This document shows, in pieces, positions 1-64,000 of a stretch of DNA of 64,000 nt. Under the pieces are notes generated by a model, which made no database searches, was not told the DNA's origin, and saw only the letters and a list, made by a program, of their open reading frames with translations. Position numbers and translations under genes: made by a program. Location: the NCBI RefSeq assembly GCF_017916255.1, contig NZ_CP072827.1, positions 3,931,501 through 3,995,500 of the forward strand, given 5' to 3'. Source of the stretch: Streptomyces mobaraensis NBRC 13819 = DSM 40847. GTDB taxonomy: Bacteria > Actinomycetota > Actinomycetes > Streptomycetales > Streptomycetaceae. How positions within the stretch are numbered: position 1 is the first letter of the stretch; each line of letters opens with the position of its first letter.

Positions 1-1
1 C

Positions 2-694
2 AGCCCGCTCCCGCTCGGCGACTCGGACAAGACGGCCGTGGGCGACGCGACGGTCGCGATCGGCGCGCCGTTCGGCCTCTCCGGCACCGTCACCACGGGC
101 ATCGTCAGCGCCAAGAACCGTCCCGTGGCCTCCAGCGACGGCGGCGGCAGCGGCAACGCCTCCTACATGAGCGCCCTGCAGACCGACGCCTCGATCAACC
201 CGGGCAACTCGGGCGGCCCGCTGCTCAACGCGCAGGGCGCGGTCATCGGCATCAACTCGGCCATCCAGTCCGCGAACAACGGCGGCGGATTCCCCGGCGC
301 CCAGGGCCAGTCCGGCAGCATCGGGCTGGGTTTCGCGATCCCCATCAACCAGGCCAAGAACGTCGCCGAGCAGCTCATCAAGACCGGCAAGCCGGTCTAC
401 CCCGTCATCGGCGCCACCGTGAACATGAAGGACGGCGGCACCGGCGCCCGCATCGCCGACAACGGCACCGACGGATCCGCGGCGGTGACCCCCGGCGGCC
501 CGGCGGACAAGGCCGGTCTCAAGTCGGGCGACGTGATCGTCAAGCTCGGCGACACCAAGATCGACAGCGGCCCCACCCTGATCAGCGAGATCTGGACCCA
601 CAAGCCCGGCACCAAGGTCCCCATCACCTACGTGCGCAACGGCAAGCAGACGACGACCGACATCGTCCTGGGCGAACGCACCGGCGACAAGTAA
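2..694 (+). CDS. HtrA/DegP-family serine protease, C-terminal part
   Basis: The gene enters from the left edge, so the N-terminus is missing. The visible part holds the end of a trypsin-like domain, including the serine motif [13 protein letters not shown] and the preceding AIGAPFGL strand. A C-terminal PDZ domain follows ([19 protein letters not shown]). In this family the Ser of GNSGGP is the nucleophile, and the PDZ domain binds exposed hydrophobic C-termini of misfolded envelope proteins. Actinobacterial members usually have an N-terminal membrane anchor, which would lie outside the window. A tRNA gene follows about 110 bp downstream. Family assignment is secure; the exact paralogue is not determined. 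Confidence 0.93.
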
Positions 695-802
695 CCCCGG
701 CACGGACCCGGCGTGACCGCCCCACCGCCCCCGGCAGGTCTCCCCGCCCCAACCCGCACCCGGTAGGCTGTCCCCCGCGCCGCGGCGGACAGCCCGGCGC
801 GG

Positions 803-889
803 GGAGGCTTGCCCGAGCGGCCTAAGGGAACGGTCTTGAAAACCGTCGTGGCAGCGATGTCACCGAGGGTTCAAATCCCTCAGCCTCCG
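803..889 (+). tRNA. tRNA-Ser (anticodon UGA)
   Basis: The acceptor stem GGAGGCT (803-809) pairs with AGCCTCC (882-888), with discriminator G889 and an encoded CCA at 890-892. The anticodon loop reads CTTGAAA, giving TGA. A long variable arm and the T-loop GGTTCAAATCC are visible, as expected for a class II serine tRNA. The last 60 bases are duplicated 7.2 kb downstream, so this gene is the attachment site of the island and stays intact at its left end. Confidence 0.97.
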
Positions 890-891
890 CC
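830..891 (+). repeat. left attachment-site repeat (attL) inside tRNA-Ser
   Basis: This 62-bp stretch covers the anticodon stem to the 3' end of tRNA-Ser(UGA). It is repeated without mismatch at 8023-8084. Duplication of a tRNA 3' half is the usual footprint of tyrosine-recombinase integration, and remains of such a recombinase lie at 1740-2306. Confidence 0.93.
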
Positions 892-913
892 AGGCCAGCA
901 TTGATGCAGGTCA

Positions 914-943
914 GAAGGGGTGTCCCGGTCCGGGGCGCCCCTT
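914..943 (+). terminator. hairpin downstream of tRNA-Ser on the island side
   Basis: AGGGGTGTCCCG and CGGGGCGCCCCT form a 12-bp stem with two G-U pairs and a 3-nt loop, followed by TTTC. It occupies the same place relative to the tRNA 3' end as the hairpin at 8112-8140 beyond the right repeat. The island appears to bring its own tRNA terminator. Confidence 0.6.
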
Positions 944-1000
944 TCGCGTTGGGGCCTTGTCTCACCTTGTGACGCCCGTTTCCCGGGTCTGATCAGCGCG

Positions 1001-1019
1001 TGCGGACCAGGCGCGGACC
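1001..1019. repeat. 19-bp island-end repeat, left copy (possible recombinase arm site)
   Basis: The sequence tgcggaccaggcgcggacc is identical to 7933-7951. It contains GCGGACC twice, spaced by 4 bp. Its placement just inside both ends of the island suggests a recombinase or directionality-factor arm site; this is inference. Confidence 0.45.
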
Positions 1020-1122
1020 AAGCAGGGGCGGCTCTGGCCTTGGGCGCCCTGGAGCTCCGACGACCCCAGTCCCCCTGTCTGGATGTGGTCGTTTTAAGCT
1101 CCAGAGAGGAGGGGGTGGAGCA

Positions 1123-1659
1123 ATGCACGCGCCGAATGTTGTTGGGGATTGGCAGGAGTACCAATCGGAGGAGTGGGCTGGTCTGCGAGTCCGAGTACAC
1201 GGTCTCAAGAAAGCTGTGCCACCACGTGGCCGCGATGACAAGGCCAAGGGGTTGTCGTACGTCAGCTTTCTCGTGACGTTCGAGAACCGCGGCACTGAGT
1301 ACTTCACTATCGATCTGTACTCGGGACTCAGGCACTTCGACGTCCGGGTGGGCCGGGACGGCCATGGTGCGTTCATTGATGAGTACGGGTCTGACGTCAT
1401 CAGAGGGTTCAACCTCTATCCCCAGCGGCGGGTGACGGCAACCCTCTACGTGGCGGCGACGGCCGCGAAGCTCAAGCAACTGGACATCCAGGTCAGCCCC
1501 GACATCGACGGAGACCCGGCGTTCGGATACGTCTGGGTCGGCGGACTCGGAGTGCACGAGGGGTCCACGCGTCTCGGGCGGCGCGCGTCAACGGCGCAGC
1601 CGAGTGTGGCCAACGAGGTAGAGCAGTTTTTGAAGCAAAGCGCCCCCGACGACGCCTGA
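1123..1659 (+). CDS. hypothetical island protein, beta-rich, 178 aa
   Basis: The ATG at 1123 is preceded by the strong site AGAGAGGAGGGGG, which decides the start over earlier in-frame codons. The product has no signal peptide and no membrane segment. Residues 40-130 alternate hydrophobic and polar residues in a beta-sandwich-like pattern (FLVTFENRGTEYFTIDLYSG), reminiscent of DUF4352/immunoglobulin-like folds, but I do not recognise a family with confidence. It reads opposite to the integrase remnant, lies between attL and that remnant, and seems monocistronic. It may be cargo or accessory; function unknown. Confidence 0.7.
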   Translation: MHAPNVVGDWQEYQSEEWAGLRVRVHGLKKAVPPRGRDDKAKGLSYVSFLVTFENRGTEYFTIDLYSGLRHFDVRVGRDGHGAFIDEYGSDVIRGFNLYPQRRVTATLYVAATAAKLKQLDIQVSPDIDGDPAFGYVWVGGLGVHEGSTRLGRRASTAQPSVANEVEQFLKQSAPDDA

Positions 1660-1739
1660 TCTCTGTCCGCAGCCAACGCAGAACTCCTCCTGAACCCACT
1701 GATGAGGTCCAGGAGGAGATTCGGTCGCCCGCAGGAAGA

Positions 1740-2306
1740 TCAATCCGCAGAGTTGAGAGCCCGGTCGATGAGCTGGTTCGCCTTCTGCTGGACGCCATTG
1801 ATGATCTTCGCGTAGAAGTGGTAGAGCACGGCGATGCTGTGGCCGGCTCGTCGGGCGACCTCCGCCGGTTCGACGCCGGCCTTGAGCCAGAGCGAGATGC
1901 CGGCGTGTCGGAGGGAGTACGGCACCTTGGCCAGAGGGGTTTTCAGCTCCTCCGGAGTGAGGACCTTCTCCCGGGCTGCCTCCCACAGGTCGCAGTACTC
2001 GGTTGAGCGGACCCGGCCACCATGAACGGCCCAGAAGAGTCGGCCGTCTGGAGCGACTCCGTGCGTCTTGATGTGCTCGCGGACCATCCGGACGAAGACC
2101 GGCGGGATGGGGACCGATCGCGTTGCTCGCCGGGCGCGTCGTTTAAGGCCGCGCTTCTCGTAGGACTTGCCGTCGTCGGTCCAGCCCGAACCAACCTCTG
2201 GACGGCTCTCTTCAAGGGCGGCCCGCTCACGCGGGCCGCCGCGCGCTGGCGGCCCGTGGCCGCCGCCGCTCCTGTCTGCCGCCCCGCTCCGGCGGCCCCC
2301 GTCCAC
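1740..2306 (-). pseudogene. truncated tyrosine recombinase (phage-type integrase), C-terminal catalytic part
   Basis: From about residue 28 the product matches the C-terminal half of actinobacterial site-specific integrases. It has the Arg box SLRHAGISLWL, the GHSIAVL box and the expected catalytic Tyr in HFYAK. The arm-binding and core-binding domains and the first catalytic Arg box (TGLRxGE type) are missing. The DNA upstream (about 2226-2700) shows no continuation in any frame. The residual ORF therefore lacks part of the active site and is very probably inactive. Its position near attL fits the integrase of the island. Confidence 0.82.
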
Positions 2307-2699
2307 TCAGCGCGCAATGCCAACCGAGCGCGACGACCAGGACCAGGAAGTTCCTCGTACGGCCCATCGCCAACACCATCAGGCCGACAGTGCCGAGGCC
2401 AGCCGTCCAGCCGCCGCGTCTGACATGTGCACCCCACAGCCCCGAACCGCCCGCCTCCCTGCTGTTGTCCGCCGTTCGCGCCAGCGCCCGCGATGGGCCG
2501 GGCGAGCATGCAACGCAACGGCCGGCGCGACACCGGCCGTGACGCAATGAATAGCGTGGCCGGCGTACGTGGGTGGTTGCTGGAGGCACACGTGGCGGGT
2601 GGTCGTCACAGTGCGGGCGCGCGGTGGCTGACTGGTGGGGGTGGCCGCCCACACAGGCGAGTGGTGGGTGGCCCGCAACTCCGAGGCGCGGCAGGGAGT
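2307..2699. other. gene-poor stretch between the integrase remnant and the serine hydrolase
   Basis: No convincing gene is seen. On the minus strand a 50-codon reading frame (2227-2379) starts with a hydrophobic run (NFLVLVVALGWHCAL), but it lacks a clear ribosome site and overlaps the integrase remnant. This stretch probably marks the deletion that removed the integrase N-terminus. Confidence 0.4.
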
Positions 2700-3728
2700 T
2701 CATTCCGACGAGATCGTCTTGAGGGCCAGAGCTCGCAGCGGTGCGAGGCGTACGCGGGCCGGGCCGTAATAGACGGCGTTCGTACAGATCACCAGGTAGC
2801 GCCCGGTCGAGGGGGCGAGGTACAGGCTGGTGCCGGTGAAGCCGTGGTGATACGCGACGGACCCGCCGGCGGCGAGAATCCACGACAGACCACGGTCGAG
2901 GCCCGGTTCGATCGGAGCGTGGGGGACCAGACTGGAACGGAGCCAGTCACCCAACGGGCCGCTCTCGTCGGCGGACAGCAGGGCTTGGGCGTAGGTGGCG
3001 AGGTCGGCCGGGGTGGAGAACACTCCGGCGTGACCGGCCACGCCTCCCATGAGCCCGGCGTTGTCGTCGTGAGCGGCACCCCAGATGCGCGGGGCGCCGG
3101 GAAGTCGCTGTTCGGTGGGGGCCACGCCGGAGGTACGGGCGACCGGGCCGTAGAACGTGCTGCGCATGCCGAGCCCGCCCCACATGTCGGCTGCCAGTTG
3201 GTCGAGGGGCCGGCGGTGAAGGTGGGTGAGGGCGAGGCCGAGGAGGATGTAGCCGCGGTTGATGTAGCGATGGGCGCCGGGGGTGTCCTCCAGCGGTTCG
3301 CGACACAAGAGCTCGTGCAGCGGCAGGTCCGCGCCACGGTAGTGGTCGAGCCGGGTGGAGGCGCGGAGGCCGGAAGTGTGAGTGATCAACTGCCGTACGC
3401 TGGCTTCCCCGCTGGGGGCTTCCCCGCTCATCACCGGAAGGCTGTCGCGGATGGGAGCGTCCAAGTCGATCAGCCCGTCCTGGACGGCCCGGCCGACGAG
3501 CGGCCAGGTGGCCACGACCTTCGTCAGCGACGCGATGTCGTAGACCGTGTGCACCGAGGGCGGCTGTGATCCGCACTCGGGAGCGACCACGCCGGCCACC
3601 ATGACCTCCTGGCCGTGACCGGCGGTCCCCGCGACGACGACACCGCCCGGACTCGCACCGTCGGCCACCACTTCTTGCAGCGTCTCCCCGAGGCGGGCGG
3701 TGTCGTCGGCGCTGAACGGTGCGGGCAT
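2700..3728 (-). CDS. serine hydrolase of the beta-lactamase / DD-peptidase (class C-like) family
   Basis: The 342-aa protein carries the three family motifs: S67-L-T-K70 (nucleophile and base), Y155-I-N157, and H295-G-F in place of KTG. No signal peptide is present, so it is predicted to be cytoplasmic, unlike penicillin-binding proteins. Relatives include esterases, D-amino-acid amidases and transesterases such as LovD-type enzymes. Its start abuts the stop of the MurA-like gene with no gap, so the two are co-transcribed and probably act in one pathway. Whether it hydrolyses a peptide, ester or amide cannot be told from sequence. Confidence 0.9.
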   Translation of the reverse strand: MPAPFSADDTARLGETLQEVVADGASPGGVVVAGTAGHGQEVMVAGVVAPECGSQPPSVHTVYDIASLTKVVATWPLVGRAVQDGLIDLDAPIRDSLPVMSGEAPSGEASVRQLITHTSGLRASTRLDHYRGADLPLHELLCREPLEDTPGAHRYINRGYILLGLALTHLHRRPLDQLAADMWGGLGMRSTFYGPVARTSGVAPTEQRLPGAPRIWGAAHDDNAGLMGGVAGHAGVFSTPADLATYAQALLSADESGPLGDWLRSSLVPHAPIEPGLDRGLSWILAAGGSVAYHHGFTGTSLYLAPSTGRYLVICTNAVYYGPARVRLAPLRALALKTISSE

Positions 3729-5021
3729 CTAGACCTCCGGTTCGATGGTGACCTCGGCGCCCAGCCTGGCCAGGTTCGGGAGCAGATGGCCGTAGCCGCG
3801 CCGCAAGTGGTGCAGACCCCGGATCGTAGAGGTGCCGTCGGCGGCCAGGGCGGCGATCAGCAGTGCCGCCACCGCGCGGATGTCGGCTGCCTGCACGTCT
3901 GCGGCGTGGAGCCGTCGGGGGCCGTGCAGGCGGATCATTGACCCCGTGACGGTGAGCTCCGCGCCGAAGGCCCGCAGCGGGACGACGTGAGTGTCCCTCC
4001 GGGGGTACACCCACTCACCGATCAACGAGGGCCCGGCGGCCTGGGTGAGTAGCGCTGCCAACTGCGGGGCACTGTCGGTGGGGAAGCCGGGATGCGGCCC
4101 GGTGGCGACCTCCACCCCGGACAGGGCCCTCACGAGCTGCACGCGGACGGTCTGGCCGTCGGCGGCGAGAGCGATGCCCGCGTGGGCAAGTGCGGTGATC
4201 AACCCGACGGGGAGGTGGTCGAGGGTGATGCCGTCCAGGTCCACGCACCCCCCGGTCGCGGCAACCGCCATGGCGACGGTGGCGGCCTCGATGCGGTCGC
4301 CCACGATCGCGAAGGTGCCGCCGTCGATCCGGTCACTCCCCGATACGTGTAGCCCCTCGACGTCCCAGTGGATCGCGACGCCCCGAACGGCGAGGAACCG
4401 ACAGGTCTCGATCACCTCGGGCTCGATGCTCGGGCTCGTGATCAACGAGGCACCCGGGATGCGTGCGGCCAGGAGCACCGCCGTCACCGTCGCTCCCAGA
4501 CTCGGCCCGTATGGGGTGTTCACGTCCACGGTGAAAGCACGCAGGCCGCGTCGCCCGGACAGGACCCGGAGCTCTGTCGGTGTCGAGACGACCTCTGCCC
4601 CGGCGGCCCGCATCGCCGCCAGATGGCGGTCGATCAACCGGGGACAGAACGCGTCACCACCGGGGTAGGGAAAGGTGACCTGCCCGGCACGGGCAAGGAC
4701 AGCGGATGCCAGGACGGCGGTGGTGCGGATCTGCCGGCCGAGTTCGTACGGAACCACCGGCCTCAGCGTCTCGGCCGGGCTGACCATGAATTGGTTGCGG
4801 TCGAACATGGCGCCGACACCGATGTGCCGGAGGATCTGGGCACAGACGCCGGTGTCCACGATGTCCGGCGCCCGCACCAGGACCAGCGGGGTATCGGCCA
4901 GGAGCGCTGCCGCGTACAGGTGAAGGGCGATGTTCTTGCTGCCCTGCACTGGATACCGGCCGGTCAGTGCTCGGTTTCCGGTGACTTTCACGAGACCGTC
5001 AGACGAGATGGTCATGGTCAC
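3729..5021 (-). CDS. MurA-like enolpyruvyl transferase with Asp at the fosfomycin-target position
   Basis: This is a 430-aa EPSP synthase/MurA fold protein of normal MurA length. K29-N30 matches the catalytic Lys-Asn of MurA, GFPTD (D316) matches the catalytic Asp, and R382 in DIRAVAALLIA matches the C-terminal Arg. The loop reads PGGD at 120-123, where E. coli MurA has PGGC (Cys115); Mycobacterium tuberculosis MurA also has Asp there and is fosfomycin-insensitive. The family adds enolpyruvate from PEP to UDP-GlcNAc, or to UMP in polyoxin/nikkomycin enzymes. It overlaps the upstream transferase gene by 4 bp and sits on a mobile island, so it is a paralogue and not the housekeeping copy. Its substrate is unknown. 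Confidence 0.9.
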   Translation of the reverse strand: MTMTISSDGLVKVTGNRALTGRYPVQGSKNIALHLYAAALLADTPLVLVRAPDIVDTGVCAQILRHIGVGAMFDRNQFMVSPAETLRPVVPYELGRQIRTTAVLASAVLARAGQVTFPYPGGDAFCPRLIDRHLAAMRAAGAEVVSTPTELRVLSGRRGLRAFTVDVNTPYGPSLGATVTAVLLAARIPGASLITSPSIEPEVIETCRFLAVRGVAIHWDVEGLHVSGSDRIDGGTFAIVGDRIEAATVAMAVAATGGCVDLDGITLDHLPVGLITALAHAGIALAADGQTVRVQLVRALSGVEVATGPHPGFPTDSAPQLAALLTQAAGPSLIGEWVYPRRDTHVVPLRAFGAELTVTGSMIRLHGPRRLHAADVQAADIRAVAALLIAALAADGTSTIRGLHHLRRGYGHLLPNLARLGAEVTIEPEV

Positions 5022-5746
5022 CTGACCCGTGACCCGGCAGGCAGGAAGCCGCCGATGTGGTTGTGGGGGTAGACCACACTGCGGGGGCCGATCAGTGTCC
5101 CCGGTGACAGCACTGTCCCGGCGGGCAATGCGACCTCGTCACCGATGACCGCACCGAATTTCGTCTGGCCGCTGCTGATCCGGCGCCCGTCCAGGGTGAC
5201 GGTGATTTCCTCGATCGCCGGTTCGGCGACCGGCCCGCGGTCGCAGCGCAGGCCGGTCGTGGAGCAGAAGGCTCCGAGGTTGACGCGGTACCCGACCACC
5301 GAGTCGCCGACGAAGCAGGGGTGCTTGGCGAAGACGTGTCCGGCCAGCAGGCTCCGGGTGATGTCCGCCCCGAACCCGATCCGGCAGCCGGGGCCGATCA
5401 CGGCGTAGTCCCGCACCAGAGCGCCGGCCCCGATGACCGCCCCGCAGCAGACCAGGACGGGGCCGACCACTTGGGCTCCGGCTTCGATACGTGCCCCCTC
5501 CTGCACGATGACGTCGCCCTGGCACAGGGCTCCGCTCTCGATCGTGCCGCCCCGGTCTGCGTCCAGGCCGCACGCGGTGGGGTCGTCCAGGTCCGCGACC
5601 ACGGCCGGCTTGACGTCGAACACGGTCTGGCAGCGTGCCAGCAGCCGGGCGAGGTAGGGGCTGAGCGCGTTGAGGTTGAGGTAGTAGCCCGTGCTGAGCC
5701 GCACGTCTTCCGCCGTCGCCGCGGAATCGGGAAGGTGCTGCTGCAT
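5018..5746 (-). CDS. left-handed beta-helix transferase, GlmU C-terminal-like
   Basis: Residues about 80-235 form hexapeptide repeats ([LIV]-G-x4 pattern: IESGALCQGDVIVQEGARIEAGAQV and onward). The tail TKFGAVIGDEVALPAGTVLSPGTLIG resembles the acetyltransferase domain of archaeal-type bifunctional GlmU. The nucleotidyltransferase half (GxGTRM motif) is absent; residues 1-75 are different and unassigned. A sugar-1-phosphate N-acyltransferase acting before the MurA-like enzyme is plausible. The gene ends by ATGA overlap with the MurA-like gene, which implies translational coupling. The substrate is inference only. Confidence 0.85.
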   Translation of the reverse strand: MQQHLPDSAATAEDVRLSTGYYLNLNALSPYLARLLARCQTVFDVKPAVVADLDDPTACGLDADRGGTIESGALCQGDVIVQEGARIEAGAQVVGPVLVCCGAVIGAGALVRDYAVIGPGCRIGFGADITRSLLAGHVFAKHPCFVGDSVVGYRVNLGAFCSTTGLRCDRGPVAEPAIEEITVTLDGRRISSGQTKFGAVIGDEVALPAGTVLSPGTLIGPRSVVYPHNHIGGFLPAGSRVR

Positions 5747-5876
5747 GGGGATGCCTCCATAGCGTCGAAGGGCCGATGTGCAGGAAGTGCGCGCGCCAGG
5801 GGCGCGACCGGAAGTGGAGGGACGCTGAGGGCCCCGGCACCCCGAAGCGGGTTCGCCGCCGGGTACCGGAGCCGGA

Positions 5877-6065
5877 TCAAGCGGGGGTGTCAGTGACCGG
5901 GTCGGTGTCCGGGGCCACGACCGCGAAGCCCGGGTGCAAGGACTCGGCGTTCATGTCCCGATCGACGATCACCGCCAGGAGGGCGAAGGCGGTAGCCATC
6001 GCGCCCAGCCAGACGGCCACGGCCCCGGCTTCCGGGTCGATTCGACGCCGGTAGGCGCTCATCAC
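5877..6065 (-). CDS. small single-span membrane protein, 62 aa
   Basis: A short basic N-terminus (MMSAYRRR) is followed by one hydrophobic span (AVAVWLGAMATAFALLAVIV) and an acidic C-terminal tail. Its ATG overlaps the stop of the upstream gene (ATGA at 6062-6065), which supports it being a real coupled gene. About 130 bp separates it from the beta-helix transferase gene. I do not recognise a named family; it could be an anchor or partner for the operon enzymes. Confidence 0.65.
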   Translation of the reverse strand: MMSAYRRRIDPEAGAVAVWLGAMATAFALLAVIVDRDMNAESLHPGFAVVAPDTDPVTDTPA

Positions 6066-6451
6066 CGCGACCCCTCCGATCGGGCCCGTTCACGAGCGGC
6101 CATGGCTCGTTCGACCTGGAGGCTCACCGCATACAACTGGCCCGGTTCGAGGACCAGTTCCGTGCGAACCGCGCCTCCGTCACGAAGACGCACCTCAACC
6201 GCGAACCGGGTCTCCTCCGTCGCGTGGTCGTATCGGGCGTCCCGTTGCATCAGGGCCACGCGATCGACCATGGGGGCGCCACCGGACTCATGGCGCCCCT
6301 GGTCAGCAGCCGCGCTGTGCGTCACTTCATCCAGGGGAATACCGGTCCTGGCTGTTCCTGTGCCATGCATCTTGGGATCACCGTCTCTTCTGCTCGCCAG
6401 GCCCGCCGAACAGGGACGAACCGGCGGCCGGGCTGTGGGCATGGGTGTCAT
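6062..6451 (-). CDS. hypothetical cytoplasmic protein, first gene of the island operon
   Basis: The best-structured part is the C-terminal 65 residues (VDRVALMQRDARYDH ... ELVLEPGQLYAVSLQVERAMAARERAR), a compact mixed beta/helix region. Four ATG codons (6451, 6442, 6370, 6271) could be the start and none has a convincing Shine-Dalgarno site; 6370 has a weak GAAGAG. The upstream 126 bp is shared with the divergent regulator gene, so the promoters are probably back to back. Function unknown. Confidence 0.6.
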   Translation of the reverse strand: MTPMPTARPPVRPCSAGLASRRDGDPKMHGTGTARTGIPLDEVTHSAAADQGRHESGGAPMVDRVALMQRDARYDHATEETRFAVEVRLRDGGAVRTELVLEPGQLYAVSLQVERAMAARERARSEGSR

Positions 6452-6577
6452 GCAGAGGCTTGGACGATCAGTCGGCGATGCCAGTTAAGGGCGGGGCGAG
6501 AAGCGCGGTAACCCCACGCAGGGGGCACCCATGATGGGTACATTCCGTGGGGGGTACTACCAACTCAGGGGGTAGGC

Positions 6578-7909
6578 ATGGAACTTCCGGCGTCACCGGC
6601 AGCGCTTCCACCAGCACTTCTGAATGATCGGCGTGTCGCCGAAGCGCTGGCCCGCCGTGATGTCGGCGCCTTGTTCGCACTCGCTCACGAGGCGGGCATC
6701 AGTTTCAACCGCATCAGCGAGGCGTGCGGCATCCGTGCCGAACGCGTGAGCCAGATAGCTAGGGGGCATGGGACCGTCACGTCCCTTTCCGGCCTGGAGC
6801 GGATCGCTGACGGGCTCCGGATCGCCGGCCGGTGTTTAGGCTTGGCCGAGAGGCCGTGGGAGAGCGCGGGTACGCGAACTCCCCAACAGCATCGAGAAGA
6901 TGGAGAAGATCCGATGAAGCGCCGCGATGTAGTCCGCGGCGCGCTCGCTGCCGGTCTGGCAGGTTCCGGGCTCGCCGCTTTGACCACCACCCGCCACGAC
7001 ATCGACGCCGCTCTGGCCGCCGACCATACGTCGTCCGATCTCGGTTTCTGGGAGAGCACCGCCGAGCGGTACGGATACGGCTACCACGGCCAGGCGCCGG
7101 CCGACGTGCTGGCGAACCTCGCCGGGGACTTCGGCGAGCTGAGGGCACTTCTGGCTCGACCGCAGACCGTCAAAGGCCGGGCCACGCTGTGCTACGTGAC
7201 CGGCCAGATGGCGGGCATGGTCGCGATCGTCCTGCATGATCTCGGCCAGGACCGCGAAGCCCATCGATGGTTCCGTACGGCCGGCCGGGCTGCCGAGCAG
7301 TCGGGGGACAACCTCCTGCACGCGTGGGTCCTCGGGCGCGAGGCGATGGTGCCTCTCAACTACGGGGCTCCACAGGCGGCCGCACACCTGGCCGAACAAG
7401 CCCGGCACCTGGCGGGAGGCAAACCCAGCGCAGCCGCTGCATTGGCCTCGGCCGTTGCTTCGCGCGCTTACGCCAGCGGCGGCCACCGGGAGAAGGCCCT
7501 CCGCGCGGTGGCCGACGTCGAAACTCTTGCGGAGCGGCTCACGCCCCAGCAACATGCCGATACCTGGTTCGGCTACCCGATGCAGAAGCACCACGTCCAC
7601 ATGAGCCAGGCCCTGACTCTGCTCGGGGAGACCGACCGGGCATACGAGACCCAGGGACAGGCGCTTGAGCTGTCGCGCATGCCGTCACACATGACCCGAG
7701 CGCTGATCGCCATTGATCAGGCGGCCTGCCGGGCCCACGACGGCGACCGAGCCGAAGCGGCGCACATCGCCGCCCAGGCGTACGGTGGTCTGCCGACCTC
7801 CTATCAGACCGGTCTCACCCAGACTCGGGCGCTCGCCCTGTACCGGACGCTCCCCAGGGATACCCCCGGTCGCCAACAGCTCGCGGGTGCGCTGGGAGTC
7901 GCCGGCTGA
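6578..7909 (+). CDS. XRE-type HTH regulator with C-terminal TPR-like repeats
   Basis: The 443-aa protein has an N-terminal helix-turn-helix at about residues 36-85 (ISFNRISEACGIRAERVSQI). Helical repeats of TPR type follow from about residue 150. A linker at 113-137 (MKRRDVVRGALAAGLAGSG) looks like a twin-arginine leader but is internal, a common quirk of this Streptomyces regulator group. The start is fixed by CAGGGGGTAGGC just upstream. It is divergent from the island operon and is the obvious candidate to control it, perhaps with a small ligand or peptide bound by the TPR part. Confidence 0.85.
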   Translation: MELPASPAALPPALLNDRRVAEALARRDVGALFALAHEAGISFNRISEACGIRAERVSQIARGHGTVTSLSGLERIADGLRIAGRCLGLAERPWESAGTRTPQQHREDGEDPMKRRDVVRGALAAGLAGSGLAALTTTRHDIDAALAADHTSSDLGFWESTAERYGYGYHGQAPADVLANLAGDFGELRALLARPQTVKGRATLCYVTGQMAGMVAIVLHDLGQDREAHRWFRTAGRAAEQSGDNLLHAWVLGREAMVPLNYGAPQAAAHLAEQARHLAGGKPSAAAALASAVASRAYASGGHREKALRAVADVETLAERLTPQQHADTWFGYPMQKHHVHMSQALTLLGETDRAYETQGQALELSRMPSHMTRALIAIDQAACRAHDGDRAEAAHIAAQAYGGLPTSYQTGLTQTRALALYRTLPRDTPGRQQLAGALGVAG

Positions 7910-7932
7910 CCCGGGGGGGCGTTCCCGGAGCT

Positions 7933-7951
7933 TGCGGACCAGGCGCGGACC
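7933..7951. repeat. 19-bp island-end repeat, right copy
   Basis: Identical to 1001-1019, and 72 bp inside the right attachment repeat. Confidence 0.45.
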
Positions 7952-8022
7952 GGGGAGCAGCCCGAGGGCCGAGGAGGACAGTCTCTCCGCAGGTCAGGGC
8001 GGTACGCGGTCTGATCTGCGGC

Positions 8023-8084
8023 ACGGTCTTGAAAACCGTCGTGGCAGCGATGTCACCGAGGGTTCAAATCCCTCAGCCTCCGCC
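8023..8084 (+). repeat. right attachment-site repeat (attR), 3' fragment of tRNA-Ser
   Basis: This is a perfect 62-bp copy of 830-891. The 5' half of the tRNA (acceptor 5' strand and D-arm) is missing, so it is not a functional tRNA. Flanking sequence on the right is the original chromosomal context of the tRNA 3' end. Confidence 0.93.
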
Positions 8085-8111
8085 GAGGTCAGCGGTGATG
8101 CGCCGGCCGGA

Positions 8112-8140
8112 AGGGGTGCCGACCTCAGGGCGGCACCCCT
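8112..8140. terminator. hairpin between attR and the FnIII-protein gene
   Basis: AGGGGTGCCG (8112-8121) pairs perfectly with CGGCACCCCT (8131-8140) around a 9-nt loop. It was probably the original tRNA-Ser terminator and now lies just after the stop of the leftward gene at 8150, so it may serve that gene as well. Confidence 0.6.
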
Positions 8141-8149
8141 GGTGCATTT

Positions 8150-9856
8150 CTAGCGCTTTTCCACGCTTGCCAGGTTGCTGCGGCCGGATTCCACGCCGTC
8201 CTTGGAGACGGCGACCACGTAGTAGGTCAGGCGGTCGCGGCCGGTGTTCGTGTCCAGGAATTCCAGTCGCCCGTCACCCGGGTTCCGGAGGGTGCCGGCG
8301 AGCGTGAAGGCGGGGCCTCCGTGCTCCTTCCGGACGTAGACGCGGAAGGACGGGGCGTTGTCGAGGGAGCGCCAGTACAGCTTCACGCCCTGGGGGGTGT
8401 CGTAGGCCTCCAGGGCGAACGGGGGCTGGGGCGCTCCCCGGAATTCGGGGGTGAAGCGGACGGTCTGCGCGGAGCGCTTTCCTTCCCGCTCGTTGACGGC
8501 CACCGCGCTGAGGGCGTACTCGTACGTGGTGCCGTCGACCGTGGGGTCGTCGGTGTACGAGAGCACGCTGCTGCCGCTCTTTCCGATGGCCTTCCAGTCG
8601 TGCTGGGCATCCCGGCGCCAAATGCGGTAGGCGATCACGTGGTCCTCGTAGGGGCTCTTGTCCCAGGAGAGTTTGGCGCGCCGGCCGTCGATGCCCGTCA
8701 CCTTGAGACCGGTGGGAATTCCCGGCTCGCCGGGGCGGCGGATCTCAGGGGTGAAGGAGACGGGCGCGGAGCGTTCCGACCGCGTCTTCTCCGCGACCGC
8801 CACGACGGCGTACTCGTACGCGGTGCCGTCGTCCTTGGGGGTGTCGATGGCCGAGGTTCCGGCGGTCGTGGCGGTGAGTTCCCAGTCGTGGCCGGCGGCG
8901 CGGCGCCAGACCTGGTACTCGCGCACGTCCGGCTCGGTGTTCTTCGCCCAGGAGAGTTCGGCCTGCTTGCCGTTGGCCGAGACCACCTTGAGCCCGGCGG
9001 GGGCGGACGGTGCGGCGGGGGCGGGCGGGGTGGGCTTGGGCGTGGTGACGCGCACCTCGGCGGAGCGGGCGGAGACGTTGCCGGCCTTGTCGACGGCGGT
9101 GACGGCGTAGGCGTAGCCGCTGCCGTCCTTCGCCGGGCGGTCGGTGAGGGACGTGCGCGTCACCGGCTTCGCCCCGCTGACGGTCTGCCACGGCCCGGGC
9201 TTGCCGGTGGCCGGGAGGGCGCGGCGGTGGACCTGGTAGCCGGCCAGGTCGAGTTCGCTGTTCCCGGCCCAGGTCACGGTCGCTTTGCCGGACGCGGTGT
9301 CGTAGGCGGCCCGCGTTCCGGCCGGGGCCAGCGGCTTGACCTTGTCGTCGGGTTTGCCGGTGACCGGCGCATAGGTGAATTTCACGGCGGCCGGGCCCGT
9401 GACATTCGCGTACTCGACGCGGAGAGTGTGTTTCCCCTGGGGGACGGTGATCCGGACGGACTTCTTCCGAATTCCCTTCGCGCTCTTCCAGAGGTCGATC
9501 GCGCGGGTTTTGTCCACGTAGACGCGGACGCCGCCCTGGATTTCCGTGGCGAGGGTGAAGGGGCCTCCGGAGCCGAAGTCACGGGTGGTCGTCCAGCGCA
9601 CGCCGAAGTTGTCGCGCGGCAGGCCCGCCGGGGCGCCGTTGCCGTAGTTCTCGGCTATCGCGTGGTCGCAGCCGGTCTTCTTCGGCTTGCCCGCGAACGT
9701 GGTGCCGGCGAAGAACTCGGCCTTCCAGACGCCGGGAGCGCAACCGGAAACGGGTGCCGCGGAAGCGGGACCGGTCGGCACCGTCAATCCCAGTGCCGCG
9801 GAGGCGATGACGAGCGTGGTCGCCGATGCGCGACGTACGGCGTTTCTTCCGTGCAT
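8150..9856 (-). CDS. secreted PA14/fibronectin type III repeat protein
   Basis: The start at 9856 has AAGGA 12 nt upstream and gives a normal signal peptide (charged start, hydrophobic core, cleavage near ASAAPV at about residue 34). Residues 40-160 resemble a PA14 domain (WKAEFFAG ... GGVRVYVDKT). Three to four FnIII domains follow, each with the repeated YEYAV/YAYAV...A strand pattern. The protein ends without a membrane anchor or sorting signal, so it is likely released. The family is carbohydrate- or wall-binding; no catalytic domain is visible. Confidence 0.9.
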   Translation of the reverse strand: MHGRNAVRRASATTLVIASAALGLTVPTGPASAAPVSGCAPGVWKAEFFAGTTFAGKPKKTGCDHAIAENYGNGAPAGLPRDNFGVRWTTTRDFGSGGPFTLATEIQGGVRVYVDKTRAIDLWKSAKGIRKKSVRITVPQGKHTLRVEYANVTGPAAVKFTYAPVTGKPDDKVKPLAPAGTRAAYDTASGKATVTWAGNSELDLAGYQVHRRALPATGKPGPWQTVSGAKPVTRTSLTDRPAKDGSGYAYAVTAVDKAGNVSARSAEVRVTTPKPTPPAPAAPSAPAGLKVVSANGKQAELSWAKNTEPDVREYQVWRRAAGHDWELTATTAGTSAIDTPKDDGTAYEYAVVAVAEKTRSERSAPVSFTPEIRRPGEPGIPTGLKVTGIDGRRAKLSWDKSPYEDHVIAYRIWRRDAQHDWKAIGKSGSSVLSYTDDPTVDGTTYEYALSAVAVNEREGKRSAQTVRFTPEFRGAPQPPFALEAYDTPQGVKLYWRSLDNAPSFRVYVRKEHGGPAFTLAGTLRNPGDGRLEFLDTNTGRDRLTYYVVAVSKDGVESGRSNLASVEKR

Positions 9857-9985
9857 GCTAAATGGGTCCTTGCTGTGAAACGGATGGCGCAAGGATGTGG
9901 GGGGAACGCCGTCGTGATAGTGCCATGCGACCGGTGGTCTTGCGAGCGGAGGCCGCCGCTCCGGGTGAAGCGGCGGCCCGGGACG

Positions 9986-10867
9986 TCAGAAGAGGTCGCG
10001 GTACTGGTTGAAGCCCGTGCCGATCTTCGTCTTGGCCTTGAAGGGCGCGGCGGCCTTGCCGGTGCCCTTGTAGAGCCACAGGTCGCCCTTGGGGTCGCGG
10101 GCGAGGAGGTCGCTGTGGCCGTCGGCGTCGACGTCGCCCGTGGTCACCAGCTTGTCGAAGCGGTTCCAGCCGCCGCCGACGCGCGTGCGGGCGGCGAACG
10201 GCTTCCGCGCGTCGCCCGTGCCCTTGTAGAGCCAGAGGACGCCCTGCTTGTCGCGGGCGACGATGTCGGCCTTGTTGTCGCCGCTCAGGTCGCCGAGGCC
10301 GGTGATCCGCGTGTACTGGCCCCAGCCGGGGCCGATCCGCACGCCGGGGGCGAGGGTGCCGTCCGCCTTGGTCGGGAAGCGCCAGAGGACGCCCTGCTTG
10401 TCGCGCGCCACCAGGTCGGGGTGGGCGGCGTGGGCCAGCGTGCCCGGCGAGAAGACGTTGTCGTACCGGCCCCAGCCGCCGGCCACCCGCTTCAGCTTCC
10501 CGTTCCGCCAGAGGTTGAGCGTTCCGTCGTCCATGACGTGGTACGCGCCGTCCTGACTGCCCGTCAGGTCCGGATCCACCGACACGCCGTACTTGAGGTG
10601 GGGCCAGACGTAGGCGCCCGAGCGGGCGTCGAAGCCGCCCTTGCCGTCGGGCAGGTAGGCGTACATCTGGCCCGACGGCAGGATCCCGGACAGGAAGAAG
10701 AACGGCGCGACGGGCGTCGGCCGGTGCCGCGCGGCCTTGGTGCCGCCCTGGCCGCTCTGCCCGGCCGCCGCGGCGGTGCCGGCGGCGCCGCCGATCAGGG
10801 TGGACGCGAGCGCCGCCGAGGCGGCGAGACGCGACAGGGTGCGCGCCTGCCGGGAGGAGTGGGTCAC
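9986..10867 (-). CDS. secreted FG-GAP/VCBS-repeat protein
   Basis: A 293-aa exported protein with a signal peptide (LSRLAASAALASTLIGGAAGTAAAAG). It contains repeated blocks of about 50 residues (DLSGDNKADIVARDKQGVLWLYKGTG, then DVDADGHSDLLARDPKGDLWLYKGTG). These are FG-GAP-like beta-propeller blades with Ca-binding DxDxDG loops (DVDADGHSD). It follows the FnIII gene on the same strand but 130 bp apart. Such proteins are surface or secreted scaffolds, sometimes attached to enzymes; no enzyme domain is present here. Confidence 0.88.
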   Translation of the reverse strand: MTHSSRQARTLSRLAASAALASTLIGGAAGTAAAAGQSGQGGTKAARHRPTPVAPFFFLSGILPSGQMYAYLPDGKGGFDARSGAYVWPHLKYGVSVDPDLTGSQDGAYHVMDDGTLNLWRNGKLKRVAGGWGRYDNVFSPGTLAHAAHPDLVARDKQGVLWRFPTKADGTLAPGVRIGPGWGQYTRITGLGDLSGDNKADIVARDKQGVLWLYKGTGDARKPFAARTRVGGGWNRFDKLVTTGDVDADGHSDLLARDPKGDLWLYKGTGKAAAPFKAKTKIGTGFNQYRDLF

Positions 10868-10897
10868 GTGGGACTCCAGGGGTCGTACGGAACGGAG

Positions 10898-10930
10898 TGC
10901 GGGCGCCTCTGAGGTGCTGAGGCGCCCGCA
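10898..10930. promoter_or_regulatory. perfect 12-bp hairpin in the leader of the FG-GAP gene
   Basis: TGCGGGCGCCTC (10898-10909) pairs with GAGGCGCCCGCA (10919-10930) around a 9-nt loop, about 30 bp before the start of the leftward gene at 10867. It may be a leader structure or a terminator facing incoming transcription. Confidence 0.4.
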
Positions 10931-11127
10931 TCATTCTCCGGTTCTTCGCACTGGTGGCCCAACGCATTTCGGGGAACGCCGAAGGGCCCCTCGCGACCGG
11001 CGCCGTGTGCTCCGGATCACCTTCCGCCGCCGGTCACGTTCGTTTCCCCGGATCCGTCAGTGCGGTGTCAGCGAAGAACACGGCGGCGGTTCGGCCGCGG
11101 TGGCAGTGGATCGAGGAGGAGATGGCG

Positions 11128-11631
11128 ATGGCGAAGCGGTCGATCACGGCGGAGGTGCCGGCGGTCTCGCGGATGTCCGACCCGGTGGAGCTCGTGCCCG
11201 AGATGGCGGAGGTGTCGGCGGCGCTGTTCAAGGCCGTGGGGAACCGGACGGTGCCGCGGCGGACGATCGGACTGGTGCACCTGCGGGCCGGTCAGATCGT
11301 CGGCAACACGTACCTGACCATGCTGCACACCGACCTGCTGCGCAAGGCCGACGAGACCGAGGAGCGGATCACGGCGGTGTCCTCGTGGCAGGACGCGCCC
11401 TGCTTCACCGCGGCGGAGCGGGCCGCGCTGGCCCTGGTCGAGGCGGTGTTCCAGCCGTCGGCGTGGGGCGAGCGGGTGTCCGACGAGCTGTACGCGCAGG
11501 TGGCCGAGCACTATGACGACAAGGCGCTGGCCACCCTGACGATCGCGATCGGCCAGGTCGGGTTCTTCGTCCCGCTGGCCCTCGTCGCCAAGCCGGTGCC
11601 CGGACGGACGTTCTCCGAGCCATGGAAGTAG
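11128..11631 (+). CDS. AhpD/carboxymuconolactone decarboxylase-like protein lacking both redox cysteines
   Basis: GAGGAGG at 11113-11119 sets the ATG at 11128 (8-nt spacing) and gives 167 aa. The helical core LVHLRAGQIVGNTYLTMLHTDLLRKAD aligns with the AhpD-type motif where CxxC-x-x-H is expected. Here the two Cys positions are Asn60 and Leu63, while His67 remains. The usual peroxidase relay is therefore impossible, and a structural or other role is likely. It is preceded by a 260-bp non-coding stretch and stands alone. Confidence 0.82.
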   Translation: MAKRSITAEVPAVSRMSDPVELVPEMAEVSAALFKAVGNRTVPRRTIGLVHLRAGQIVGNTYLTMLHTDLLRKADETEERITAVSSWQDAPCFTAAERAALALVEAVFQPSAWGERVSDELYAQVAEHYDDKALATLTIAIGQVGFFVPLALVAKPVPGRTFSEPWK

Positions 11632-11691
11632 GGGCAGTAGGGGCAGTAGGGGCAGTAGGGGAAGAAGGGGAAGTAAGGGCAGCAGGGGCGG
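11627..11691. repeat. 9-bp tandem repeat (AGTAGGGGC-like)
   Basis: Four clean and about three degenerate copies of a 9-bp unit begin at the stop codon of the AhpD-like gene. No coding role is evident on either strand. Confidence 0.75.
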
Positions 11692-11747
11692 TGCGGTGGT
11701 GACGCCGTTCGCCGGGCGGCGGGGTGCCGCCCGGCGGACGGTGGCGT

Positions 11748-12419
11748 TCAGGAGGCGGCCCGGCGCCGGACCGGGGTGAGCAGCGTCAGGTGTGTCCCCG
11801 GGCGTCCGGCGCGGCGTCCGGCCACGGTGGGGTACGTGCCGACGGCACCGGCCGGCCGCCAGTGGTCGCCCAGGCGCTTGGCCGTGTACATGGCCTCGTC
11901 GGCGGCGCGCAGCAGCTCGGACAGGGCGGCACCCGGGCGGTGCGCGGTGTGACAGAGGCCGATGGAGGCGCGAGGGGAGAGTGTGACGGTTCCCGCGTCG
12001 AGGGGCGCGGAGAGCCGGGCGGACAGGCCGTACGTCAGCTCCTCGTCCAGGTCGGCGTCGGGGGCGAGGCGGACGACCGCGGTGAACTCGTCGCCGCCCA
12101 GCCGCGCGGCGAAGCCGCCGCGCGAGGCGCACCAGGCCGCGAGCCGGCGGCCTACCGCGGCGAGGACCTGGTCGCCCACCGCGTGCCCGTGGGTGTCGTT
12201 GATCTGTTTGAACCCGTTGAGGTCGAGCAGCAGCACCGCGGCCTGCGGGTGGCGCACCGCGCGCGGGGCTCGGGCCGTGAACTCCTCCCGGCGCATCAGC
12301 CCGGTGAGCGGGTCCGTGCGGGCGGTACGGAGGCGGCGGGCGAGGACGAGGGCGTGGGCGGCCCAGCCGAGGGTGGGGGCGGCGATGGGCAGGACCTGGC
12401 ATATGAGGTTCGTCATCAT
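11748..12419 (-). CDS. GGDEF-domain diguanylate cyclase-like protein
   Basis: The ATG pair at 12419/12416 follows AGGAAGG and gives 223 aa. An N-terminal hydrophobic segment (residues 5-30, LICQVLPIAAPTLGWAAHALVLA) is followed by a complete GGDEF domain with intact RLGGDEF at 106-112 and the substrate motif DLNGFKQINDTHGH. Intact GGDEF suggests active c-di-GMP synthesis. The allosteric I-site RxxD upstream of GGDEF is not conserved (S-R-G-G), so product inhibition is probably absent. No sensor domain or EAL domain is attached. In Streptomyces c-di-GMP controls development through BldD. Confidence 0.9.
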   Translation of the reverse strand: MMTNLICQVLPIAAPTLGWAAHALVLARRLRTARTDPLTGLMRREEFTARAPRAVRHPQAAVLLLDLNGFKQINDTHGHAVGDQVLAAVGRRLAAWCASRGGFAARLGGDEFTAVVRLAPDADLDEELTYGLSARLSAPLDAGTVTLSPRASIGLCHTAHRPGAALSELLRAADEAMYTAKRLGDHWRPAGAVGTYPTVAGRRAGRPGTHLTLLTPVRRRAAS

Positions 12420-13152
12420 CGGTTGCCTTCCTGTGCGATCGCTGGTGCTTGGGGGCGTTCCTGGCTTGTCGGCCGGCGGGGGCGCCGGGGTGCGCGGGGT
12501 GCGGGGTCGCGGAACTGCGAGGTCTCCGGGCTGCGAAGTTGCCTTGCGGGGTGCTGCGTTGCGTGCGCGGCCGGTGTGCTGACGTGCCGACGTGCTGGTG
12601 TGCCGACGTGCTGGTGAGCTGACGTGCGGGTGCGCTGACGTGCCGGTGTGCTGCCGGACTGGACGAGCCGCTGTGTCGCCGGACCGGACGAGCTCGTGCG
12701 CTGCCGAACCAGTGCGCCGGAGTGCCGGTCCGTCCCGGGTGCGCTCGCGGCCGTGCGCCCGTGCGGTGTGGCGCCTCACCGCCCGGACTCCCTCTTGGTG
12801 CGCGGGAGTTCGGGCGAGGCGGGCGCGGTGCACATCCCTTGCCCCGTTCCGCGCCGGAGGAGCGGTGGGTGGCGGGAGCGGGGGGCGTGGGGTCGGATCG
12901 GTGGTGAAACGGTTCGCTAGGTGGGGATTTCGGGAGTTCGGTGGGGTGAGGGAACGGTGTGTGACCGGATGCGTGGGCCTGTGGAGGTGGTGAAGGTTTA
13001 TCCATGCAACGTCATGCTTGCGAGGGAATGGGGAGTCGCAGGGGGTTCGGTGGGGATTCGGTGGGCAAATCTGCAGTCGCGACGTCGTTGATCCGCAGGG
13101 CGGCCGGCCAACCGCCTTGCACCGCAGCGCAGTTCCCCTATGGAGGCATGAC
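12420..13152. other. 733-bp region without genes; degenerate GACGTGC repeats
   Basis: No convincing gene. From about 12577 to 12655 there are six to seven imperfect copies of a 12-14 bp unit around GACGTGCTGGTG/GACGTGCCG. Further right lies the promoter region of the exported protein at 13153, with no recognisable operator. Confidence 0.6.
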
Positions 13153-13476
13153 ATGGCAAGCACCCGCACAGCAGCCCGTATCCTCGCCGCCGTAGCCGCC
13201 CTCCCGATGGCGGCGCTCCTCTTCGCCGGTTCGGCGCAGGCCGACGACGGTCCCCGTGGACAGCTCGCCAACCGGGGTTCCAACGCGGCGATCGCCGGCG
13301 TCGTCGGCAGTGGTGTCGGCGGCAGCAACCATGGGAACTCCACGACCAGCCAGCAGGTCGCGACGGGCGCGGGAGCCACGAACCAGGAGAACACGGCGAA
13401 CGTCACCGGCTCAGGCCATACCGCGATCCAGCAGGAGAACGTCCGGGTCGTCTTCGCCCATATCCACGACGACTGA
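13153..13476 (+). CDS. small exported protein, 107 aa, Asn/Gln/Thr-rich
   Basis: The ATG at 13153 follows TGGAGG with good spacing. A signal peptide (TRTAARILAAVAALPMAALLFAGSAQA) is cleaved near residue 31. The mature part is rich in Gly, Asn, Thr and Gln (GNSTTSQQVATGAGATNQENTANV), with spacing reminiscent of curlin-type repeats, but no cysteines or chaplin domain. I do not recognise a named family. It may be a surface-associated protein. Confidence 0.78.
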   Translation: MASTRTAARILAAVAALPMAALLFAGSAQADDGPRGQLANRGSNAAIAGVVGSGVGGSNHGNSTTSQQVATGAGATNQENTANVTGSGHTAIQQENVRVVFAHIHDD

Positions 13477-14123
13477 GGGGCCGATCCGCGCCGTCGCCGA
13501 GAACCGCCCGGGGTGACCGGGGAGGCGGCCGAGGTGACCGGGCCGGACGGGGCCGCCAGGGCGGTCGCGGCGGACGGGCGGAGAGGCAGTTCGGTGAGGG
13601 AAGGTGCTGAAGGGGCCTGAGGCCCCGGAGGCGCCGGGGGTTGAAGAGGCGCCGGGGACGCCGACATGGGCCGGGCACGGCGGTCGGCGATGTCCGGCGG
13701 CCGGGCGGTGAGGTGGACCGGCGGCCGGATGGCGGCGCGGGCCCGTAGGAAGGGAGCGGCATCGGGCAGCAACAGACAAGCCAAGAACAGGAACAGGGCC
13801 GGGTACAGGACCGGGCACAGGGTCAGGGTCAGGAAAAAGGTCGAACGGCCGCGCGAGGGCGCCCCCATGCCCGTCGCGCGGCCGCTCGCCCACAGCGGCG
13901 GCGGAGTGGCGCCGGAGCGGTGGCGGAGTGGCGTCGGGGCACCGGTGGAGCGGCGTCGGAGTGCCGGTGGGATGGTGCCGGATCGGCGAAGGGGCCTACC
14001 GAAACGACCGGTTCGTCACCCTGGAGCCGGAGTTCCCACGTCCGGGCTGCCTTTCGGGCCAGACGGATGAATCGAGGGCGTGTCAGCGAAGGCCCATGGG
14101 ATCCTGGACCTTGACTTCGCCGT
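13477..14123. other. 647-bp region without a supported gene
   Basis: Reading frames on both strands have biased but incoherent composition, and none has a start with a ribosome site. Short GACCGGGC/CAGGGTCAGG repeats occur around 13800-13830. Confidence 0.5.
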
Positions 14124-14960
14124 ATGGACGCACGAAGAAGGATCATCGGATATCTCGTCGCCCTGATGGCGGGCGTGGCCCAGCTCCCGGCCGGCTACGC
14201 GCCCGCCACGGCGGCCGACGCGAACGCGCCGATGGCCAAGGCCCGCGCCGTGTTCCGGGGCCGGGCGTTCGACACCTGCCAGGCCCCCTCGCTGGTCACC
14301 CTGCGGGCGTGGAAGACCTCCCCGTACCGGGGCGTCGGCGTCTACTTCGCCGGTGACGGGCGGGCCTGCCCCCGCCAGCGGTGGCTCAGCCACGCGTGGC
14401 TCACCGGCGCCCGCGACCTGGGCTGGCGCGTGCTTCCGCTGTACGTCGGCTCGCAGTCGCCCTGCGTCCGCTCGGAGACCAAGCGGGCCATCCCCATCGG
14501 CGACGAGCCGGAGGACCAGGGGGCCGAGGAGGCCGTCGAGGCGGTGGAGAAGGCGCGGCAGCTCGGCATCCTGCCGGGCAGCCCGATCTACCTCGACATG
14601 GAGGCGTACAACGACAAGGACGAGGACTGCGCCGCGGTCACGCTGGCGTTCGTCCGGTCGTGGAGCAGTACGGTCGCCCGGCACGGCTACGTCTCCGGCT
14701 TCTACAGCAGCGCGGAGTCCGGCATCCGGCACATGGAGCGGGCCCGGCGCGCCGGCGTCAAGTCGCTGCCGTCGGTGATGTGGTTCGCGCGCTGGCGCGT
14801 CGCCGCTTCGACGGCCAACGAACGTACCCTCTCCAAGAGCGCCTGGCAGCCCCACCGGCGCATCCACCAGTACGCGGGAGAGGTCTCGGAGACCCACGGG
14901 GGCCGGAAGCTGACCATCGACCGTGACCTCGTCGACGCTCCGGTGGCCGTCATCGGGTGA
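14124..14960 (+). CDS. exported DUF1906 (glycoside-hydrolase-like, Rv2525c-type) protein
   Basis: The 278-aa product has an N-terminal export signal (MDARRRIIGYLVALMAGVAQLPAGYAPATAA). A TIM-barrel-like domain follows, beginning at GRAFDTCQAPSLVTLRAWK and containing YLDMEAYN, the acidic motif typical of DUF1906. Related proteins are secreted wall-associated glycosidase-like factors; M. tuberculosis Rv2525c is a Tat substrate. Six cysteines in the mature region could form disulfides. It is monocistronic. Confidence 0.87.
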   Translation: MDARRRIIGYLVALMAGVAQLPAGYAPATAADANAPMAKARAVFRGRAFDTCQAPSLVTLRAWKTSPYRGVGVYFAGDGRACPRQRWLSHAWLTGARDLGWRVLPLYVGSQSPCVRSETKRAIPIGDEPEDQGAEEAVEAVEKARQLGILPGSPIYLDMEAYNDKDEDCAAVTLAFVRSWSSTVARHGYVSGFYSSAESGIRHMERARRAGVKSLPSVMWFARWRVAASTANERTLSKSAWQPHRRIHQYAGEVSETHGGRKLTIDRDLVDAPVAVIG

Positions 14961-15442
14961 CGCCGGGGGTGGGAGCCGGACCGATACCGACGTGGGGGGT
15001 GGGGACCGGAACGATACCGGCGCGGGGGCTTGGCGACCGGCGTGGGGACATGGTGTCCGGCGTGGGGGCTTGGTGCCGGACCAATGCCGGCGGTGAGTGC
15101 CTGGGAGCCGGACCGGCGGTACGGATACCGGGGCCCTGGGAGCCGGACCGGTCCGGACACCGGGGCTCAGAGGCCGGACCGGTACCGCTGTCGTGGCCCG
15201 GGCGCCCCACCGATACCGGCGCCGGGCGAACCGGCGGGGCGGGACCGGGCCCGAGGCTGACCGAGCCGGGGGCGGGACCGGACCCGACGCCGGTCGGCGC
15301 GGAGAGGCCGGACCGATACCGACGTCGCGGCGCCTACCCCTCCAGGAGGTGGGGGCAGCCTCACCCGTACGACCTGAGAGGGAGCGGTCTTCGGCACCTA
15401 CGGCCGATCCGCCGGGTACAGGGGCGCTCCTAGCGTTGAGGC
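14961..15442. repeat. degenerate repeat region with GGAGCCGGACCGATACCG-like units
   Basis: About nine imperfect copies of a core GCCGGACCG(G/A)TACCG(A/G)CG occur irregularly between 14972 and 15325. They fill the space between the DUF1906 gene and the ECF sigma gene. No coding frame is supported. Confidence 0.6.
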
Positions 15443-15973
15443 ATGACCACGACCGTGTGCCCCAGTGCGTCCACTGCCGTGTACCCGTCGTTCTCGTCGT
15501 ACGTACGGGCACGCGGTCCGGTGCTCCAGCGCACCGCCCGCTCGCTGACCGCGAACCCCTGCGACGCGGAGGACCTGCTGCAGACCGCGCTGACCAAGAC
15601 CTACCTGGCCTGGGAGCGGATAGAGGACCACCGGGCGCTCGACGGTTACGTCCGGCGCGCGCTGGTGAACACGCGCACCTCGCAGTGGCGCAAGCGGAAG
15701 GTCGACGAGTACCCCTGCGAGGAGCTCCCCGAGCGCGAGGCGCCGCCCACCGCGGACCCGGCGGAGGCGCAGGCGCTGCGCGACGCGATGTGGCGCGCGG
15801 TGCACCGGCTCCCCGACCGGCAGCGGGCCATGGTCGTCCTCAGGTACTACGAGGACCTCACCGAGGCGCAGACCGCCGAGCTGCTCGGCGTCTCGATCGG
15901 CACGGTCAAGAGCGCCGTCTCGCGCGCCCTGGGGAAACTGCGGGAGGACCCGGAGCTGGCCCGGGCGGCGTGA
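15443..15973 (+). CDS. ECF RNA polymerase sigma factor, SigE family
   Basis: A 176-aa protein with a sigma region 2 at about 20-85 (DAEDLLQTALTKTYLAWERI) and a region 4 helix-turn-helix at about 110-165 (LPDRQRAMVVLRYYEDLTEAQTAELLGVSIGTVKSAVSRAL). No anti-sigma factor gene is adjacent, and no C-terminal extension or redox motif is present. SigE-family ECFs in Streptomyces are numerous, so the regulon cannot be named. Confidence 0.9.
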   Translation: MTTTVCPSASTAVYPSFSSYVRARGPVLQRTARSLTANPCDAEDLLQTALTKTYLAWERIEDHRALDGYVRRALVNTRTSQWRKRKVDEYPCEELPEREAPPTADPAEAQALRDAMWRAVHRLPDRQRAMVVLRYYEDLTEAQTAELLGVSIGTVKSAVSRALGKLREDPELARAA

Positions 15974-16029
15974 CGGGCCGCGGCGGTACGCGCTCCGCGT
16001 CCGTGGCGCGCGCCACCGCCGCCCTGGAA

Positions 16030-16074
16030 GACGAAGCAGCGGGGGACGAAGCAGCAGGGGACGAAGCAGAAGAC
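16030..16074. repeat. 15-bp tandem repeat, three copies
   Basis: GACGAAGCAGCAGGG-like units start at 16030, 16045 and 16060 in the gap between the sigma gene and the acyl-CoA ligase gene. Confidence 0.7.
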
Positions 16075-16218
16075 CAAAGCGGAAGATCAAGCCCCGCCGA
16101 GGTAGTGACGTACCACCGGAAACGCCACCAGAATCACCCGGGAACGACCTGACGACCTTCGCGTGGCGGCCCAACCGGCCGCCACAGGTGCGAAACAGGC
16201 GAAATGGGGAGGCCCCTG

Positions 16219-17889
16219 GTGCAGAGCACGATGCAGGACGTACCGCTGACCGTCACTCGGATACTGGTCCACGGGACCGTGATCCACGGGCGGGCGCAGA
16301 TCACGACCTGGACAGGGGACGGCACACCGCGCCGGCGGAGCTTCGCGGAGGCCGGGGCGCGGGCGACGCGGCTCGCGCACGCGCTGCGGGGACTGGGCGT
16401 CGCCGAGGACGACGTCGTCGGGACGCTGATGTGGAACAACGCCGAGCACGTCGAGGCGTACTTCGCGATCCCCGCCATGGGCGCCGTGCTGCACACGCTC
16501 AACCTGCGGCTGCCCCCCGAGCAGCTGGCCTGGATCGTCCGGCACGCGGCCGACCGCGTGGTGATCGTCGACGGTTCGCTACTGCCCCTGCTGGCGCCGC
16601 TCCTGCCGAAGCTCGACTGCGTCGAGCACGTGATCGTCTCCGGCCCCGGCGACCGCTCCGTCCTGGCGGACTGCCACGCCCGCGTGCACGACTACGAGGA
16701 ACTCCTCGCCGCGCAGACCGCCGACGCCTACCCCTGGCCCGAACTGGACGAACGCCGGGCCGCCGCGCTCTGCTACACCTCCGGGACGACGGGCGACCCC
16801 AAGGGCGTGGTCTACAGCCACCGGTCGCTCTACCTGCACTCGATGGAGATCAACTCGGCGGCGACGTTCGGGCTGAAGCAGGGGGAGATCTGTCTTCCGG
16901 TCGTCCCGATGTTCCATGTGAACGCTTGGGGGTTGCCGCACGCCGCCTTCATGGCGGGTACGTCGCTGCTGCTGCCCGACCGGTTCCTCCAGCCCGCACC
17001 GCTCGCCGAGATGATCGAACGCGAGCGGCCGACCCTGACCGCCGGGGTGCCGACCATATGGCAGGGCCTGCTGGCCGAACTCGACGCCCGCCCGCGTGAC
17101 ACGTCGTCCCTGGGGGCGGTGATCAGCGGTGGCGCGCCCTGTCCGCCGTCCCTGATGAAGGCGTTCGAGGAGCGGCACGGGTTGCGGGTGGTGCAGGCGT
17201 GGGGGATGACGGAGACGTCGCCCCTCGGCTCGATCGCCCACCCGCCGGCCGGCCTCACCCCCGAGGAGGAGTGGCCGTACCGCGTCACCCAGGGCCGTCT
17301 CCCCGCCTCGGTCGAGGCGCGGCTCGCCGGTCCGGACGGCGGCTTCCTGCCGTGGGACGGCACGTCGGCCGGCGAACTGGAGATCCGCGGGGCCTACATC
17401 GCCGGGGCGTACCACGGGGGCGCGGACGGCGAACCGACTCGTCCCGAGGACAAGTTCAGCCCCGACGGCTGGCTGCGCACCGGCGACGTCGGAACGATCA
17501 CTCCCGACGGCTACCTGACCCTCACCGACCGCGTGAAGGACGTCATCAAGTCGGGCGGCGAGTGGATCTCCTCCGTCGAGTTGGAGAACCACCTCATGGC
17601 CCACCCGGAGGTCGCCGAGGCGGCCGTCGTGGCCGTCCCCGACGAGAAGTGGGGCGAACGGCCGCTCGCGGTGGTGGTGCTGCGCGACGGTCACTCGGCG
17701 GAGTACGAGGCCCTGCGCGCGTTCCTCGGGGAGCGGGTGGCGCGCTGGCAGCTTCCGGAACGGTGGGTGCGGGTTCCGGCCGTGCCGAAGACGACGGTGG
17801 GGAAGTTCGACAAGAAGGCGCTGCGGCGGCAGTACGCGGAGGGGGAGCTGGAGGTGACGGTACTGCCGCCGGTGCGGGCGGGGGAGTGA
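16219..17889 (+). CDS. AMP-dependent acyl-CoA synthetase (medium/long-chain fatty acid ligase)
   Basis: GGGGAGG at 16206-16212 lies 6 nt before the GTG at 16219, so this start is preferred over the ATG at 16204. The 556-aa protein has the AMP-binding P-loop [11 protein letters not shown] at about 186-196, the WGMTETSP motif, [25 protein letters not shown], and the C-terminal KFDKKALR catalytic Lys region. The family activates fatty acids via acyl-adenylate to acyl-CoA. The gene is isolated, so the physiological substrate is unknown. Confidence 0.92.
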
Positions 17890-18585
17890 GCGGATGCCGC
17901 TGTCGGGTTCCCGGGGTTCCCAGGGAGGGGCCTGGAGGGGGACCCGTCGGTGTCTTGTCCCGGGCGGCTCGCGACCAGTGTCTCGGCGGTGGCCCGGATC
18001 GCCCCCGTCCGGGGGCGGCGGCGCCTTGCCGGGCCGGTGACGGCGGTGGTCAGGATGCGCGACCGATCCTGATCGCCGCTATCCGCAGCAGCGGTAACGA
18101 CCCTGCTTCGCCGCGTACCGTCGGGTCGGGTCTCTGTGTGGGGCAGTTTCTGCGAGGTCGCGGTGCCTGGTCGGGTCTCTGTGCGGGGCCGCTTCCACGG
18201 GCCGGGGCGTCCTGTCGGGCCTCCCGCACGGGGGTGCTTCCGCGGGGCGGGGTGTCTGGTCGGGCCACTGAGCGGGGCTGTTTCCGCGAGGTCGCGGTGC
18301 CTGGTCGGGCCTCTGTGCGGGGCCGCTTCCACGGGCCGGGGGCGTCCCGTCGGGCCACCCGCACGGGAACGCTTCCGCAGGCTGCGGTGCCTGGCCGGGC
18401 CACTGCGCGGAAACGCTTCCGCAGGCCGGGGCGTCCGGCCGAGCCACCGGTAGGCAACAGCCGGTTCGGTGTCCCCCGCCCCCCTGCCGTCAGCGCTCCC
18501 GCCCGACCGCCGTCAGCGTCCGGCCCCCGACCGCTGTCAGCGCCACCACGCCCGACCGCTGTCGGCGCCCCACGCCGGACCGCCG
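17890..18585. other. gene-free interval filled by tandem repeats
   Basis: The interval holds a 45-bp minisatellite (18102-18455) and a second array of about 27 bp (18485-18600). No gene is supported; the open frames across it follow from a 45-bp unit being a multiple of three. Confidence 0.7.
18102..18455. repeat. 45-bp tandem repeat (minisatellite), about 8 copies
   Basis: Units recur with a 44-46 bp period, marked by G(C/T)TTC-C-x-CG at 18146, 18191, 18236, 18280, 18324, 18371 and 18415. A typical unit runs from GCTTCCACGGGCCGGGGCG through CTGGTCGGGCC to GCGGGG. Two subtypes alternate, which suggests duplication of a two-unit block. Confidence 0.85.
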
Positions 18586-18600
18586 TCAGCGCTCCCGCGC
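18485..18600. repeat. short tandem array, about 27-bp period
   Basis: GACCGC(C/T)GTC(A/G)GCG recurs four to five times and runs into the last codons of the MFS gene on the minus strand. Confidence 0.65.
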
Positions 18601-19848
18601 CACCAACGCCCCGCCGACCCAGCCCGCCACCGCGCACACCGCGGCGATCACGCACACGCCGTCCCAGCCCCAGTGCCCGAACGCCGGGCCGGCGAGCGCC
18701 GACGTGATCGCGCCGCTCGCGAACGAGCAGACGACGTAGGCGGTGTTGGCCGCGGAAGGCGTCGAGGTGGCGCCCAGGGCGCGGGTCTGGTTGGCCACCT
18801 GGCCGGCCGTGAAACCGGCGTGCAGCAGGATCGCGCCGGCGCACAGCGCCCACAGGTGCTCGCCGCCGAGCCAGAAGAGGGGAAGGGAGACGACCGCCGC
18901 CGCGTAGCCCGTGGCCATCACCCGGTGGGTGCCGAAGCGGTCGATCAGGGTGCCCGCGAGGGGCGAGGCCGCGGCCGAGGTGAGGCCGAAGAGGCCGAAC
19001 AGGCCGGCCGTCGCCGTGGACATGGCGTACGCGCCGTGCTCGTCCGTCAGCAGCAGGACGAGCGTCGTCCACAGCGCGCTCCAGGTGCCGAACACGCCGG
19101 CCTGCCGGACGCACGCCGCCCGCAGGGCCGGCGAGGAGACCATCAGGCCGGGCAGCCCGGCGATGACCCGGAGCGGGTGGGACCGCCGGATGGGACGCGT
19201 CTCGGGCGGGAGCACGGCCGCCGTCAGCACGCCGATGGCCAGGGTGAGCACGGCCGCGCCGAAGAAGACCGGCCGCCAGCCGTACGCCTGGCCGGCCAGG
19301 CCGCCGAGCACCCGGGCCGCGACGCTGCCCGCGAACAGGCCGGTCACCACGGCCCCGACGTGCCGGCCCCGGCGTTCGGCCGGCGCTCGCTCGGCGACCA
19401 GGGGGACGAGCAGCTGCGGGACGACCGTGGCCGCGCACGCCACGAGGACGGCCGCCGCCAGCGCGGGCGTACCGCGCATCAGCCCCGCCGCCGCGACCGC
19501 CACGGCCGCCACGGTGGAGAGCATCCACACCAGCCGTCGCCGGTCGGCGGTGTCGCCGAGCGGGGCGAACAGCAGCAGGCCGACGGCGTAACCGAGTTGG
19601 CCGACCGACGCCACCCAGCCCACGGAGGAGGAGGGGACGCCGAAGTCCTTGGCGATCAGACCGAGGAGCGGGGTCGCCAGGTAGATGTTCGCGGCCGTGA
19701 TGGCCGTACATACGGAGATGACGGTCAGGAGGAGGCCGGTCCGCGGGCCTTTCCCGCCGGCGCCGGGGAGAGAAGTGAGGGCGGTGGTGGCGGCCGGAGC
19801 CGACGTGGGCTGGGAGGTCGTGGCGGATGTGGCGGGTGTGGCGGTCAT
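18586..19848 (-). CDS. MFS transporter (12-span, arabinose-efflux/Bcr-like)
   Basis: The protein has about 12 hydrophobic segments and the cytoplasmic-loop motif GDTADRRR between spans 2 and 3. The start is uncertain: the ATG at 19848 has a GGGGAG site 11 nt upstream, while the ATG at 19881 has none. It is divergent from a TetR-family gene, and two matching palindromes lie between them, so it is almost certainly a regulated exporter of a small toxic compound. The Thr/Ala/Ser-rich N-terminal extension is outside the membrane. Confidence 0.88.
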   Translation of the reverse strand: MTATPATSATTSQPTSAPAATTALTSLPGAGGKGPRTGLLLTVISVCTAITAANIYLATPLLGLIAKDFGVPSSSVGWVASVGQLGYAVGLLLFAPLGDTADRRRLVWMLSTVAAVAVAAAGLMRGTPALAAAVLVACAATVVPQLLVPLVAERAPAERRGRHVGAVVTGLFAGSVAARVLGGLAGQAYGWRPVFFGAAVLTLAIGVLTAAVLPPETRPIRRSHPLRVIAGLPGLMVSSPALRAACVRQAGVFGTWSALWTTLVLLLTDEHGAYAMSTATAGLFGLFGLTSAAASPLAGTLIDRFGTHRVMATGYAAAVVSLPLFWLGGEHLWALCAGAILLHAGFTAGQVANQTRALGATSTPSAANTAYVVCSFASGAITSALAGPAFGHWGWDGVCVIAAVCAVAGWVGGALVARER

Positions 19849-19897
19849 CGCGGGAGGTGCTCCCCACTTTCGGTAGGACATCGCGTCGCGCGCTAGC

Positions 19898-19913
19898 AAC
19901 CAACTGGTTGGTT
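19898..19913. promoter_or_regulatory. TetR-type operator, copy 1
   Basis: AACCAACTGGTTGGTT: arms AACCAAC/GTTGGTT around a two-base centre. It matches the copy at 19946-19961 in 14 of 16 positions, with centres 48 bp apart, and lies before the MFS gene. Confidence 0.78.
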
Positions 19914-19945
19914 GAAGATATTCCCGACAGTGCCCCACCCTTGTC

Positions 19946-19961
19946 AACCAATTAGTTGGTT
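19946..19961. promoter_or_regulatory. TetR-type operator, copy 2
   Basis: AACCAATTAGTTGGTT lies 12 bp before the ATG of the TetR gene, as expected for autoregulation. Confidence 0.78.
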
Positions 19962-19973
19962 ACTCTGGGTGGC

Positions 19974-20552
19974 ATGGCAGGAGTAAGGGACCCCGAGGCC
20001 ACCAAGGCCCGTATCTTCGAGGCGGCCACCGCCGAGTTCGCCGCGCACGGCATCGCCGGCGCCCGGGTGGACCGCATCGCCCGCGAGGCCAAGGCCAACA
20101 AACAGCTCATCTACGCCTATTTCGGCAACAAGGCGGAACTGTTCTCACAGGTCTTGGAGGCCCGGCTGACCCAGCTCGCCGCCGAAGTCCCCGTGGACGC
20201 CGAGGAGGTCGACACCTGGATCGACCGCCTGATGGACTACCACGCCGCCCACCCCGAGCTGATCCGCCTGATCTACTGGGAGGGTCTGGAGTACGGCACC
20301 GACACCTTCCCGCACGAGGACGAGCGCAAACGGCACTACGACCGCAAGGTCGCCGTCTTCGCCGAGGCCCAGCGCAAGGGCGTCATCAGCTCCGAGATCC
20401 CGCCCGCCGACCTGCTGTTCATGCTGATCGCCCTGGTCTCCTGGTCCACCGTGCAGCCGCAGATGCGCCGCGTCCTGACCGGTGACACGGACGAGGACCG
20501 CGCCCGCCTCCGCGCCTCGGTACGGGCCGCCGCGCGGCGCATCGTGAGCTGA
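19974..20552 (+). CDS. TetR-family transcriptional repressor of the adjacent MFS exporter
   Basis: The 192-aa protein has an N-terminal helix-turn-helix (IFEAATAEFAAHGIAGARVDRIAREAKANKQLIYAYFGNKAELF, about residues 13-56) followed by an all-helical ligand domain. The ATG at 19974 lacks a clear Shine-Dalgarno site and sits close behind the operator, so a nearly leaderless transcript is possible. The divergent MFS partner and twin palindromes make local repression with drug-induced release the likely role; the ligand is unknown. Confidence 0.92.
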   Translation: MAGVRDPEATKARIFEAATAEFAAHGIAGARVDRIAREAKANKQLIYAYFGNKAELFSQVLEARLTQLAAEVPVDAEEVDTWIDRLMDYHAAHPELIRLIYWEGLEYGTDTFPHEDERKRHYDRKVAVFAEAQRKGVISSEIPPADLLFMLIALVSWSTVQPQMRRVLTGDTDEDRARLRASVRAAARRIVS

Positions 20553-20564
20553 AGGCCGCGCGCC

Positions 20565-23500
20565 TCACCCCGGGTTGGTGCCGATCTTCGTGAGGAGGTC
20601 CACGATCCGGCTCTGCACCTCGGCGCTGGTCGAACGCTCGGCGAGGAAGAGAACCGTCTCGCCGGAGGCCAGCCGGGGGAGTTGGGCCGGGTCGATCCCG
20701 GCCGAGGTGTAGACGACCAGGGGCGTCCGGTTCAGGAGCCCCTGCGCCCGCAGCCAGTCCAGGATTCCGGCCCGGCGGCGGCGCACCTGCATGAGGTCCA
20801 TCACCACCAGGTTGGGACGGATCTGCTGGGCCAGCGCCACGGCCTCCGCGTCCGTGGCGGCACAGGCCACCTGGACGCCGCGCCGCTCCAGCGTCGCGGT
20901 GAGGGCGTTGGCGATCGGCTCGTGCTCCTCGACGAGCAGCACCCGGGCCGGGTGCATCTCGCTGTCGCGCGGCGCCAGCGCCTTGAGGAGGACGGCCGGG
21001 TCGGCACCGTAGGCCGCCTCCCGCGTGGCCTGTCCGAGACCGGCGGTGACCAGCACCGGAACCCCGGCCGCCACCGCCGCCTGACGCAGCGCCTGGAGGG
21101 CGGTGCGGGTGATCGGACCGGTGAGCGGATCGACGAACAGCGCGGCCGGGTAGGCCGCCATCTGCGCGTCGACCTCCTCGCGCGAGTGCACGATCACCGG
21201 CCGGTAGCCGCGCTCGGTCAGGGCCTGCCGGGTGGACGTGTCCGGGGCCGGCCAGACGAGGAGGCGGCGCGGGTTGTCGAGCGGCTCGGGCGGCAACTCG
21301 TCGTCCACCGGCGGCGGAACGGGCTCGCCGGGGTTGATCTCGACGGCGCCGTTGGGGCCGTCCAGCGGCTCCGGGCCCTCGGCGCCCTCGTCCGGCGCCC
21401 CTATGGCGAAGGCACGGCCTTCCGGCGCGGCGGCGGGCGGCCGGGCGCCGAGCGGACCGGGGCGGTCGGTGCCGGGGCCGGGCCCGAGCGGACCGCCCAT
21501 GGGGCCGGGGCGCGGGGCGGCGACGGGCGCCTGCGCGCCCCGCTCACCGGCGTTCTCGGCAGGGTTGCCCAGTTTGCGCCGCCGCCCGGAACCGGCCGAC
21601 GCGCTCGGGGTGCCGCCGGGCGGAGTCTCCCCGCCCTGCTGGGCGTAGGGCGCGCCCTGCCCGAGCGTGCGCACGCTGATCGCCCGGGCGACGTCACCGG
21701 AGCCCGGCAGCGCCGACGCGCCCGGTTCCTCGGCGAGCGCCCGGCGCGCACGCCGGCGCCCGGTGGGCGGCACGCCGGCCGAACCGTCCGGATCCGCGAC
21801 GGCATGGGGGACGTCCTGCCCGGCCGGCGTGGCGGGACCGGCGATCCCGGGCGTGGCGGACGGCGGCACCGGCGAACCGGGCTGCCCGGCCGCTCCCTCG
21901 GGACTGCCGGGGCCGAGGGGAGTGTCGGAACCTGTGGGGCCGACGGGGCTGTGGTGGCCGCCGGGGCCGACGGGGATGGCCGTCCGGCCCGCTTCGGGCT
22001 GCCCGGCATCGGCAAGGCCGGCGCGCTCAGGACCTCCGGCATGGCCAACGTGACCGACGTGGTCGGTGTGCCCGGCATGCCCGACGTGGGCGGGGTGTCC
22101 GGACTGGCCGGTCTGATCGGCGGGCGTGGTCTGACCGACGGGCCCGACTCCGGTACCGCCCGCACCCGCGAGGCCCACGCCGGGCCGGCCCGCACTGGGC
22201 TGGCCGATACCGGCCTGGTCCATACCGGCCTGCTTCATACCGGCCTGCTCCGCACTGGCCCGATCCGCACCGGCCTGACCGGCCTCGACCGGGCCGGAGT
22301 GCCCCGACGCGGCGGGCGGAGCGGCGGGCCCGACGGGCCGGGCGGGGCTCATCGGCCCTGCGGCACCCATCGGCCCGGCGGCACCCATCGGCCCGGCGGC
22401 GCCCATCGGCCCGGCGGCGCCCATCGGCCCGGCGGGGCTCATCGGCCCGGCGGCGCCCACAGGCCGCGCGGCGACGGGCGCGCCCGGCTGCCCGGCCGGC
22501 AGCGGCACAGAGCCGTCAGGCCCGGCCGCCGCGCCGTTGCCCGCGCCGTCGCCCACGCCACTGCCGACACCGCCGCCTACGCCGCCGCCGACACCGTCGA
22601 CCCCGTGGCCGTGACCGGAAACGCCGCGGTCGCCGCCTTCGCGCCCGGGACCGCCATGCCCGGATCCGCCATGCACGGCACTTCCCTGCCCGGATCCGCC
22701 GTGCCCGGATCCGCCGTGCCCAAGCACCGCCGGATCCATCGGTCCGCCCTCAGCGGCCCCGCCGCCGAGCGGTCCGCCCTGCGCCGGTACCGGCCGCCCC
22801 TGGACGGGTTCGGCACCCGCGCCGGGGGCCGGCTTGCGGTCGGCTTCGGCCGGCGGCAGAGCGAACGCGGCGCGCGGAACGTCGGGTTCGGCGTCGGCCT
22901 GGCCCGGGATCGGCCGCTCGGGCGCCTCGGCGAGAGCGCGCCGGGCACGACGCCCGGTGGGCGCGGCGACGGCCTCGGCGGCCGAGTCGGGTCCGCGGTC
23001 CGCCTCGGCGGGCGGCAGCGCGAAGGCCGTGCGCCGGGTGTCCGCGCCCATGGCCTCCGCCGGTTCGGCCGCGGCGGCCTCCCGCCGGGCCCTGCGCCCG
23101 GTCGGCTGCGCGGGCGCGGCCACCTGCGGCGGTACGAGCCCGGTGCCCGGCGCCGCGGGGTCGGGGCCGCGGCCGTGGCGGTTGGCCCGGACCCGCTCGG
23201 CGCCGGCCGCCTCCTCCTCGTCGGGGCGTGCCGGACCGCGCCGGCGTCCGGTCGGCTGGGCGGGCACGGGTGCGCCGGGTACGGAACCGGGGTGCTGCGC
23301 CGCGCCCCCCGGACCGTCGACGGCGGACGGCGTGGGGCCGAGAGGCACCGCGGCGTTCGGAACAGCGGGCTGCGCGGCGCCGGAGGCACCCGTGCCGGGA
23401 GCGTCCCCGGAAGACGAACTACCTTGCCGTGCCTGCGGAACCGGGTACGCCGGATGCGCTCCGGCGACCGGGTGCGACAGATGCGGTGACGGATGGGGCG

Positions 23501-25640
23501 AAGGGGAAGCCTGCGGCCGAGGAGCCGGCTGGTTCGGCTGCGCCGCCTGGTTCTGAAGAGGTGCTCCAACCGGGCGCACCGCGGCGTTCGGCACATGCGA
23601 GACGGCCGGACCACCGGGAGGCGTACCTCCGGCCGGCCCGGCGTCATCGGCGCCCCTGGCAGCCCCGGAGCCCCCGGCACCCGCGGCAGGAACCGCCACC
23701 CCGGCGGCACCCGCCGGCCCTACCGCACCTCCGGAACCCCCAGGCCCCCGCGACGCTTGAGAGCCCTCACCCCCGGCAACACCACCGGAAGCCCCAGGAC
23801 CACGAGACCCACCAGGACCCGCGGAACCTGCGGAGCCCTCACCCCCGCCAACTCCCGCAGAGACACCAGAAGCACCAGAAGCACCAGAAAGAGCACCAGA
23901 AGCGCCAGAAAGAGCAGCAGAGGCGGCAGAAGTGCCGGAAGCGCCCGAAGTGCCAGACGCAGCACCAGTCACAGAGCCCCCGGCCGTCCCAACCCCCGGA
24001 TCCGCGGCCACCCCGCTAGCACCGCCGGCCCCAACCGTCCCCCGAGCCACGGCCGTCTCTACCGATCCCGACTCCGACCCGGATCCCGACCCCGACCGCT
24101 GCCCCGGCATCGGCATGATCGTCGTCCCGCTGCCGATGCTCGGCGGCGAGTCCGGCCGGTCGGACGGGGAGACGGGCCCGGCCTCCGCCGAGACCGGCAC
24201 CTCCAAGACGTACGCCTTCCCGCCCCCGCTGCCCGGCACGTCGTGGGTCTGGAGGACGCCGCCGTGCCGCTGGACGATGCCGCGCACGATGGGTCCGTGG
24301 ACCGGGTCGCCGCCGGGGTGCGGGCCGCGCACCTCGATCCGGACGGCCGTGTCCCGCTTCGCGGCCGCGACGACGATCGTCGAGTCGCCGGACGGCGCCG
24401 TGCCGGCGGCGGCCTCGCCCGTCGCGTCCACGCCCGCGACGTCCGCGATCAGATGGGTGAGCGCCCGGGCGAACCACTCCGCGTCGATCTCGGCCTCTAT
24501 GGCCGGCGCGTGCACCGCGAACTGCGCACGGCCGGGACCGATCAGCTCGACGGCGCCCTCGACGCCGGCGGCCACGACCTCGTCCAGGGCGGTCGCGACC
24601 CGCTCCAGCCGCCCCTCGCCCGCCTCCAGCCGCTGGTAGGCGAGCACGCTCTCGACCAGCCGGGCCATCCGCCCGTAACCGGCGGCGAGGTGGTGCAGGA
24701 TCTGGTTGGCCTCGGGCCACAACTGCCCGGCCGGATCGGCGGCCAGCGTGCCGAGCTCGCCGCGCAGCCGCTCCAGCGGCCCGTGCAGCGAGCCATCGAG
24801 CACAGCCACCAACTGCGCGTGCCGTGCGGCCAGCGCGTCGTACGGACGGCGGTCGGTGAACGTCATCACCGCGCCGACCAGCTGGTCGCCGTCACGCACC
24901 GGCGCCGTCGTCAGATCGACGGCCACCGCGCGCCCGTCCTTCGCCCACAGCACCTGTCCCCGCACCCGGTGTTTGCGACCGGAACGCAGCGTGTCGGCGA
25001 TCGGCGATTCCTCGAACGGGAACGGCGTGCCGTCCGCGCGCGAGTGGTGGATCAGCGGGTGGAGTTCGCGTCCGCCCAGGTCGCTGGCGCGGTAGCCGAG
25101 GATCTGCGCGGCGGAGGGGTTGACGAGGACGACCTTCCCCGCCGTGTCCACGCCGACCACGCCCTCGGCCGCCGCGCGCAGGATCATCTCCGTCTGGCGC
25201 TGCTGGCGGGCGAGTTCGGCCTCGGTGTCGATCGTGCCGGTCAGATCGCGGACGACGAGCATCAGCAGCTCGTCGCCGGTGTACGGGCCCTGTTCTGCGT
25301 ACGGGGTGCGGCTGTCGGGAAGGTTGGCGCTGGTCACCTCGACGGGGAACTGGGTGCCGTCGGTCCGCCGGGCGATCATGCGCGTCGGCTTGGTGCGCCC
25401 ACCGTTCGTCCGGTCCTCGGGCAGCCGCATCGAGCCGGGGATGCGGCGCGAGTCGAACGCCGGCAGCAGGTCGAGCAGACCGCGTCCGACCAGCCCGGTG
25501 CCGGGCACCTCGAACGTCTCCAGCGCGATGTGATTGGCGTTGACGACCGTGCCGTTGCAGTTGACGAGCAACAGCGCGTCGGGCAGGGCGTCGAGTATGG
25601 CTGCGAGGCGAGCAGCGCCTCGGGATGGCCTGCTGCTCAC
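20565..25640 (-). CDS. very large PAS / degenerate histidine-kinase / receiver protein, 1691 aa
   Basis: The GTG at 25640 follows AGGGAGGAA. Residues about 1-140 and 150-270 are PAS domains. A region at 285-480 resembles a dimerisation and ATPase core (SLHGPLERLRGEL; late GSGGGKAYVLEV), but the Asn of the N box is not recognisable. About 900 residues of Gly/Ala/Pro/Ser-rich low complexity follow. Two receiver-like domains end the protein; the last has LLVEEHE, the phospho-acceptor-like VVMDL and VVYTSAG, but no clear Lys. It is predicted to be cytoplasmic. It could be a scaffold or a pseudokinase-type signalling hub. The TetR gene ends 12 bp away in convergent orientation. Confidence 0.8.
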   Translation of the reverse strand: MSSRPSRGAARLAAILDALPDALLLVNCNGTVVNANHIALETFEVPGTGLVGRGLLDLLPAFDSRRIPGSMRLPEDRTNGGRTKPTRMIARRTDGTQFPVEVTSANLPDSRTPYAEQGPYTGDELLMLVVRDLTGTIDTEAELARQQRQTEMILRAAAEGVVGVDTAGKVVLVNPSAAQILGYRASDLGGRELHPLIHHSRADGTPFPFEESPIADTLRSGRKHRVRGQVLWAKDGRAVAVDLTTAPVRDGDQLVGAVMTFTDRRPYDALAARHAQLVAVLDGSLHGPLERLRGELGTLAADPAGQLWPEANQILHHLAAGYGRMARLVESVLAYQRLEAGEGRLERVATALDEVVAAGVEGAVELIGPGRAQFAVHAPAIEAEIDAEWFARALTHLIADVAGVDATGEAAAGTAPSGDSTIVVAAAKRDTAVRIEVRGPHPGGDPVHGPIVRGIVQRHGGVLQTHDVPGSGGGKAYVLEVPVSAEAGPVSPSDRPDSPPSIGSGTTIMPMPGQRSGSGSGSESGSVETAVARGTVGAGGASGVAADPGVGTAGGSVTGAASGTSGASGTSAASAALSGASGALSGASGASGVSAGVGGGEGSAGSAGPGGSRGPGASGGVAGGEGSQASRGPGGSGGAVGPAGAAGVAVPAAGAGGSGAARGADDAGPAGGTPPGGPAVSHVPNAAVRPVGAPLQNQAAQPNQPAPRPQASPSPHPSPHLSHPVAGAHPAYPVPQARQGSSSSGDAPGTGASGAAQPAVPNAAVPLGPTPSAVDGPGGAAQHPGSVPGAPVPAQPTGRRRGPARPDEEEAAGAERVRANRHGRGPDPAAPGTGLVPPQVAAPAQPTGRRARREAAAAEPAEAMGADTRRTAFALPPAEADRGPDSAAEAVAAPTGRRARRALAEAPERPIPGQADAEPDVPRAAFALPPAEADRKPAPGAGAEPVQGRPVPAQGGPLGGGAAEGGPMDPAVLGHGGSGHGGSGQGSAVHGGSGHGGPGREGGDRGVSGHGHGVDGVGGGVGGGVGSGVGDGAGNGAAAGPDGSVPLPAGQPGAPVAARPVGAAGPMSPAGPMGAAGPMGAAGPMGAAGPMGAAGPMSPARPVGPAAPPAASGHSGPVEAGQAGADRASAEQAGMKQAGMDQAGIGQPSAGRPGVGLAGAGGTGVGPVGQTTPADQTGQSGHPAHVGHAGHTDHVGHVGHAGGPERAGLADAGQPEAGRTAIPVGPGGHHSPVGPTGSDTPLGPGSPEGAAGQPGSPVPPSATPGIAGPATPAGQDVPHAVADPDGSAGVPPTGRRRARRALAEEPGASALPGSGDVARAISVRTLGQGAPYAQQGGETPPGGTPSASAGSGRRRKLGNPAENAGERGAQAPVAAPRPGPMGGPLGPGPGTDRPGPLGARPPAAAPEGRAFAIGAPDEGAEGPEPLDGPNGAVEINPGEPVPPPVDDELPPEPLDNPRRLLVWPAPDTSTRQALTERGYRPVIVHSREEVDAQMAAYPAALFVDPLTGPITRTALQALRQAAVAAGVPVLVTAGLGQATREAAYGADPAVLLKALAPRDSEMHPARVLLVEEHEPIANALTATLERRGVQVACAATDAEAVALAQQIRPNLVVMDLMQVRRRRAGILDWLRAQGLLNRTPLVVYTSAGIDPAQLPRLASGETVLFLAERSTSAEVQSRIVDLLTKIGTNPG
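22348..22460. repeat. 18-bp tandem repeat inside the giant signalling gene
   Basis: About six copies of GGCCCGGCGGCACCCATC-like units encode the GPMGAA hexapeptide on the minus strand, within the low-complexity linker. Copy number could vary between strains without a frameshift. Confidence 0.85.
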
Positions 25641-26001
25641 TGCGACGCTTCCTCCCTGTTACCGCACGGTGCGACCCGCGGGACGGGGGGCACCCCCAGC
25701 GACGGCTGGGGGAGTTCCGCCGCCCCTGCGGCGTGTTGCTGGGGGGAAGTCTACGGGCTGTGGAGTCCGGCGCGACGGCGGTCGAGGGGTGCGGCGACCC
25801 CTGCCGTGCGGCGTCAGGGAAGGGCGGTGTGTCGTCCGGGGGGTTGGGCGGAAGGAATGGTTCCGCAGAGAGCCGAGGTCGGAGGCCGGTGAGGGGCGGA
25901 GTGACGGCCGGTGACGACGGAAGTGGTCGTCAACGGTCGTGGGCAGTCGGAAAAATCCCGAAGCGGGACAGAGTCGGGCCGATCCGGACAAGGAAGCCCG
26001 G
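25641..26001. other. intergenic region carrying a GC hairpin
   Basis: No gene is supported. It contains the promoter of the leftward giant gene and the hairpin at 25693-25712. Confidence 0.6.
25693..25712. promoter_or_regulatory. perfect 8-bp hairpin upstream of the giant signalling gene
   Basis: CCCCCAGC-GACG-GCTGGGGG forms a GC stem with a tetraloop, about 55 bp upstream of the GTG start. Similar CCCCCAGC...GCTGGGGG hairpins are, as far as I recall, a dispersed repeat family in Streptomyces intergenic DNA. Confidence 0.55.
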
Positions 26002-26649
26002 TCACCCCTCCGACGGGTGCGCGGGTTCGCCCAGGAGGCGGGAGAACCGGTTCCAGCGCGCCATTTCGCACCCGTTCACCCGGCTGAAGTCCGTGTCGAC
26101 CGGGCGCCCGGCCCATGTCCCGCTCACATGCGCCCGCTCCGGGCCGCCGTAGATCATCGTGCACTGCGCGTCGGTCGGCACCGGTGCGAAGAGGTCGCGG
26201 TCCCAGCGCGTCTGCCCGTCGAGCTGGTCGCACGCGCCCTGCGGATCGGGGACGGTGCCGAACGTCGGGTGGCAGCGCAGCTCGTACCGGCCGTCGTGGC
26301 GTCCGCTGTCGAAGATCACGACAGTGAGCCGGTCCTCCGGCGTGCGCCCCTGGATGCCCGCCGACGCGTTCCCCGGCGCGCTCCCCGACATGCTTCCCGA
26401 CGCGTTCCCCGGCGCGGGCGTGGACCCGCCGCCCACCCCCGGCAGCGGCGCTCCCGTGGCCGGCGCCTCCCCGGGTCCCGGCGGGATCGGCAGCGGGCGG
26501 GCGGTGGCGGGCGAGGCGCCGATCAAGGGGAGCAGCAGCGGTACGAGCACGGCCGCCGCCAGGGCGGGACGGCCGACGGGCCGGTCGGCGCGCCGGTTGC
26601 CGAGGCGGCCGGAAGGACGAGGCCGAGAACGGGGGCGGTGGAGCGGCAT
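26002..26649 (-). CDS. secreted subtilisin-inhibitor-like (SSI family) protease inhibitor
   Basis: The ATG at 26649 (GGAG just upstream) gives 215 aa with a signal peptide (ALAAAVLVPLLLPLIGASPATA). A Pro/Gly/Ser-rich stretch is followed by an SSI domain at about 110-205. All four SSI cysteines are present (LRCHP, GACDQL, QCTMIY, NGCEM). The reactive loop CTMIYGG suggests Met at P1, as in classical SSI. Such proteins inhibit secreted subtilisin-like and trypsin-like proteases during development. The long N-terminal linker is longer than usual for SSI (about 110-145 aa total). Confidence 0.85.
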   Translation of the reverse strand: MPLHRPRSRPRPSGRLGNRRADRPVGRPALAAAVLVPLLLPLIGASPATARPLPIPPGPGEAPATGAPLPGVGGGSTPAPGNASGSMSGSAPGNASAGIQGRTPEDRLTVVIFDSGRHDGRYELRCHPTFGTVPDPQGACDQLDGQTRWDRDLFAPVPTDAQCTMIYGGPERAHVSGTWAGRPVDTDFSRVNGCEMARWNRFSRLLGEPAHPSEG

Positions 26650-26856
26650 GCGGGAACTCCGTGGGTCGCGGGGTGGTGCGGCCCGGCGGACCGGCCGCAT
26701 CCTCACCCCTCTAACGCCCGGATGCGCCGTGCGTTGCGCGCCCGGAACCGCTTTGCCCGGGGGCCGTCGGGCCCGGTACCGTAGAGTGCGATTGGTGGCG
26801 AGCCCCAGGGCTGTGTCATCATCTGCACGCAACATCCGCGTACGCGCGGGTGTGCT

Positions 26857-26947
26857 GGAGGCGTCGCCTAGTCCGGTCTATGGCGCCGCACTGCTAATGC
26901 GGTTTGGGTCTTAAAGCCCATCGAGGGTTCAAATCCCTCCGCCTCCG
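26857..26947 (+). tRNA. tRNA-Ser (anticodon GCU)
   Basis: The acceptor stem GGAGGCG (26857-26863) pairs with CGCCTCC (26940-26946), discriminator G26947. The anticodon loop CTGCTAA gives GCT. A long variable arm (class II) and the T-loop GGTTCAAATCC are present. CCA is not encoded. Confidence 0.95.
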
Positions 26948-26955
26948 CAGCCGGG

Positions 26956-26989
26956 AGCCCCGGCCGTCGATCCGACGGCCGGGGCTTTT
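26956..26989 (+). terminator. Rho-independent terminator of tRNA-Ser(GCU)
   Basis: A 13-bp perfect stem (26956-26968 with 26974-26986) has a 5-nt loop and is followed by a T run (26986-26989). Confidence 0.9.
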
Positions 26990-27006
26990 CCGTGTTCCCG
27001 CTCCAT

Positions 27007-27066
27007 GTTTCCGCGGGGCTGCCGTGTCCCGTAGGACGTTTCCGCGGGGCTGCCGTGTCCCGTAGG
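27007..27066. repeat. 31-bp direct repeat, two copies, between tRNA genes
   Basis: A 29-bp block starting GTTTCCGCGGGGCTGCCG is repeated exactly at 27007-27035 and 27038-27066. Further GTTTCC/TTCCG echoes continue to about 27100. Confidence 0.85.
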
Positions 27067-27197
27067 GCTTCCGTGCGGTTTCCTCAGTGTTTCCGCAGGT
27101 CAAGAGGGGTTGCGGCAATGGATTTCGTCTCACGGCGCAGTTCATGTAATGTTGTTCCCGCAACGCCGACCGGCAAGAAAGACCGCCGGGAAGCCGA

Positions 27198-27270
27198 GCG
27201 CTCGTAGCTTAACGGATAGAGCACTTGACTACGGATCAAGAGGTTGCAGGTTCGAATCCTGCCGAGCGCG
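27198..27270 (+). tRNA. tRNA-Arg (anticodon ACG)
   Basis: The acceptor stem GCGCTCG (27198-27204) pairs with CGAGCGC (27263-27269), discriminator G27270. The anticodon loop GACTACGGATC region gives ACG, and its A34 is the substrate of the TadA deaminase encoded at 39042-39536. CCA is not encoded. Confidence 0.95.
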
Positions 27271-27317
27271 CAGCCGAGAGACCGGTGCCACAGTGTTGGA
27301 CCCGGTCTCCCGACCGT

Positions 27318-27391
27318 CGCGGGGTGGAGCAGCTCGGTAGCTCGCTGGGCTCATAACCCAGAGGTCGCAGGTTCAAATCCTGTCCCCGCTA
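27318..27391 (+). tRNA. initiator tRNA-fMet (anticodon CAU)
   Basis: The stem CGCGGGG/CCCCGCT has an unpaired first position (C1 opposite T72), and the anticodon stem has three consecutive G-C pairs (GGGCTCATAACCC). Both are initiator hallmarks. Confidence 0.95.
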
Positions 27392-27397
27392 CTCGAT

Positions 27398-27431
27398 CCG
27401 AAGGCCCGGTACTCAGGTACCGGGCCTTCGG
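27398..27431 (+). terminator. terminator hairpin after tRNA-fMet
   Basis: A 15-bp perfect stem (27398-27412 with 27417-27431) has a TCAG loop. Confidence 0.8.
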
Positions 27432-27482
27432 CGTTCCCGTACCCGGGCCCGGCCCCGGACGCGCCGAAGGGAGCTCCGTTCC

Positions 27483-28553
27483 GTGCGAGACGACGAGATC
27501 ACCTCCTTCTGGCGCGCCCTCGGTCTGCCGGGTCTGATCGACGTGCACGCCCACTTCATGCCCGAGCGCGTCCTCACCAAGGTCTGGTCCTACTTCGACG
27601 CGGCCGGGGAACGGATCGGCCGCCCGTGGCCGATCACTTACCGGGACGCGGAGGACGACCGGGTGCGTACCCTGCGCGCCTTCGGGGTGCGCGCCTTCAC
27701 GTCGATGATCTACCCGCACAAGCCGGGCATGGCGGACTGGCTCAACGCCTGGGCGGCGGACTTCGCGGCCCGGACGCCGGACTGCCTGCACACCGCCACC
27801 TTCTTCCCCGAGCCGGGAGCCGTCCGGTCGGTCCGGGCGGCGCTCGACGCCGGCGCCCGGATCTTCAAGGCGCACCTCCAAGTGGGCGCGTACGACCCCT
27901 GCGACCCCCTGCTGGACGGGGTGTGGGGGCTGCTGGCCGAGGCGGGCGCGCCGGTGGTGACGCACTGCGGTTCGGGTCCGGTGCCGGGGCCGTTCACCGG
28001 ACCGGGGCCCGTCGGGCGGGTGCTGGCCCGGCATCCGGGGCTGCAGCTGGTCGTGGCCCACATGGGCGTCCCGGAGTACGGCGCCTTCCTCGATCTGGCC
28101 GAGCGGTACCCGGGCGTGCACCTCGACACGACCATGGCCTTCACCGACTTCATCGAGGACGTGGCGCCGTTCCCGGTCGAGGAGCGCCCGCGGCTGGCGG
28201 CGCTGGGGGACCGGATCCTGTTCGGCAGCGATTTCCCCAACATCCCCTACGGGTACGGGCACGCCCTGGCCGCCCTCACCCGGCTCGGGCAGGACGAGGA
28301 CTGGCTGCGCGGGGTGTGCCACGACAACGCGGCGCGGCTCCTCGGCCTCCCGGGACTGGCTGCGCGGGGTGTGCCACGACAACGCGGCGCGGCTCCTCGG
28401 CCTCCCGGGACCGGACGGCGACGGCGGTGCGCCGGCCGCTGGATGACCACGGCCGACGACACTCTCTCCTCCCCTCGTAGCGCGGATTCTCAGACGTTTC
28501 CCAGACAGCCGAAAGGCGGCTCTCAGGGGCCCGGCGCACCCTCATGGGCATGA
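27483..28553 (+). CDS. amidohydrolase (ACMSD/amidohydrolase-2 family) with frameshifted C-terminus
   Basis: The TIM-barrel metal sites are intact: IDVHAHF near the N-terminus, VTHCGSG, VVAHMG and FGSDFP. After residue about 291 the reading frame is thrown off by an exact 55-bp tandem duplication (28298-28352 and 28353-28407). With one copy the protein would read DNAARLLGLPG-PDGDGG and stop at 28445 (302 aa). As given it runs on with an Arg/Pro-rich tail to 356 aa and overlaps the next gene by 10 bp. The catalytic core is probably functional, the tail aberrant. Reaction unknown. Confidence 0.85.
   Translation: MRDDEITSFWRALGLPGLIDVHAHFMPERVLTKVWSYFDAAGERIGRPWPITYRDAEDDRVRTLRAFGVRAFTSMIYPHKPGMADWLNAWAADFAARTPDCLHTATFFPEPGAVRSVRAALDAGARIFKAHLQVGAYDPCDPLLDGVWGLLAEAGAPVVTHCGSGPVPGPFTGPGPVGRVLARHPGLQLVVAHMGVPEYGAFLDLAERYPGVHLDTTMAFTDFIEDVAPFPVEERPRLAALGDRILFGSDFPNIPYGYGHALAALTRLGQDEDWLRGVCHDNAARLLGLPGLAARGVPRQRGAAPRPPGTGRRRRCAGRWMTTADDTLSSPRSADSQTFPRQPKGGSQGPGAPSWA
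28298..28407. repeat. exact 55-bp tandem duplication inside the amidohydrolase gene
   Basis: Positions 28298-28352 and 28353-28407 are identical, each beginning GGACTGGCTGCGCGGGGTG. Since 55 is not a multiple of three, the duplication shifts the frame. The lack of divergence shows that it is recent, or an assembly artefact. Confidence 0.95.
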
Positions 28554-28915
28554 CCATCGCATCGACGGAAGCACGCCCCCGCCCCGCCCTCGGAGCCCCA
28601 AGTGCCCGGCCGTACCTTGCCGTAGGCGATCTGGTCCTGGACGAGGCGAACCGGGAGGCGATCCGCGGCGGCACGGCGATCCCGCTGACGGCGACGGAGT
28701 GCGCGCTGCTGCGCCAGCTGATGCGGGAGCCCGGCCGGGTGCTCAGCAAGACGCTGCTGCTGGACCGGGTGTGGGCGCACTCCTTCGGCCCGGGAGACCG
28801 GGGCAACGTCGTCGAGCTCTATATCTCCTATCTGCGCAAGAAGATCGACGCCGGCCGGCCGCCGATGATCCACACCCGACGCGGCATGGGGTACGTCCTG
28901 AAGCCGGCGTCCTGA
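28544..28915 (+). CDS. OmpR/PhoB-type winged-helix DNA-binding protein without receiver domain
   Basis: The 123-aa product is a complete trans_reg_C domain (residues 24-120: LTATECALLRQLMREPGRVLSKTLLLDRVW ... GNVVELYISYLRKKID ... RRGMGYVLKP). No phospho-acceptor domain precedes it, and no histidine kinase is adjacent. The start could be 28544 or 28550; neither has a strong ribosome site. It could act constitutively or under protein-level control. Its target is unknown. Confidence 0.88.
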   Translation: MGMTIASTEARPRPALGAPSARPYLAVGDLVLDEANREAIRGGTAIPLTATECALLRQLMREPGRVLSKTLLLDRVWAHSFGPGDRGNVVELYISYLRKKIDAGRPPMIHTRRGMGYVLKPAS

Positions 28916-28979
28916 CGGCGGCCGGAGGGGCTGCCCTCACGCTGCTCGCTCCCCACTGGCGGCTGCTTCTACGATGCTT

Positions 28980-29035
28980 CTACGGTGTACGGCAAATTCC
29001 CTGTACACCGTAGAGCCCTCTCTTGTACGGTGTAG
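28980..29035. promoter_or_regulatory. operator cluster upstream of the DHA2 exporter
   Basis: CTACGGTGTAC (28980-28990) and GTACACCGTAG (29003-29013) form an 11-bp inverted repeat. A third half-site GTACGGTGTAG follows at 29025-29035. It lies between 37 and 92 bp before the exporter ATG and fits binding by the TetR encoded at 30734. Confidence 0.75.
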
Positions 29036-29071
29036 ACCGATCACGTCGGCCTGCCCTGCAAGGAGCCCGCC

Positions 29072-30607
29072 ATGGCGGCGTCCACCCCTGTCTCGTCACC
29101 CCCTGCGGAAGCACCGCACCCCGTCCGTCACCCCACTCGCTGGGTGATCCTGGGCGTCATATGCCTCGCGCAGCTCACCGTGCTGCTCGACAACACCGTC
29201 CTCAATGTGGCGATCCCGTCGCTCACCACGGAGATGGGCGCCGCGACCGCCGACATCCAGTGGATGCTCAACGCGTACTCGCTGGTGCAGTCCGGTCTGC
29301 TGCTCACCGCAGGCAACCTCGCCGACCGCTACGGGCGGAAGAAGATGCTGGCCACCGGGCTCGCGCTGTTCGGCCTGGGCTCGCTCGGCGCCGGACTGTC
29401 GGAGACCACCGGCCAGTTGATCGCCGCGCGGGCCGGCATGGGCGTCGGCGGCGCGCTGTTGATGACCACCACGCTCGCCGTCGTCGTCCAGGTCTTCGAC
29501 GACGAGGAGCGCACCAAGGCGATCGGCGTCTGGGGCGCGGTGGGCTCGCTGGGCTTCGCCTGCGGGCCGCTGATCGGCGGCACCCTGCTCGACCACTTCT
29601 GGTGGGGCTCGATCTTCCTGGTCAACATCCCGGTGGCGGTCATCGGCCTGGTCGCCGTGGTCAAGCTGGTGCCCGAGTCGAAGAACCCGGCCGGCGACCG
29701 CCCCGACCTCCTCGGTGCCCTGCTCTCCACCCTCGGCATGACCGGCATCGTCTTCGCGATCATCTCCGGCCCCGAGCACGGCTGGACGTCCGGCCGGGTG
29801 CTGCTCCCCGGCGGTGCCGGTGTCCTGATCATGGCCGCGTTCGTCCTCTGGGAGCTGCGCATCCCGTACCCCATGCTCGACATGCACTTCTTCCGCAACC
29901 GCCGCTTCGTCGCGGCCGTCATGGGCGGGATCCTGGTGGCGCTCGGCATGGGCGGATCGTTCTTCCTGCTCACCTCGCACCTGCAACTGGTGCTGCACTA
30001 CGGGCCGCTGGAGACCGGGCTGCGGATGACGCCGCTGGCCCTGATGATCGTCGTCCTCAACCTCACGGGCGTCGGCGCCCGGCTGATGACGAAGCTCGGC
30101 GGCCCGCTCACCATCGCCGGCGGTATGACGCTGCTGGCCGCCGGCCTGGCCGTGATCGCCTGGACCGGCGACCACGGGTACGGCGGGATGCTCGCCGGCC
30201 TGCTCCTAATGGGCGTCGGCATCGCCCTGGCCTCCCCCGCCATGGCCACCGCGATCATGTCGGCCATCCCGCCGGAGAAGGCCGGGGTCGGCGCGGGCGT
30301 CAACGGCACGCTCCAGGAGTTCGGCAACGGGCTCGGCGTCGCCGTCCTCGGCGCGGTGCTCAACTCCCGCTTCGCCGCGCTGCTCCCGGCCGTCGCCGCC
30401 GGGGCCGGCTCGCTGCCGGAGGCCCTGGGCAAGGCCCGGACGGCCGCCCAGCGCTCCGAGGTGCAGGACGCGTTCGCGTCCGGTGTGCAGGCGGGCCAGC
30501 TCGTCGGCGCGGCGGCCGTGCTGGCGGGCGGCATCGTGGCGGCCTTCCTGCTGCGCAGGGCCGAGCGGGCCGACGCCGCGGCGGCTCCGGCGGCTGCGGG
30601 TGGCTGA
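29072..30607 (+). CDS. MFS exporter, DHA2 (EmrB/QacA, 14-span) family
   Basis: The 511-aa protein has about 14 hydrophobic segments, motif A NLADRYGRKKML after span 2 and the antiporter motif C region LGFACGPLIGGTLLD, both typical of proton-coupled drug exporters. AAGGAG lies 7 nt before the ATG. An operator cluster precedes it and a TetR gene follows on the same strand 126 bp downstream. Substrates cannot be predicted. Confidence 0.92.
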   Translation: MAASTPVSSPPAEAPHPVRHPTRWVILGVICLAQLTVLLDNTVLNVAIPSLTTEMGAATADIQWMLNAYSLVQSGLLLTAGNLADRYGRKKMLATGLALFGLGSLGAGLSETTGQLIAARAGMGVGGALLMTTTLAVVVQVFDDEERTKAIGVWGAVGSLGFACGPLIGGTLLDHFWWGSIFLVNIPVAVIGLVAVVKLVPESKNPAGDRPDLLGALLSTLGMTGIVFAIISGPEHGWTSGRVLLPGGAGVLIMAAFVLWELRIPYPMLDMHFFRNRRFVAAVMGGILVALGMGGSFFLLTSHLQLVLHYGPLETGLRMTPLALMIVVLNLTGVGARLMTKLGGPLTIAGGMTLLAAGLAVIAWTGDHGYGGMLAGLLLMGVGIALASPAMATAIMSAIPPEKAGVGAGVNGTLQEFGNGLGVAVLGAVLNSRFAALLPAVAAGAGSLPEALGKARTAAQRSEVQDAFASGVQAGQLVGAAAVLAGGIVAAFLLRRAERADAAAAPAAAGG

Positions 30608-30733
30608 GAGTGAAGCCGACGGCGCCGCCCGGACTGTCGGTGCTCACGAAGCGGACGACCCCGCCGACGCGGACGGCGCGACCGGCAGGGCCTAGCATCA
30701 GGACGGAGCAGCGAAGCGGTGGAAAGGGAACGC

Positions 30734-31531
30734 ATGGCCGGCGGCAATCGCGCGGGGAACCCGAGGACCAGCATCTGGCTGGCCGAAGGGAAACCCGCCC
30801 CGCGGCGCAGGGCGTCCGCGGACCGGTCCCGGGAGCAGCCGGGCTCGCTGGACCGCGAGCGGATCATCGCCGCCGCCATCCGCCTGCTCGACGCCGAGGG
30901 GCTGACCAAGTTCTCGATGCGCCGCCTGGCCGCCGAGCTCGGGGTGACCGCCATGTCGGTCTACTGGTACGTCGACAACAAGGACGACCTCCTCGAACTG
31001 GTCCTGGACGAGGTGAGCGGCGAGATGGCGCTCCCCGACCCGGACGCCGAGGACGCCGACTGGCGCGACCAGCTGCGGCAGCTCGCCCACGAGTACCGGG
31101 GGATGCTCGTCCGGCACCCGTGGGTGGCCCGGCTGGTCGGCCAGTACCTCAACATCGGCCCCCGGTCGATGCGGTTCAGCGACGCCACCCTGAGGGTGCT
31201 GCGGCGCAGCGGCGCCGAGCCGAGCCGGATCTCGGGTTCGCTGGGCGCGCTGTTCCAGTTCGTCTACGGCTTCGCCACCGTCCAGACGCTCTACGAGGAG
31301 CGCTGCCGGGACGCGGGCCTCGACCAGCAGGAGTACCTCAAGGAGGTCTCGGACTCGCTGACCGAGAGCCCTGACTTCGCGGAGCGGTACAGCGAGAGCA
31401 TGGCGATGGCGCAGCGGTTGCGCGAGGAGCCGCTCGAGGACCTGTGGGAGCGCGACTTCACCGTCGGGCTGGACACGGTGATCGCGGGCATCGAGGTGAT
31501 GCGGGACCGCTTGCGGGACGAGGAGGCGTAG
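30734..31531 (+). CDS. TetR-family repressor with TetR_C_1-type ligand domain
   Basis: The ATG at 30734 (AAGGGA upstream) gives 265 aa. A charged N-terminal arm precedes the HTH at about 40-85 (IIAAAIRLLDAEGLTKFSMRRLAAELGVTAMSVYWYVDNKDDL). The C-terminal part resembles the TetR_C_1 class that contains tetracycline repressors. It lies downstream of the DHA2 exporter on the same strand, and both are probably autoregulated through the palindromes at 28980-29035. Confidence 0.9.
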   Translation: MAGGNRAGNPRTSIWLAEGKPAPRRRASADRSREQPGSLDRERIIAAAIRLLDAEGLTKFSMRRLAAELGVTAMSVYWYVDNKDDLLELVLDEVSGEMALPDPDAEDADWRDQLRQLAHEYRGMLVRHPWVARLVGQYLNIGPRSMRFSDATLRVLRRSGAEPSRISGSLGALFQFVYGFATVQTLYEERCRDAGLDQQEYLKEVSDSLTESPDFAERYSESMAMAQRLREEPLEDLWERDFTVGLDTVIAGIEVMRDRLRDEEA

Positions 31532-31568
31532 CCTCCCGGGGGCAAACGCCACGGCCCCGAATACGACG

Positions 31569-31614
31569 GACGCCCCCGTCCGCGAAGGACATCTCCTTCG
31601 CGGACGGGGGCGTC
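31569..31614. terminator. bidirectional terminator, 21-bp perfect stem
   Basis: Positions 31569-31589 pair without mismatch with 31594-31614 around a CATC loop, between convergent tetR and exporter genes. A partial repeat of the stem (GACGGACGGGGGCGTC) follows at 31620-31635. Confidence 0.85.
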
Positions 31615-31815
31615 GCGTTGACGGACGGGGGCGTCGCGCCACCCGCCGGCGGAAAGCACTCGGCCCCGGAAGCCGTGCGCAGGCCGTCCCCTGCCTTGTG
31701 TGCGCACCGCTTCCGGGGCCGTTCGCCCGGGGTCTTCTCATGCCGTTCGGCCCCGGGCCGCCGGCCGGTCGTCCCCGCTCGTGGACGTCCGGCCGGAGTC
31801 TGTGAGGCGCGGGCC

Positions 31816-33450
31816 TCAGACCGCCTTCGCGGGCTCGGCGTCCTTCGCCGGGGCGGAGGAGTCCGCCGGCGCGCCGGGCCGGCCCTTGAGGGCCACTTCC
31901 TTGATGAACAGGGTCAGCAGGAAGGCGATCAGCGCGGTCGGGGCGGCGTAGGTGAAGACGTCGCCGACGCCGTGCCCGTAGGCGCTCTCCATGATCGAAC
32001 GCAGCGGCTCGGGCAGGTGCTTGACGTCCGGGATCCCGCCGCCGCCACCGCCCTGCTTGGCGATGGCCGCGCCCTTCGGGCCGAGGGCGATCAGACCGTC
32101 CTTGACGTAGTCCGTGACCCGGTTGGCCATGACCGCGCCCAGCGCCGAGACGCCGACCGCGCCGCCGAGGGAGCGGAAGAACGTGACGACGGAGCTGGCG
32201 GCGCCGAGGTCCTTGGGCGCGACCTGGTTCTGCGCGGCGAGCACCAGGTTCTGCATCATCATGCCCATACCGAGGCCCATGAGCGCCATGTAGCAGGCGA
32301 GCTGCCAGTACGGGGTGTCGTAGCGGATGCTGCCCAGCAGGCCCAGGCCGGCGGTGAGCAGGACGCCACCGGAGACCAGCCATGCCTTCCAGCGACCGGT
32401 CTTGGTGATGATCTGACCGGAGACGGTCGAGGAGATGAACAGACCGGCGATCAGCGGGATGGTCATGACGCCGGACATGGTCGGCGTCTCGCCACGGGCG
32501 AGCTGGAAGTACTGCGAGAGGAAGACGGTGCCGGCGAACATCGCCACACCGACGAAGAGGCTGGAGGCCGAGGCGAGGGCGATCGTCTTGTTGCGGAACA
32601 GCCGCAGCGGGATGATCGGCTCGGCGGCCTTGGACTCCACCAGGATGAAGATCGCGCCGAGCGCGACCGAACCGCCGACCATGACGGCGGTCTGCCAGGA
32701 CAGCCAGTCGTAGTTCTTGCCGGCCAGGGTCACCCAGACCAGCAGCAGCGTGGCGGCGGCGGATATGAAGAACGCGCCGAGCCAGTCCACCTTCACCTGC
32801 CGCTTGACGACCGGGAGGTGCAGGGTGCGCTGGAGCACGATCAGGGCGAGGACCGCGAACGGCACACCGACGTAGAAGCACCAGCGCCAGCCGAGCCAGC
32901 TGGTGTCGGTGATCACGCCGCCGAGCAGCGGACCGCCGACGGTGGCGACGGCGAAGGTGGCGCCCAGGTAGCCGCTGTACCGGCCGCGCTCACGCGGCGA
33001 GATCATCGCGGCCATGACGATCTGGGCGAGGGCCGACAGACCGCCGACGCCGATGCCCTGGACGACACGGCAGGCGATGAGCATGCTCGTGTTCTGCGAC
33101 AGACCGGCCACCACGGAACCGGCGACGTAGACCACCAGCGCGGCCTGGACCAGCAGCTTCTTGCTGAAGAGGTCGGAGAGCTTGCCCCACAGCGGCGTCG
33201 ACGCGGTCATCGCGAGCAGCGCGGCGGTGACGGTCCAGGTGTAGGCGGACTGGCTGCCGTGCAGATCGTGCATGATCTTCGGCAGCGCGTTGGAGACGAT
33301 CGTCGACGACAGGATCGCCACGAACATGCCGAGCAGCAGCCCGGACAGCGCACGCATGATCTGACTGTGCGTCATGTCGATGCCGGGCGCGTCGGACGGT
33401 GCGTGATCGGTGTGGCTGTCCCGCACACCTGGCGGTGTGGTCTTGGCCAT
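31816..33450 (-). CDS. MFS exporter, DHA2 (14-span) family, MarR-controlled
   Basis: The 544-aa protein has about 14 spans, with motif A GKLSDLFSKKLL and motif C LGATFAVATVGGPLLGGVITD. A Gly-rich cytoplasmic or extracellular loop (KQGGGGGGIPDVKHL) precedes the last spans, and the tail is Ala/Pro/Asp-rich. It follows a MarR gene by 30 bp in the same operon, so it is likely to be induced when MarR binds a drug-like ligand. Confidence 0.92.
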   Translation of the reverse strand: MAKTTPPGVRDSHTDHAPSDAPGIDMTHSQIMRALSGLLLGMFVAILSSTIVSNALPKIMHDLHGSQSAYTWTVTAALLAMTASTPLWGKLSDLFSKKLLVQAALVVYVAGSVVAGLSQNTSMLIACRVVQGIGVGGLSALAQIVMAAMISPRERGRYSGYLGATFAVATVGGPLLGGVITDTSWLGWRWCFYVGVPFAVLALIVLQRTLHLPVVKRQVKVDWLGAFFISAAATLLLVWVTLAGKNYDWLSWQTAVMVGGSVALGAIFILVESKAAEPIIPLRLFRNKTIALASASSLFVGVAMFAGTVFLSQYFQLARGETPTMSGVMTIPLIAGLFISSTVSGQIITKTGRWKAWLVSGGVLLTAGLGLLGSIRYDTPYWQLACYMALMGLGMGMMMQNLVLAAQNQVAPKDLGAASSVVTFFRSLGGAVGVSALGAVMANRVTDYVKDGLIALGPKGAAIAKQGGGGGGIPDVKHLPEPLRSIMESAYGHGVGDVFTYAAPTALIAFLLTLFIKEVALKGRPGAPADSSAPAKDAEPAKAV

Positions 33451-33480
33451 GGACTTCCTTTTCGTGATGCTGTCGGGCGG

Positions 33481-33984
33481 TCAGTGGGGTGTACGGGCCG
33501 ACGGGCAGGCCGCGAGGTCGTGCGCCGGGGAGGCGCCGCCGGGGGCGACGGGCCGGTGGCACTCGCCGAAGCTCTCCCGCAGCCGGGCGAGCAGACCGAC
33601 GATCTGCGTGATCTCCGCGTCGCTCCAGTCACCCAGGCAGTGCGCCAGGGCCTCGGTGTAGCGGGCGCTGACGTCGTCCAGCAGCGCCTCGCCGCTGGGG
33701 GTGAGGCGCAGCAGCCGGGAGCGCTTGTCCAGCCGGTCCGGCTGCCGGTCGAGCCAGCCCCGTTCCGCGGCGTACGCCACATGGCGGCTGGTCACCGACA
33801 TGTCGACGACCAGCAGCTCCGCGAGCTTGCTCATCCGCATCTCGCCGTACCGCTTGAGCAGGGTGAGCACGATGACCGAGGTGGGCGGGCAGTCGGGGGG
33901 AAGGACCCGGGCGAGGCCGCGCTTGATGACGCCGATGGCGCTGAGCTGCTGGGCGAGCTCCTGGTACTGCTCGTGCGCGGCCAA
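33481..33984 (-). CDS. MarR-family repressor
   Basis: The 167-aa winged-helix protein has MRMSKLAELLVVDMSVTSRHVAYAAERGWLDR as recognition helix and RLDKRSRLLRLTPSG as wing. It is the first gene of an operon with the DHA2 exporter. Two palindromes of one consensus lie at 34005-34046, immediately upstream of its start, so autorepression is the likely mode. Confidence 0.93.
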   Translation of the reverse strand: MAAHEQYQELAQQLSAIGVIKRGLARVLPPDCPPTSVIVLTLLKRYGEMRMSKLAELLVVDMSVTSRHVAYAAERGWLDRQPDRLDKRSRLLRLTPSGEALLDDVSARYTEALAHCLGDWSDAEITQIVGLLARLRESFGECHRPVAPGGASPAHDLAACPSARTPH

Positions 33985-34004
33985 CGGATCCTCCCGTTTT
34001 TAAG

Positions 34005-34046
34005 TTGCTTAGGGCAACCATAGAGGTTGTTGGTTGCTGAAGGCAA
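34005..34046. promoter_or_regulatory. twin MarR operators
   Basis: TTGCTTAGGGCAA (34005-34017) and TTGCTGAAGGCAA (34034-34046) share TTGCT-x-A-x-GGCAA and are spaced 29 bp, about three helical turns. They lie 20-60 bp upstream of the MarR start. Confidence 0.8.
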
Positions 34047-34230
34047 ACGAAAAGCGGTAAAGAGGAGTAAAGGAGGGGTCAAGTTCAACGATCAAATGAT
34101 GAGTGACGGGGACGTGACGGAGCGCGGCGCCGTCGGGTGGCCGGGAGCGGCAGAGCTGCCCACCAGGCACAGGAGTGGGAGCGGTGCCCCGCGCGCGGGG
34201 GCGGGCCGGGCTTCGCTAGGGTCCTGGTCC

Positions 34231-34452
34231 ATGGCCAACCCCCATCAGCAGCGTCCCGAGGGCAACTACGACCCCGCGGGCAGCACTCAGATGTTCCGCG
34301 CCTTCGTCGACGAGGGCGCTCCCGGGCCGCGCGCGGCCGCTCCGGCGAGCCATGGGCGCTCGTCCTCGTCCGGTCCCCGAGTGGGTGTGATCCTGGGCGT
34401 CGTGGCCGTGCTGGCGGTCGTGGCGGCGGTCGCCTGGCTCGCGCTCGGCTGA
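34231..34452 (+). CDS. small C-tail-anchored membrane protein, 73 aa
   Basis: A hydrophilic N-terminus (ANPHQQRPEGNYDPAGSTQMF) is followed by a C-terminal span (VGVILGVVAVLAVVAAVAWLALG). TAGGGT lies 12 bp upstream and could be a -10 box of a nearly leaderless transcript. Unknown function. Confidence 0.7.
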   Translation: MANPHQQRPEGNYDPAGSTQMFRAFVDEGAPGPRAAAPASHGRSSSSGPRVGVILGVVAVLAVVAAVAWLALG

Positions 34453-34787
34453 GCCGGGACGCGGCTCTCTCGACTCGCTCGGCGGCTCTTCGCGCACACC
34501 ACCCTGGGCGTGCGCGCACACGGCGGCTGCCTCCCCGGGGGCGGGATGTCCGCCGGGCGGGTGAGGGGTCGGTCCCGCGGCCGTCCATGGGTGGGGCGGC
34601 GGGCCGGGTGTGCCGGCGCCGGAGGCGCCGCGTACCAGCCGGACGGCCCGGCGGCCCCCGCCGCGACCTGCGTGTCGCGGCCCGCCGCTGCCGTACCGGG
34701 GGTCGGTCGACCGGTGGTCCGTCCTGCCTGCTGTGAGGTGCTGCTCGGCCGGTCCCGGTGGGTGGACGAGTAGCGGGTCGGGGCGGC
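34453..34787. other. 335-bp region without a supported gene
   Basis: Nothing recognisable; it lies between the small membrane protein gene and the stop of the sigma gene. Confidence 0.5.
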
Positions 34788-35621
34788 TCAGTCGGAGATG
34801 AGGCCCTCGCGGAGCTGGGAGAGCGTCCGGGTGAGCAGCCGGGAGACGTGCATCTGCGAGATGCCGACCTCCTCGCCGATCTGCGACTGCGTCATGTTGG
34901 CGAAGAAGCGGAGCATGATGATCTGGCGCTCGCGCGGGGGCAGCTTGGCCAGCAGCGGCTTCAGCGACTCCCGGTACTCGACGCCCTCCAGCGCCGTGTC
35001 CTCGTAGCCCAGCCGGTCGGCGAGCGAGCCCTCGCCGCCGTCGTCCTCCGGCGAGGGGGAGTCCAGCGAGCTGGCCGTGTAGGCGTTGCCCACCGCCAGC
35101 CCGTCGACCACGTCCTCCTCGGAGACGCCCAGGCACAGGGCCAGCTCGGGCACGGTCGGGGAGCGGTCGAGCTTCTGCGCGAGCTCGTCGCTTGCCTTGG
35201 TCAGGGCGAGCCGCAGCTCCTGCAGGCGCCTCGGCACCCGCACGGACCAACTGGTGTCCCGGAAGAAGCGTTTGATCTCGCCGACGACCGTGGGCATCGC
35301 GAACGTCGGGAACTCCACCCCGCGTTCGCAGTCGAACCGGTCGATGGCCTTGATCAGTCCGATGGTGCCGACCTGGACGATGTCTTCCATCGGCTCGTTG
35401 CGGCTCCGGAACCGCGCCGCCGCGTAGCGCACCAGGGGGAGGTTGAGCTCGATGAGGGTGTCACGGACGTACGTACGCTCGGCGCTGTCCCGGTCCAGGG
35501 CCGCCAGCCGCAGGAACAGGGAGCGGGAGAGGGTGCGGGTGTCGATGGCTTCGCAGTCGTCGAGCACGGCGTGCGGTGCGTCGTTGGTGAGCACCTTCGC
35601 GCTGCCCAGGTCTACGGACAT
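34788..35621 (-). CDS. sigN: SigB/SigF-type sigma factor (SigN-like)
   Basis: AAGGGGG precedes the ATG at 35621; the product is 277 aa. Regions 2 ([30 protein letters not shown]), 3 ([19 protein letters not shown]) and 4 ([25 protein letters not shown]) are all present, as in the general-stress/sporulation sigma group of Streptomyces. The assignment to sigN rests on its tandem arrangement with a SigF-like gene next to the tadA-upp block, recalled from S. coelicolor. Such sigmas act in stress response and morphological development and are usually held by RsbW-type anti-sigmas, none of which is encoded nearby. Confidence 0.85.
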   Translation of the reverse strand: MSVDLGSAKVLTNDAPHAVLDDCEAIDTRTLSRSLFLRLAALDRDSAERTYVRDTLIELNLPLVRYAAARFRSRNEPMEDIVQVGTIGLIKAIDRFDCERGVEFPTFAMPTVVGEIKRFFRDTSWSVRVPRRLQELRLALTKASDELAQKLDRSPTVPELALCLGVSEEDVVDGLAVGNAYTASSLDSPSPEDDGGEGSLADRLGYEDTALEGVEYRESLKPLLAKLPPRERQIIMLRFFANMTQSQIGEEVGISQMHVSRLLTRTLSQLREGLISD

Positions 35622-35819
35622 GCCACCCCCTTGAGGTCGCGGACGGATCACAGCACACCCCCGGCCGCGGATTCGGCCGAGGGTGCAGCCCCCACCTGAA
35701 TACCGGAGGCTGCGCTGTGGCAAACGCAGTTCCAGCAGAATGTCACATGTCGGCAACGCGCTGTAGCGTCAAGTCGACATATCTGCCAGGGAGTCCGGAG
35801 CGGGTGTCACCCACAAGGG

Positions 35820-36755
35820 TTAGGCATCGATACGGTTTGCGGATCGCAGCCGGGCGAAGCTCCGTGAGAGCAGCCGCGACACATGCATCTGCGACACCCC
35901 CAGCTCCGCGCTGATCTGCGACTGCGTCAGATTGCTGTAGTAGCGCAGCAGCAGGATGCGCTGCTCGCGCTCCGGCAGCTGGACGAGCAGGTGGCGCACC
36001 AGATCGCGGTGCTCGACCCCGGCCAGCGCGGGGTCCTCGTACCCGATCCGGTCCAGCAGACCGGGCAGCCCGTCGCCCTCCTGGGCGGCCTCCAGCGAGG
36101 TGGCGTGGTACGAGCGGCCGGCCTCGATGCAGGCGAGCACCTCGTCCTCGCCGATCCTGAGGCGCTCGGCGATCTCGGCGGTGGTCGGCGACCGGCCGTG
36201 CAGCACGGTCAGGTCCTCGGTGGCGCCGTTGACCTGCACCCACAGCTCGTGCAGCCGGCGCGGTACGTGCACGGTCCGCACGTTGTCGCGGAAGTACCGC
36301 TTGATCTCGCCGACTACGGTGGGCATCGCGAACGTCGGGAACTGCACCCCGCGGTCGGGGTCGAAGCGGTCGATGGCGTTGATGAGACCGATGGTGCCGA
36401 CCTGGACGACGTCCTCCATGGGCTCGTTGCGGCTGCGAAAACGCGCCGCGGCGTACCGCACGAGGGGGAGGTTGGCTTCGATGAGGGCGGCGCGCACGCG
36501 GGCGTGCTCCGGCGTGCCGGGCTCCAGGGTGGCGAACTTCTTGAAGAGCACCTGCGTCAGCGCCCGGGCGTCCGCGCCCCGGCTCTCCCGCGTCTGCGGC
36601 TCCCGCGGGGGTTCCTGCCGGGTCTCCTGCTGCGCTTCCTGCCGGGCTTCCCGGCGGGTCTCCCGCGGGATCTCCCGCTGGGCCTCCCGCGGCGGCGGGG
36701 GGTTCTCTTCTGACGCCGACGTCTCCTCTGACGCTGTACGGGCCGGCACGGTCAC
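35820..36755 (-). CDS. sigF: sporulation sigma factor SigF-like
   Basis: This is a 311-aa SigB-type sigma factor with a 60-residue Pro/Glu/Arg-rich N-terminal extension ([21 protein letters not shown]). Complete regions 2-4 follow, ending [18 protein letters not shown]. Either GTG 36755 or GTG 36749 may be the start; GAAGGGG is better spaced for the latter. It lies 198 bp upstream of the SigN-like gene. In Streptomyces SigF acts late in spore maturation. The name rests on C-terminal resemblance and synteny from memory. Confidence 0.85.
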
Positions 36756-36865
36756 ACCACCCCTTCGCGGTCAGCTCCAGGTCAACTCATCCGTCAAAAG
36801 CGGTCATAGCATCACAAGACATGTCCACTGTGTGCAAGCACCGCATAATGCCGTGTTGACCACGC

Positions 36866-36898
36866 GAAAAAGGCCCCTCGCCGTGGTGGCGAGGGGCC
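36866..36898 (-). terminator. Rho-independent terminator of the Dabb gene
   Basis: An 11-bp stem (GGCCCCTCGCC at 36872-36882 with 36888-36898) is followed on the minus strand by five T residues (36867-36871 read in reverse). Confidence 0.88.
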
Positions 36899-36927
36899 CG
36901 CGCCGGGGCTCCGGCAGGGATCGGGGC

Positions 36928-37221
36928 TCAGAACGGATAGTCGGCGATCACCCACGTGGCGAACTCCCGCCACAGGCCGACACCCGCCTGGTGGGCCGGG
37001 TGGTCGAGGTAGCGCTGGAGCGCGTCGGGGTCCTCGACGGCGGAGTTGATCGCGTAGTCGTACGCGATCGGGCGTTCGGAGACGTTCCAGCCGCACTCCC
37101 AGAAGCGGAGCTCGGGGATCTCCCCGCCCAGCTTCTCGAACGCCTGGACGCCGGCGACGACGCGGGGGTCGTCGCGCTCGACGCCCTCGTTGAGCTTGAA
37201 CAGGACGAGGTGACGGATCAT
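36928..37221 (-). CDS. Dabb (stress-responsive A/B barrel) domain protein
   Basis: The 97-aa protein is a single Dabb ferredoxin-like domain (MIRHLVLFKLNEGV start; conserved FWECGWNVS and YAINSAVEDPDALQRYLDHPAHQ). Relatives form homodimers and bind small ligands. Conserved in this location in streptomycetes as far as I recall; a specific role is unknown. Confidence 0.85.
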   Translation of the reverse strand: MIRHLVLFKLNEGVERDDPRVVAGVQAFEKLGGEIPELRFWECGWNVSERPIAYDYAINSAVEDPDALQRYLDHPAHQAGVGLWREFATWVIADYPF

Positions 37222-37318
37222 CGGATGGCCGCCTTCCGGACGACGGGGTGCACGAAGGGGGATGCGGGACCTGTGGCGCCAGGGCCCGTGGCGCTCGTGG
37301 GCTCCGGCCGGCGGGGGC

Positions 37319-37483
37319 TCACTTGATCAGCTCGGTCATGAACTCGCCGATGCTCTTGGCGGCGTCCGAGATCCCCTCGAAGCCTATCTGGACGAGCTCC
37401 GCGGCCCTGGCCGGGGAATGGATGATCGTGTAGCCGATGAAAACGGCGAGCACCCAGAACGTGATCTTCTTGGCCTGCGCCAT
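37319..37483 (-). CDS. small membrane protein, 54 aa
   Basis: GGGAGG just upstream sets the ATG at 37483. The product has one span (ITFWVLAVFIGYTIIHS) followed by an amphipathic helix (ELVQIGFEGISDAAKSIGEFMTELIK). It is probably a conserved streptomycete micro-membrane protein; function unknown. Confidence 0.75.
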   Translation of the reverse strand: MAQAKKITFWVLAVFIGYTIIHSPARAAELVQIGFEGISDAAKSIGEFMTELIK

Positions 37484-38265
37484 GCCGTTGTCGCCTCCCC
37501 GTCCGCCTTCTTCTCGTCGAAGTCCCCCGTAGCGCTTGCGAGAGTCTATCCGCACAGATGCGCGAAGCCGGGAGGAGTCGCTTGGGTGCGGATTGCCGGG
37601 GCATTTCCCGGGCGGCCGTCGCCTGGCACCCCTTGCGGTGGCGACCGTTCACACCACCTTTAAGGACTTAAGCCCCGGCGAAGGGGGTCCTTCGCCCACC
37701 CGTCCGCCGATTTCCGGAGCGGAGGATGGGGGAGTGCCCGCCGGATCTGGCAGGAATCCGGCGGGCCTGGGACATGGAACCCCTCTGCGGGGTCCGGGCC
37801 GCGAGCTTCCCCCTGACTGCGGCCCGTACTCGGGGTCCGTGTCCTCATGGGGGGAAGCGGCTTGTCCCCCCGATGCCGCTTCCCCCCGCCTTCTCCTTCC
37901 GCCTTCTCCTCGCCTTCTCTCCTTCTCGTCCGGTCTCCTCCGGTTCTCGTCCGGTTCTCGTCCGGTTCTCGTCCGGCGTGAGGGCCTCTCCGCCTGCTCC
38001 CGACGGGCACTCCCGGCCAGGTATGTGCAATTCCGGCGATTCCGCCGCCCGAATCCGTACAACCCTCCCGGCGATACCGCCGAATTTTCCAACACGGATG
38101 AACTCTGGGTCAGTTGAGGTGAGAAGGGCCCGGCGTCGGGGCACCAGAAAGGCACACGGCCCGAGGCGCTCACCGGCTCGCCGGAGCGGCCGTCCCGGTG
38201 CTGTCGCGTGGAAACGGGATCCGGTGTGCTGCGGTATCTGAGCGAGGGAGAACGGTGAGGTTCGC
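37484..38265. other. 782-bp region without genes; pyrimidine-rich repeat
   Basis: Between 37890 and 37978 lies a CT-rich tract ending in three to four copies of the 11-bp unit CCGGTTCTCGT. The rest includes the promoter of the anti-sigma antagonist gene. No coding frame is convincing. Confidence 0.6.
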
Positions 38266-38820
38266 ATGGGCGGGTACGAGCTCGCCTTCACCATGCGGGA
38301 GCGTGTGGCGGGGGGAGCGGTCACCATTGAACTGTCCGGAGAGATCGACATCCTGGCCGAGCAGCAGCTCGGCCCCCGACTGGAGGCCCTGGCCGGCCGC
38401 CACCGCGCCGACCTCGTCATCGACCTGCGCGGTGTGACCTTCCTGGACGCGAGCGGCCTCCGCCTGCTGCTCCGCGCCCGCAACCGGGTGGCCCGCGGCG
38501 GCGGCCGGCTCCGGGTGGTGCGGGGCGGCCCGCGAGTGTCCAAAGTGATCCGCATCGTGCGACTGGAACCGGCCTTCCACTGGCTCGACGCGCCCCCGGG
38601 CTCCTCCGCCGCGCCCCCGGGCTCGTCCACCGCGCCACCGGGCTCCTCCGCCGCGCCACCGGGCCGGACGGCCGGGCGCGGGCCTACGGGCGCGACCGCC
38701 GCCACCGCCCCGGAAACCTCCGGCCCTTCGGGCGCAACCGTGGCACCGGTCGCGACGCCCACAGCCCCCGCCGAGGGCGAACTGCCGTGCGGCCCGCGCG
38801 ACGGAACCGTCCCGGCGTAG
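38266..38820 (+). CDS. STAS-domain anti-sigma-factor antagonist with repeat tail
   Basis: Residues 1-108 form a SpoIIAA/RsbV-type STAS domain. LDASGLRLLL carries Ser63, the expected phosphorylation site. The remaining 75 residues are low complexity with four 7-residue APPGSSx repeats encoded by 21-bp repeats at 38590-38662. Such antagonists release sigma factors from RsbW-like kinases; the nearby sigF/sigN-like genes are plausible but unproven targets. No RsbW-like kinase gene is in the window. Confidence 0.9.
   Translation: MGGYELAFTMRERVAGGAVTIELSGEIDILAEQQLGPRLEALAGRHRADLVIDLRGVTFLDASGLRLLLRARNRVARGGGRLRVVRGGPRVSKVIRIVRLEPAFHWLDAPPGSSAAPPGSSTAPPGSSAAPPGRTAGRGPTGATAATAPETSGPSGATVAPVATPTAPAEGELPCGPRDGTVPA
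38590..38662. repeat. 21-bp in-frame tandem repeat
   Basis: Three full units and one partial unit of GCGCC(C/A)CCGGGCTCCTCCGCC encode APPGSSA-like heptads in the antagonist tail. Expansion or contraction would keep frame. Confidence 0.85.
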
Positions 38821-38840
38821 CGGAAACCGAGACGGAGCAC

Positions 38841-38879
38841 GACGAGGGGCCCGACCTGCATCAGGTCGGGCCCCTCGTC
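38841..38879 (+). terminator. terminator with 18-bp perfect stem
   Basis: 38841-38858 pairs with 38862-38879 around CAT. It lies between the antagonist gene and the convergent tRNA-Ser. Confidence 0.85.
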
Positions 38880-38886
38880 TGAAGAG

Positions 38887-38973
38887 CGGTAGCGGTGGGA
38901 TTTGAACCCACGGAGGAGTTGCCCCCTCACACGCTTTCGAGGCGTGCTCCTTAGGCCGCTCGGACACGCTACC
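38887..38973 (-). tRNA. tRNA-Ser (anticodon CGA)
   Basis: On the minus strand GGTAGCG...CGCTACC forms the acceptor stem. The anticodon loop CTCGAAA gives CGA. A long variable arm and GGTTCAAATCC T-loop are present. CCA is not encoded. Confidence 0.95.
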
Positions 38974-39041
38974 GAGAGAGAGCTTAGCGGACGAGTGGCC
39001 GTGGGCCGAAATCGGTATCCGGGGAGGGGTGGGGGAGGTGG

Positions 39042-39536
39042 TCAGCGGGTGCGGAAGAAGTCGGTCAGGAGGGCGGCGCACTCGTCGGCGAGGACGCCGG
39101 TGATGACCTCGGGGCGGTGGTTGAGCCGGCGGTCGCGGACCACGTCCCAGAGGGAGCCCGCCGCGCCCGCCTTCGCGTCGGCGGCGCCGTAGACGACGCG
39201 GTCGAGCCGGGAGAGGACGATGGCGCCGGCGCACATCGTGCACGGTTCCAGGGTGACGACGAGGGTGCAGCCGGTCAGCCGCCATTCGCCGACGGCGCGG
39301 GCGGCCTCGCGGACGGCGAGCACCTCCGCGTGGCCGGTGGGGTCGCCGGTGGCCTCGCGCTCGTTGCGGCCGCGGCCGATGACCGTGCCGTCCGGGGCCA
39401 GGACGACGGCCCCGACCGGGACGTCACCCGTCCCGGGGGCCCGCGCGGCCTCCTCCAGGGCGGCCCGCATGGCGGGGAGCCAGGGATCGCGGACGGGGTC
39501 GGGACCGGGCGGGCGACCGGGGGCGGCGTCGTTCAT
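39042..39536 (-). CDS. tadA: tRNA adenosine-34 deaminase TadA
   Basis: The 164-aa protein has the zinc deaminase motifs H69-A-E71 and P98-C99-T-M-C102. The enzyme converts A34 to inosine in tRNA-Arg(ACG), which is itself encoded at 27198-27270. It is followed upstream by the TadA-associated protein gene, an actinobacterial pairing. Family and function are secure. Confidence 0.95.
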   Translation of the reverse strand: MNDAAPGRPPGPDPVRDPWLPAMRAALEEAARAPGTGDVPVGAVVLAPDGTVIGRGRNEREATGDPTGHAEVLAVREAARAVGEWRLTGCTLVVTLEPCTMCAGAIVLSRLDRVVYGAADAKAGAAGSLWDVVRDRRLNHRPEVITGVLADECAALLTDFFRTR

Positions 39537-39581
39537 GGCACCAGTGTGGGCGAGGTCCGCCGGCCCGCGCCCCGGCGGCCG

Positions 39582-40133
39582 TCAGCGGACGGCCTCCAGG
39601 ACGTCGGTGCAGCCGAGGACGTCCGCGATCTCGCCGAGGGCGTCCCCGTTCAGGGCGAGAAGCTCCCGTTCGCCGATACCGACGTCCTCCAGCAGCCGGG
39701 GGTCGCCCAGCGGGCCGCTCGGCACCGCCGCCGTGGCGGCGTCCGCGGCCTCGGCCTCGTCCTCCGCGGGCTCCGGCTCGCCGTCCTCGGTGCCGTCGAG
39801 GTCGAGGGTGTCGAGATCGTCGGCGTCGCTGTCGTCACGGCCGACGATCTCGTCGACGAGCATGGAGCCGTAGGAACTCCGCTTGGCGAGCACGCTGTCG
39901 GAGAGGAAGATCCGCGGGTCGTCCTCTCCGTCCACCCGGACGATGCCGAACCAGGCGTCCTCCTGTTCGATCAGCACCAGGACCGTGTCATCGGCGATCG
40001 AGGTCTCACGGGCCAGGTCGACGAGGTCGGACAGGGTTTCCACGTTGTCGAGGTCTGTGTCGCTCGCTTCCCACCCGTCGTCGGAGCGCGCGAGCAATGC
40101 GGCGAAGTACACCGTGACTCTCCCACTGGTCAT
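39582..40133 (-). CDS. tRNA adenosine deaminase-associated protein
   Basis: The start MTSGRVTVYFAALLARS gives 183 aa. An N-terminal domain (YFAALLARSDDGWEASDTDLDNVETLSDLVDLAR) and a C-terminal helix (IGERELLALNGDALGEIADVLGCTDVLEAV) are separated by a very acidic Asp/Glu/Ala linker. This is the protein regularly found beside tadA in actinobacteria (TIGR03941 type). Its biochemical role is not established. Confidence 0.85.
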   Translation of the reverse strand: MTSGRVTVYFAALLARSDDGWEASDTDLDNVETLSDLVDLARETSIADDTVLVLIEQEDAWFGIVRVDGEDDPRIFLSDSVLAKRSSYGSMLVDEIVGRDDSDADDLDTLDLDGTEDGEPEPAEDEAEAADAATAAVPSGPLGDPRLLEDVGIGERELLALNGDALGEIADVLGCTDVLEAVR

Positions 40134-40446
40134 AGGCGGTGCCGGGCCGGACGGGGACAGCACCCCGCCCACTCGGAATCGTGGCAGAAACCTGGCCGTT
40201 GCGAGAGGTCTTCCGCGCTGCGTCGTGCAGTAGTCCGAGAGATTCGCGGGACTTTCCGGGGGCGTTCCGGGCCGCGCGGCCCTCCGGGGACGTCCCGGGC
40301 GGCCATCCGGGGTGTGTTCGAGGGTCGCCCCGGAGCGCCTTCCGGGAAACCCCGGGAAAGGGCGGCGGCGTGACGGCCGTCACCGGGACGGCGGCCGCCG
40401 CCGCCCGCTCGGCTCGGCATCCGCCCATCAGCCGCTCGCCGTCCGC
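40134..40446. other. 313-bp region without a supported gene
   Basis: CCGGGACG/GGGCGTTCCGGG-type short repeats occur, but no gene, tRNA or clear operator. Confidence 0.5.
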
Positions 40447-40734
40447 TCACCATCTGAACGTCCGCATGCGCATCTGCTGGCGCATTCTCGCCGCCCGCGC
40501 GCGGCGCGGCTGCACCCGGTCGCGGAGCTCCCGGGCCTCGTTCAGCTCACGGAGGAACTGGGCGCGCCGGCGCCGCCGCTCCGCGTCGTCGTCCAGGGGG
40601 GTGTCCGGTTCCCGCGGACGCTCGCGGGAGCGCTCCCGGGCCCGTTTCCCCGAAACGGCCGGTTCCTCCGGGCTTTCCGCCTGGCTTCGGGGGCCCTTGC
40701 GGGCTCCGGTTCCGCTTTCGTCACGCTCGGCCAT
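40447..40734 (-). CDS. small basic hypothetical protein, 95 aa
   Basis: GAGGTGG precedes the ATG at 40734. The C-terminal half is strongly helical and Arg-rich ([39 protein letters not shown]), suggesting nucleic-acid or ribosome contact. It looks like a conserved streptomycete protein encoded beside upp; no function known to me. Confidence 0.72.
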
Positions 40735-40872
40735 GCGCAGCACCACCTCGTGCCGAGGGTCTCGCCCGGCGGAGCAGGCCGGGCGTACGTGCCCACTTTC
40801 CCCCTTGGCGGTGGTGTGATGCCACCGTGGGGCCGGGAGCCGGTGTCCGAAAGCTCGGATAATGTCGATGTC

Positions 40873-41508
40873 ATGCGGATCCACGTCGTCGACCACCCGC
40901 TGGTGGCGCACAAACTCACCACGCTGCGCGACAAGCGCACCGACTCCCCCACGTTCCGGCGGCTCGCCGACGAGCTGGTCACCCTGCTCGCCTACGAGGC
41001 CACGCGGGACGTGCGGACCGAACAGGTCGACATCGAGTCGCCGGTCACCGCGACCACCGGCGTCAAGCTGTCCCACCCGCGCCCGCTGGTGGTGCCGATC
41101 CTCCGGGCCGGCCTGGGCATGCTCGACGGCATGGTCCGGCTGCTGCCCACGGCCGAGGTCGGCTTCCTGGGCATGATCCGCAACGAGGAGACCCTCAAGG
41201 CGGAGACGTACGCGACGCGGATGCCGGACGACCTCTCGGGCCGCCAGGTGTACGTGCTCGACCCGATGCTGGCCACCGGCGGCACGCTGGTCGCGGCGAT
41301 CCGTGAGCTGATCGCGCGGGGCGCCGACGACGTCACCGCCATCTGCCTGCTGGCCGCCCCCGAGGGCGTCGAGGTGATGGAACGTGAGCTCGCCGGCACG
41401 CCGGTGACCGTCGTCACCGCCTCCGTGGACGAGCGCCTCAATGAGGACGGCTACATCGTGCCGGGCCTCGGGGACGCGGGCGACCGGATGTACGGGACGG
41501 CCGGCTGA
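40873..41508 (+). CDS. upp: uracil phosphoribosyltransferase
   Basis: The 211-aa protein starts [15 protein letters not shown], as usual for Upp. It carries the PRPP-binding loop [11 protein letters not shown] (about 129-139) and the uracil-binding C-terminal region [16 protein letters not shown]. It makes UMP from uracil and PRPP in pyrimidine salvage. Assignment is secure. Confidence 0.96.
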
Positions 41509-41518
41509 GCGGCGCCGT

Positions 41519-41640
41519 TCGGTTCGGCGGCTGTTCGGTTCGGCGGCCGTGCGGTTCGCCGGCCGTCCGATGTGCCGGGTGACCGGTTGCCGGCTACCGG
41601 CTGACCGGCCATTGGCGACCGGCTGACCGGCTGACCAGAC
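41519..41640. repeat. short direct repeats downstream of upp
   Basis: Three copies of GTTCGGTTCGGCGGC/GTGCGGTTCGCCGGC are followed by four CCGGCTGACCGG units. It is non-coding. Confidence 0.65.
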
Positions 41641-41732
41641 GGGCGGACAGGCGGAACGGGGGCCGGGGGCCGCCGGACGTCGGCGCCTCACCCCGCGCCG
41701 CGACCAGCGACCCGCGCTTCGTCAGCCCGCGC

Positions 41733-42404
41733 TCAGCACTTCGCCGCGCTCTTCGAGGGCGCCGGGGACGACGGGGCCGGGTGGGGCGCGGCGGGTGCCC
41801 GGCTCGCGTCCGGGGCGGGCCTGAGCTCCTTGAAGCCGGCGCCGATGATCAGGTCGATGTCCGTGCCCTTGCGGACGTCGCTCTTCACCGTCGCCTCGCC
41901 GACCTGCTCCTGCAGGACGCGCATCGCGCCGTCGGCGTCGTCGGGCGAGCCCAGCAGCAGCGCCGTCCCCTCGACGTTCTTGTCGTAGGGCGCGGGGGCG
42001 TTGCCGACCTTGCCGATGCGGAAGCCGCGCGCCTTCAGTTCGTCCGCGGTCGTCTTGGCCAGGCCGCTGCGCGGGGTGGCGTTGTAGACGTTGACGGTGA
42101 TGTCGCCGGGGCGGGGCAGTTCGCGCGGCGCCGACCGGCCGGCGGCCCTGGCGTCCGTCGTGTCGCCGTGCCCGTCCCGGCCGCAGTCGGCGCTCTTCCG
42201 GGCCGCCTGCGGGGAGCCGCTCCCGCCGCCCGAGAAGACGTCGACGAGCTGGATCGTCCCCCAGCCGCCCAGCCCCAGGACGGCCACCGCGGCGACCGCG
42301 GCGAGCACGACCCTCCGCGGATTCCTCGGCCGGCGCATATGCGGGAACCGACGGCCCGTGATGCGGTACTTGCCGCCCATGCCAGGAGGGGTGAGCATGC
42401 TCAT
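41733..42404 (-). CDS. membrane-anchored LytR_C-domain protein
   Basis: The 223-aa protein has an N-terminal span (VVLAAVAAVAVLGLGGWGTIQLV at about 33-55). A Ser/Gly linker and a LytR C-terminal domain follow (ITVNVYNATPRSGLAKTTADELKARGFRIGKVGNAP). A Pro/Ala/Ser tail ends KSAAKC. The LytR_C domain occurs alone or after LCP domains; the catalytic LCP domain is absent here. A cell-envelope role is likely. Confidence 0.88.
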   Translation of the reverse strand: MSMLTPPGMGGKYRITGRRFPHMRRPRNPRRVVLAAVAAVAVLGLGGWGTIQLVDVFSGGGSGSPQAARKSADCGRDGHGDTTDARAAGRSAPRELPRPGDITVNVYNATPRSGLAKTTADELKARGFRIGKVGNAPAPYDKNVEGTALLLGSPDDADGAMRVLQEQVGEATVKSDVRKGTDIDLIIGAGFKELRPAPDASRAPAAPHPAPSSPAPSKSAAKC

Positions 42405-42588
42405 GGGCGCAGCGTAGTGCGGGCGGGGGCCGGTGCCTACTAGATGATCAACGGTTGCGCCGACCCCAACCCAAAAGGGCCAATAACGGCCGGAAACGGC
42501 CGTGAACGAAGGGGCCGGAGGGGCGGATGGCCCCTACCGGAGCGATGACCGGACCGGCGCGCGACCGGCGCGCGACGCTTTCGGGGCG

Positions 42589-42885
42589 TCAGTCCAGTTC
42601 GAGCACGCGGGCGTGCAGCACTTGGCGCTGCTGGAGCGCGGCGCGCACGGCGCGGTGCAGGCCGTCCTCCAGGTAGAGGTCGCCCTGCCACTTCACGACG
42701 TGGGCGAAGAGGTCGCCGTAGAAGGTCGAGTCCTCCGCGAGCAGCGTTTCCAGGTCGAGCTGCTGCTTGGTGGTCACCAGCTGGTCAAGGCGTACCGGGC
42801 GCGGGGCGACGTCCGCCCACTGGCGGGTGCTTTCCCGGCCGTGGTCGGGGTACGGCCGACCGTTTCCGATGCGCTTGAAGATCAC
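42589..42885 (-). CDS. conserved actinobacterial protein with ParB-like motif, 98 aa
   Basis: The 98-aa protein contains YLEDGLHRAVRAALQQRQVLHARVL, which resembles the ParB-type GxHR motif, preceded by VRLDQLVTTKQQLDLETLLAED. Similar proteins are sometimes labelled VapB-type antitoxins, but no toxin gene lies next to it. Conserved in this location in streptomycetes as far as I recall. Function unknown. Confidence 0.75.
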   Translation of the reverse strand: MIFKRIGNGRPYPDHGRESTRQWADVAPRPVRLDQLVTTKQQLDLETLLAEDSTFYGDLFAHVVKWQGDLYLEDGLHRAVRAALQQRQVLHARVLELD

Positions 42886-42978
42886 ACGGAAAGCCTACCG
42901 GGCCGGTGGTGCCGAGCGCAGCCATGGCACGGGAGTCGGAAGGCGACAATCGGCCGCATACCGGAAGCCGTGGCCGGT

Positions 42979-43614
42979 TCAGCGCTCCGGCGCCGCCGTC
43001 CTTCCCCGTCCCGTCCCCTGTTCCCTCTCCCGCTCCCGCTCCTGTTTCGCCTTCTGCTTGGCCGCCTGCTTGAAGGCGCGGACCTCGCGCAGGGAGTCGG
43101 GGCCGGTGATGTCCGCCACCGACCGGTGGCTCCCCTCCTCGCCGTACGGGCCCGCGGCCTCCCGCCAGCCGTCGGGCCGCACCCCGAGCCGCTTGCCCAG
43201 CAGGGCGAGGAAGATCTGTGCCTTCTGCCGGCCGAAACCCGGCAGGTCGGTGAGGCGGCGCAGCAGTTCGGGACCGGTGGGCACGTCCCGCCAGACGGCG
43301 GCGGCGTCGCCGTCGTACCGCTCGGCGAGGTGGCGGCAGAGCCGCTGGATCCGCTCGGCCATGGCGGCCGGATAGCGGTGGACGGCCGGTTTGGCGGCGC
43401 AGAGCTCGACGAACGCCTCCGGGTCGTACACGGCGATCTCGTGCGCGTCGAGGTCGTCGCGGCCGAGCCGCCGGGCGAGGGTGTACGGGCCGGTGAAGGC
43501 CCACTCCATCGGGATCTGCTGGTCGAGCAGCATCCCGACCAGGGCGGCGAGCGGGCTGCGGGAGAGCAGCGCGTCGGCGTCCTCCTGCTGGGCGAGCCGG
43601 AGGGTGTGCTCCAT
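42979..43614 (-). CDS. HhH-GPD base-excision DNA glycosylase-like protein
   Basis: The ATG at 43614 gives 211 aa. The helix-hairpin-helix and Gly/Pro loop LTDLPGFGRQKAQIFLALLGKRLGV (about 121-145) are typical of the endonuclease III/AlkA fold. The start EHTLRLAQQEDADALLSRSPLAALVGMLLDQQIPMEWAF matches the actinobacterial HhH-GPD group. No [4Fe-4S] Cys cluster is present. The tail is Lys/Glu/Arg-rich. Lesion specificity is unknown. Confidence 0.88.
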   Translation of the reverse strand: MEHTLRLAQQEDADALLSRSPLAALVGMLLDQQIPMEWAFTGPYTLARRLGRDDLDAHEIAVYDPEAFVELCAAKPAVHRYPAAMAERIQRLCRHLAERYDGDAAAVWRDVPTGPELLRRLTDLPGFGRQKAQIFLALLGKRLGVRPDGWREAAGPYGEEGSHRSVADITGPDSLREVRAFKQAAKQKAKQEREREREQGTGRGRTAAPER

Positions 43615-43682
43615 GGGACCGATGGTCTCTCGGGGGCGCGTGCTTCGCATGCGCGGGCGCCGTGCGGCACCGCCCGGGCCGC

Positions 43683-44435
43683 TCAGTCCCTGGACAGGAG
43701 CAACCGCTCCACGCCCTTGGGGTCGGTCCGGAGGCACTCCTGGACCTGCCGGGCGAACGGGTCGGGGAAGATCTCCTCGTCGCCGGCCTCGACGCCGTCG
43801 GCGATGGCGCGGGCCGCGTCGGCGGCCGACGCCGTGGGGACGTCGCCCAGGCTCTTCAGGTGGCCGGTGGCGTAGCGCAGCATGTCCGTCTCGACGGGAC
43901 CGGGGAAGACGGCGTGCACGGTGATCCCGCGCGGGGCGAGGTCCACCCGGACGGCCTGGGTCAGCAGGGCGAGCGCGGCCTTGGACGCGGGGTAGGCGCC
44001 CATCGCGGGGGTCCCGGCGAAGGCGCCGACGCTGACGATGTTGGCGACGGCGCCGCCGCCGTTGCGTTCCACGACGGGCGCGAAGGCGCGCAGGACGTGC
44101 AGGGTGCCCAGCCAGTTCGTCCGCATGACCGCCTCGACGTCGGTCAGGTCCATCTCCAGCAGGTGGCCCATGCCGTGCCGTCCCGCGTTGTTGACCAGGA
44201 GCGTCACGTCGGGCGCGGCCTCGGCGGCGGCCGTGACGGCGGCCGGGTCGGTGATGTCCAGGGTCAGCGGGACGATCCGGTCCGGGGCCTCGGCGACCAG
44301 CGGTTCCAGCGTCCGGGGGTCGCGCGCGGCGGCGTGCACGCGGGCGGCGCCGCGGGAGAGGAACTCGGTGACCAGAGCGCGCCCGATACCGCGATTGGCG
44401 CCGGTCACCAGGGCGACGGCCTCGTTGATCCGCAC
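43683..44435 (-). CDS. short-chain dehydrogenase/reductase
   Basis: AAGGAG lies 6 nt before the GTG at 44435, giving 250 aa. The Rossmann motif TGANRGIG (9-16), NNAG, and catalytic Tyr/Lys in YPASK are all present, so the enzyme should be active with NAD(P). It is divergent from the alpha/beta hydrolase gene. Substrate unknown. Confidence 0.92.
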   Translation of the reverse strand: MRINEAVALVTGANRGIGRALVTEFLSRGAARVHAAARDPRTLEPLVAEAPDRIVPLTLDITDPAAVTAAAEAAPDVTLLVNNAGRHGMGHLLEMDLTDVEAVMRTNWLGTLHVLRAFAPVVERNGGGAVANIVSVGAFAGTPAMGAYPASKAALALLTQAVRVDLAPRGITVHAVFPGPVETDMLRYATGHLKSLGDVPTASAADAARAIADGVEAGDEEIFPDPFARQVQECLRTDPKGVERLLLSRD

Positions 44436-44780
44436 GGTGGCTCCTTCGCTTCGGCAGGCGATCCAGCCGGTGCCACCCGGTGCCGCTCGGTGCCACCCGG
44501 TATCCGCCTCGTGCCTGTTCGGTACCCGCCTGTTCGGTACCCGCGCGCGGGGCCGGATCCACACCCGCGGACGTACCCCTGGTCAGGGCCGGCGCGGCCG
44601 GCGCGCTGGAGTCCGTACGTCCGGCTGCTGCGGTGGGCGGGGAGCCGGGGGAAGGGCTGAGCGCGGGGAAGGGCCGAGCGCCCGCTAGAGCGATCGTTCC
44701 AGTGGTGCTACTGTGACTCCTGTCTGGATAGAACGTTCGTTACAGCGGGCGTGCCCAAGCGATTTATGTGGGGGAAGTAC
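44436..44780. other. 345-bp divergent promoter region
   Basis: It holds the SDR promoter and, at 44731-44738, the perfect palindrome GAACGTTC within ATAGAACGTTCGTTA, 43 bp before the hydrolase start; a related half site GATCGTTCC lies at 44692-44700. These could be sites of a TetR- or LysR-type regulator not identified here. No gene is visible. Confidence 0.45.
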
Positions 44781-45650
44781 GTGGAAACCAAGCGCATCAC
44801 CGTGAACGGCGTCGAGCTCGCCTACGTCGAGCAGGGCGAGGGCCCGCTCGCCCTGCTCCTGCACGGGTTCCCGGAGACCCCGGTGACGTTCCGGCACCTG
44901 ATGCCGGTCCTCGCCGAGGCCGGGTACCGGGTCGTCGCCCCGTACATGAGGGGCTTCGCGCCGAGCCAGGTGCCGGCGGACGGCAGCATGCTGATGAAGG
45001 ACCTGGTCGCGGACGCGAACGCGCTGCACGAGGCACTGGGCGGCGACGGCGACGCGATCATCGTCGGTCACGACTGGGGCGGGTTCACCACCTGGGGCGC
45101 CGCGTCGCTCGCGCCCGAGCGCTGGTCGAAGGTCATCGTGGCCGACGTCCCGCCGGTGCAGTTCTACGCTCGCCGGGCCGCGGTGCCCGAGCAGATCCAC
45201 AAGAACAGCCACTTCTACTTCATCCAGATGGGCGTGGCCGACCAGATCATTCCCGTGAACGACTTCGGCTACATCGACTGGCTGTGGGAGCACTGGAGCG
45301 GCAACACGGGCTTCGACGCGACCGAGGACCGGCAGGCCGGCAAGGACGCCCTGCGCGACCCCGCCAACCTCCGGATGGGCCTGGGGCTCTACCGGCAGAA
45401 CTTCCCGTCGGACAAGTTCGGCACCGACGAGTGGGAGATGGGGCACCTGCTCTCGAAGCTCCCCACGCAGCCGACCCTCTACCTGCACGGCAGTGAGGAC
45501 CCGGTCGTCGACGAGGAGATCCTGGCCGACATCGTGGCCGCGCTCCCCGAGGGGTCGGACGGCGCGCTGCTGCAGGGCGTCGGCCACTTCCCGATGGTGG
45601 AGGCCCCGGAGGAGGTCAACAAGCGGATCCTGGCGTTCCTTGGCAAGTAG
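44781..45650 (+). CDS. alpha/beta hydrolase (epoxide hydrolase / haloalkane dehalogenase-like)
   Basis: GGGGGAAG just before the GTG at 44781 favours that start over 44751 or 44766. The protein has the oxyanion motif LHGFPETP and the nucleophile elbow GHDWGG with Asp as nucleophile. A late acid (SEDPVVDEE) and the catalytic His in GVGHFPMVEAPEEV follow. This combination is typical of epoxide hydrolases and dehalogenases. It is divergent from the SDR and convergent with a LysR gene. Confidence 0.92.
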   Translation: METKRITVNGVELAYVEQGEGPLALLLHGFPETPVTFRHLMPVLAEAGYRVVAPYMRGFAPSQVPADGSMLMKDLVADANALHEALGGDGDAIIVGHDWGGFTTWGAASLAPERWSKVIVADVPPVQFYARRAAVPEQIHKNSHFYFIQMGVADQIIPVNDFGYIDWLWEHWSGNTGFDATEDRQAGKDALRDPANLRMGLGLYRQNFPSDKFGTDEWEMGHLLSKLPTQPTLYLHGSEDPVVDEEILADIVAALPEGSDGALLQGVGHFPMVEAPEEVNKRILAFLGK

Positions 45651-45660
45651 GCCCGCGCGA

Positions 45661-45694
45661 CAGGACGTACGCCCTACTCGGCGCGTACGTCCTG
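45661..45694. terminator. bidirectional hairpin between convergent genes
   Basis: CAGGACGTACGC (45661-45672) pairs with GCGTACGTCCTG (45683-45694). It overlaps the last codons of the leftward LysR gene. Confidence 0.7.
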
Positions 45695-46627
45695 CTCGGC
45701 TCCCGCCGTCGCCCGCACCGCCCGCGCCACCTCGCGGGCGGTGCGGGCGAAGGCGTGCACCGCGCCGGTGGTGTCCCCGGCGCGCCACACCAGCCCGTAG
45801 TCCACGGGCGCCGCGTCCTCGAACGGCAGGTACACGACGCCCGGCCGGGCGTAGTACGTCGCCGTGTGCGCCGCCGTCAGCAGGGCCCCCTTGCCGCCCG
45901 CGACGAGCATCAGCGCCTCCTGCAGGTTGGTGACCCCGGGGCCCCGGCCGATCGCGCGGCCGCCGGGGGTCCGCGCCGGGACGTGGTACTCCAGCAGGTA
46001 GTCGGGCAACGGCCCGGCGATCGTCAGGAGTTCGACGTCCGCGAGGTCCTCCAGGGAGACGGCCGTCCGCGCCGCCAGCGGATGCCCGTCGGCCACCGCG
46101 AGCACCCGGGCCTCCGTGAACAGCACCGGGCTCCCGCCCAGGTCGTCCTCGCGTACCGGGAACTCCTGCAACTGGATGTCGAAATCCCCCTTGCGGAGCT
46201 GCCCGTAGGGGTCGGAGAGCGGTACCTCGCACAGCTCCACCCCCAGGCCGGGGCGGGCCGCGCGCAGCGTCTCGGCCGCCCTCATGGCGATCTCGCCCGC
46301 CAGCGGCCCGGTGAACCCGACGTGCAGCACCCCGCTGACCCCGCGCGCCGACGCGGTGGCCCGGGCGACCGCCGCCTCGATCGCCCGGTGGTGCGGTGCC
46401 ACGTCGTCGCGGAACCGCCGGCCCAGCGCGGTGAGCTCCACGCGCCGGCTCGTACGGACGAACAGGGGCGCGCCCAGCCGCCGTTCGAGCCGCTGGACGA
46501 GCTGGCTGACCCGCGCCCTGGACAGCCGCATGCGGTCGGCGGTGCGGCCGAAGTGCAGTTCCTCGGCCAGGATGAGGAAGCAGTCGAGCTCGTCGCGTTC
46601 CACGGTGTCCCCCCGGATGTCCGTCAC
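45674..46627 (-). CDS. LysR-family transcriptional regulator
   Basis: The 317-aa protein has the N-terminal HTH (ELDCFLILAEELHFGRTADRMRLSRARVSQLVQRLERRLGAPLFVRTSR, about 12-62) and a periplasmic-binding-like effector domain. It is divergent from an MFS exporter/flavin-oxidase pair (46741-48767), which it probably controls in the usual LysR manner. The true start may be the GTG of VERDELDCF, a few codons inside. Confidence 0.9.
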   Translation of the reverse strand: MTDIRGDTVERDELDCFLILAEELHFGRTADRMRLSRARVSQLVQRLERRLGAPLFVRTSRRVELTALGRRFRDDVAPHHRAIEAAVARATASARGVSGVLHVGFTGPLAGEIAMRAAETLRAARPGLGVELCEVPLSDPYGQLRKGDFDIQLQEFPVREDDLGGSPVLFTEARVLAVADGHPLAARTAVSLEDLADVELLTIAGPLPDYLLEYHVPARTPGGRAIGRGPGVTNLQEALMLVAGGKGALLTAAHTATYYARPGVVYLPFEDAAPVDYGLVWRAGDTTGAVHAFARTAREVARAVRATAGAEQDVRAE

Positions 46628-46740
46628 CTTGATCGGTAAGCCTGGCTGAACGAACGTCGCGTTCTTCGCCGTTGTTCCCCCAGGGGCGCCGGACGGAGGG
46701 TGGGAGCTCTGAAACCCCCTCCCATCACCGAGGAATGCAC

Positions 46741-48231
46741 ATGTCTGCGCGTCAATGGGGCGTCCTCCTCGTCCTGTGCGGTGCCGTCTTCCTGGAAGGC
46801 ATCGACGTGGCCATGCTCAACGTGGCCCTCCCCGTCATCCGGGCCGACCTCGGCCTGTCCACCGGCGAGCTGCAGTGGGTGATGAGCGCCTACGTGCTCG
46901 GCTACGGCGGCCTCATGCTGCTGGGCGGCCGGGCGGCCGACCTCTTCGGGCGGCGGCGGATGTTCATCTCCTGGCTGGCCGTGTTCCTGCTCTTCTCCGG
47001 GCTCGGCGGCTTCGCCACCGAGGGCTGGATGCTGATCACCGCGCGCTTCGTCACCGGCGTCGCCGCCGCGTTCATCACCCCGGCCGGACTGTCCGTCATC
47101 ACCACCGGCTTCGCGGAGGGCGCCGAGCGCGACCGCGCGCTGCTGATCTACTCCGGTACCGGCGCCGGCGGCTTCTCGCTGGGCCTGGTCGCCGGCGGAC
47201 TGCTGGGCGCGGCCGACTGGCGGTGGGTCTTCTTCGCCCCGGTCGCCGTCTCCGCCGTCCTGCTGGCCGCCGCCCTGGTCCTCATCCCCCGTTCGCCCCG
47301 CCCGGAGCGGGCGCCGGGGGAGAGCATGGACCTGGCCGGGGCCGTCACCGCCACCGCCGCCATCGTGCTGCTCGTCCTGACCGTCGAACGCGCCGCGCAC
47401 GGCAGCGCGGTCACGACCGCGGCGACGGCGGTCGCCGGGCTCGGGCTCCTCGCGGTCTTCGTCGCGGTGGAGCGGCGGACGGCGTCCCCCCTCGTCCGGC
47501 TCGGCATCCTCCGCGCCCCGCTGGTCCGCTCCAACCTCGTCGCCCTGCTCTTCGCGGCGGGCTTCTTCGGCTTCCAGTTCCTCGTGGTGCTCTACCTCCA
47601 GGAACTGCGCGGCTGGTCCACGCTCCGGACGAGCTTCGCCATGATCGTGATCGGGATCGACGCCATCCTGTCGCCCACCCTGACCCCGCGCCTCGTCCGG
47701 CGGTTCGGCAACGCCCGGCTCATCCTCGGCGGCATGCTGCTCGCGGCGCTCGCCTACGCCCTGTTCCTGCCGGTGGGCGCCGACTGGACGTACGCGCTGA
47801 TGCTCCCGAGCCTGGTCACCCTCGGCCTGGCGTTCTCGCTGGCGTACGGGCCGCTCACCATCGTCGCCACGGAAGGCGTCGACGAGGAGGAGCAGGGGCT
47901 CGCGGGTGGGCTGCTCTACACCTTCTTCCAGTTCGGCGCGGCGCTCGGCCTCGCCGGGGCCACGGCCGTGAACATCGCCGCCACGCCCTCGTCCGGATCC
48001 CCGGCCGCCCTGCTCGACGGGTACCGGGCGGCGCTCCTCGTGCCGTTCGGCGCGGCCGTCCTCGCCGCGGTGGTGGCGGCGTTCGGTCTGCGGGGCCGGA
48101 AGGCGGAGGCCGCGGTCGCCGGCCGGGGTGTGGAGGCGGGCGCGGGTGCGGGCGCGGGCGTGGACGGAGGCGCGGGTACGGACGCGGGCGCGGGTACGGA
48201 GGGGGCGGTACGGGCGCCGGTCGCCCCCTGA
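46741..48231 (+). CDS. MFS exporter (DHA2/EmrB-like)
   Basis: GAGGA 8 nt before the ATG at 46741 sets the start (496 aa). About 14 spans, motif A GGRAADLFGRRRMF and motif C-like GAGGFSLGLVAGGLLG are visible. The C-terminal tail consists of alternating Gly-Ala-Gly repeats (VEAGAGAGAGVDGGAGTDAGAGTE) encoded by short GC repeats and is probably dispensable. The divergent LysR gene and the following flavin-type oxidase gene form a small regulated unit. Confidence 0.9.
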   Translation: MSARQWGVLLVLCGAVFLEGIDVAMLNVALPVIRADLGLSTGELQWVMSAYVLGYGGLMLLGGRAADLFGRRRMFISWLAVFLLFSGLGGFATEGWMLITARFVTGVAAAFITPAGLSVITTGFAEGAERDRALLIYSGTGAGGFSLGLVAGGLLGAADWRWVFFAPVAVSAVLLAAALVLIPRSPRPERAPGESMDLAGAVTATAAIVLLVLTVERAAHGSAVTTAATAVAGLGLLAVFVAVERRTASPLVRLGILRAPLVRSNLVALLFAAGFFGFQFLVVLYLQELRGWSTLRTSFAMIVIGIDAILSPTLTPRLVRRFGNARLILGGMLLAALAYALFLPVGADWTYALMLPSLVTLGLAFSLAYGPLTIVATEGVDEEEQGLAGGLLYTFFQFGAALGLAGATAVNIAATPSSGSPAALLDGYRAALLVPFGAAVLAAVVAAFGLRGRKAEAAVAGRGVEAGAGAGAGVDGGAGTDAGAGTEGAVRAPVAP

Positions 48232-48278
48232 GCCGTCCTGCCGCACCCCCACCGTCCCCCCGACCGAGGAGTCATCCC

Positions 48279-48767
48279 ATGACCGCCCGCGCCGCTGCCT
48301 TCGACGACATCCGGGACACCTTCCTCGCGTACGTCCGCGAGATCCGGTACGCCACGATGGTGACCGTGGACCGGCGGAACCGTCCCCGGGCCCGCGTGCT
48401 CCTTCCCGTATGGGAGATCGTCGACGGGCGTCCGGTCGGCTGGCTCGCCGCCTACCGGACGCCCGTCAAGACGGCGCACCTCGCCCGCAACCCGCACACC
48501 ACCTACGCCTATTGGAGTCCCCGGCAGAACGCGGCCTTCGTCGACAGCGTCTCCACCTGGGCCGACGACGACGGGTCCCGACGGCACGCCTGGGACCTCT
48601 ACGTCCGGGGCGGCCCGCCGGGCGTCGGGTACGACCCGGTGCACTACTGGCGGGGCGGTCCGGACGACCCTCGGTACCACGTCATCCGCATCGATCCGTG
48701 GCGGATCCAGGTGGTACGGGGAACCGACCTGCGGAGCACGATCTGGCGGGCGGCGGAGGGGGGTTGA
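48279..48767 (+). CDS. pyridoxamine-5'-phosphate-oxidase-like flavin/F420-binding protein
   Basis: GAGGA precedes the ATG at 48279 (162 aa). The split-barrel pattern is clear (DTFLAYVREIRYATMVTVDRRNRPRARVL ... TPVKTAHLARNPHTTYAYWSP). Such proteins bind FMN or F420 and reduce or bind small molecules. It lies 47 bp after the MFS gene and is probably co-transcribed, suggesting detoxification or resistance. The exact substrate is unknown. Confidence 0.87.
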   Translation: MTARAAAFDDIRDTFLAYVREIRYATMVTVDRRNRPRARVLLPVWEIVDGRPVGWLAAYRTPVKTAHLARNPHTTYAYWSPRQNAAFVDSVSTWADDDGSRRHAWDLYVRGGPPGVGYDPVHYWRGGPDDPRYHVIRIDPWRIQVVRGTDLRSTIWRAAEGG

Positions 48768-48843
48768 GTAGGACCGACGCCCGGGGCTCCGGGAGAACTC
48801 CGGGGGCCCCGGGGCTCGCCCGGAGCCGAAGCCCTCGGGGGTG

Positions 48844-51168
48844 TCAGCCGGCCGATGGCTCCTTCGTGTTCGCCGGTTCCTCCGGTGGCGTCTCCGACGG
48901 TCCCTTCGCCGGTCCCTTCTCCAGGCCCTTCGCCAGCCCCGGCGGCAGCGCTCCCGTGTGCACCACGCCCAGCCGCTGTGTGGCCCGCGTGAGCGCCACG
49001 TACAGGTCGTTCACCCCCATCCGGCCCGGCTCGACCACGAACACCGTGTCGAACTCCAGCCCCTTGGCCTGCCGGGGATCCAGGAGGACGACCGGTCGCG
49101 TCAGGTCCGGCGCCGGGCCGGCGGAGGCGTCCGGGAGGGCGGACGACAGGGCGTCGAGGAGGCCCCGGGGCGCGATCACCGCGAGCCGTCCCTCCGGATG
49201 CTCGGCGAGGGTCGCCGCCACGGCCTCCGCGACCGTCCCGGCAGGCTGGTCCGTCCGGTGCGCCCAGGGGCGTACGCCGGTGGAACGGACGGAACGCGGC
49301 GGCCGGAACCCCGGATTCCCAGAGGCTCGGACCACCTCCGCCGCCACCTCCATGATCTCCGCGGGCGTACGGTAGTTGACGCCCAGCCGGACGTGCTCCC
49401 AGCGGTCGCCGACGTACGGCGCGAGGGCCGCCTCCCACGAGCCGCAGCCGCCCGGTTCGGCGGTCTGGGCCGGGTCGCCGACCAGGGTCATGGACCGGGT
49501 CGGGCAGCGGCGCATCAGCAGCCGCCAGGTCATCGGGGACAGCTCCTGCGCCTCGTCCACGATGATGTGGCCGAACGCCCAGGTGCGGTCGGCCGCGGCG
49601 CGTTCGGCGGCGCTGCGGTGGTCGGCCTCCTCCTGGCGCTCCGCGAGCCGCTCCGCGTCCACCACGTCGTGCGCGGCCAGCACCTCGGAGTCCTCGTCCT
49701 CCAGGTCCTCGAACTCCTGGGTGCGGGAGCCGTACGACATGTCGAGCACGCCCTGCGCGTAGGCGATTCGTTCCTGCCGGGCGGCCTCGGCCGCGGCTTG
49801 GGCGGCCGAGTCGTCCTCGCCGAGCAGCTCGGCGGCCTCGTCCAGCAGCGGTACGTCGGCCGGCGTCCACGGCCCGGCGTCCCGCCGGATGGCGTCGGCG
49901 TCCGCCGGGGGCAGATGGCAGGGGTCGGAGAGGAAGTCCGCCACCAGCCGGTGCGGGGTGAGCGCCGGCCACAACGCGTCGATGGCCGCGTGCACTTCGG
50001 GAGCGGCGGCGACGGCCTTGCCGAGCTGGGCGGCGTCGTCGGGGCCGAGGAGGTTCGGGCCCCCGTAGGGATCGGCCCCGATGCGGTCGACGAGTTGCGC
50101 GGTGAGGGCGTCGATCACGGCGAACGCGAAGGTGGGGCGCGCGAGGTTGTGCGGCAGCCGCGTGGCGCGCGCCCGGTCGCGGGCCGTCCGCACGATCGCT
50201 TCGTCGAGCACCAGGTCGCCGTCGTCGTGCGGGATCACGATCTCCGGGTCGGGCAGCGTCTGCCGGTCCCGGACGTACGCGGCCAGCGCGTCCGCCATCG
50301 CCGCGGCGCCCTTGACCTCGGCCGCCCGCGGGGTGTCGGTGCCGGTGGCCGTGGTGCCGGGGAACAGTTCGGCGGGCGTGGCGAGCAGCACCCCGGTCTC
50401 GCCGAGGGAGGGCAGCACCTCGCCGATGTAGCCGAGGAACGCCGGGTTGGGGCCGACGATCAGCACGGCGCGGCGGGCCAGTTGCTCGCGGTGGGCGTAG
50501 AGCAGGTACGCGGCGCGGTGCAGCGCGACGACCGTCTTCCCCGTACCGGGGCCGCCCTCCACCACCATGACGCCGCGGTGCGGGGCGCGGATGACGCGGT
50601 CCTGCTCCGCCTGGATCGTCTGCACGATGTCGTGCATCCGCCCGGTGCGGGCGGCGTCCAGCGCGGCGAGGAGGACGGCGTCCGCGTCGCTGCCCTCCAG
50701 GCCGGTGCGCTCGGGGTCGGTGAGGTCGAGGATCTCGTCGTGGAGGGCGGTGACGCGGCGTCCCTCGGTGCTGATGTGGCGCCTGCGGCGCAGGCCCATG
50801 GGCGTGTGGCCCGTCGCCAGGTAGAACGGCCGGGCGACGTCGGCCCGCCAGTCGATGACGAGGGGTGTCCGGTCGGCGTCGTCGCGGCGGATGCCGATCC
50901 GGCCGATGTGGTGGTCGCGGCCGTCGCGGAACGCCAGCCGGCCGAAGCAGAGACCGTTCTCCCCCGCGTTGAACGCGGCCAGCAGCCCCGACCGCTCGGC
51001 GACCAGCACATCGCGCTCCAGCCGTGCCTGGAAGGTGCCGCCACCCGGCGAGGCGAGGGCGGCGTTCATCCCGGCTTCGGCCTCGTCGCGGAGTTCCGCG
51101 AGGCGTGTGTGGAGGTTGTCGATGAATTCCTGTTCGTTGCGCAATTCCTGGGCCGACGCGTTTGACAC
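48844..51168 (-). CDS. HelD-like RNA polymerase-associated SF1 ATPase (HelR-type)
   Basis: GGGAG sets the GTG at 51168 (774 aa). The N-terminal coiled arm (ELRNEQEFIDNLHTRLAELRDEAE) precedes Walker A EGGPGTGKT (204-212) and Walker B IIVDEAQELS. Late SF1 motifs include GVNYRTP, KGLEFDTVFV and YVALTRATQRL. The layout matches UvrD-like HelD proteins, which pull nucleic acid out of stalled RNA polymerase; in Streptomyces the HelR member dislodges rifamycins. The AT-rich upstream region with a palindrome at 51206-51238 suggests induction. Whether it confers rifamycin tolerance is inference. Confidence 0.88.
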   Translation of the reverse strand: MSNASAQELRNEQEFIDNLHTRLAELRDEAEAGMNAALASPGGGTFQARLERDVLVAERSGLLAAFNAGENGLCFGRLAFRDGRDHHIGRIGIRRDDADRTPLVIDWRADVARPFYLATGHTPMGLRRRRHISTEGRRVTALHDEILDLTDPERTGLEGSDADAVLLAALDAARTGRMHDIVQTIQAEQDRVIRAPHRGVMVVEGGPGTGKTVVALHRAAYLLYAHREQLARRAVLIVGPNPAFLGYIGEVLPSLGETGVLLATPAELFPGTTATGTDTPRAAEVKGAAAMADALAAYVRDRQTLPDPEIVIPHDDGDLVLDEAIVRTARDRARATRLPHNLARPTFAFAVIDALTAQLVDRIGADPYGGPNLLGPDDAAQLGKAVAAAPEVHAAIDALWPALTPHRLVADFLSDPCHLPPADADAIRRDAGPWTPADVPLLDEAAELLGEDDSAAQAAAEAARQERIAYAQGVLDMSYGSRTQEFEDLEDEDSEVLAAHDVVDAERLAERQEEADHRSAAERAAADRTWAFGHIIVDEAQELSPMTWRLLMRRCPTRSMTLVGDPAQTAEPGGCGSWEAALAPYVGDRWEHVRLGVNYRTPAEIMEVAAEVVRASGNPGFRPPRSVRSTGVRPWAHRTDQPAGTVAEAVAATLAEHPEGRLAVIAPRGLLDALSSALPDASAGPAPDLTRPVVLLDPRQAKGLEFDTVFVVEPGRMGVNDLYVALTRATQRLGVVHTGALPPGLAKGLEKGPAKGPSETPPEEPANTKEPSAG

Positions 51169-51205
51169 TGTGACTCCCGCCCCGATATCATGGCCTTACA
51201 AAGCT

Positions 51206-51238
51206 TTTCTATGCCCTGTTTTCGGCATGGCATAGAAA
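51206..51238. promoter_or_regulatory. inverted repeat upstream of the HelD-like gene (candidate operator)
   Basis: TTTCTATGCC (51206-51215) and GGCATAGAAA (51229-51238) form a perfect 10-bp inverted repeat around 13 bp, with an additional GGCAT inside. It lies 38-70 bp before the GTG start, at promoter distance. Confidence 0.65.
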
Positions 51239-51256
51239 CAATCAATATACGCGAAG

Positions 51257-51289
51257 AAATGCCCCGGCTGTCAATATGCCGGGGCATTT
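51257..51289. terminator. Rho-independent terminator, 12-bp stem
   Basis: AAATGCCCCGGC (51257-51268) pairs with GCCGGGGCATTT (51278-51289) around a 9-nt loop. On the minus strand it lies downstream of the Ala-Pro protein gene and isolates it from the HelD-like gene; TTGTTGTTTT follows on the plus strand. Confidence 0.8.
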
Positions 51290-51486
51290 GTTGTTTTGGC
51301 GCCGCCCTTTTCGATCTCTGTTTGGCGGGGCTTGGCGGGGCTTTTCGCGGTCGGGTGGTGGGCCGGTGAGGGCGGGGTCAGGCGGGGCCGGGGGTGTGAG
51401 CGCCTGATGAGGTGAGTGCCTGGCGGGTCGGTGGTTACGCGATCGGTGGTTATGCGATCGGTGGTCTCGCGGTCGGTGATGCGGAA

Positions 51487-52596
51487 TCAGCGGTTGCGGC
51501 GGCTGCTGGAACGGGGTCGCAACAAGGCGGCGGTCAGCACGGCGGGCGTGGTGAGCAACAGGGTGAGCGTGACCACGGAAGTGTGCGGTACGAGGGGGTT
51601 GCCCCGCGCCGCCACCGCGTTCCGGTAGATGTGATGCGGCGGAATGGGGACGTGCGGCACGGGGATGTGAGCCGGCGGAATCGGCGCCGGGATGTGGCTC
51701 TCGGCTGGGGGTGGTGCGGCGGGCGATGCCGGTGTGACCAGCGAGGGCGGTGCGGCCGGCGCCGGCCGCGCGGGTGCCGCGGCGGCGGGGGCCGATGCGG
51801 CGGAGCGGGCGGGCGGGTTCGCCGTGACCGGGGTTGCCGGACGGGCTGGTGGTGCGGGCGCGGGTGCTGCCGGGGCGGGTGCGGCGGGCGCTGCCGGAGC
51901 GGGCGCGGCTGGGGCCGCGGCGGCCGGAGGGGCTGCGGGGGCTGCGGGTGCGGGTGCTGCCGGTGCGGCTGGGGCGGCGGGGGCCGGTGCGGCGGGAGCC
52001 GCTGGAGCAGGAGCGGGAGCCGCTGGGGCAGGTGCGGCCGGCGCCGGAGCGGCGGGTGCCGGAGCGGCCGGCGCCGGGGCGGCGGGTGCGGGCGCGGCCG
52101 GAGGAGCTGCCGGTGGGGCGGCGGGTGCGGCAGGGGCCGCCGGTGCGGCGGGTGCCGGAGCTGCGGGTGCGGGCGCCGCCGCGGGTGGAGCCGCCGGAGG
52201 GGCCGCGGCCGGCGGAGCGGCCGGGGCGGCAGGAGCGGGTGCCGCCGGGGCTGCGGGCGCGGGTGCCGCCGGAGCGGTTGCCGCCGGGGGAGGCTGGGCC
52301 TGGCAGCCCAGCCGCACATGGGCGGTCACCCGGAGCACGCCCGCCCCGACGGCCAGGCAGCGCACCCCGTCGTCGTCCACGTTCGCGCGCACCGCGCCAC
52401 CCAGCGCGCGTACGCGCACATGCGACGGCGGATGCGGCGGCAGCAGCCTCGGCACGTGGTGGACGACCGCGTGCAACGAACTGTTGCCGGCCGTCGCGTC
52501 CGCCTCCAGGTCGTCGGCGGCGGCCTCGCCCGCCAGCCCGAAGACGGCGAGCGCCGCCAGCGCCGTCAGCCGTCCCGCTCTCAGCCATCCCCGCAC
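51487..52596 (-). CDS. exported Ala-Pro repeat surface protein with C-terminal anchor
   Basis: The 369-aa protein has a signal peptide (RLTALAALAVFGLAGEAAA). A short globular part contains two Cys (VRCLAVGAGVLRVTAHVRLGC). About 165 residues of (A-P)-type repeats (PAAPAPAAPAAPA...) follow, then a Pro-rich stretch and a C-terminal hydrophobic span plus basic tail (VVTLTLLLTTPAVLTAALLRPRSSSRRNR). It looks like a stalk-type wall/membrane-anchored protein; it has no LPxTG motif. The (AP) region is encoded by tandem GCGGGTGCGGGC-like repeats (51860-52300). Confidence 0.78.
   Translation of the reverse strand: MRGWLRAGRLTALAALAVFGLAGEAAADDLEADATAGNSSLHAVVHHVPRLLPPHPPSHVRVRALGGAVRANVDDDGVRCLAVGAGVLRVTAHVRLGCQAQPPPAATAPAAPAPAAPAAPAPAAPAAPPAAAPPAAPPAAAPAPAAPAPAAPAAPAAPAAPPAAPPAAPAPAAPAPAAPAPAAPAPAAPAPAAPAPAPAAPAAPAPAAPAAPAAPAPAAPAAPPAAAAPAAPAPAAPAAPAPAAPAPAPPARPATPVTANPPARSAASAPAAAAPARPAPAAPPSLVTPASPAAPPPAESHIPAPIPPAHIPVPHVPIPPHHIYRNAVAARGNPLVPHTSVVTLTLLLTTPAVLTAALLRPRSSSRRNR
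51860..52300. repeat. tandem GGTGCG/GCC repeat array encoding (Ala-Pro)n
   Basis: Repeats of 12-15 bp (GCCGGTGCGGCGGGT-type) with many variants encode Ala/Pro-only protein on the minus strand. The array is in frame over its whole length. Confidence 0.85.
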
Positions 52597-52734
52597 CCGT
52601 ACAGCCTGGCCAAGAGCGCGGTCCCATGGGCTGGTTCGGGTACGCGTTCCACCGATGGGGTGGAAAAACCCGGGAATTCACCCAGAGAGGTTTGGCGCGG
52701 AGGGGCCCGGCTCCCTGAAACCGCCGACTGTGTG

Positions 52735-53521
52735 GCGGCCGGGCCGTCCGTGATGCGCGTCGCCAGGCCGTCGCGTACGCGCCGAAGCCCGTACGCGAAC
52801 TCCTCGTCCCGCTTCTCGCGCGGGGGTCAGGGCAGCCAACGAGCCGCACAGCACGCGCAGTTGGCGGTGCGTGCCACGCCGGCCGCCCCCTCGGCTGCGG
52901 GCTGCGCGGCCACAGGCCCAGGACCCACTCGCGTCCGGTCCGGCCGCTCCGGGGCACCGCCCTCGGTCACGCCGCCTCGCCGATGCTGGCACGGTCGGGT
53001 CCGCTTTTTCCGCCAGGAGGCCCGCCGTCTCGAACAGCGCGAGGATCCCCTCGGAGAGCCGCACGGCGTTCGGGCCGAGCCGGGTGAGGCCGAGTCCGCC
53101 CAGCGCGAGGGCCGGCCAGGGGTCAGGAGGATCCGCAGCCCGTGCGCGGGCAGCGGCCGGCGGCCTCGCGCCAGTCGGCCGATCCGGCCGCGGCGGGCGC
53201 CTCGATCTCGCCGTACGCCTCGTCCACGACCGACTCGATCAGCTCGTCCTTGGTGGACGCGTGCGGGTACATCGACGTGGCACCGGCGTTCAGCGGGCGC
53301 CGAGCTTCCGCATGCGCAGGGCTTCCGGGCCGTCCGAGCCCAGCAGATCGAGGGCGGCTGGGACGATCTGCTCCCGGCTCAGGACGGGCTGCCCGCGTCG
53401 AGGCCGGCGCGGCGTTCGGCGAGGGCCGGGTACCGGTGGTCTTCTCGACGCCGGCCGACGGCACGGGGTGCTGCCGCGTCGGGATGCGGGGCGCTCCGAA
53501 GGCCGCGTGAGGACCGGACAT
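52735..53521 (-). pseudogene. decayed TetR-family regulator gene with several frameshifts
   Basis: Read in different minus-strand frames, one TetR protein can be followed: VEKTTGTRPSPN, then LSREQIVPAALDLLGSDGPEALRMRKLGA (HTH), then LNAGATSMYPHASTKDELIESVVDEAYGEIEAP, then WPALALGGLGLTRLGPNAVRLSEGILALFETAGLLAEKADPTV, and finally REKRDEEFAYGLRRVRDGLATRI. At least three frame changes separate these parts; one looks like a single base lost at about 53300 (CGC-TGA where CGC-CTG is expected). The gene is not functional as given. It neighbours the TipA-type MerR gene divergently. Confidence 0.85.
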
Positions 53522-53594
53522 GGGGGTGCCCCGACCCTTCCCTCAGACGAGGCGCCATCATGTCACCGGCTCTAGTGGTGAAGGAGGTGCGCGG

Positions 53595-54401
53595 GTGGCG
53601 CGAGGAACCGGAGCGGGCATGGCGGGTGGTGTGGAGTGGACCATCCAGCAGGTGGCGCGGCGGGCCGGGGTCACCAGTCGGACGCTGCGCCACTACGACG
53701 ACATCGGGCTCCTCCCGCCGTCCCGTGTCGGGGCCAACGGCTACCGCTACTACGACGTGGACGCGGTGGCCCGGCTGCAGCGCGTCCTGGTGCTGCGGGA
53801 CCTCGGGCTGAGCCTGCCGGTCATCGCGGAGGTGCTGGACCGGGAGGCCGACGAGGAGACGGCGCTCCAGGAGCAGATCCGGCTGCTGGAGGCCGAGCGC
53901 GAGCGTGTCGACCGGCGGATCAGGGCCGTCCGCCGCACCCTCGACGCCCGCCGCTCGGGGCAGGACCCCACGATGGACATGATGCTGGAGGGGTTCAACG
54001 ACAGCTACGAGGACGAGGTGGTCGCCCGCTGGGGCGAGCGCGCCTTCCGGCTCAGCAACGAGTGGTGGCACGGGAAGGACATGCGGGAGCAGCTCGCCTG
54101 GAAGCGGGACACCGACGAGCTCGTCGACGCCTGGGCCACGGCCTGGCGGGAAGGCGCCTCCCCGCGTTCGGACCGGGCGCAGGCGCTCGCCGCCCGGCAC
54201 GTCGCGTGGCTCGGCGCGATCCCCGGCACGCCGGTGGCCGACGGGGACCGCGAGCAGGCCGGCTTGATGGTGCGCTGTCTCGGGGACATGTACGTCACGG
54301 ACCCCGACTTCGCGACGACGTACGGGTCCGTGGAGGGCGCGGCCTTCGTCCGGGACGCGCTGCACGAGTACGTACGGGTCACCATGTCGTCCGCTCCGTG
54401 A
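53595..54401 (+). CDS. MerR-family regulator with TipAS-type antibiotic-binding domain
   Basis: AAGGAGG (53581-53587) lies 7 nt before the GTG at 53595 (268 aa). The MerR HTH (WTIQQVARRAGVTSRTLRHYDDIGLLPPSRVGANGYRYYD) is followed by a coiled dimer helix and a TipAS-like domain (YEDEVVARWGERAFRLSNEWW ... RCLGDMYVTDPDF). The Cys in RCLGDMYV aligns with the Cys of S. lividans TipA that reacts with thiostrepton. It may activate its own transcription on binding thiopeptide-like drugs. The divergent TetR gene is a pseudogene. Confidence 0.9.
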   Translation: MARGTGAGMAGGVEWTIQQVARRAGVTSRTLRHYDDIGLLPPSRVGANGYRYYDVDAVARLQRVLVLRDLGLSLPVIAEVLDREADEETALQEQIRLLEAERERVDRRIRAVRRTLDARRSGQDPTMDMMLEGFNDSYEDEVVARWGERAFRLSNEWWHGKDMREQLAWKRDTDELVDAWATAWREGASPRSDRAQALAARHVAWLGAIPGTPVADGDREQAGLMVRCLGDMYVTDPDFATTYGSVEGAAFVRDALHEYVRVTMSSAP

Positions 54402-54600
54402 AGCCACCGGGATCCGGGGGCGGGGCCCTCCCCGGCTGGGGGTGTGAGGGCCGAGGCCGGGCGGAAGAAAGCTCCGCCTCTGGCGCCTCAGCCCCCTCCC
54501 CCTTACCTTGGCCCCGGTGGGCACCCCCATCGAACAGCTTGCCGCGTCTCCGGCGGTCAACTCCTGACGTCAGGGGACGACTTCAGACAAGAGGTGAGTC

Positions 54601-56685
54601 TTGTTCCTCCACCGTCACAGACGTTCACCGGGCTTACCGTCCCGCCGGGCCGGACGTTCAGGACGCGGCCGAATATGGTACGGCCGCGTCCGCGTCGCCG
54701 CCGCGCTCCTCGGGCTGACGGCCGGTGCCGTCGCCGCGGGGCCGGCGCTGGCGACGCCCGACGCGGGCCCGCGGGGCCAGCAGCAGTCCCTGGTCCGTCC
54801 GATCGACCCGCAGAACTGGCGCAACCCCGACGACATGACCTGGGCGGAGTACCGCTCGGTCCCCGGGACCCGCTGGGCCGACCCCGCCCTGCAGCCCACG
54901 CAGCGCAAGTTCAAGGGCGCGCTGGTGCTCCTCGACTACCCGGACGAGGAGTTCTCGGTCAGCAAGCCGGCTGGCGCAGGCCGGTTCGGCAACCCCCAGC
55001 CGCCCGCCTCCGGAATCCCCCGCGACCGCGTGCCCGCCTTCTACCGCGACTTCCTCAACAAACCGGGCACCCTCAACCACGGCCACACGATCAACGAGTA
55101 CTGGATGGAGGACTCCGGGGGCCGCTTCGGGGTCGATCTGACGGCGTTCGGGGCGTACCGGCTGCCGTGGAAGTCGTACCAGTACGGGATCGAACCCGGG
55201 ATGAACCCCGGCGCCTGCCCCCGCGGCGACACCTGCGGGAAGGACATCAGGGCCGACGGGAAGCGGGCCTGGGTCGCCGACGTGGGCGCCGACCAGGCGG
55301 GGAAGTTCGACTTCGTCTTCTACCTGACGGCGGGTGTCGACGAGTCGTCCGCCTGGCAGGAGTTCGGGCAGATGAAGTTCCGGTCGGCGGCGGACGTGCC
55401 CGCCGCCTGGGGGCCGCCGTCCCCGCTGGCGTCCGGTGGCAACGCGGCGAAGACCCGGTACGTGCCCTGGACGTCCTGGCAGGCCGCCGCCCGGATCTGG
55501 CCGAACGCGGCCGACGGCTCGTCCACCCAGGCCGAGAGCTCCGGCATGGCGACGTTCGCCCATGAGCTCAGCCACATCCTGGGCATCGGGGACAACTACA
55601 ACAACCCCTACGGGACGCCCCTGAGCCGTAGTTACACCGGGATCTGGGGGATGCTCTCGCGCGGCTCCTTCAATGGACCCGGCGGCCCCCACACACGATG
55701 GCGGATCCCCGCGACCGCCGGCGGCTCCATGGGCGCCCAGCACGTCCTGCGGGACAAGATGAAGCTCGGCATCGTGGACGACAAGAACGTCCTCCGCCTC
55801 GACCGCGACGACCTCAAGAACCAGGGGCTCATCGTGGCCCGCGTCACTGCCCGCTCCGCACCACCCGGTGACAAGGGCCTCTCCGGCATCAACGTCAGCA
55901 TGGGCCGCGACCTCTCCCCGGCCTGTGACCGCGCCAAGGACCCGCTCTGCGACGGCGGCGGCTACGACAACTACACCGTCGAGGTCGTCGACCGCATGGG
56001 CATGGACTCCTTCACGCCCGACCACGGCGTGCTGATCAGCAAGACCAAGAACGCCGACCGCGCCCCCTTCGCCTGGGTGATCGACGCCCACCCCGAGGAC
56101 ATCGGCATGGTCGACTTCAAGCGTCCCGACGGCACCCTCCAGAAGATCACCATGGGCGACTACCGGCAGCTCAGCGACGCCCTGTTCCACGCGGGCGCCG
56201 ACTCCGGCAGTTCCTACGAGTACGTGGACCAGGCCAACCGCCTGCACTTCTACGTCCTCGACATCCAGCGCGACGCGACCGGCGTCCTCTCCTACAGCGT
56301 CGGCGTGAAGTCGCTCGACGGGACCGGCCCGCAGGCGCGTGGTGCCGCGCTGGGCCGCGGTACGGCGCAGGGCCGGCCGGTCGACGGCCGGGCCCGGTGC
56401 ACCTTCGACCTCGCCAACACGGGCCGCCCAGCGGAGGCCGACGACGGCTACCGCTCGTCCGACGTCTACCGGCTCTCGGCCACCGCCTCCGGCCGCGGCT
56501 GGACCGCCTGGCTCCCGAACCGCCTCGCGACCGCCCGGGCCGGCGCGTCCGTGCCGGTCGACGTGTCCGTGGCGGCCGCGCGGGACGCCGCGCGCGACGG
56601 GAAGATCACCCTCACGGCCCGTTCGGAGAGCGACCCCGGCCGGACCGCGACGGCGATCTGCACGCTCCGCAAGTCGGGTCGGTAG
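54601..56685 (+). CDS. secreted M6-family metalloprotease
   Basis: The TTG at 54601 follows GAGGTGAG. The 694-aa protein has a basic N-terminus with signal sequence (VRVAAALLGLTAGAVAAGPALA) and the zinc motif H321-E-L-S-H325-ILGIGD, as in immune inhibitor A-like M6 proteases. A C-terminal beta-rich domain (residues about 590-690) resembles NEW3-type modules seen in other extracellular enzymes. It is probably released. It forms a convergent pair with the cupin gene. Confidence 0.88.
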   Translation: MFLHRHRRSPGLPSRRAGRSGRGRIWYGRVRVAAALLGLTAGAVAAGPALATPDAGPRGQQQSLVRPIDPQNWRNPDDMTWAEYRSVPGTRWADPALQPTQRKFKGALVLLDYPDEEFSVSKPAGAGRFGNPQPPASGIPRDRVPAFYRDFLNKPGTLNHGHTINEYWMEDSGGRFGVDLTAFGAYRLPWKSYQYGIEPGMNPGACPRGDTCGKDIRADGKRAWVADVGADQAGKFDFVFYLTAGVDESSAWQEFGQMKFRSAADVPAAWGPPSPLASGGNAAKTRYVPWTSWQAAARIWPNAADGSSTQAESSGMATFAHELSHILGIGDNYNNPYGTPLSRSYTGIWGMLSRGSFNGPGGPHTRWRIPATAGGSMGAQHVLRDKMKLGIVDDKNVLRLDRDDLKNQGLIVARVTARSAPPGDKGLSGINVSMGRDLSPACDRAKDPLCDGGGYDNYTVEVVDRMGMDSFTPDHGVLISKTKNADRAPFAWVIDAHPEDIGMVDFKRPDGTLQKITMGDYRQLSDALFHAGADSGSSYEYVDQANRLHFYVLDIQRDATGVLSYSVGVKSLDGTGPQARGAALGRGTAQGRPVDGRARCTFDLANTGRPAEADDGYRSSDVYRLSATASGRGWTAWLPNRLATARAGASVPVDVSVAAARDAARDGKITLTARSESDPGRTATAICTLRKSGR

Positions 56686-56700
56686 TAGCGGCGTTGGTAC

Positions 56701-56737
56701 GGGTGAGGGGCGGCGCGGGCCGCGCCGCCCCTCACCC
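56701..56737. terminator. bidirectional terminator, 17-bp perfect stem
   Basis: 56701-56717 pairs with 56721-56737 around GGC, between the convergent M6 protease and cupin genes. Confidence 0.85.
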
Positions 56738-56748
56738 CCGCCCCGCGG

Positions 56749-57315
56749 TCAGCCGGTTTTGAAGGACTTGCGCAGGGACGCCCGTTCCTCCCAGGAGTCC
56801 GCTCCCGGGCCCTTGGCCATGTCGGCGAAGAAGCTGTCGTGCCGGACGAGGAACTCGGTCCGTTCCTCGTCGGTCATCGAGCCGAGGTGTTCCAGGCCCT
56901 CGAAGTACGCCTCGCGCGCGCCGCCGGGCGCGAAGAGCATGAGGAACTCGGCGGGCTCGCCGGAGATGTTGCCGAAGGAGTGGACGCCGCCCGGGGGTAT
57001 GTAGAGGTAGTCGCCCTGCGAGGCGTCGAACCACTGGTCGCCGTCGAAGACGTGGATCTCGCCCGACAGCACGTAGAACGCTTCGGACATGGTCTTGTGG
57101 AAGTGCGGGCTGGTGCCGCCCACGGCCGGTCCCATCCGGTTCTTGTAGAGGCCGAACAGGCCGTCGGTGGAGAGCCGGGTCGAAAGGTAGTGGTACGTGT
57201 TCCCGTTGGGGGCCGTGTACTCCGGCGGGGCGTCGGCGCGGCGGAAGGACGCCGAGATCTCGCCCTCGTCGCCGTCGTAGCGGATCTCGGGGTAGTCGGG
57301 GGACAGGAAGGACAC
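56749..57315 (-). CDS. cupin-domain protein
   Basis: The 188-aa protein has cupin motif 1 (H71-x-H73-x4-E78-x-F) and motif 2 (PPGGVHSF, His112), so a metal site is intact. A helical C-terminus follows. It lies 10 bp behind the TetR gene in one operon. Dioxygenase or isomerase activity is possible; the substrate is unknown. Confidence 0.9.
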   Translation of the reverse strand: MSFLSPDYPEIRYDGDEGEISASFRRADAPPEYTAPNGNTYHYLSTRLSTDGLFGLYKNRMGPAVGGTSPHFHKTMSEAFYVLSGEIHVFDGDQWFDASQGDYLYIPPGGVHSFGNISGEPAEFLMLFAPGGAREAYFEGLEHLGSMTDEERTEFLVRHDSFFADMAKGPGADSWEERASLRKSFKTG

Positions 57316-57325
57316 CGTGTGCTCC

Positions 57326-57991
57326 TCAAGATGTGGTTCGGTCGGGGGCCGGGGGCGGTGCGTAGAGGTGGAGGAAGGCGCGTACGCCGTCCGTGACGAT
57401 CTCCTCGACCTCGGCGTCGGGCAGCGGGACGGCTCCGTAGTACGAGCGCATGAGGACGTCGTTCATGGTGAGCGTGTTGAGGCGGTGGGCGGCCCGTGCC
57501 GCGTCGTCGAAGGCCAGCAGCCCCCGTTCGGCGATCTTCTCCAGGTAGGGGGCCAGCCGCAGGTGGGCGGTGGGCGGGCCGTGAGCCGCCCAGGTCTCCA
57601 GGAAGGCGGCCGGCAGCCGGCTCGCCTCGGTGTGGATGGTGCGGACGAGCGCGAAGTGCTCGGGGAACTCGGTCACCGACCGGGCGCGGTCCAGGCAGAA
57701 GGCCGTGAGGTCGTCCTCCAGGTCGACGATCTTCCGCAGGTGCCGTTCCATCAGCGCCCGTACGGTCTCCGTGACGGCGTCGGCGCCCTCGACCGCGACC
57801 GAGCGGAACAGGTCCTCCTTGTCCGCGTAGTGGTTGTAGATGGTGCGCTTGGCGACGTCCGCCTCCAGGGCGATGGCGTCCAGGCTCGCGCGCGCGTACC
57901 CCTCCCGGCCGAACACGCGCCTCGCGGCCTGGGAGATGGCCCGGCGCTTGTCGGGCAGACCGCGTGAACGGGGGTGTGCGGTGGGGGACAT
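57326..57991 (-). CDS. TetR/AcrR-family regulator
   Basis: The 221-aa protein has the HTH at about 17-60 (ISQAARRVFGREGYARASLDAIALEADVAKRTIYNHYADKEDL). The C-terminal domain is of the AefR-like TetR_C type. First gene of the operon with the cupin; it probably autoregulates the pair. Confidence 0.92.
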   Translation of the reverse strand: MSPTAHPRSRGLPDKRRAISQAARRVFGREGYARASLDAIALEADVAKRTIYNHYADKEDLFRSVAVEGADAVTETVRALMERHLRKIVDLEDDLTAFCLDRARSVTEFPEHFALVRTIHTEASRLPAAFLETWAAHGPPTAHLRLAPYLEKIAERGLLAFDDAARAAHRLNTLTMNDVLMRSYYGAVPLPDAEVEEIVTDGVRAFLHLYAPPPAPDRTTS

Positions 57992-58629
57992 GGGGTGCTC
58001 CTTGGCGGTCGGGGCCGCATGGTGGTCATGGCGGCGAGCGGTGCATCAGGCGCCCTGCGCAGGGGGTTTGGCGGTTTAGTTGTTGATCTCCCGTAGGGGA
58101 CAGGGGCGTTGGGCCGCGCCGCACGTTACACAGCGTCGGTACGTTACTCAACCGTTCGGTGCAATGGATGCACTGGGTAGTGCAACCCGCGGTGGCGGAA
58201 GGGGGCGAACGGCCCTCATGGTGTCCCTGTAGTGCTCACCCCTGTCCGTGAGCTGAGGGTTTGGGCGCTTATCGGGGGTGCGATTAAGTCAAGATTCACC
58301 TGACCCTTGCCCGGACGGTTGCCCGGATCCGGTGCATGATTTTGAATCGCAGACAACGGGCGGTAACGGCCGTCACACAGATAAAGAGCATTCCGCTTGG
58401 TGCCGGTGGTGACCCTCCCGGACGCGGTCCGGGTAGGCGGGGTGACCCCGGAGGGCAAGACCGGCCGAGCAGGTCGGAACGGTGTGTGGTCAGTGTCCGG
58501 AAAGCGATGGCGGCGACGACCCCGCCCCCTCCCGACGGAGCTTCCGTGGGGCGGGCGGGCAGCCGTGGTCCGCGGCGGACTTGGCCGGGCGCGAGCGGGC
58601 GCCCGGTAACGGGGAGAAGAGGCGCACAG
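57992..58629. other. 638-bp promoter-rich interval before the SnoaL-like gene
   Basis: It contains the palindrome TGCACT-GGGT-AGTGCA at about 58169-58184 and CGGTAACGGCCGTCAC at about 58359-58374, either of which could bind a regulator. No gene is supported. Confidence 0.4.
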
Positions 58630-59049
58630 ATGCGGGACAGCCGGCAGCGAAACGATTCCGACCTGCGAAAACACCGTGAGGAGCTGGTTCTCAGACACAC
58701 CGCTGCGGTGATGTCGAGCGCCGGGCGCGGGCCCGGCGGCGTCTGCCGCGTGGTGCCCTTCGACGAGCAGCCGCTGGTCGGGGACGACGCGGTGCGCCGG
58801 CACTTCGAGGCCATGCTGGCGGCCTTCCCCGACCTCGAACACGAGGTGCTGGCCATCCACCACACGGCCGACGTCGTCATCCTGGAGAGCCGGATCAACG
58901 GCACCCAGGCGGCCGACTGGCAGGACATCCCCAACCGCGGCAAGCGCATGGAGCTGCCGGTGGCCGTACTCTCCCAGTTCGACGGGGAGTTCCTCGTCGA
59001 TGGGACGCTGTACTACGACCGCGTGGTGGCCGCGCGGCAGCTGGTCTGA
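58630..59049 (+). CDS. SnoaL-like (ester cyclase/NTF2-fold) protein
   Basis: GGAGAAGAGG precedes the ATG at 58630 (139 aa). The fold is visible in LVGDDAVRRHFEAMLAAFPDLEHEVLAIHHTADVVILESRINGTQAADWQDIPNRGKRMELPVAVLSQF, the SnoaL-type pattern. Such enzymes close polyketide rings or hydroxylate, but many are uncharacterised. It starts a rightward group with a type II thioesterase and a LuxR regulator. Confidence 0.85.
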   Translation: MRDSRQRNDSDLRKHREELVLRHTAAVMSSAGRGPGGVCRVVPFDEQPLVGDDAVRRHFEAMLAAFPDLEHEVLAIHHTADVVILESRINGTQAADWQDIPNRGKRMELPVAVLSQFDGEFLVDGTLYYDRVVAARQLV

Positions 59050-59072
59050 AGCGTGGGACGGGGGGTGCCTGC

Positions 59073-59849
59073 GTGATGACGCCGTACCTCACGCCGGCGG
59101 CGGGTGAGCGGTCGTCGGCGGGGCTGGATCTGTTCTGTCTGCCGTGCGCCGGGGGTGGCGCCTCGGCCTACGAGCGGTGGCAGGAGCGCCTGGACGCCCA
59201 CGGCGTCGGGGTGCGCGTGCTGCCCGTCCGGCTGCCCGGCCGCGAGGAGCGGGCGCACGAGCCGCGGTTCACCCGGCTCGCCGACCTCGTCGCCGAGCTG
59301 GACGAACAGCTCGACGAGGCGCTGTCCCGGCCGCACGTGCTGTACGGGCACAGCATGGGCGCGTTCGTGGCCCACGCGCTGACGCTGGCCCGGCAGCGGC
59401 GGGGTGCCGCGCCGCCGCGCGCCCTGGTGCTCAGTTCGCACCGCGCGCCGCACGTACGGCCGACCCGGATCCTCGATCCGGACGCCGACGACGAGACGCT
59501 CGCCGACGCCCTCGCCGAACTCGGCGGCATTCCCCGGGAACTGGCCCGGAGGCGGCGGTTCCGTGCCGCGTACATGCCGCTCGTCCGGGACGACCTGCGG
59601 CTCTGTACGGGCTGGGTGGAGCCGGCGGACATCGAACCGCTGGCCGTTCCGCTGCACCTGTTCGCCGGGGCGGACGACCACCTGGTGCCCGTACCGGCGA
59701 TGGCCGCGTGGCGGGACCACGCCGGCCGGGGCAGCGAGCTGCGGGTCCTGCCGGGCGGGCACTTCTTCGTCCGCACGCACACGGAACGGCTGCTGCGCGA
59801 ACTGGCGGCCGTGGTGGCACGGTACGCCCCGCCGCTTCCGGTGGTCTGA
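59073..59849 (+). CDS. type II (editing) thioesterase
   Basis: The 258-aa alpha/beta hydrolase has LFCLPCAGGGASAY at the N-terminus and GHSMG (Ser94). Asp lies in GADDHLVP and His in LPGGHFFVRT. These are the hallmarks of TEII enzymes, which clear misprimed carriers of polyketide synthases and NRPS. It lies 24 bp after the SnoaL gene and 28 bp before the LuxR gene, so probably one transcript. Confidence 0.92.
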   Translation: MMTPYLTPAAGERSSAGLDLFCLPCAGGGASAYERWQERLDAHGVGVRVLPVRLPGREERAHEPRFTRLADLVAELDEQLDEALSRPHVLYGHSMGAFVAHALTLARQRRGAAPPRALVLSSHRAPHVRPTRILDPDADDETLADALAELGGIPRELARRRRFRAAYMPLVRDDLRLCTGWVEPADIEPLAVPLHLFAGADDHLVPVPAMAAWRDHAGRGSELRVLPGGHFFVRTHTERLLRELAAVVARYAPPLPVV

Positions 59850-59877
59850 AGCGGGACTCGACAGAGGGAACGGCGAC

Positions 59878-62445
59878 GTGAGGAGCAAGGAGGCTGCTCG
59901 CATGCTGGTCACGGAGGGGTCGGGAGAGGCCGGCGGGGTGGGAAGCGGCCGGTGTGGGGGAGAGGGCGGGGGTGGGGACGCTCCCCGGGGGTTCGCTCCG
60001 GGAGCGTTCGCCCCGGAAGGGGAAATACCGGAAGGGTTCGCCCCGGATGGGGACGTTCCTAGGGGGCGGGACGCCCCTGGGGCACCCGTTCCCCACGGGA
60101 CGGTCGTCCCCGGGGCCGTCCCACAGGGGTTCGCCCCTCACGGGCCCGGCGATCTCGGATTCGGTGAACTCCTCGGGCGGGAGGGCGAACTCCGACGCGT
60201 ACGGGCGTGGTTGGCGCGTCCGGCGGCGCGAGCGCGGCTGCTCACCCTGACGGGTCCCGCCGGAGTCGGCAAGAGCCACCTCGCGCATGCCGCCGTCACG
60301 GCCGGGGGTGACGGCGGGGTGGAGGAGGCCGGCGGATTTCTGGGCCTGTCCCCACCCCCACCGACGATCTGGGTCGACCTCGCCGACGCACCGGACGCCT
60401 CCGCCCTCTGGACGCGCCTGGGCGCCCGCGACGCCCACGAGGCGGCCGGCCGGATAGCGGACGGCGGCCTGCTGCTCGTCCTGGACAACGCCGACCGCCT
60501 GGTCGCCGACATCGCCCTCGACGTGGCCGCCCTGCTGCGCTCCTGCCCGGGCCTGCGCACCCTCCTGACCAGCCGCGTCCCCTTGGACATCCGCGCCGAG
60601 CGGATCCTCCCCGTCGGCCCGCTGCCCACCGGCCCCGGCTCGCCCGCCGAGGCCCTGTTCGCGGAGCGGGTGCGTCCGTACCACCGGCCCGGAGTCGACA
60701 GCGGGCCCGGGCAGCTCGCCGTGGGGGAGATCTGCCGGCTGCTGGACGGGGTCCCGCTGGCCGTCGAGATGGCCGCGGAGGCGGTCGGTACGGAGGGGCC
60801 GCGCGCCCTGCTCGAACGCCTGGAGCGCGGCGACTGCGACCCCGGACGCCACCGGGCGCGCGACACCCCCGAGCGGCACCGCAGCGTCGCCGCCGCCCTG
60901 ACCTGGGCCGCCGGGACGCCCGCGGAAGGGGACGCGGCGCTGCTGCGGGCCCTGTCGGTGTTCGACACCTACGTCGACCCGGTCGCGGTCCGGCGCGTCA
61001 CCGGGCTCGGCCACGCCGCCGCGGTCGCCGGTATCGACGCGCTGCTGCACAAGAGCCTGCTGCTGAGCGCTCCCGGGCAGGACGGCGAACCGGAACTCCG
61101 CCTCACCTACATGGCCCGCGCCTACCACCGGGCCCGGCTGGCCGCCGACCCCCGCGAGCTGCGCCGCGTCCTCGACGGGCACGCCGCGCACTGGTCCGCG
61201 TACGCCCAGGACACGGCGGAGGCCCTGCGCGCGGGCCGGCACCTGGACCAGGTCCTGCCCGCGGTCGCCGCCCGACTCCCCGACATCCTCAGGGCGGCCC
61301 GCCACCTGACGTCCACCGGCGACCACCTCGCCGCGCTGCGCCTGACGACCGCCCTGGAGGTGCCGCTGCTACGGCACTGCCTCGCCCCGGAGGCGGCGCA
61401 CGAGGCCGAGGCGACCGCCGACGCGTGGGCCGCGGAGACGGCCGGCCGGCCCGCCGCCCGGGCCGCGGGCGGCGAGGTGGCGGCCGGGGCGCTCGTCGCG
61501 GTCGGGCGGTGGGCCGTCGACCGCGGGGAGTACGCCCGCGCCGCGCGGGTGCTGGAACGGGCGGAGACCGTCGCGGCCGAACTCCCCGTCGCCCGCGCGC
61601 GCGTCGCGGTCGCCACGGGCGAACTCCTCCGCCGTCGCGGCGAGTCCGCGCTCGCCGTCGGCGTACTGGACCCGGCCGTGCGCCGGCTCGACGCCGAGGG
61701 CGACCGGCGGACCGCCGCGCTGGCCCGGCGCGCCCTGGCCCTGCTGCGGGCCGCGCACGCCGACCCGGAGGCCGAACGGCCGCTGCTGCGCGCCCTGGAC
61801 GACGTACCGGACGACGCCGCGCTCCGGGCGTCGCTGCTCACCGCGCTCGCCCGGGTCCGGCGGGCGCTCGGGCGGGACCGGGAGGCGCACGAGACCGCCC
61901 GGGAGGCGGCCCGGCTGCTCATGGGCATCGGCGACCCCGCGCAGGTGGCCGAGGCGCTGGAGACCGTGGCCGTCACCTCCGGCGGCGCGGACGGCGACGA
62001 ACAGCGGCGGCACGCCGTCGCCCGGGTGCTGGCGCACGCGGAGGCCGTCCGGCGCCGGTACGGCGTCGTCCCCGACGGCGACGACGCGGCCGGCGAGCTC
62101 GCCCGGGACCTCGCACGGAGCCCCACCGCCCGCCCGCTGCGGGAACTGCGCCGCGACGCGGAGCGGGTGTCCCTGCACGACGCCCTCGTCGCCGCCCTGT
62201 TCGCCCCGCCCCCGGCCGACGGACCCGCGCGCACGGCCCGCCGGGGCACCGCCCCGCACGGTCTCACCCCACGGCAGCACCAGATCGCGCTCCTGGTCGC
62301 GGAGGGCCTCACCAACCGGCAGATCGCGCGGCGGCTGGGGATCTCCGAGTGGACGGTGACCAATCATCTGCGCGTGGTGATGCAGAAGTTGGGGTGCGCG
62401 TCACGGGTGCATGTGGTGCGGGCGGTGCAGGGGGGTACGGCGTGA
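59878..62445 (+). CDS. large LuxR-family ATPase regulator
   Basis: GAGGGA lies before the GTG at 59878 (855 aa). The N-terminal 85 residues are low complexity (GFAPGAFAPEGEIPEGFAPDGDVP). An AAA/NB-ARC-like ATPase follows with Walker A GPAGVGKS at about 126-133, DNADRL and TSRVPL. Helical repeats occupy 330-780. A LuxR HTH ends the protein (LTPRQHQIALLVAEGLTNRQIARRLGISEWTVTNHLRVVMQKLGCASRVHVV). It looks like a pathway-specific activator of the neighbouring biosynthetic genes. Confidence 0.92.
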   Translation: MRSKEAARMLVTEGSGEAGGVGSGRCGGEGGGGDAPRGFAPGAFAPEGEIPEGFAPDGDVPRGRDAPGAPVPHGTVVPGAVPQGFAPHGPGDLGFGELLGREGELRRVRAWLARPAARARLLTLTGPAGVGKSHLAHAAVTAGGDGGVEEAGGFLGLSPPPPTIWVDLADAPDASALWTRLGARDAHEAAGRIADGGLLLVLDNADRLVADIALDVAALLRSCPGLRTLLTSRVPLDIRAERILPVGPLPTGPGSPAEALFAERVRPYHRPGVDSGPGQLAVGEICRLLDGVPLAVEMAAEAVGTEGPRALLERLERGDCDPGRHRARDTPERHRSVAAALTWAAGTPAEGDAALLRALSVFDTYVDPVAVRRVTGLGHAAAVAGIDALLHKSLLLSAPGQDGEPELRLTYMARAYHRARLAADPRELRRVLDGHAAHWSAYAQDTAEALRAGRHLDQVLPAVAARLPDILRAARHLTSTGDHLAALRLTTALEVPLLRHCLAPEAAHEAEATADAWAAETAGRPAARAAGGEVAAGALVAVGRWAVDRGEYARAARVLERAETVAAELPVARARVAVATGELLRRRGESALAVGVLDPAVRRLDAEGDRRTAALARRALALLRAAHADPEAERPLLRALDDVPDDAALRASLLTALARVRRALGRDREAHETAREAARLLMGIGDPAQVAEALETVAVTSGGADGDEQRRHAVARVLAHAEAVRRRYGVVPDGDDAAGELARDLARSPTARPLRELRRDAERVSLHDALVAALFAPPPADGPARTARRGTAPHGLTPRQHQIALLVAEGLTNRQIARRLGISEWTVTNHLRVVMQKLGCASRVHVVRAVQGGTA

Positions 62446-62466
62446 GGGGTTTGGGTGTTCAGGGCG

Positions 62467-62547
62467 GTCCTGTCCCTCGCGTCCTGTCCCTCACGTCCTA
62501 TCCGTCTCGTCTTGCCCGTCTCGTCCTGCCCGTCGCGTCCCATGCCG
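62467..62547. repeat. short CGTCCTGTCCCTC-like tandem repeat
   Basis: Five to six variants of a 13-16 bp unit (GTCCTGTCCCTCGC / CTCGTCCTGCCCGT) follow the LuxR gene. Non-coding. Confidence 0.7.
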
Positions 62548-62706
62548 GAGGGGGCGCCCCCGAGGCGGAAACCGCCACCGAGCGCGCCCCCGAACGGACC
62601 TGTGCGGACCTCTCCGGATTCCCGCCGGAGCCCTGGCCGACCTCTCCGGGCCCTCACCGGAGCCCCTACGGCCCACCGGATCCCCGGATCCGGACACGTG
62701 CCCGGC

Positions 62707-63207
62707 TCAGAAGACGAGCGGGCCCGGGGTCTGCAGGGACACCGCCGTGCAGGTGTTGGCCGTGCCGAGGACGTTCAGGCTGAGGGACGAGTCGCCCGAG
62801 CCCGCGGCGGGGATGTAGGAGTCGAGGCGGTCGCCGGCCGCCACCGGGCCGGTGAGCGGGCCGACGACGACCGGCTGCCCGGCCGGCGTCGCGGCGTTGG
62901 CGGTGCCGCTGAAGGAGGCGATGCCGCCGTCGGCCTTCCGCAGCCGCAGCGTGGCGCTGACCGAGTCCGCGGGGATGTCCGCCGGGGCGATGCCGCCGCT
63001 GGTGGAGAAGCGGATGGAGCCGACGCCATGGTCCGCCGAGCCCTCGATCGTCAGGTCGGTGACGCCGAACCGGCCGCAGTCGTACCGGGCGGTGACCGTC
63101 TGCACACCGGAGGAACCGGCGGCGGCAGCGGCCGGTCCGGCCGTGGCGAGGCCGCCCAGGAGCAGGGCCGCGGTGGCGACGGAGGCGGCGGTGAGCTTCT
63201 TTCGCAT
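62707..63207 (-). CDS. exported hypothetical protein, 166 aa
   Basis: GGAAAGG precedes the ATG at 63207. Signal peptide KKLTAASVATAALLLGGLATAGPAAAAA. The mature beta-rich domain has two Cys (YDCGRFGVTDLTIEG ... NTCTAVSLQTPG), which may form a disulfide. I do not recognise the family. Confidence 0.78.
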   Translation of the reverse strand: MRKKLTAASVATAALLLGGLATAGPAAAAAGSSGVQTVTARYDCGRFGVTDLTIEGSADHGVGSIRFSTSGGIAPADIPADSVSATLRLRKADGGIASFSGTANAATPAGQPVVVGPLTGPVAAGDRLDSYIPAAGSGDSSLSLNVLGTANTCTAVSLQTPGPLVF

Positions 63208-63390
63208 GGTCGGTTGCCTTTCCACTGAACGGATGGTGTGTGGAAACGTCCGGGCGGCGGATCCACCGCCCGTCGATCACCGGTGGCGTGGGATGGCTCG
63301 CCACCGGGGCTTCGGGGACGGTCGGCGGACACCGGTCCGCCGTGCCGTCGCGGCTGCCGTGTCCGGGCGGCCGGGGTCACCCCGCCCGGG

Positions 63391-63435
63391 TCGCCGGCCT
63401 CCCGGTCGCCGGCCTCCCGGTCGCCGGCCTCCCGG
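63391..63435. repeat. three perfect 15-bp tandem repeats
   Basis: TCGCCGGCCTCCCGG repeats exactly at 63391, 63406 and 63421, followed by a degenerate fourth copy. Confidence 0.9.
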
Positions 63436-63461
63436 TCACCGGTCGTCCGGCCGACCTCGGA

Positions 63462-64000
63462 TCACCCCGTCCCCGCCCCGTCCCCACTCCGCCACCGGAC
63501 CGCCGCCGCCCCCGCGAAGTCCCCCGCGTGGGCGAAGCCGGCGAGCATCAGCAGGCTGCCGTCGGGGATCCGGCCCTCGCGGAGGCCGTGGTCCAGGGTG
63601 ATGGGCACGGCGGCGCCGAAGAGGTTGCCGAACCGGTCGAAGGTGTCCAGGTGCCGGGCGGGATCGAGAGAGAGCCGGGTGCGCCACTGCTCCAGGAACA
63701 TCCGGTTCGGCTGGTTGGTGATCAGCACGTCCAGGTCGTCGATCCCGAGCCCCAGCTCGCCGCACAGCCCCGAGACCACGTCGGGTACCAGCCGGTTGCC
63801 GCGCTCGACGATGTCCTTGACCCGGCCGGGGGTGAACCCGACGTGCATCTGGCTGGTCCCGGGCTCCCAGTACTTGCGGCCGTCGGAGAGGGTCAGGCCG
63901 CAGTCCCGGGTGTACTCGCCGTGGTTGGCGACCCGGATGCCGAGCACCGGCGATTCCGCCGACGCGGCCACGAGGGCCGCCCCGCAGCCGTCCCCCGGGA
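63462..64000 (-). CDS. KAS III-like (3-oxoacyl-ACP synthase III family) enzyme, partial
   Basis: The gene enters from the right edge; only the C-terminal ~180 residues are visible. GDGCGAALVAAS and FGNLFGAAVPITLDHGLREGRI are typical of KAS III, including the catalytic Asn (GNLFGAA). Where the family usually has HQxN (catalytic His), this protein reads ITNQPN, i.e. Asn instead of His. The active Cys lies outside the window. Such variants belong to acyltransferase-like KAS III proteins of biosynthetic clusters, but the replacement of His is unusual. It ends the group of SnoaL/TEII/LuxR genes. Confidence 0.85.
   Translation of the reverse strand, partial: PGDGCGAALVAASAESPVLGIRVANHGEYTRDCGLTLSDGRKYWEPGTSQMHVGFTPGRVKDIVERGNRLVPDVVSGLCGELGLGIDDLDVLITNQPNRMFLEQWRTRLSLDPARHLDTFDRFGNLFGAAVPITLDHGLREGRIPDGSLLMLAGFAHAGDFAGAAAVRWRSGDGAGTG

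Follow-up and report, generated by a model that had tools for sequence, protein, structure and literature searches.

Three enzyme genes, for a left-handed beta-helix (LbH) acyltransferase, a MurA-like enolpyruvyl transferase and a serine hydrolase, stand together on a small island of Streptomyces mobaraensis, and the question is what such a set makes there and whether it still serves the cell wall. The window (the whole stretch of 64,000 nucleotides that was analysed) had earlier been read from its letters as holding a compact five-gene operon on a mobile island, which could form a short pathway to an enolpyruvyl ether of a UDP-amino sugar or of a nucleotide. Our answer, to which we give just short of an even chance, is that the cassette would be accessory, mobile among actinomycetes and under its own regulator, and would run the first UDP-muramic-acid steps in parallel to the host, probably to a soluble product.

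Locus and island

The features are collected in Table 1. The claimed gene layout was confirmed, with 4-bp overlaps at 5018-5021 and 6062-6065 and abutting ends at 3728/3729, and with one correction to the five-gene run, a 130-bp gap (5747-5876) between the enzyme genes and the pair of small ORFs. The 62-aa ORF, 62-63% identical to its counterparts in L025 and L026 (the relatives closest to the window), has no family match in Pfam, NCBIfam and PHROG, and neither has the 129-aa ORF, for which identity is 67-73% in L025 and L026 and 36-44% in L027 and L028. In the divergent promoter/operator region, 118 of 126 bases are identical in L025 and 116 of 126 in L026; intergenic inverted repeats of at least 8 are absent from the window, and the search for them gave one 12-nt, 83% palindrome that is present in L025 and L026. 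The regulator scores 112.8 bits against the NsdA-family model (cut-off 75); Pfam HTH and TPR models match it below their cut-off. Anti-phage defence was considered and rejected, as 10 proteins (eight of the window, one MurB and one GT4) gave no PADLOC match at E 0.01.

Table 1. Features of the locus (positions in the window)
Feature	Position	Strand	Remark
Left att repeat	827-891	+	inside tRNA-Ser(TGA) 803-892 (ARAGORN); 65-bp direct repeat
Truncated integrase (C-terminal part)	1740-2306	-	phrog_1 match
Hydrolase	2700-3728	-	YfeW/PBP4B-like serine hydrolase
MurA-like enolpyruvyl transferase	3729-5021	-	PRK09369 match; Asp at Cys115 position
LbH (GlmU-C-like) acyltransferase	5018-5746	-	left-handed beta-helix; resembles archaeal GlmU C-terminal part
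62-aa ORF	5877-6065	-	by eye, resembles a one-pass membrane protein
129-aa ORF	6062-6451	-	conserved in L025, L026; partly in L027, L028
Divergent promoter/operator region	6452-6577	.	compared with L025, L026
NsdA-family (XRE/TPR-type) regulator	6578-7909	+	NF053720
Right att repeat	8020-8084	+	partial copy of tRNA-Ser 3' part

The window copy of the cassette lies within a 7.2-kb tRNA-Ser island. Its att repeats are 98% identical over 65 bp at a spacing of 7193, and residues 62-186 of the truncated integrase match phrog_1 (E 1.2e-10) at profile positions 337-453 of 611, so that both marks of a tRNA-integrated element are present and the island of the original prediction is real. Other copies of the cassette sit on large linear plasmids.

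Recurrence of the cassette and its MurB

Co-occurrence was counted in 45 loci picked by LbH alone, and the LbH count, constant by this selection, carries no information. All three enzymes are present in 39 of these loci, in an order and on a strand that never differ, a recurrence beyond chance; the median gaps between the core genes are 5 and -1 bp. Taken singly, MurA is present in 40 loci, the hydrolase in 39 and MurB, on any match, in 24. The window operon represents a cassette conserved among actinomycetes that stands beside an XRE/TPR-type regulator, and the co-occurrence of the three families, usually with such a regulator, is what a neighbourhood search had been expected to reveal. The parts are not strictly interdependent, because the hydrolase is found without the rest of the cassette (L095-L099) and LbH is missing beside a cassette-type MurA in G166 and G187 (L104, L105) and, with that MurA broken, in G063 (L102). 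Neighbours were named via tblastn with annotated proteins; the crude gene caller gave false clusters in antisense frames. Peptide deformylase, PIG-L, FxLD and RmlD-like neighbours were rejected as pathway members, being absent from the fetched flanks of most loci. In the literature searched, neither the cassette nor the second cluster treated below (cluster 2) is described.

It had also been noted that no MurB follows, which was taken to set the locus apart from the peptidoglycan route. The first part is true in the window, where tblastn of 21 MurB proteins against 701-8700 gave a best E of 0.032 and no trace of a degraded MurB; the second is not supported, as MurB directly follows in many relatives and is full-length in 21 of the 45 LbH-selected loci. 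Like several other clades, that of the window has no MurB; the 32-row tree calls for at least nine changes, which fits a host MurB able to stand in, and judging from this tree MurB was probably lost from the window's cassette. The one MurB scanned, that of L012, passes the PRK13903 equivalog with 282.4 bits (cut-off 231). S229, R159, N233 and E325 are kept in 21/21 MurB proteins and Y190 in 20/21, and we take Ser229, Glu325 and Arg159 to be functional residues; at K217 two alignments disagree, one giving R in 20/21 and the other no conserved K or R, and Y158 is H in 6/21.

The MurA-like enzyme

The MurA-like enzyme matches Pfam EPSP_synthase (9.8e-46) and lies above the cut-off of the subfamily model PRK09369 (317.1 bits, cut-off 297) and below that of the murA equivalog TIGR01072 (315.2 bits, cut-off 392.7). 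Residues were counted in 36 full-length proteins, with broken MurAs left outside. K22, N23, R91, R120, D123, S162, G164, E188, D231, E234, H299, T304, R331, D369, R371 and R397 are kept in all 36 and D305 in 35, and these include the MurA catalytic residues K22, N23, R91, R120, D305, R331 and R397. P121 and L124 are changed (L124 to R in 34/36), and because of these changes and the missed equivalog cut-off, the nucleotide side of the site may differ. Cys115 is replaced by Asp in 36/36, while the two other MurA homologues of the genome, which share 29-32% identity with the cassette enzyme, have Cys at this position.

The Asp points to the main rival reading, one that we regard as unlikely but deserving of weight, in which a regulator-switched MurA would give ordinary UDP-MurNAc for peptidoglycan, insensitive to fosfomycin, under cell-wall stress. 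Such a MurA would also escape UDP-MurNAc feedback, which works through Cys115. In Mycobacteria and Chlamydia, the MurAs that resist fosfomycin by nature are of the Cys-to-Asp kind (PMC6801904), fosfomycin is produced by Streptomyces (PMC9346081), and the full-length MurB in 21/45 loci also agrees with such a bypass. Against it, the hydrolase, for which a bypass has no use, recurs almost as regularly as MurA (39/45 and 40/45), and MurB is the least constant of all (24/45); the low identity to the two further MurA homologues of the genome and the missed equivalog cut-off likewise count against it.

Cluster 2, a second and otherwise different gene cluster of Streptomyces, is present in 29 of the 46 loci fetched (L119 and 28 others); there the cassette hydrolase family has a different MurA-like enzyme as its partner, together with a phosphoesterase, two dCTP-deaminase-like proteins and a GT4. 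Its MurA is a divergent Cys-type enzyme with E188, H299 and T304 changed in 29/29, and the midpoint branch of the MurA tree (93/92, long branches) leaves the cassette and cluster 2 together on the same side. This shared side, the dCTP-deaminase-like and phosphoesterase genes beside the hydrolase family, and the altered uridine-side residues P121 and L124 would suit a route of the NikO kind, NikO being a MurA relative that uses UMP (PMC6801904), in which enolpyruvate would be added to a nucleotide such as UMP and a nucleoside-type natural product would result. We find this improbable: the sequence score is 96.2 bits to NikO (4fqd) against 226.5 bits to the true MurA 3sg1, E188, H299 and T304 are kept in 36/36 cassette enzymes whereas cluster 2 has changed them, and a MurB partner makes little sense there. 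UMP as acceptor is not favoured, because the cassette MurA keeps the UDP-GlcNAc-MurA residues that are altered in the divergent MurA-like family; the enolpyruvyl-ether pathway first proposed fits on an amino-sugar nucleotide.

That the genes are functionless paralogues decaying on mobile elements is very hard to believe: broken or partial copies exist (L015, L021 (MurA), L043, L057, L058, L059, L060, L094, L100-L102) and the window integrase is truncated, but dN/dS between the window and its two closest relatives lies at 0.15-0.31 in the enzyme genes and at 0.11-0.12 in the regulator gene (0.11-0.44 in other pairs) and intact copies keep the catalytic residues. The cassette enzymes look active by these sequence measures, and neither of the grounds on which the original prediction was to be given up, namely missing co-occurrence or inactive paralogues, was found.

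The acyltransferase and the hydrolase

The LbH protein (242 aa) matches Pfam PF00132 (Hexapep) at 5.5e-10 and stays below the cut-offs of Arch_glmU (121.1 bits, cut-off 292.1) and TIGR01173 (28 bits, cut-off 366.85); its matches are confined to the C-terminal parts of GlmU profiles, and no uridyltransferase domain was found in it. The nearest solved structure, by sequence and by fold, is ST0452, where the fold match adds little to the sequence match because the predicted model is poor (mean pLDDT 67, poor from about residue 165). We compared 11 GlmU positions, which we take to be acceptor or catalytic residues. R333 is kept in 42, H363 in 41, and N377 and K392 in 40 of 42 rows, a number that takes in L042 and L059, partly out of frame; K351, Y366, N386, Y387 and S405 are changed, and A423 and R440 fall in gaps. 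Since only four of the 11 are kept, the acceptor may not be GlcN-1-P.

The hydrolase belongs to PF00144 Beta-lactamase (4.9e-41), and its best NCBIfam model is PBP4B (PRK03642) with 53.1 bits, below the equivalog cut-off of 385. The SxxK motif predicted for it is SLTK, present in 26/26 cassette rows, along with the motifs YIN and HHGFTGT. E. coli YfeW aligns with 26% identity, has SNTK at SxxK and shares the motifs TE, HD..A, GG..GHAG.F and H.G.TGT. The enzyme is probably cytoplasmic, because a signal peptide is absent by eye. A fold search did not discriminate, returning the whole class-C beta-lactamase fold (FmtA-like, EstG, EstB, ClbP, LovD, DD-peptidases). The E. coli gene sits in murQ-murP-yfeW, and AmiE of B. 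subtilis has the same fold as YfeW. Its gene amiE (formerly ybbE) is a MurNAc-L-Ala amidase gene in the murQ cluster (PMC5061867); AmiE is described as extracellular or periplasmic.

Proposed pathway

In the preferred reading of a parallel copy of the first UDP-muramic-acid steps, LbH would first N-acylate an amino sugar in the form of its phosphate or nucleotide. On this the MurA-like enzyme would build an enolpyruvyl ether, with PEP as donor, and a MurB, encoded in the cassette or, after loss of that gene, by the host, would reduce the ether to a lactyl ether. Last, the YfeW/AmiE-like hydrolase would act at the lactyl carboxyl, where it would either cleave or form an ester or amide. Its action on a lactyl amide is proposed by analogy from the distant relation to YfeW (26% identity). 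The muramic-acid gene neighbours of yfeW and amiE speak for this reading, as does the pairing of the hydrolase family with a MurA-like enzyme in cluster 2; the changed LbH and MurA positions and the loci where parts of the cassette occur separately speak against it. Computation shows which genes are present and in what order, their catalytic residues, the selection on them, their mobility and the switching of MurB; we infer the reactions, the acceptor, the step order and the end product. The unit has neither a ligase nor a lipid-transfer or export gene, so that a soluble metabolite of the muramic-acid type, or a precursor pool, is a likelier product than a wall polymer. Somewhat more tentatively, actinomycetes might pass around a cassette by which the first peptidoglycan precursor steps have become a route to specialised metabolites; its products would be muramic-acid-derived nucleotides or sugars of a new class, and the hydrolase would be a tailoring enzyme that it shares with a second enolpyruvyl pathway, that of cluster 2.

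If this is true, a cell-wall pathway would have been duplicated and rewired on mobile DNA, giving a testable new class of natural product, and the beta-lactamase-fold hydrolases, of which this large family is still poorly understood, would be tied to enolpyruvyl/lactyl ether chemistry in two separate clusters. Were the bypass correct, the cassette would be a transferable means, of natural origin, to get past inhibition of the first wall-committed enzyme.

Comparison with known systems

The MurA and MurB steps of peptidoglycan synthesis use the same enzyme families with their catalytic residues, the L012 MurB passing its equivalog. The cassette differs from them in the Asp for Cys115 and the altered uridine-side residues, and in being one operon with LbH and the hydrolase beside a regulator, accessory, mobile and often without MurB. 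NikO of nikkomycin biosynthesis is likewise a MurA relative recruited outside peptidoglycan (PMC6801904); unlike the cassette enzyme with its Asp, it keeps Cys130 and is inactivated by fosfomycin, and by sequence score the cassette MurA is nearer to true MurA than to NikO. The C-terminal domain of the archaeal-type GlmU ST0452 is the best sequence and fold match of LbH, which is without the nucleotidyltransferase domain and has several acceptor-site residues changed. In murQ-murP-yfeW (E. coli) and murQRP-amiE-nagZ-ybbC (B. subtilis), the hydrolases YfeW and AmiE, which are of this fold, stand beside muramic-acid enzymes; these recycling operons degrade MurNAc, whereas the cassette has synthetic enzymes and a hydrolase without a signal peptide by eye. 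Cluster 2 resembles the cassette in pairing the hydrolase family with a MurA-like enzyme, and differs in its divergent Cys-type MurA, phosphoesterase, dCTP-deaminase-like proteins and GT4.

Conservation and Proposed Function of the Cassette

An LbH-alignment scan of the genome_contigs collection (84,980 species, one genome each) returned 42 loci with the left-handed-beta-helix acyltransferase (LbH). Actinobacteria account for 36 of these (Streptomyces, Kitasatospora, Embleya, Actinacidiphila, Streptacidiphilus, Streptosporangium, Microtetraspora and Allosalinactinospora). The six remaining loci (L061-L066; L-numbers denote fetched loci of relatives, G-numbers genomes of the genus sample) match parts of LbH at 27-50% identity and are without the cassette; in L061 a MurA match lies 6.3 kb off on the opposite strand. 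Together with the window, L012-L017, L019 and L021, the actinobacterial loci make up a set of 45, from which L018, L020, L022 and L023 (on contigs equal in length to those of L028, L032, L051 and L055), the weak L024 and the plasmid hit H2, identical with H1, were left out. Not every one of the 45 counts as independent, given that L012, L034 and L036 are near-identical.

All three core genes (LbH, MurA-like, hydrolase) are matched in 39 of the 45 loci and their order is broken in none, while the set is incomplete in L016, L042, L057, L058, L060 and L047 (where the contig ends). On large linear Streptomyces plasmids, the order annotated in the plasmid records is regulator - LbH - MurA - serine hydrolase - MurB. 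Either of two query regulators is matched in 33 loci, and at L027, one of the other 12, a different HTH/TPR protein adjoins the cassette. MurB is matched at all in 24 loci and over nearly its full length in 21. Within the genus sample of 295 genomes, own genome included, LbH is present in eight (one weak, 32% identity) and a cassette-like MurA in 11, of which one, G108, is a 39% outgroup; four of the 11, G108 included, have no LbH match. Broken or partial cassettes are common (L015, L021, L043, L059, L094, L100, L101, L102), so the cassette decays readily.

The catalytic set is kept in all 36 full-length cassette MurA proteins, with D305 in 35; Asp occupies the Cys115 position in 36/36 and Arg replaces L124 in 34/36. 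In MurB, S229, R159, N233 and E325 are present in 21/21, Y158 is His in six, and K217 is Arg in 20/21 in one alignment and unconserved in another. Compared at 11 GlmU positions, LbH keeps R333, H363, N377 and K392, with five changed and two in gaps. The dN/dS values (NG86) of the window against L025/L026 were 0.11/0.12 for the regulator, 0.19/0.15 for the hydrolase, 0.26/0.26 for the MurA-like gene and 0.31/0.23 for LbH, and 0.11-0.44 in the remaining pairs.

MurB was mapped on a quick tree of 32 loci with full-length LbH, MurA and hydrolase (L034 and L036 excluded), with the broken genes of L029 and L038 and the remnant of L030 scored as absent. It is nearly full in 17 and not in 15, which takes at least nine changes, of which well-supported branches force seven; the mean for shuffled labels was 10.9. 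Because MurB-bearing copies lie on both sides of the root, which is a midpoint and not an inferred one, several losses are a likelier history than several gains. A chromosomal MurB able to replace that of the cassette would account for the pattern, and if it can do so, the product of the MurA-like enzyme would be close to enolpyruvyl-UDP-GlcNAc.

Read parsimoniously, the cassette may provide a second route, under its own regulation, to a nucleotide of the muramic-acid type. UMP as acceptor of the MurA-like enzyme is a weakened reading, as UDP-GlcNAc-type residues are kept and NikO scores lower. A plain MurA+MurB bypass is disfavoured because the hydrolase is constant (39/45) and MurB less so (24/45).

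Operon, Island and Insertion Sites

Between the three enzyme genes and two small upstream ORFs, which had no match in family scans, lie 130 bp. The same scans assign the hydrolase a beta-lactamase fold (top NCBIfam match PBP4B/YfeW, under that model's cut-off) and LbH to hexapeptide transferases, closest to archaeal GlmU C-termini with a score under the cut-off. Over the 126 bp that separate the regulator from the operon, identity is 94% to L025 and 92% to L026. The genome also carries two further MurA homologues, at 32% and 29% identity, and a single MurB homologue that shares 43% identity with a cassette MurB.

Features of the operon and its surroundings in the window
Feature	Position	Strand	Remark
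Truncated integrase	1740-2306		within island; family scan
YfeW-like hydrolase	2700-3728	-	abuts MurA-like gene
MurA-like enolpyruvyl transferase	3729-5021	-	4-bp overlap with LbH
LbH	5018-5746	-	4-bp overlap with MurA-like gene
Small ORF 1	5877-6065	-	upstream of LbH
Small ORF 2	6062-6451	-	upstream of LbH
NsdA-family regulator	6578-7909	+	divergent from operon; family scan
tRNA-SeC gene	50910-51005

Direct repeats of 65 bp (827-891 and 8020-8084, 98% identical) span the 3' part of tRNA-Ser(TGA). Of the island, 5.4 kb align with L025 (86%) and 5.7 kb with L026 (83%), the two closest relatives, in both of which the cassette adjoins the same tRNA-Ser, upstream of it and not downstream as in the window. 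The tRNA is complete in L026; L025 has only the flank and a 39-bp piece. In L026, window 11142-11632 is matched by the gene that lies past the tRNA, which gives both the same chromosomal address. Eight genus relatives (L107, L108, L110, L111, L113, L115-L117) have the tRNA and no island match within the short fetched loci, and in a ninth, L109, the match is limited to the integrase region. This stretch (G002, L109 1718-2131; 70% identity to window 1794-2210) adjoins the same tRNA-Ser, so the site may be open to other elements. In two Microtetraspora loci (L035 14144-14224, L038 13645-13725) the cassette ends within 20 bp of a tRNA-Cys gene, a hint that it also inserts at tRNA genes other than tRNA-Ser.

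A group of genes (FxLD methyltransferase, PIG-L deacetylase, M15 peptidase and phosphotransferase) accompanies the cassette, in arrangements that differ from record to record, on large linear plasmids (L012 517-8667, L014 17562-24693) and beside a broken cassette (L101 10553-19000, G180). In L016 (8793-13243), where MurA and hydrolase are missing, an IS110 transposase gene stands between an LbH homologue and a PIG-L deacetylase gene some 2.6 kb away; the LbH homologue immediately precedes a NUDIX hydrolase-annotated gene, whose product matches part of a plasmid GNAT-annotated protein (40%). Peptide-deformylase-like genes lie near the cassette in several lineages (L045 14134-14682, L049 14346-14750, L057 8700-9242, L012 8745-9311).

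The Hydrolase Family and a Second Cluster

Among the 295 Streptomyces genomes, 54 had a hydrolase match at E 1e-40 or better. Those of at least 60% identity include copies without a full MurA: L094, L100 and L101 have MurA remnants nearby, and L095-L099 no other cassette genes nearby. By eye, the lone hydrolases of three genomes (L097 9190-10293, L098 8877-9938, L099 8950-10020) look to be at one common chromosomal place.

For matches of 34-40% identity, 46 loci were fetched among the 49 matches listed; 29 hold a complete five-gene cluster, four hold pieces and 13 the hydrolase match only. This cluster 2 reads divergent MurA - metallophosphoesterase - dCTP-deaminase-like (tandem) - GT4 - hydrolase, and is conserved in Streptomyces (L119 6203-12590 and 28 more loci among L118-L163). 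Its MurA-like enzyme is of the Cys type, accompanied by two dCTP-deaminase-like proteins and a GT4 glycosyltransferase, and an HATPase protein usually precedes the cluster. In the MurA tree, the cassette and cluster 2 enzymes form separate, fully supported clades. Both fall on the same side of the midpoint branch (93/92) and their branches are long, so a distant relationship of the two is possible. The hydrolase family thus pairs with MurA-like enzymes in two settings, and also occurs alone.

Neither the cassette nor cluster 2 had a description that we recognised in the open-licence papers searched, which is no proof of novelty. YfeW presumably shares fold kinship with AmiE. In E. coli, yfeW sits in murQ-murP-yfeW. 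In B. subtilis, amiE (formerly ybbE) is a MurNAc-L-alanine amidase gene of the murQ cluster (PMC5061867).
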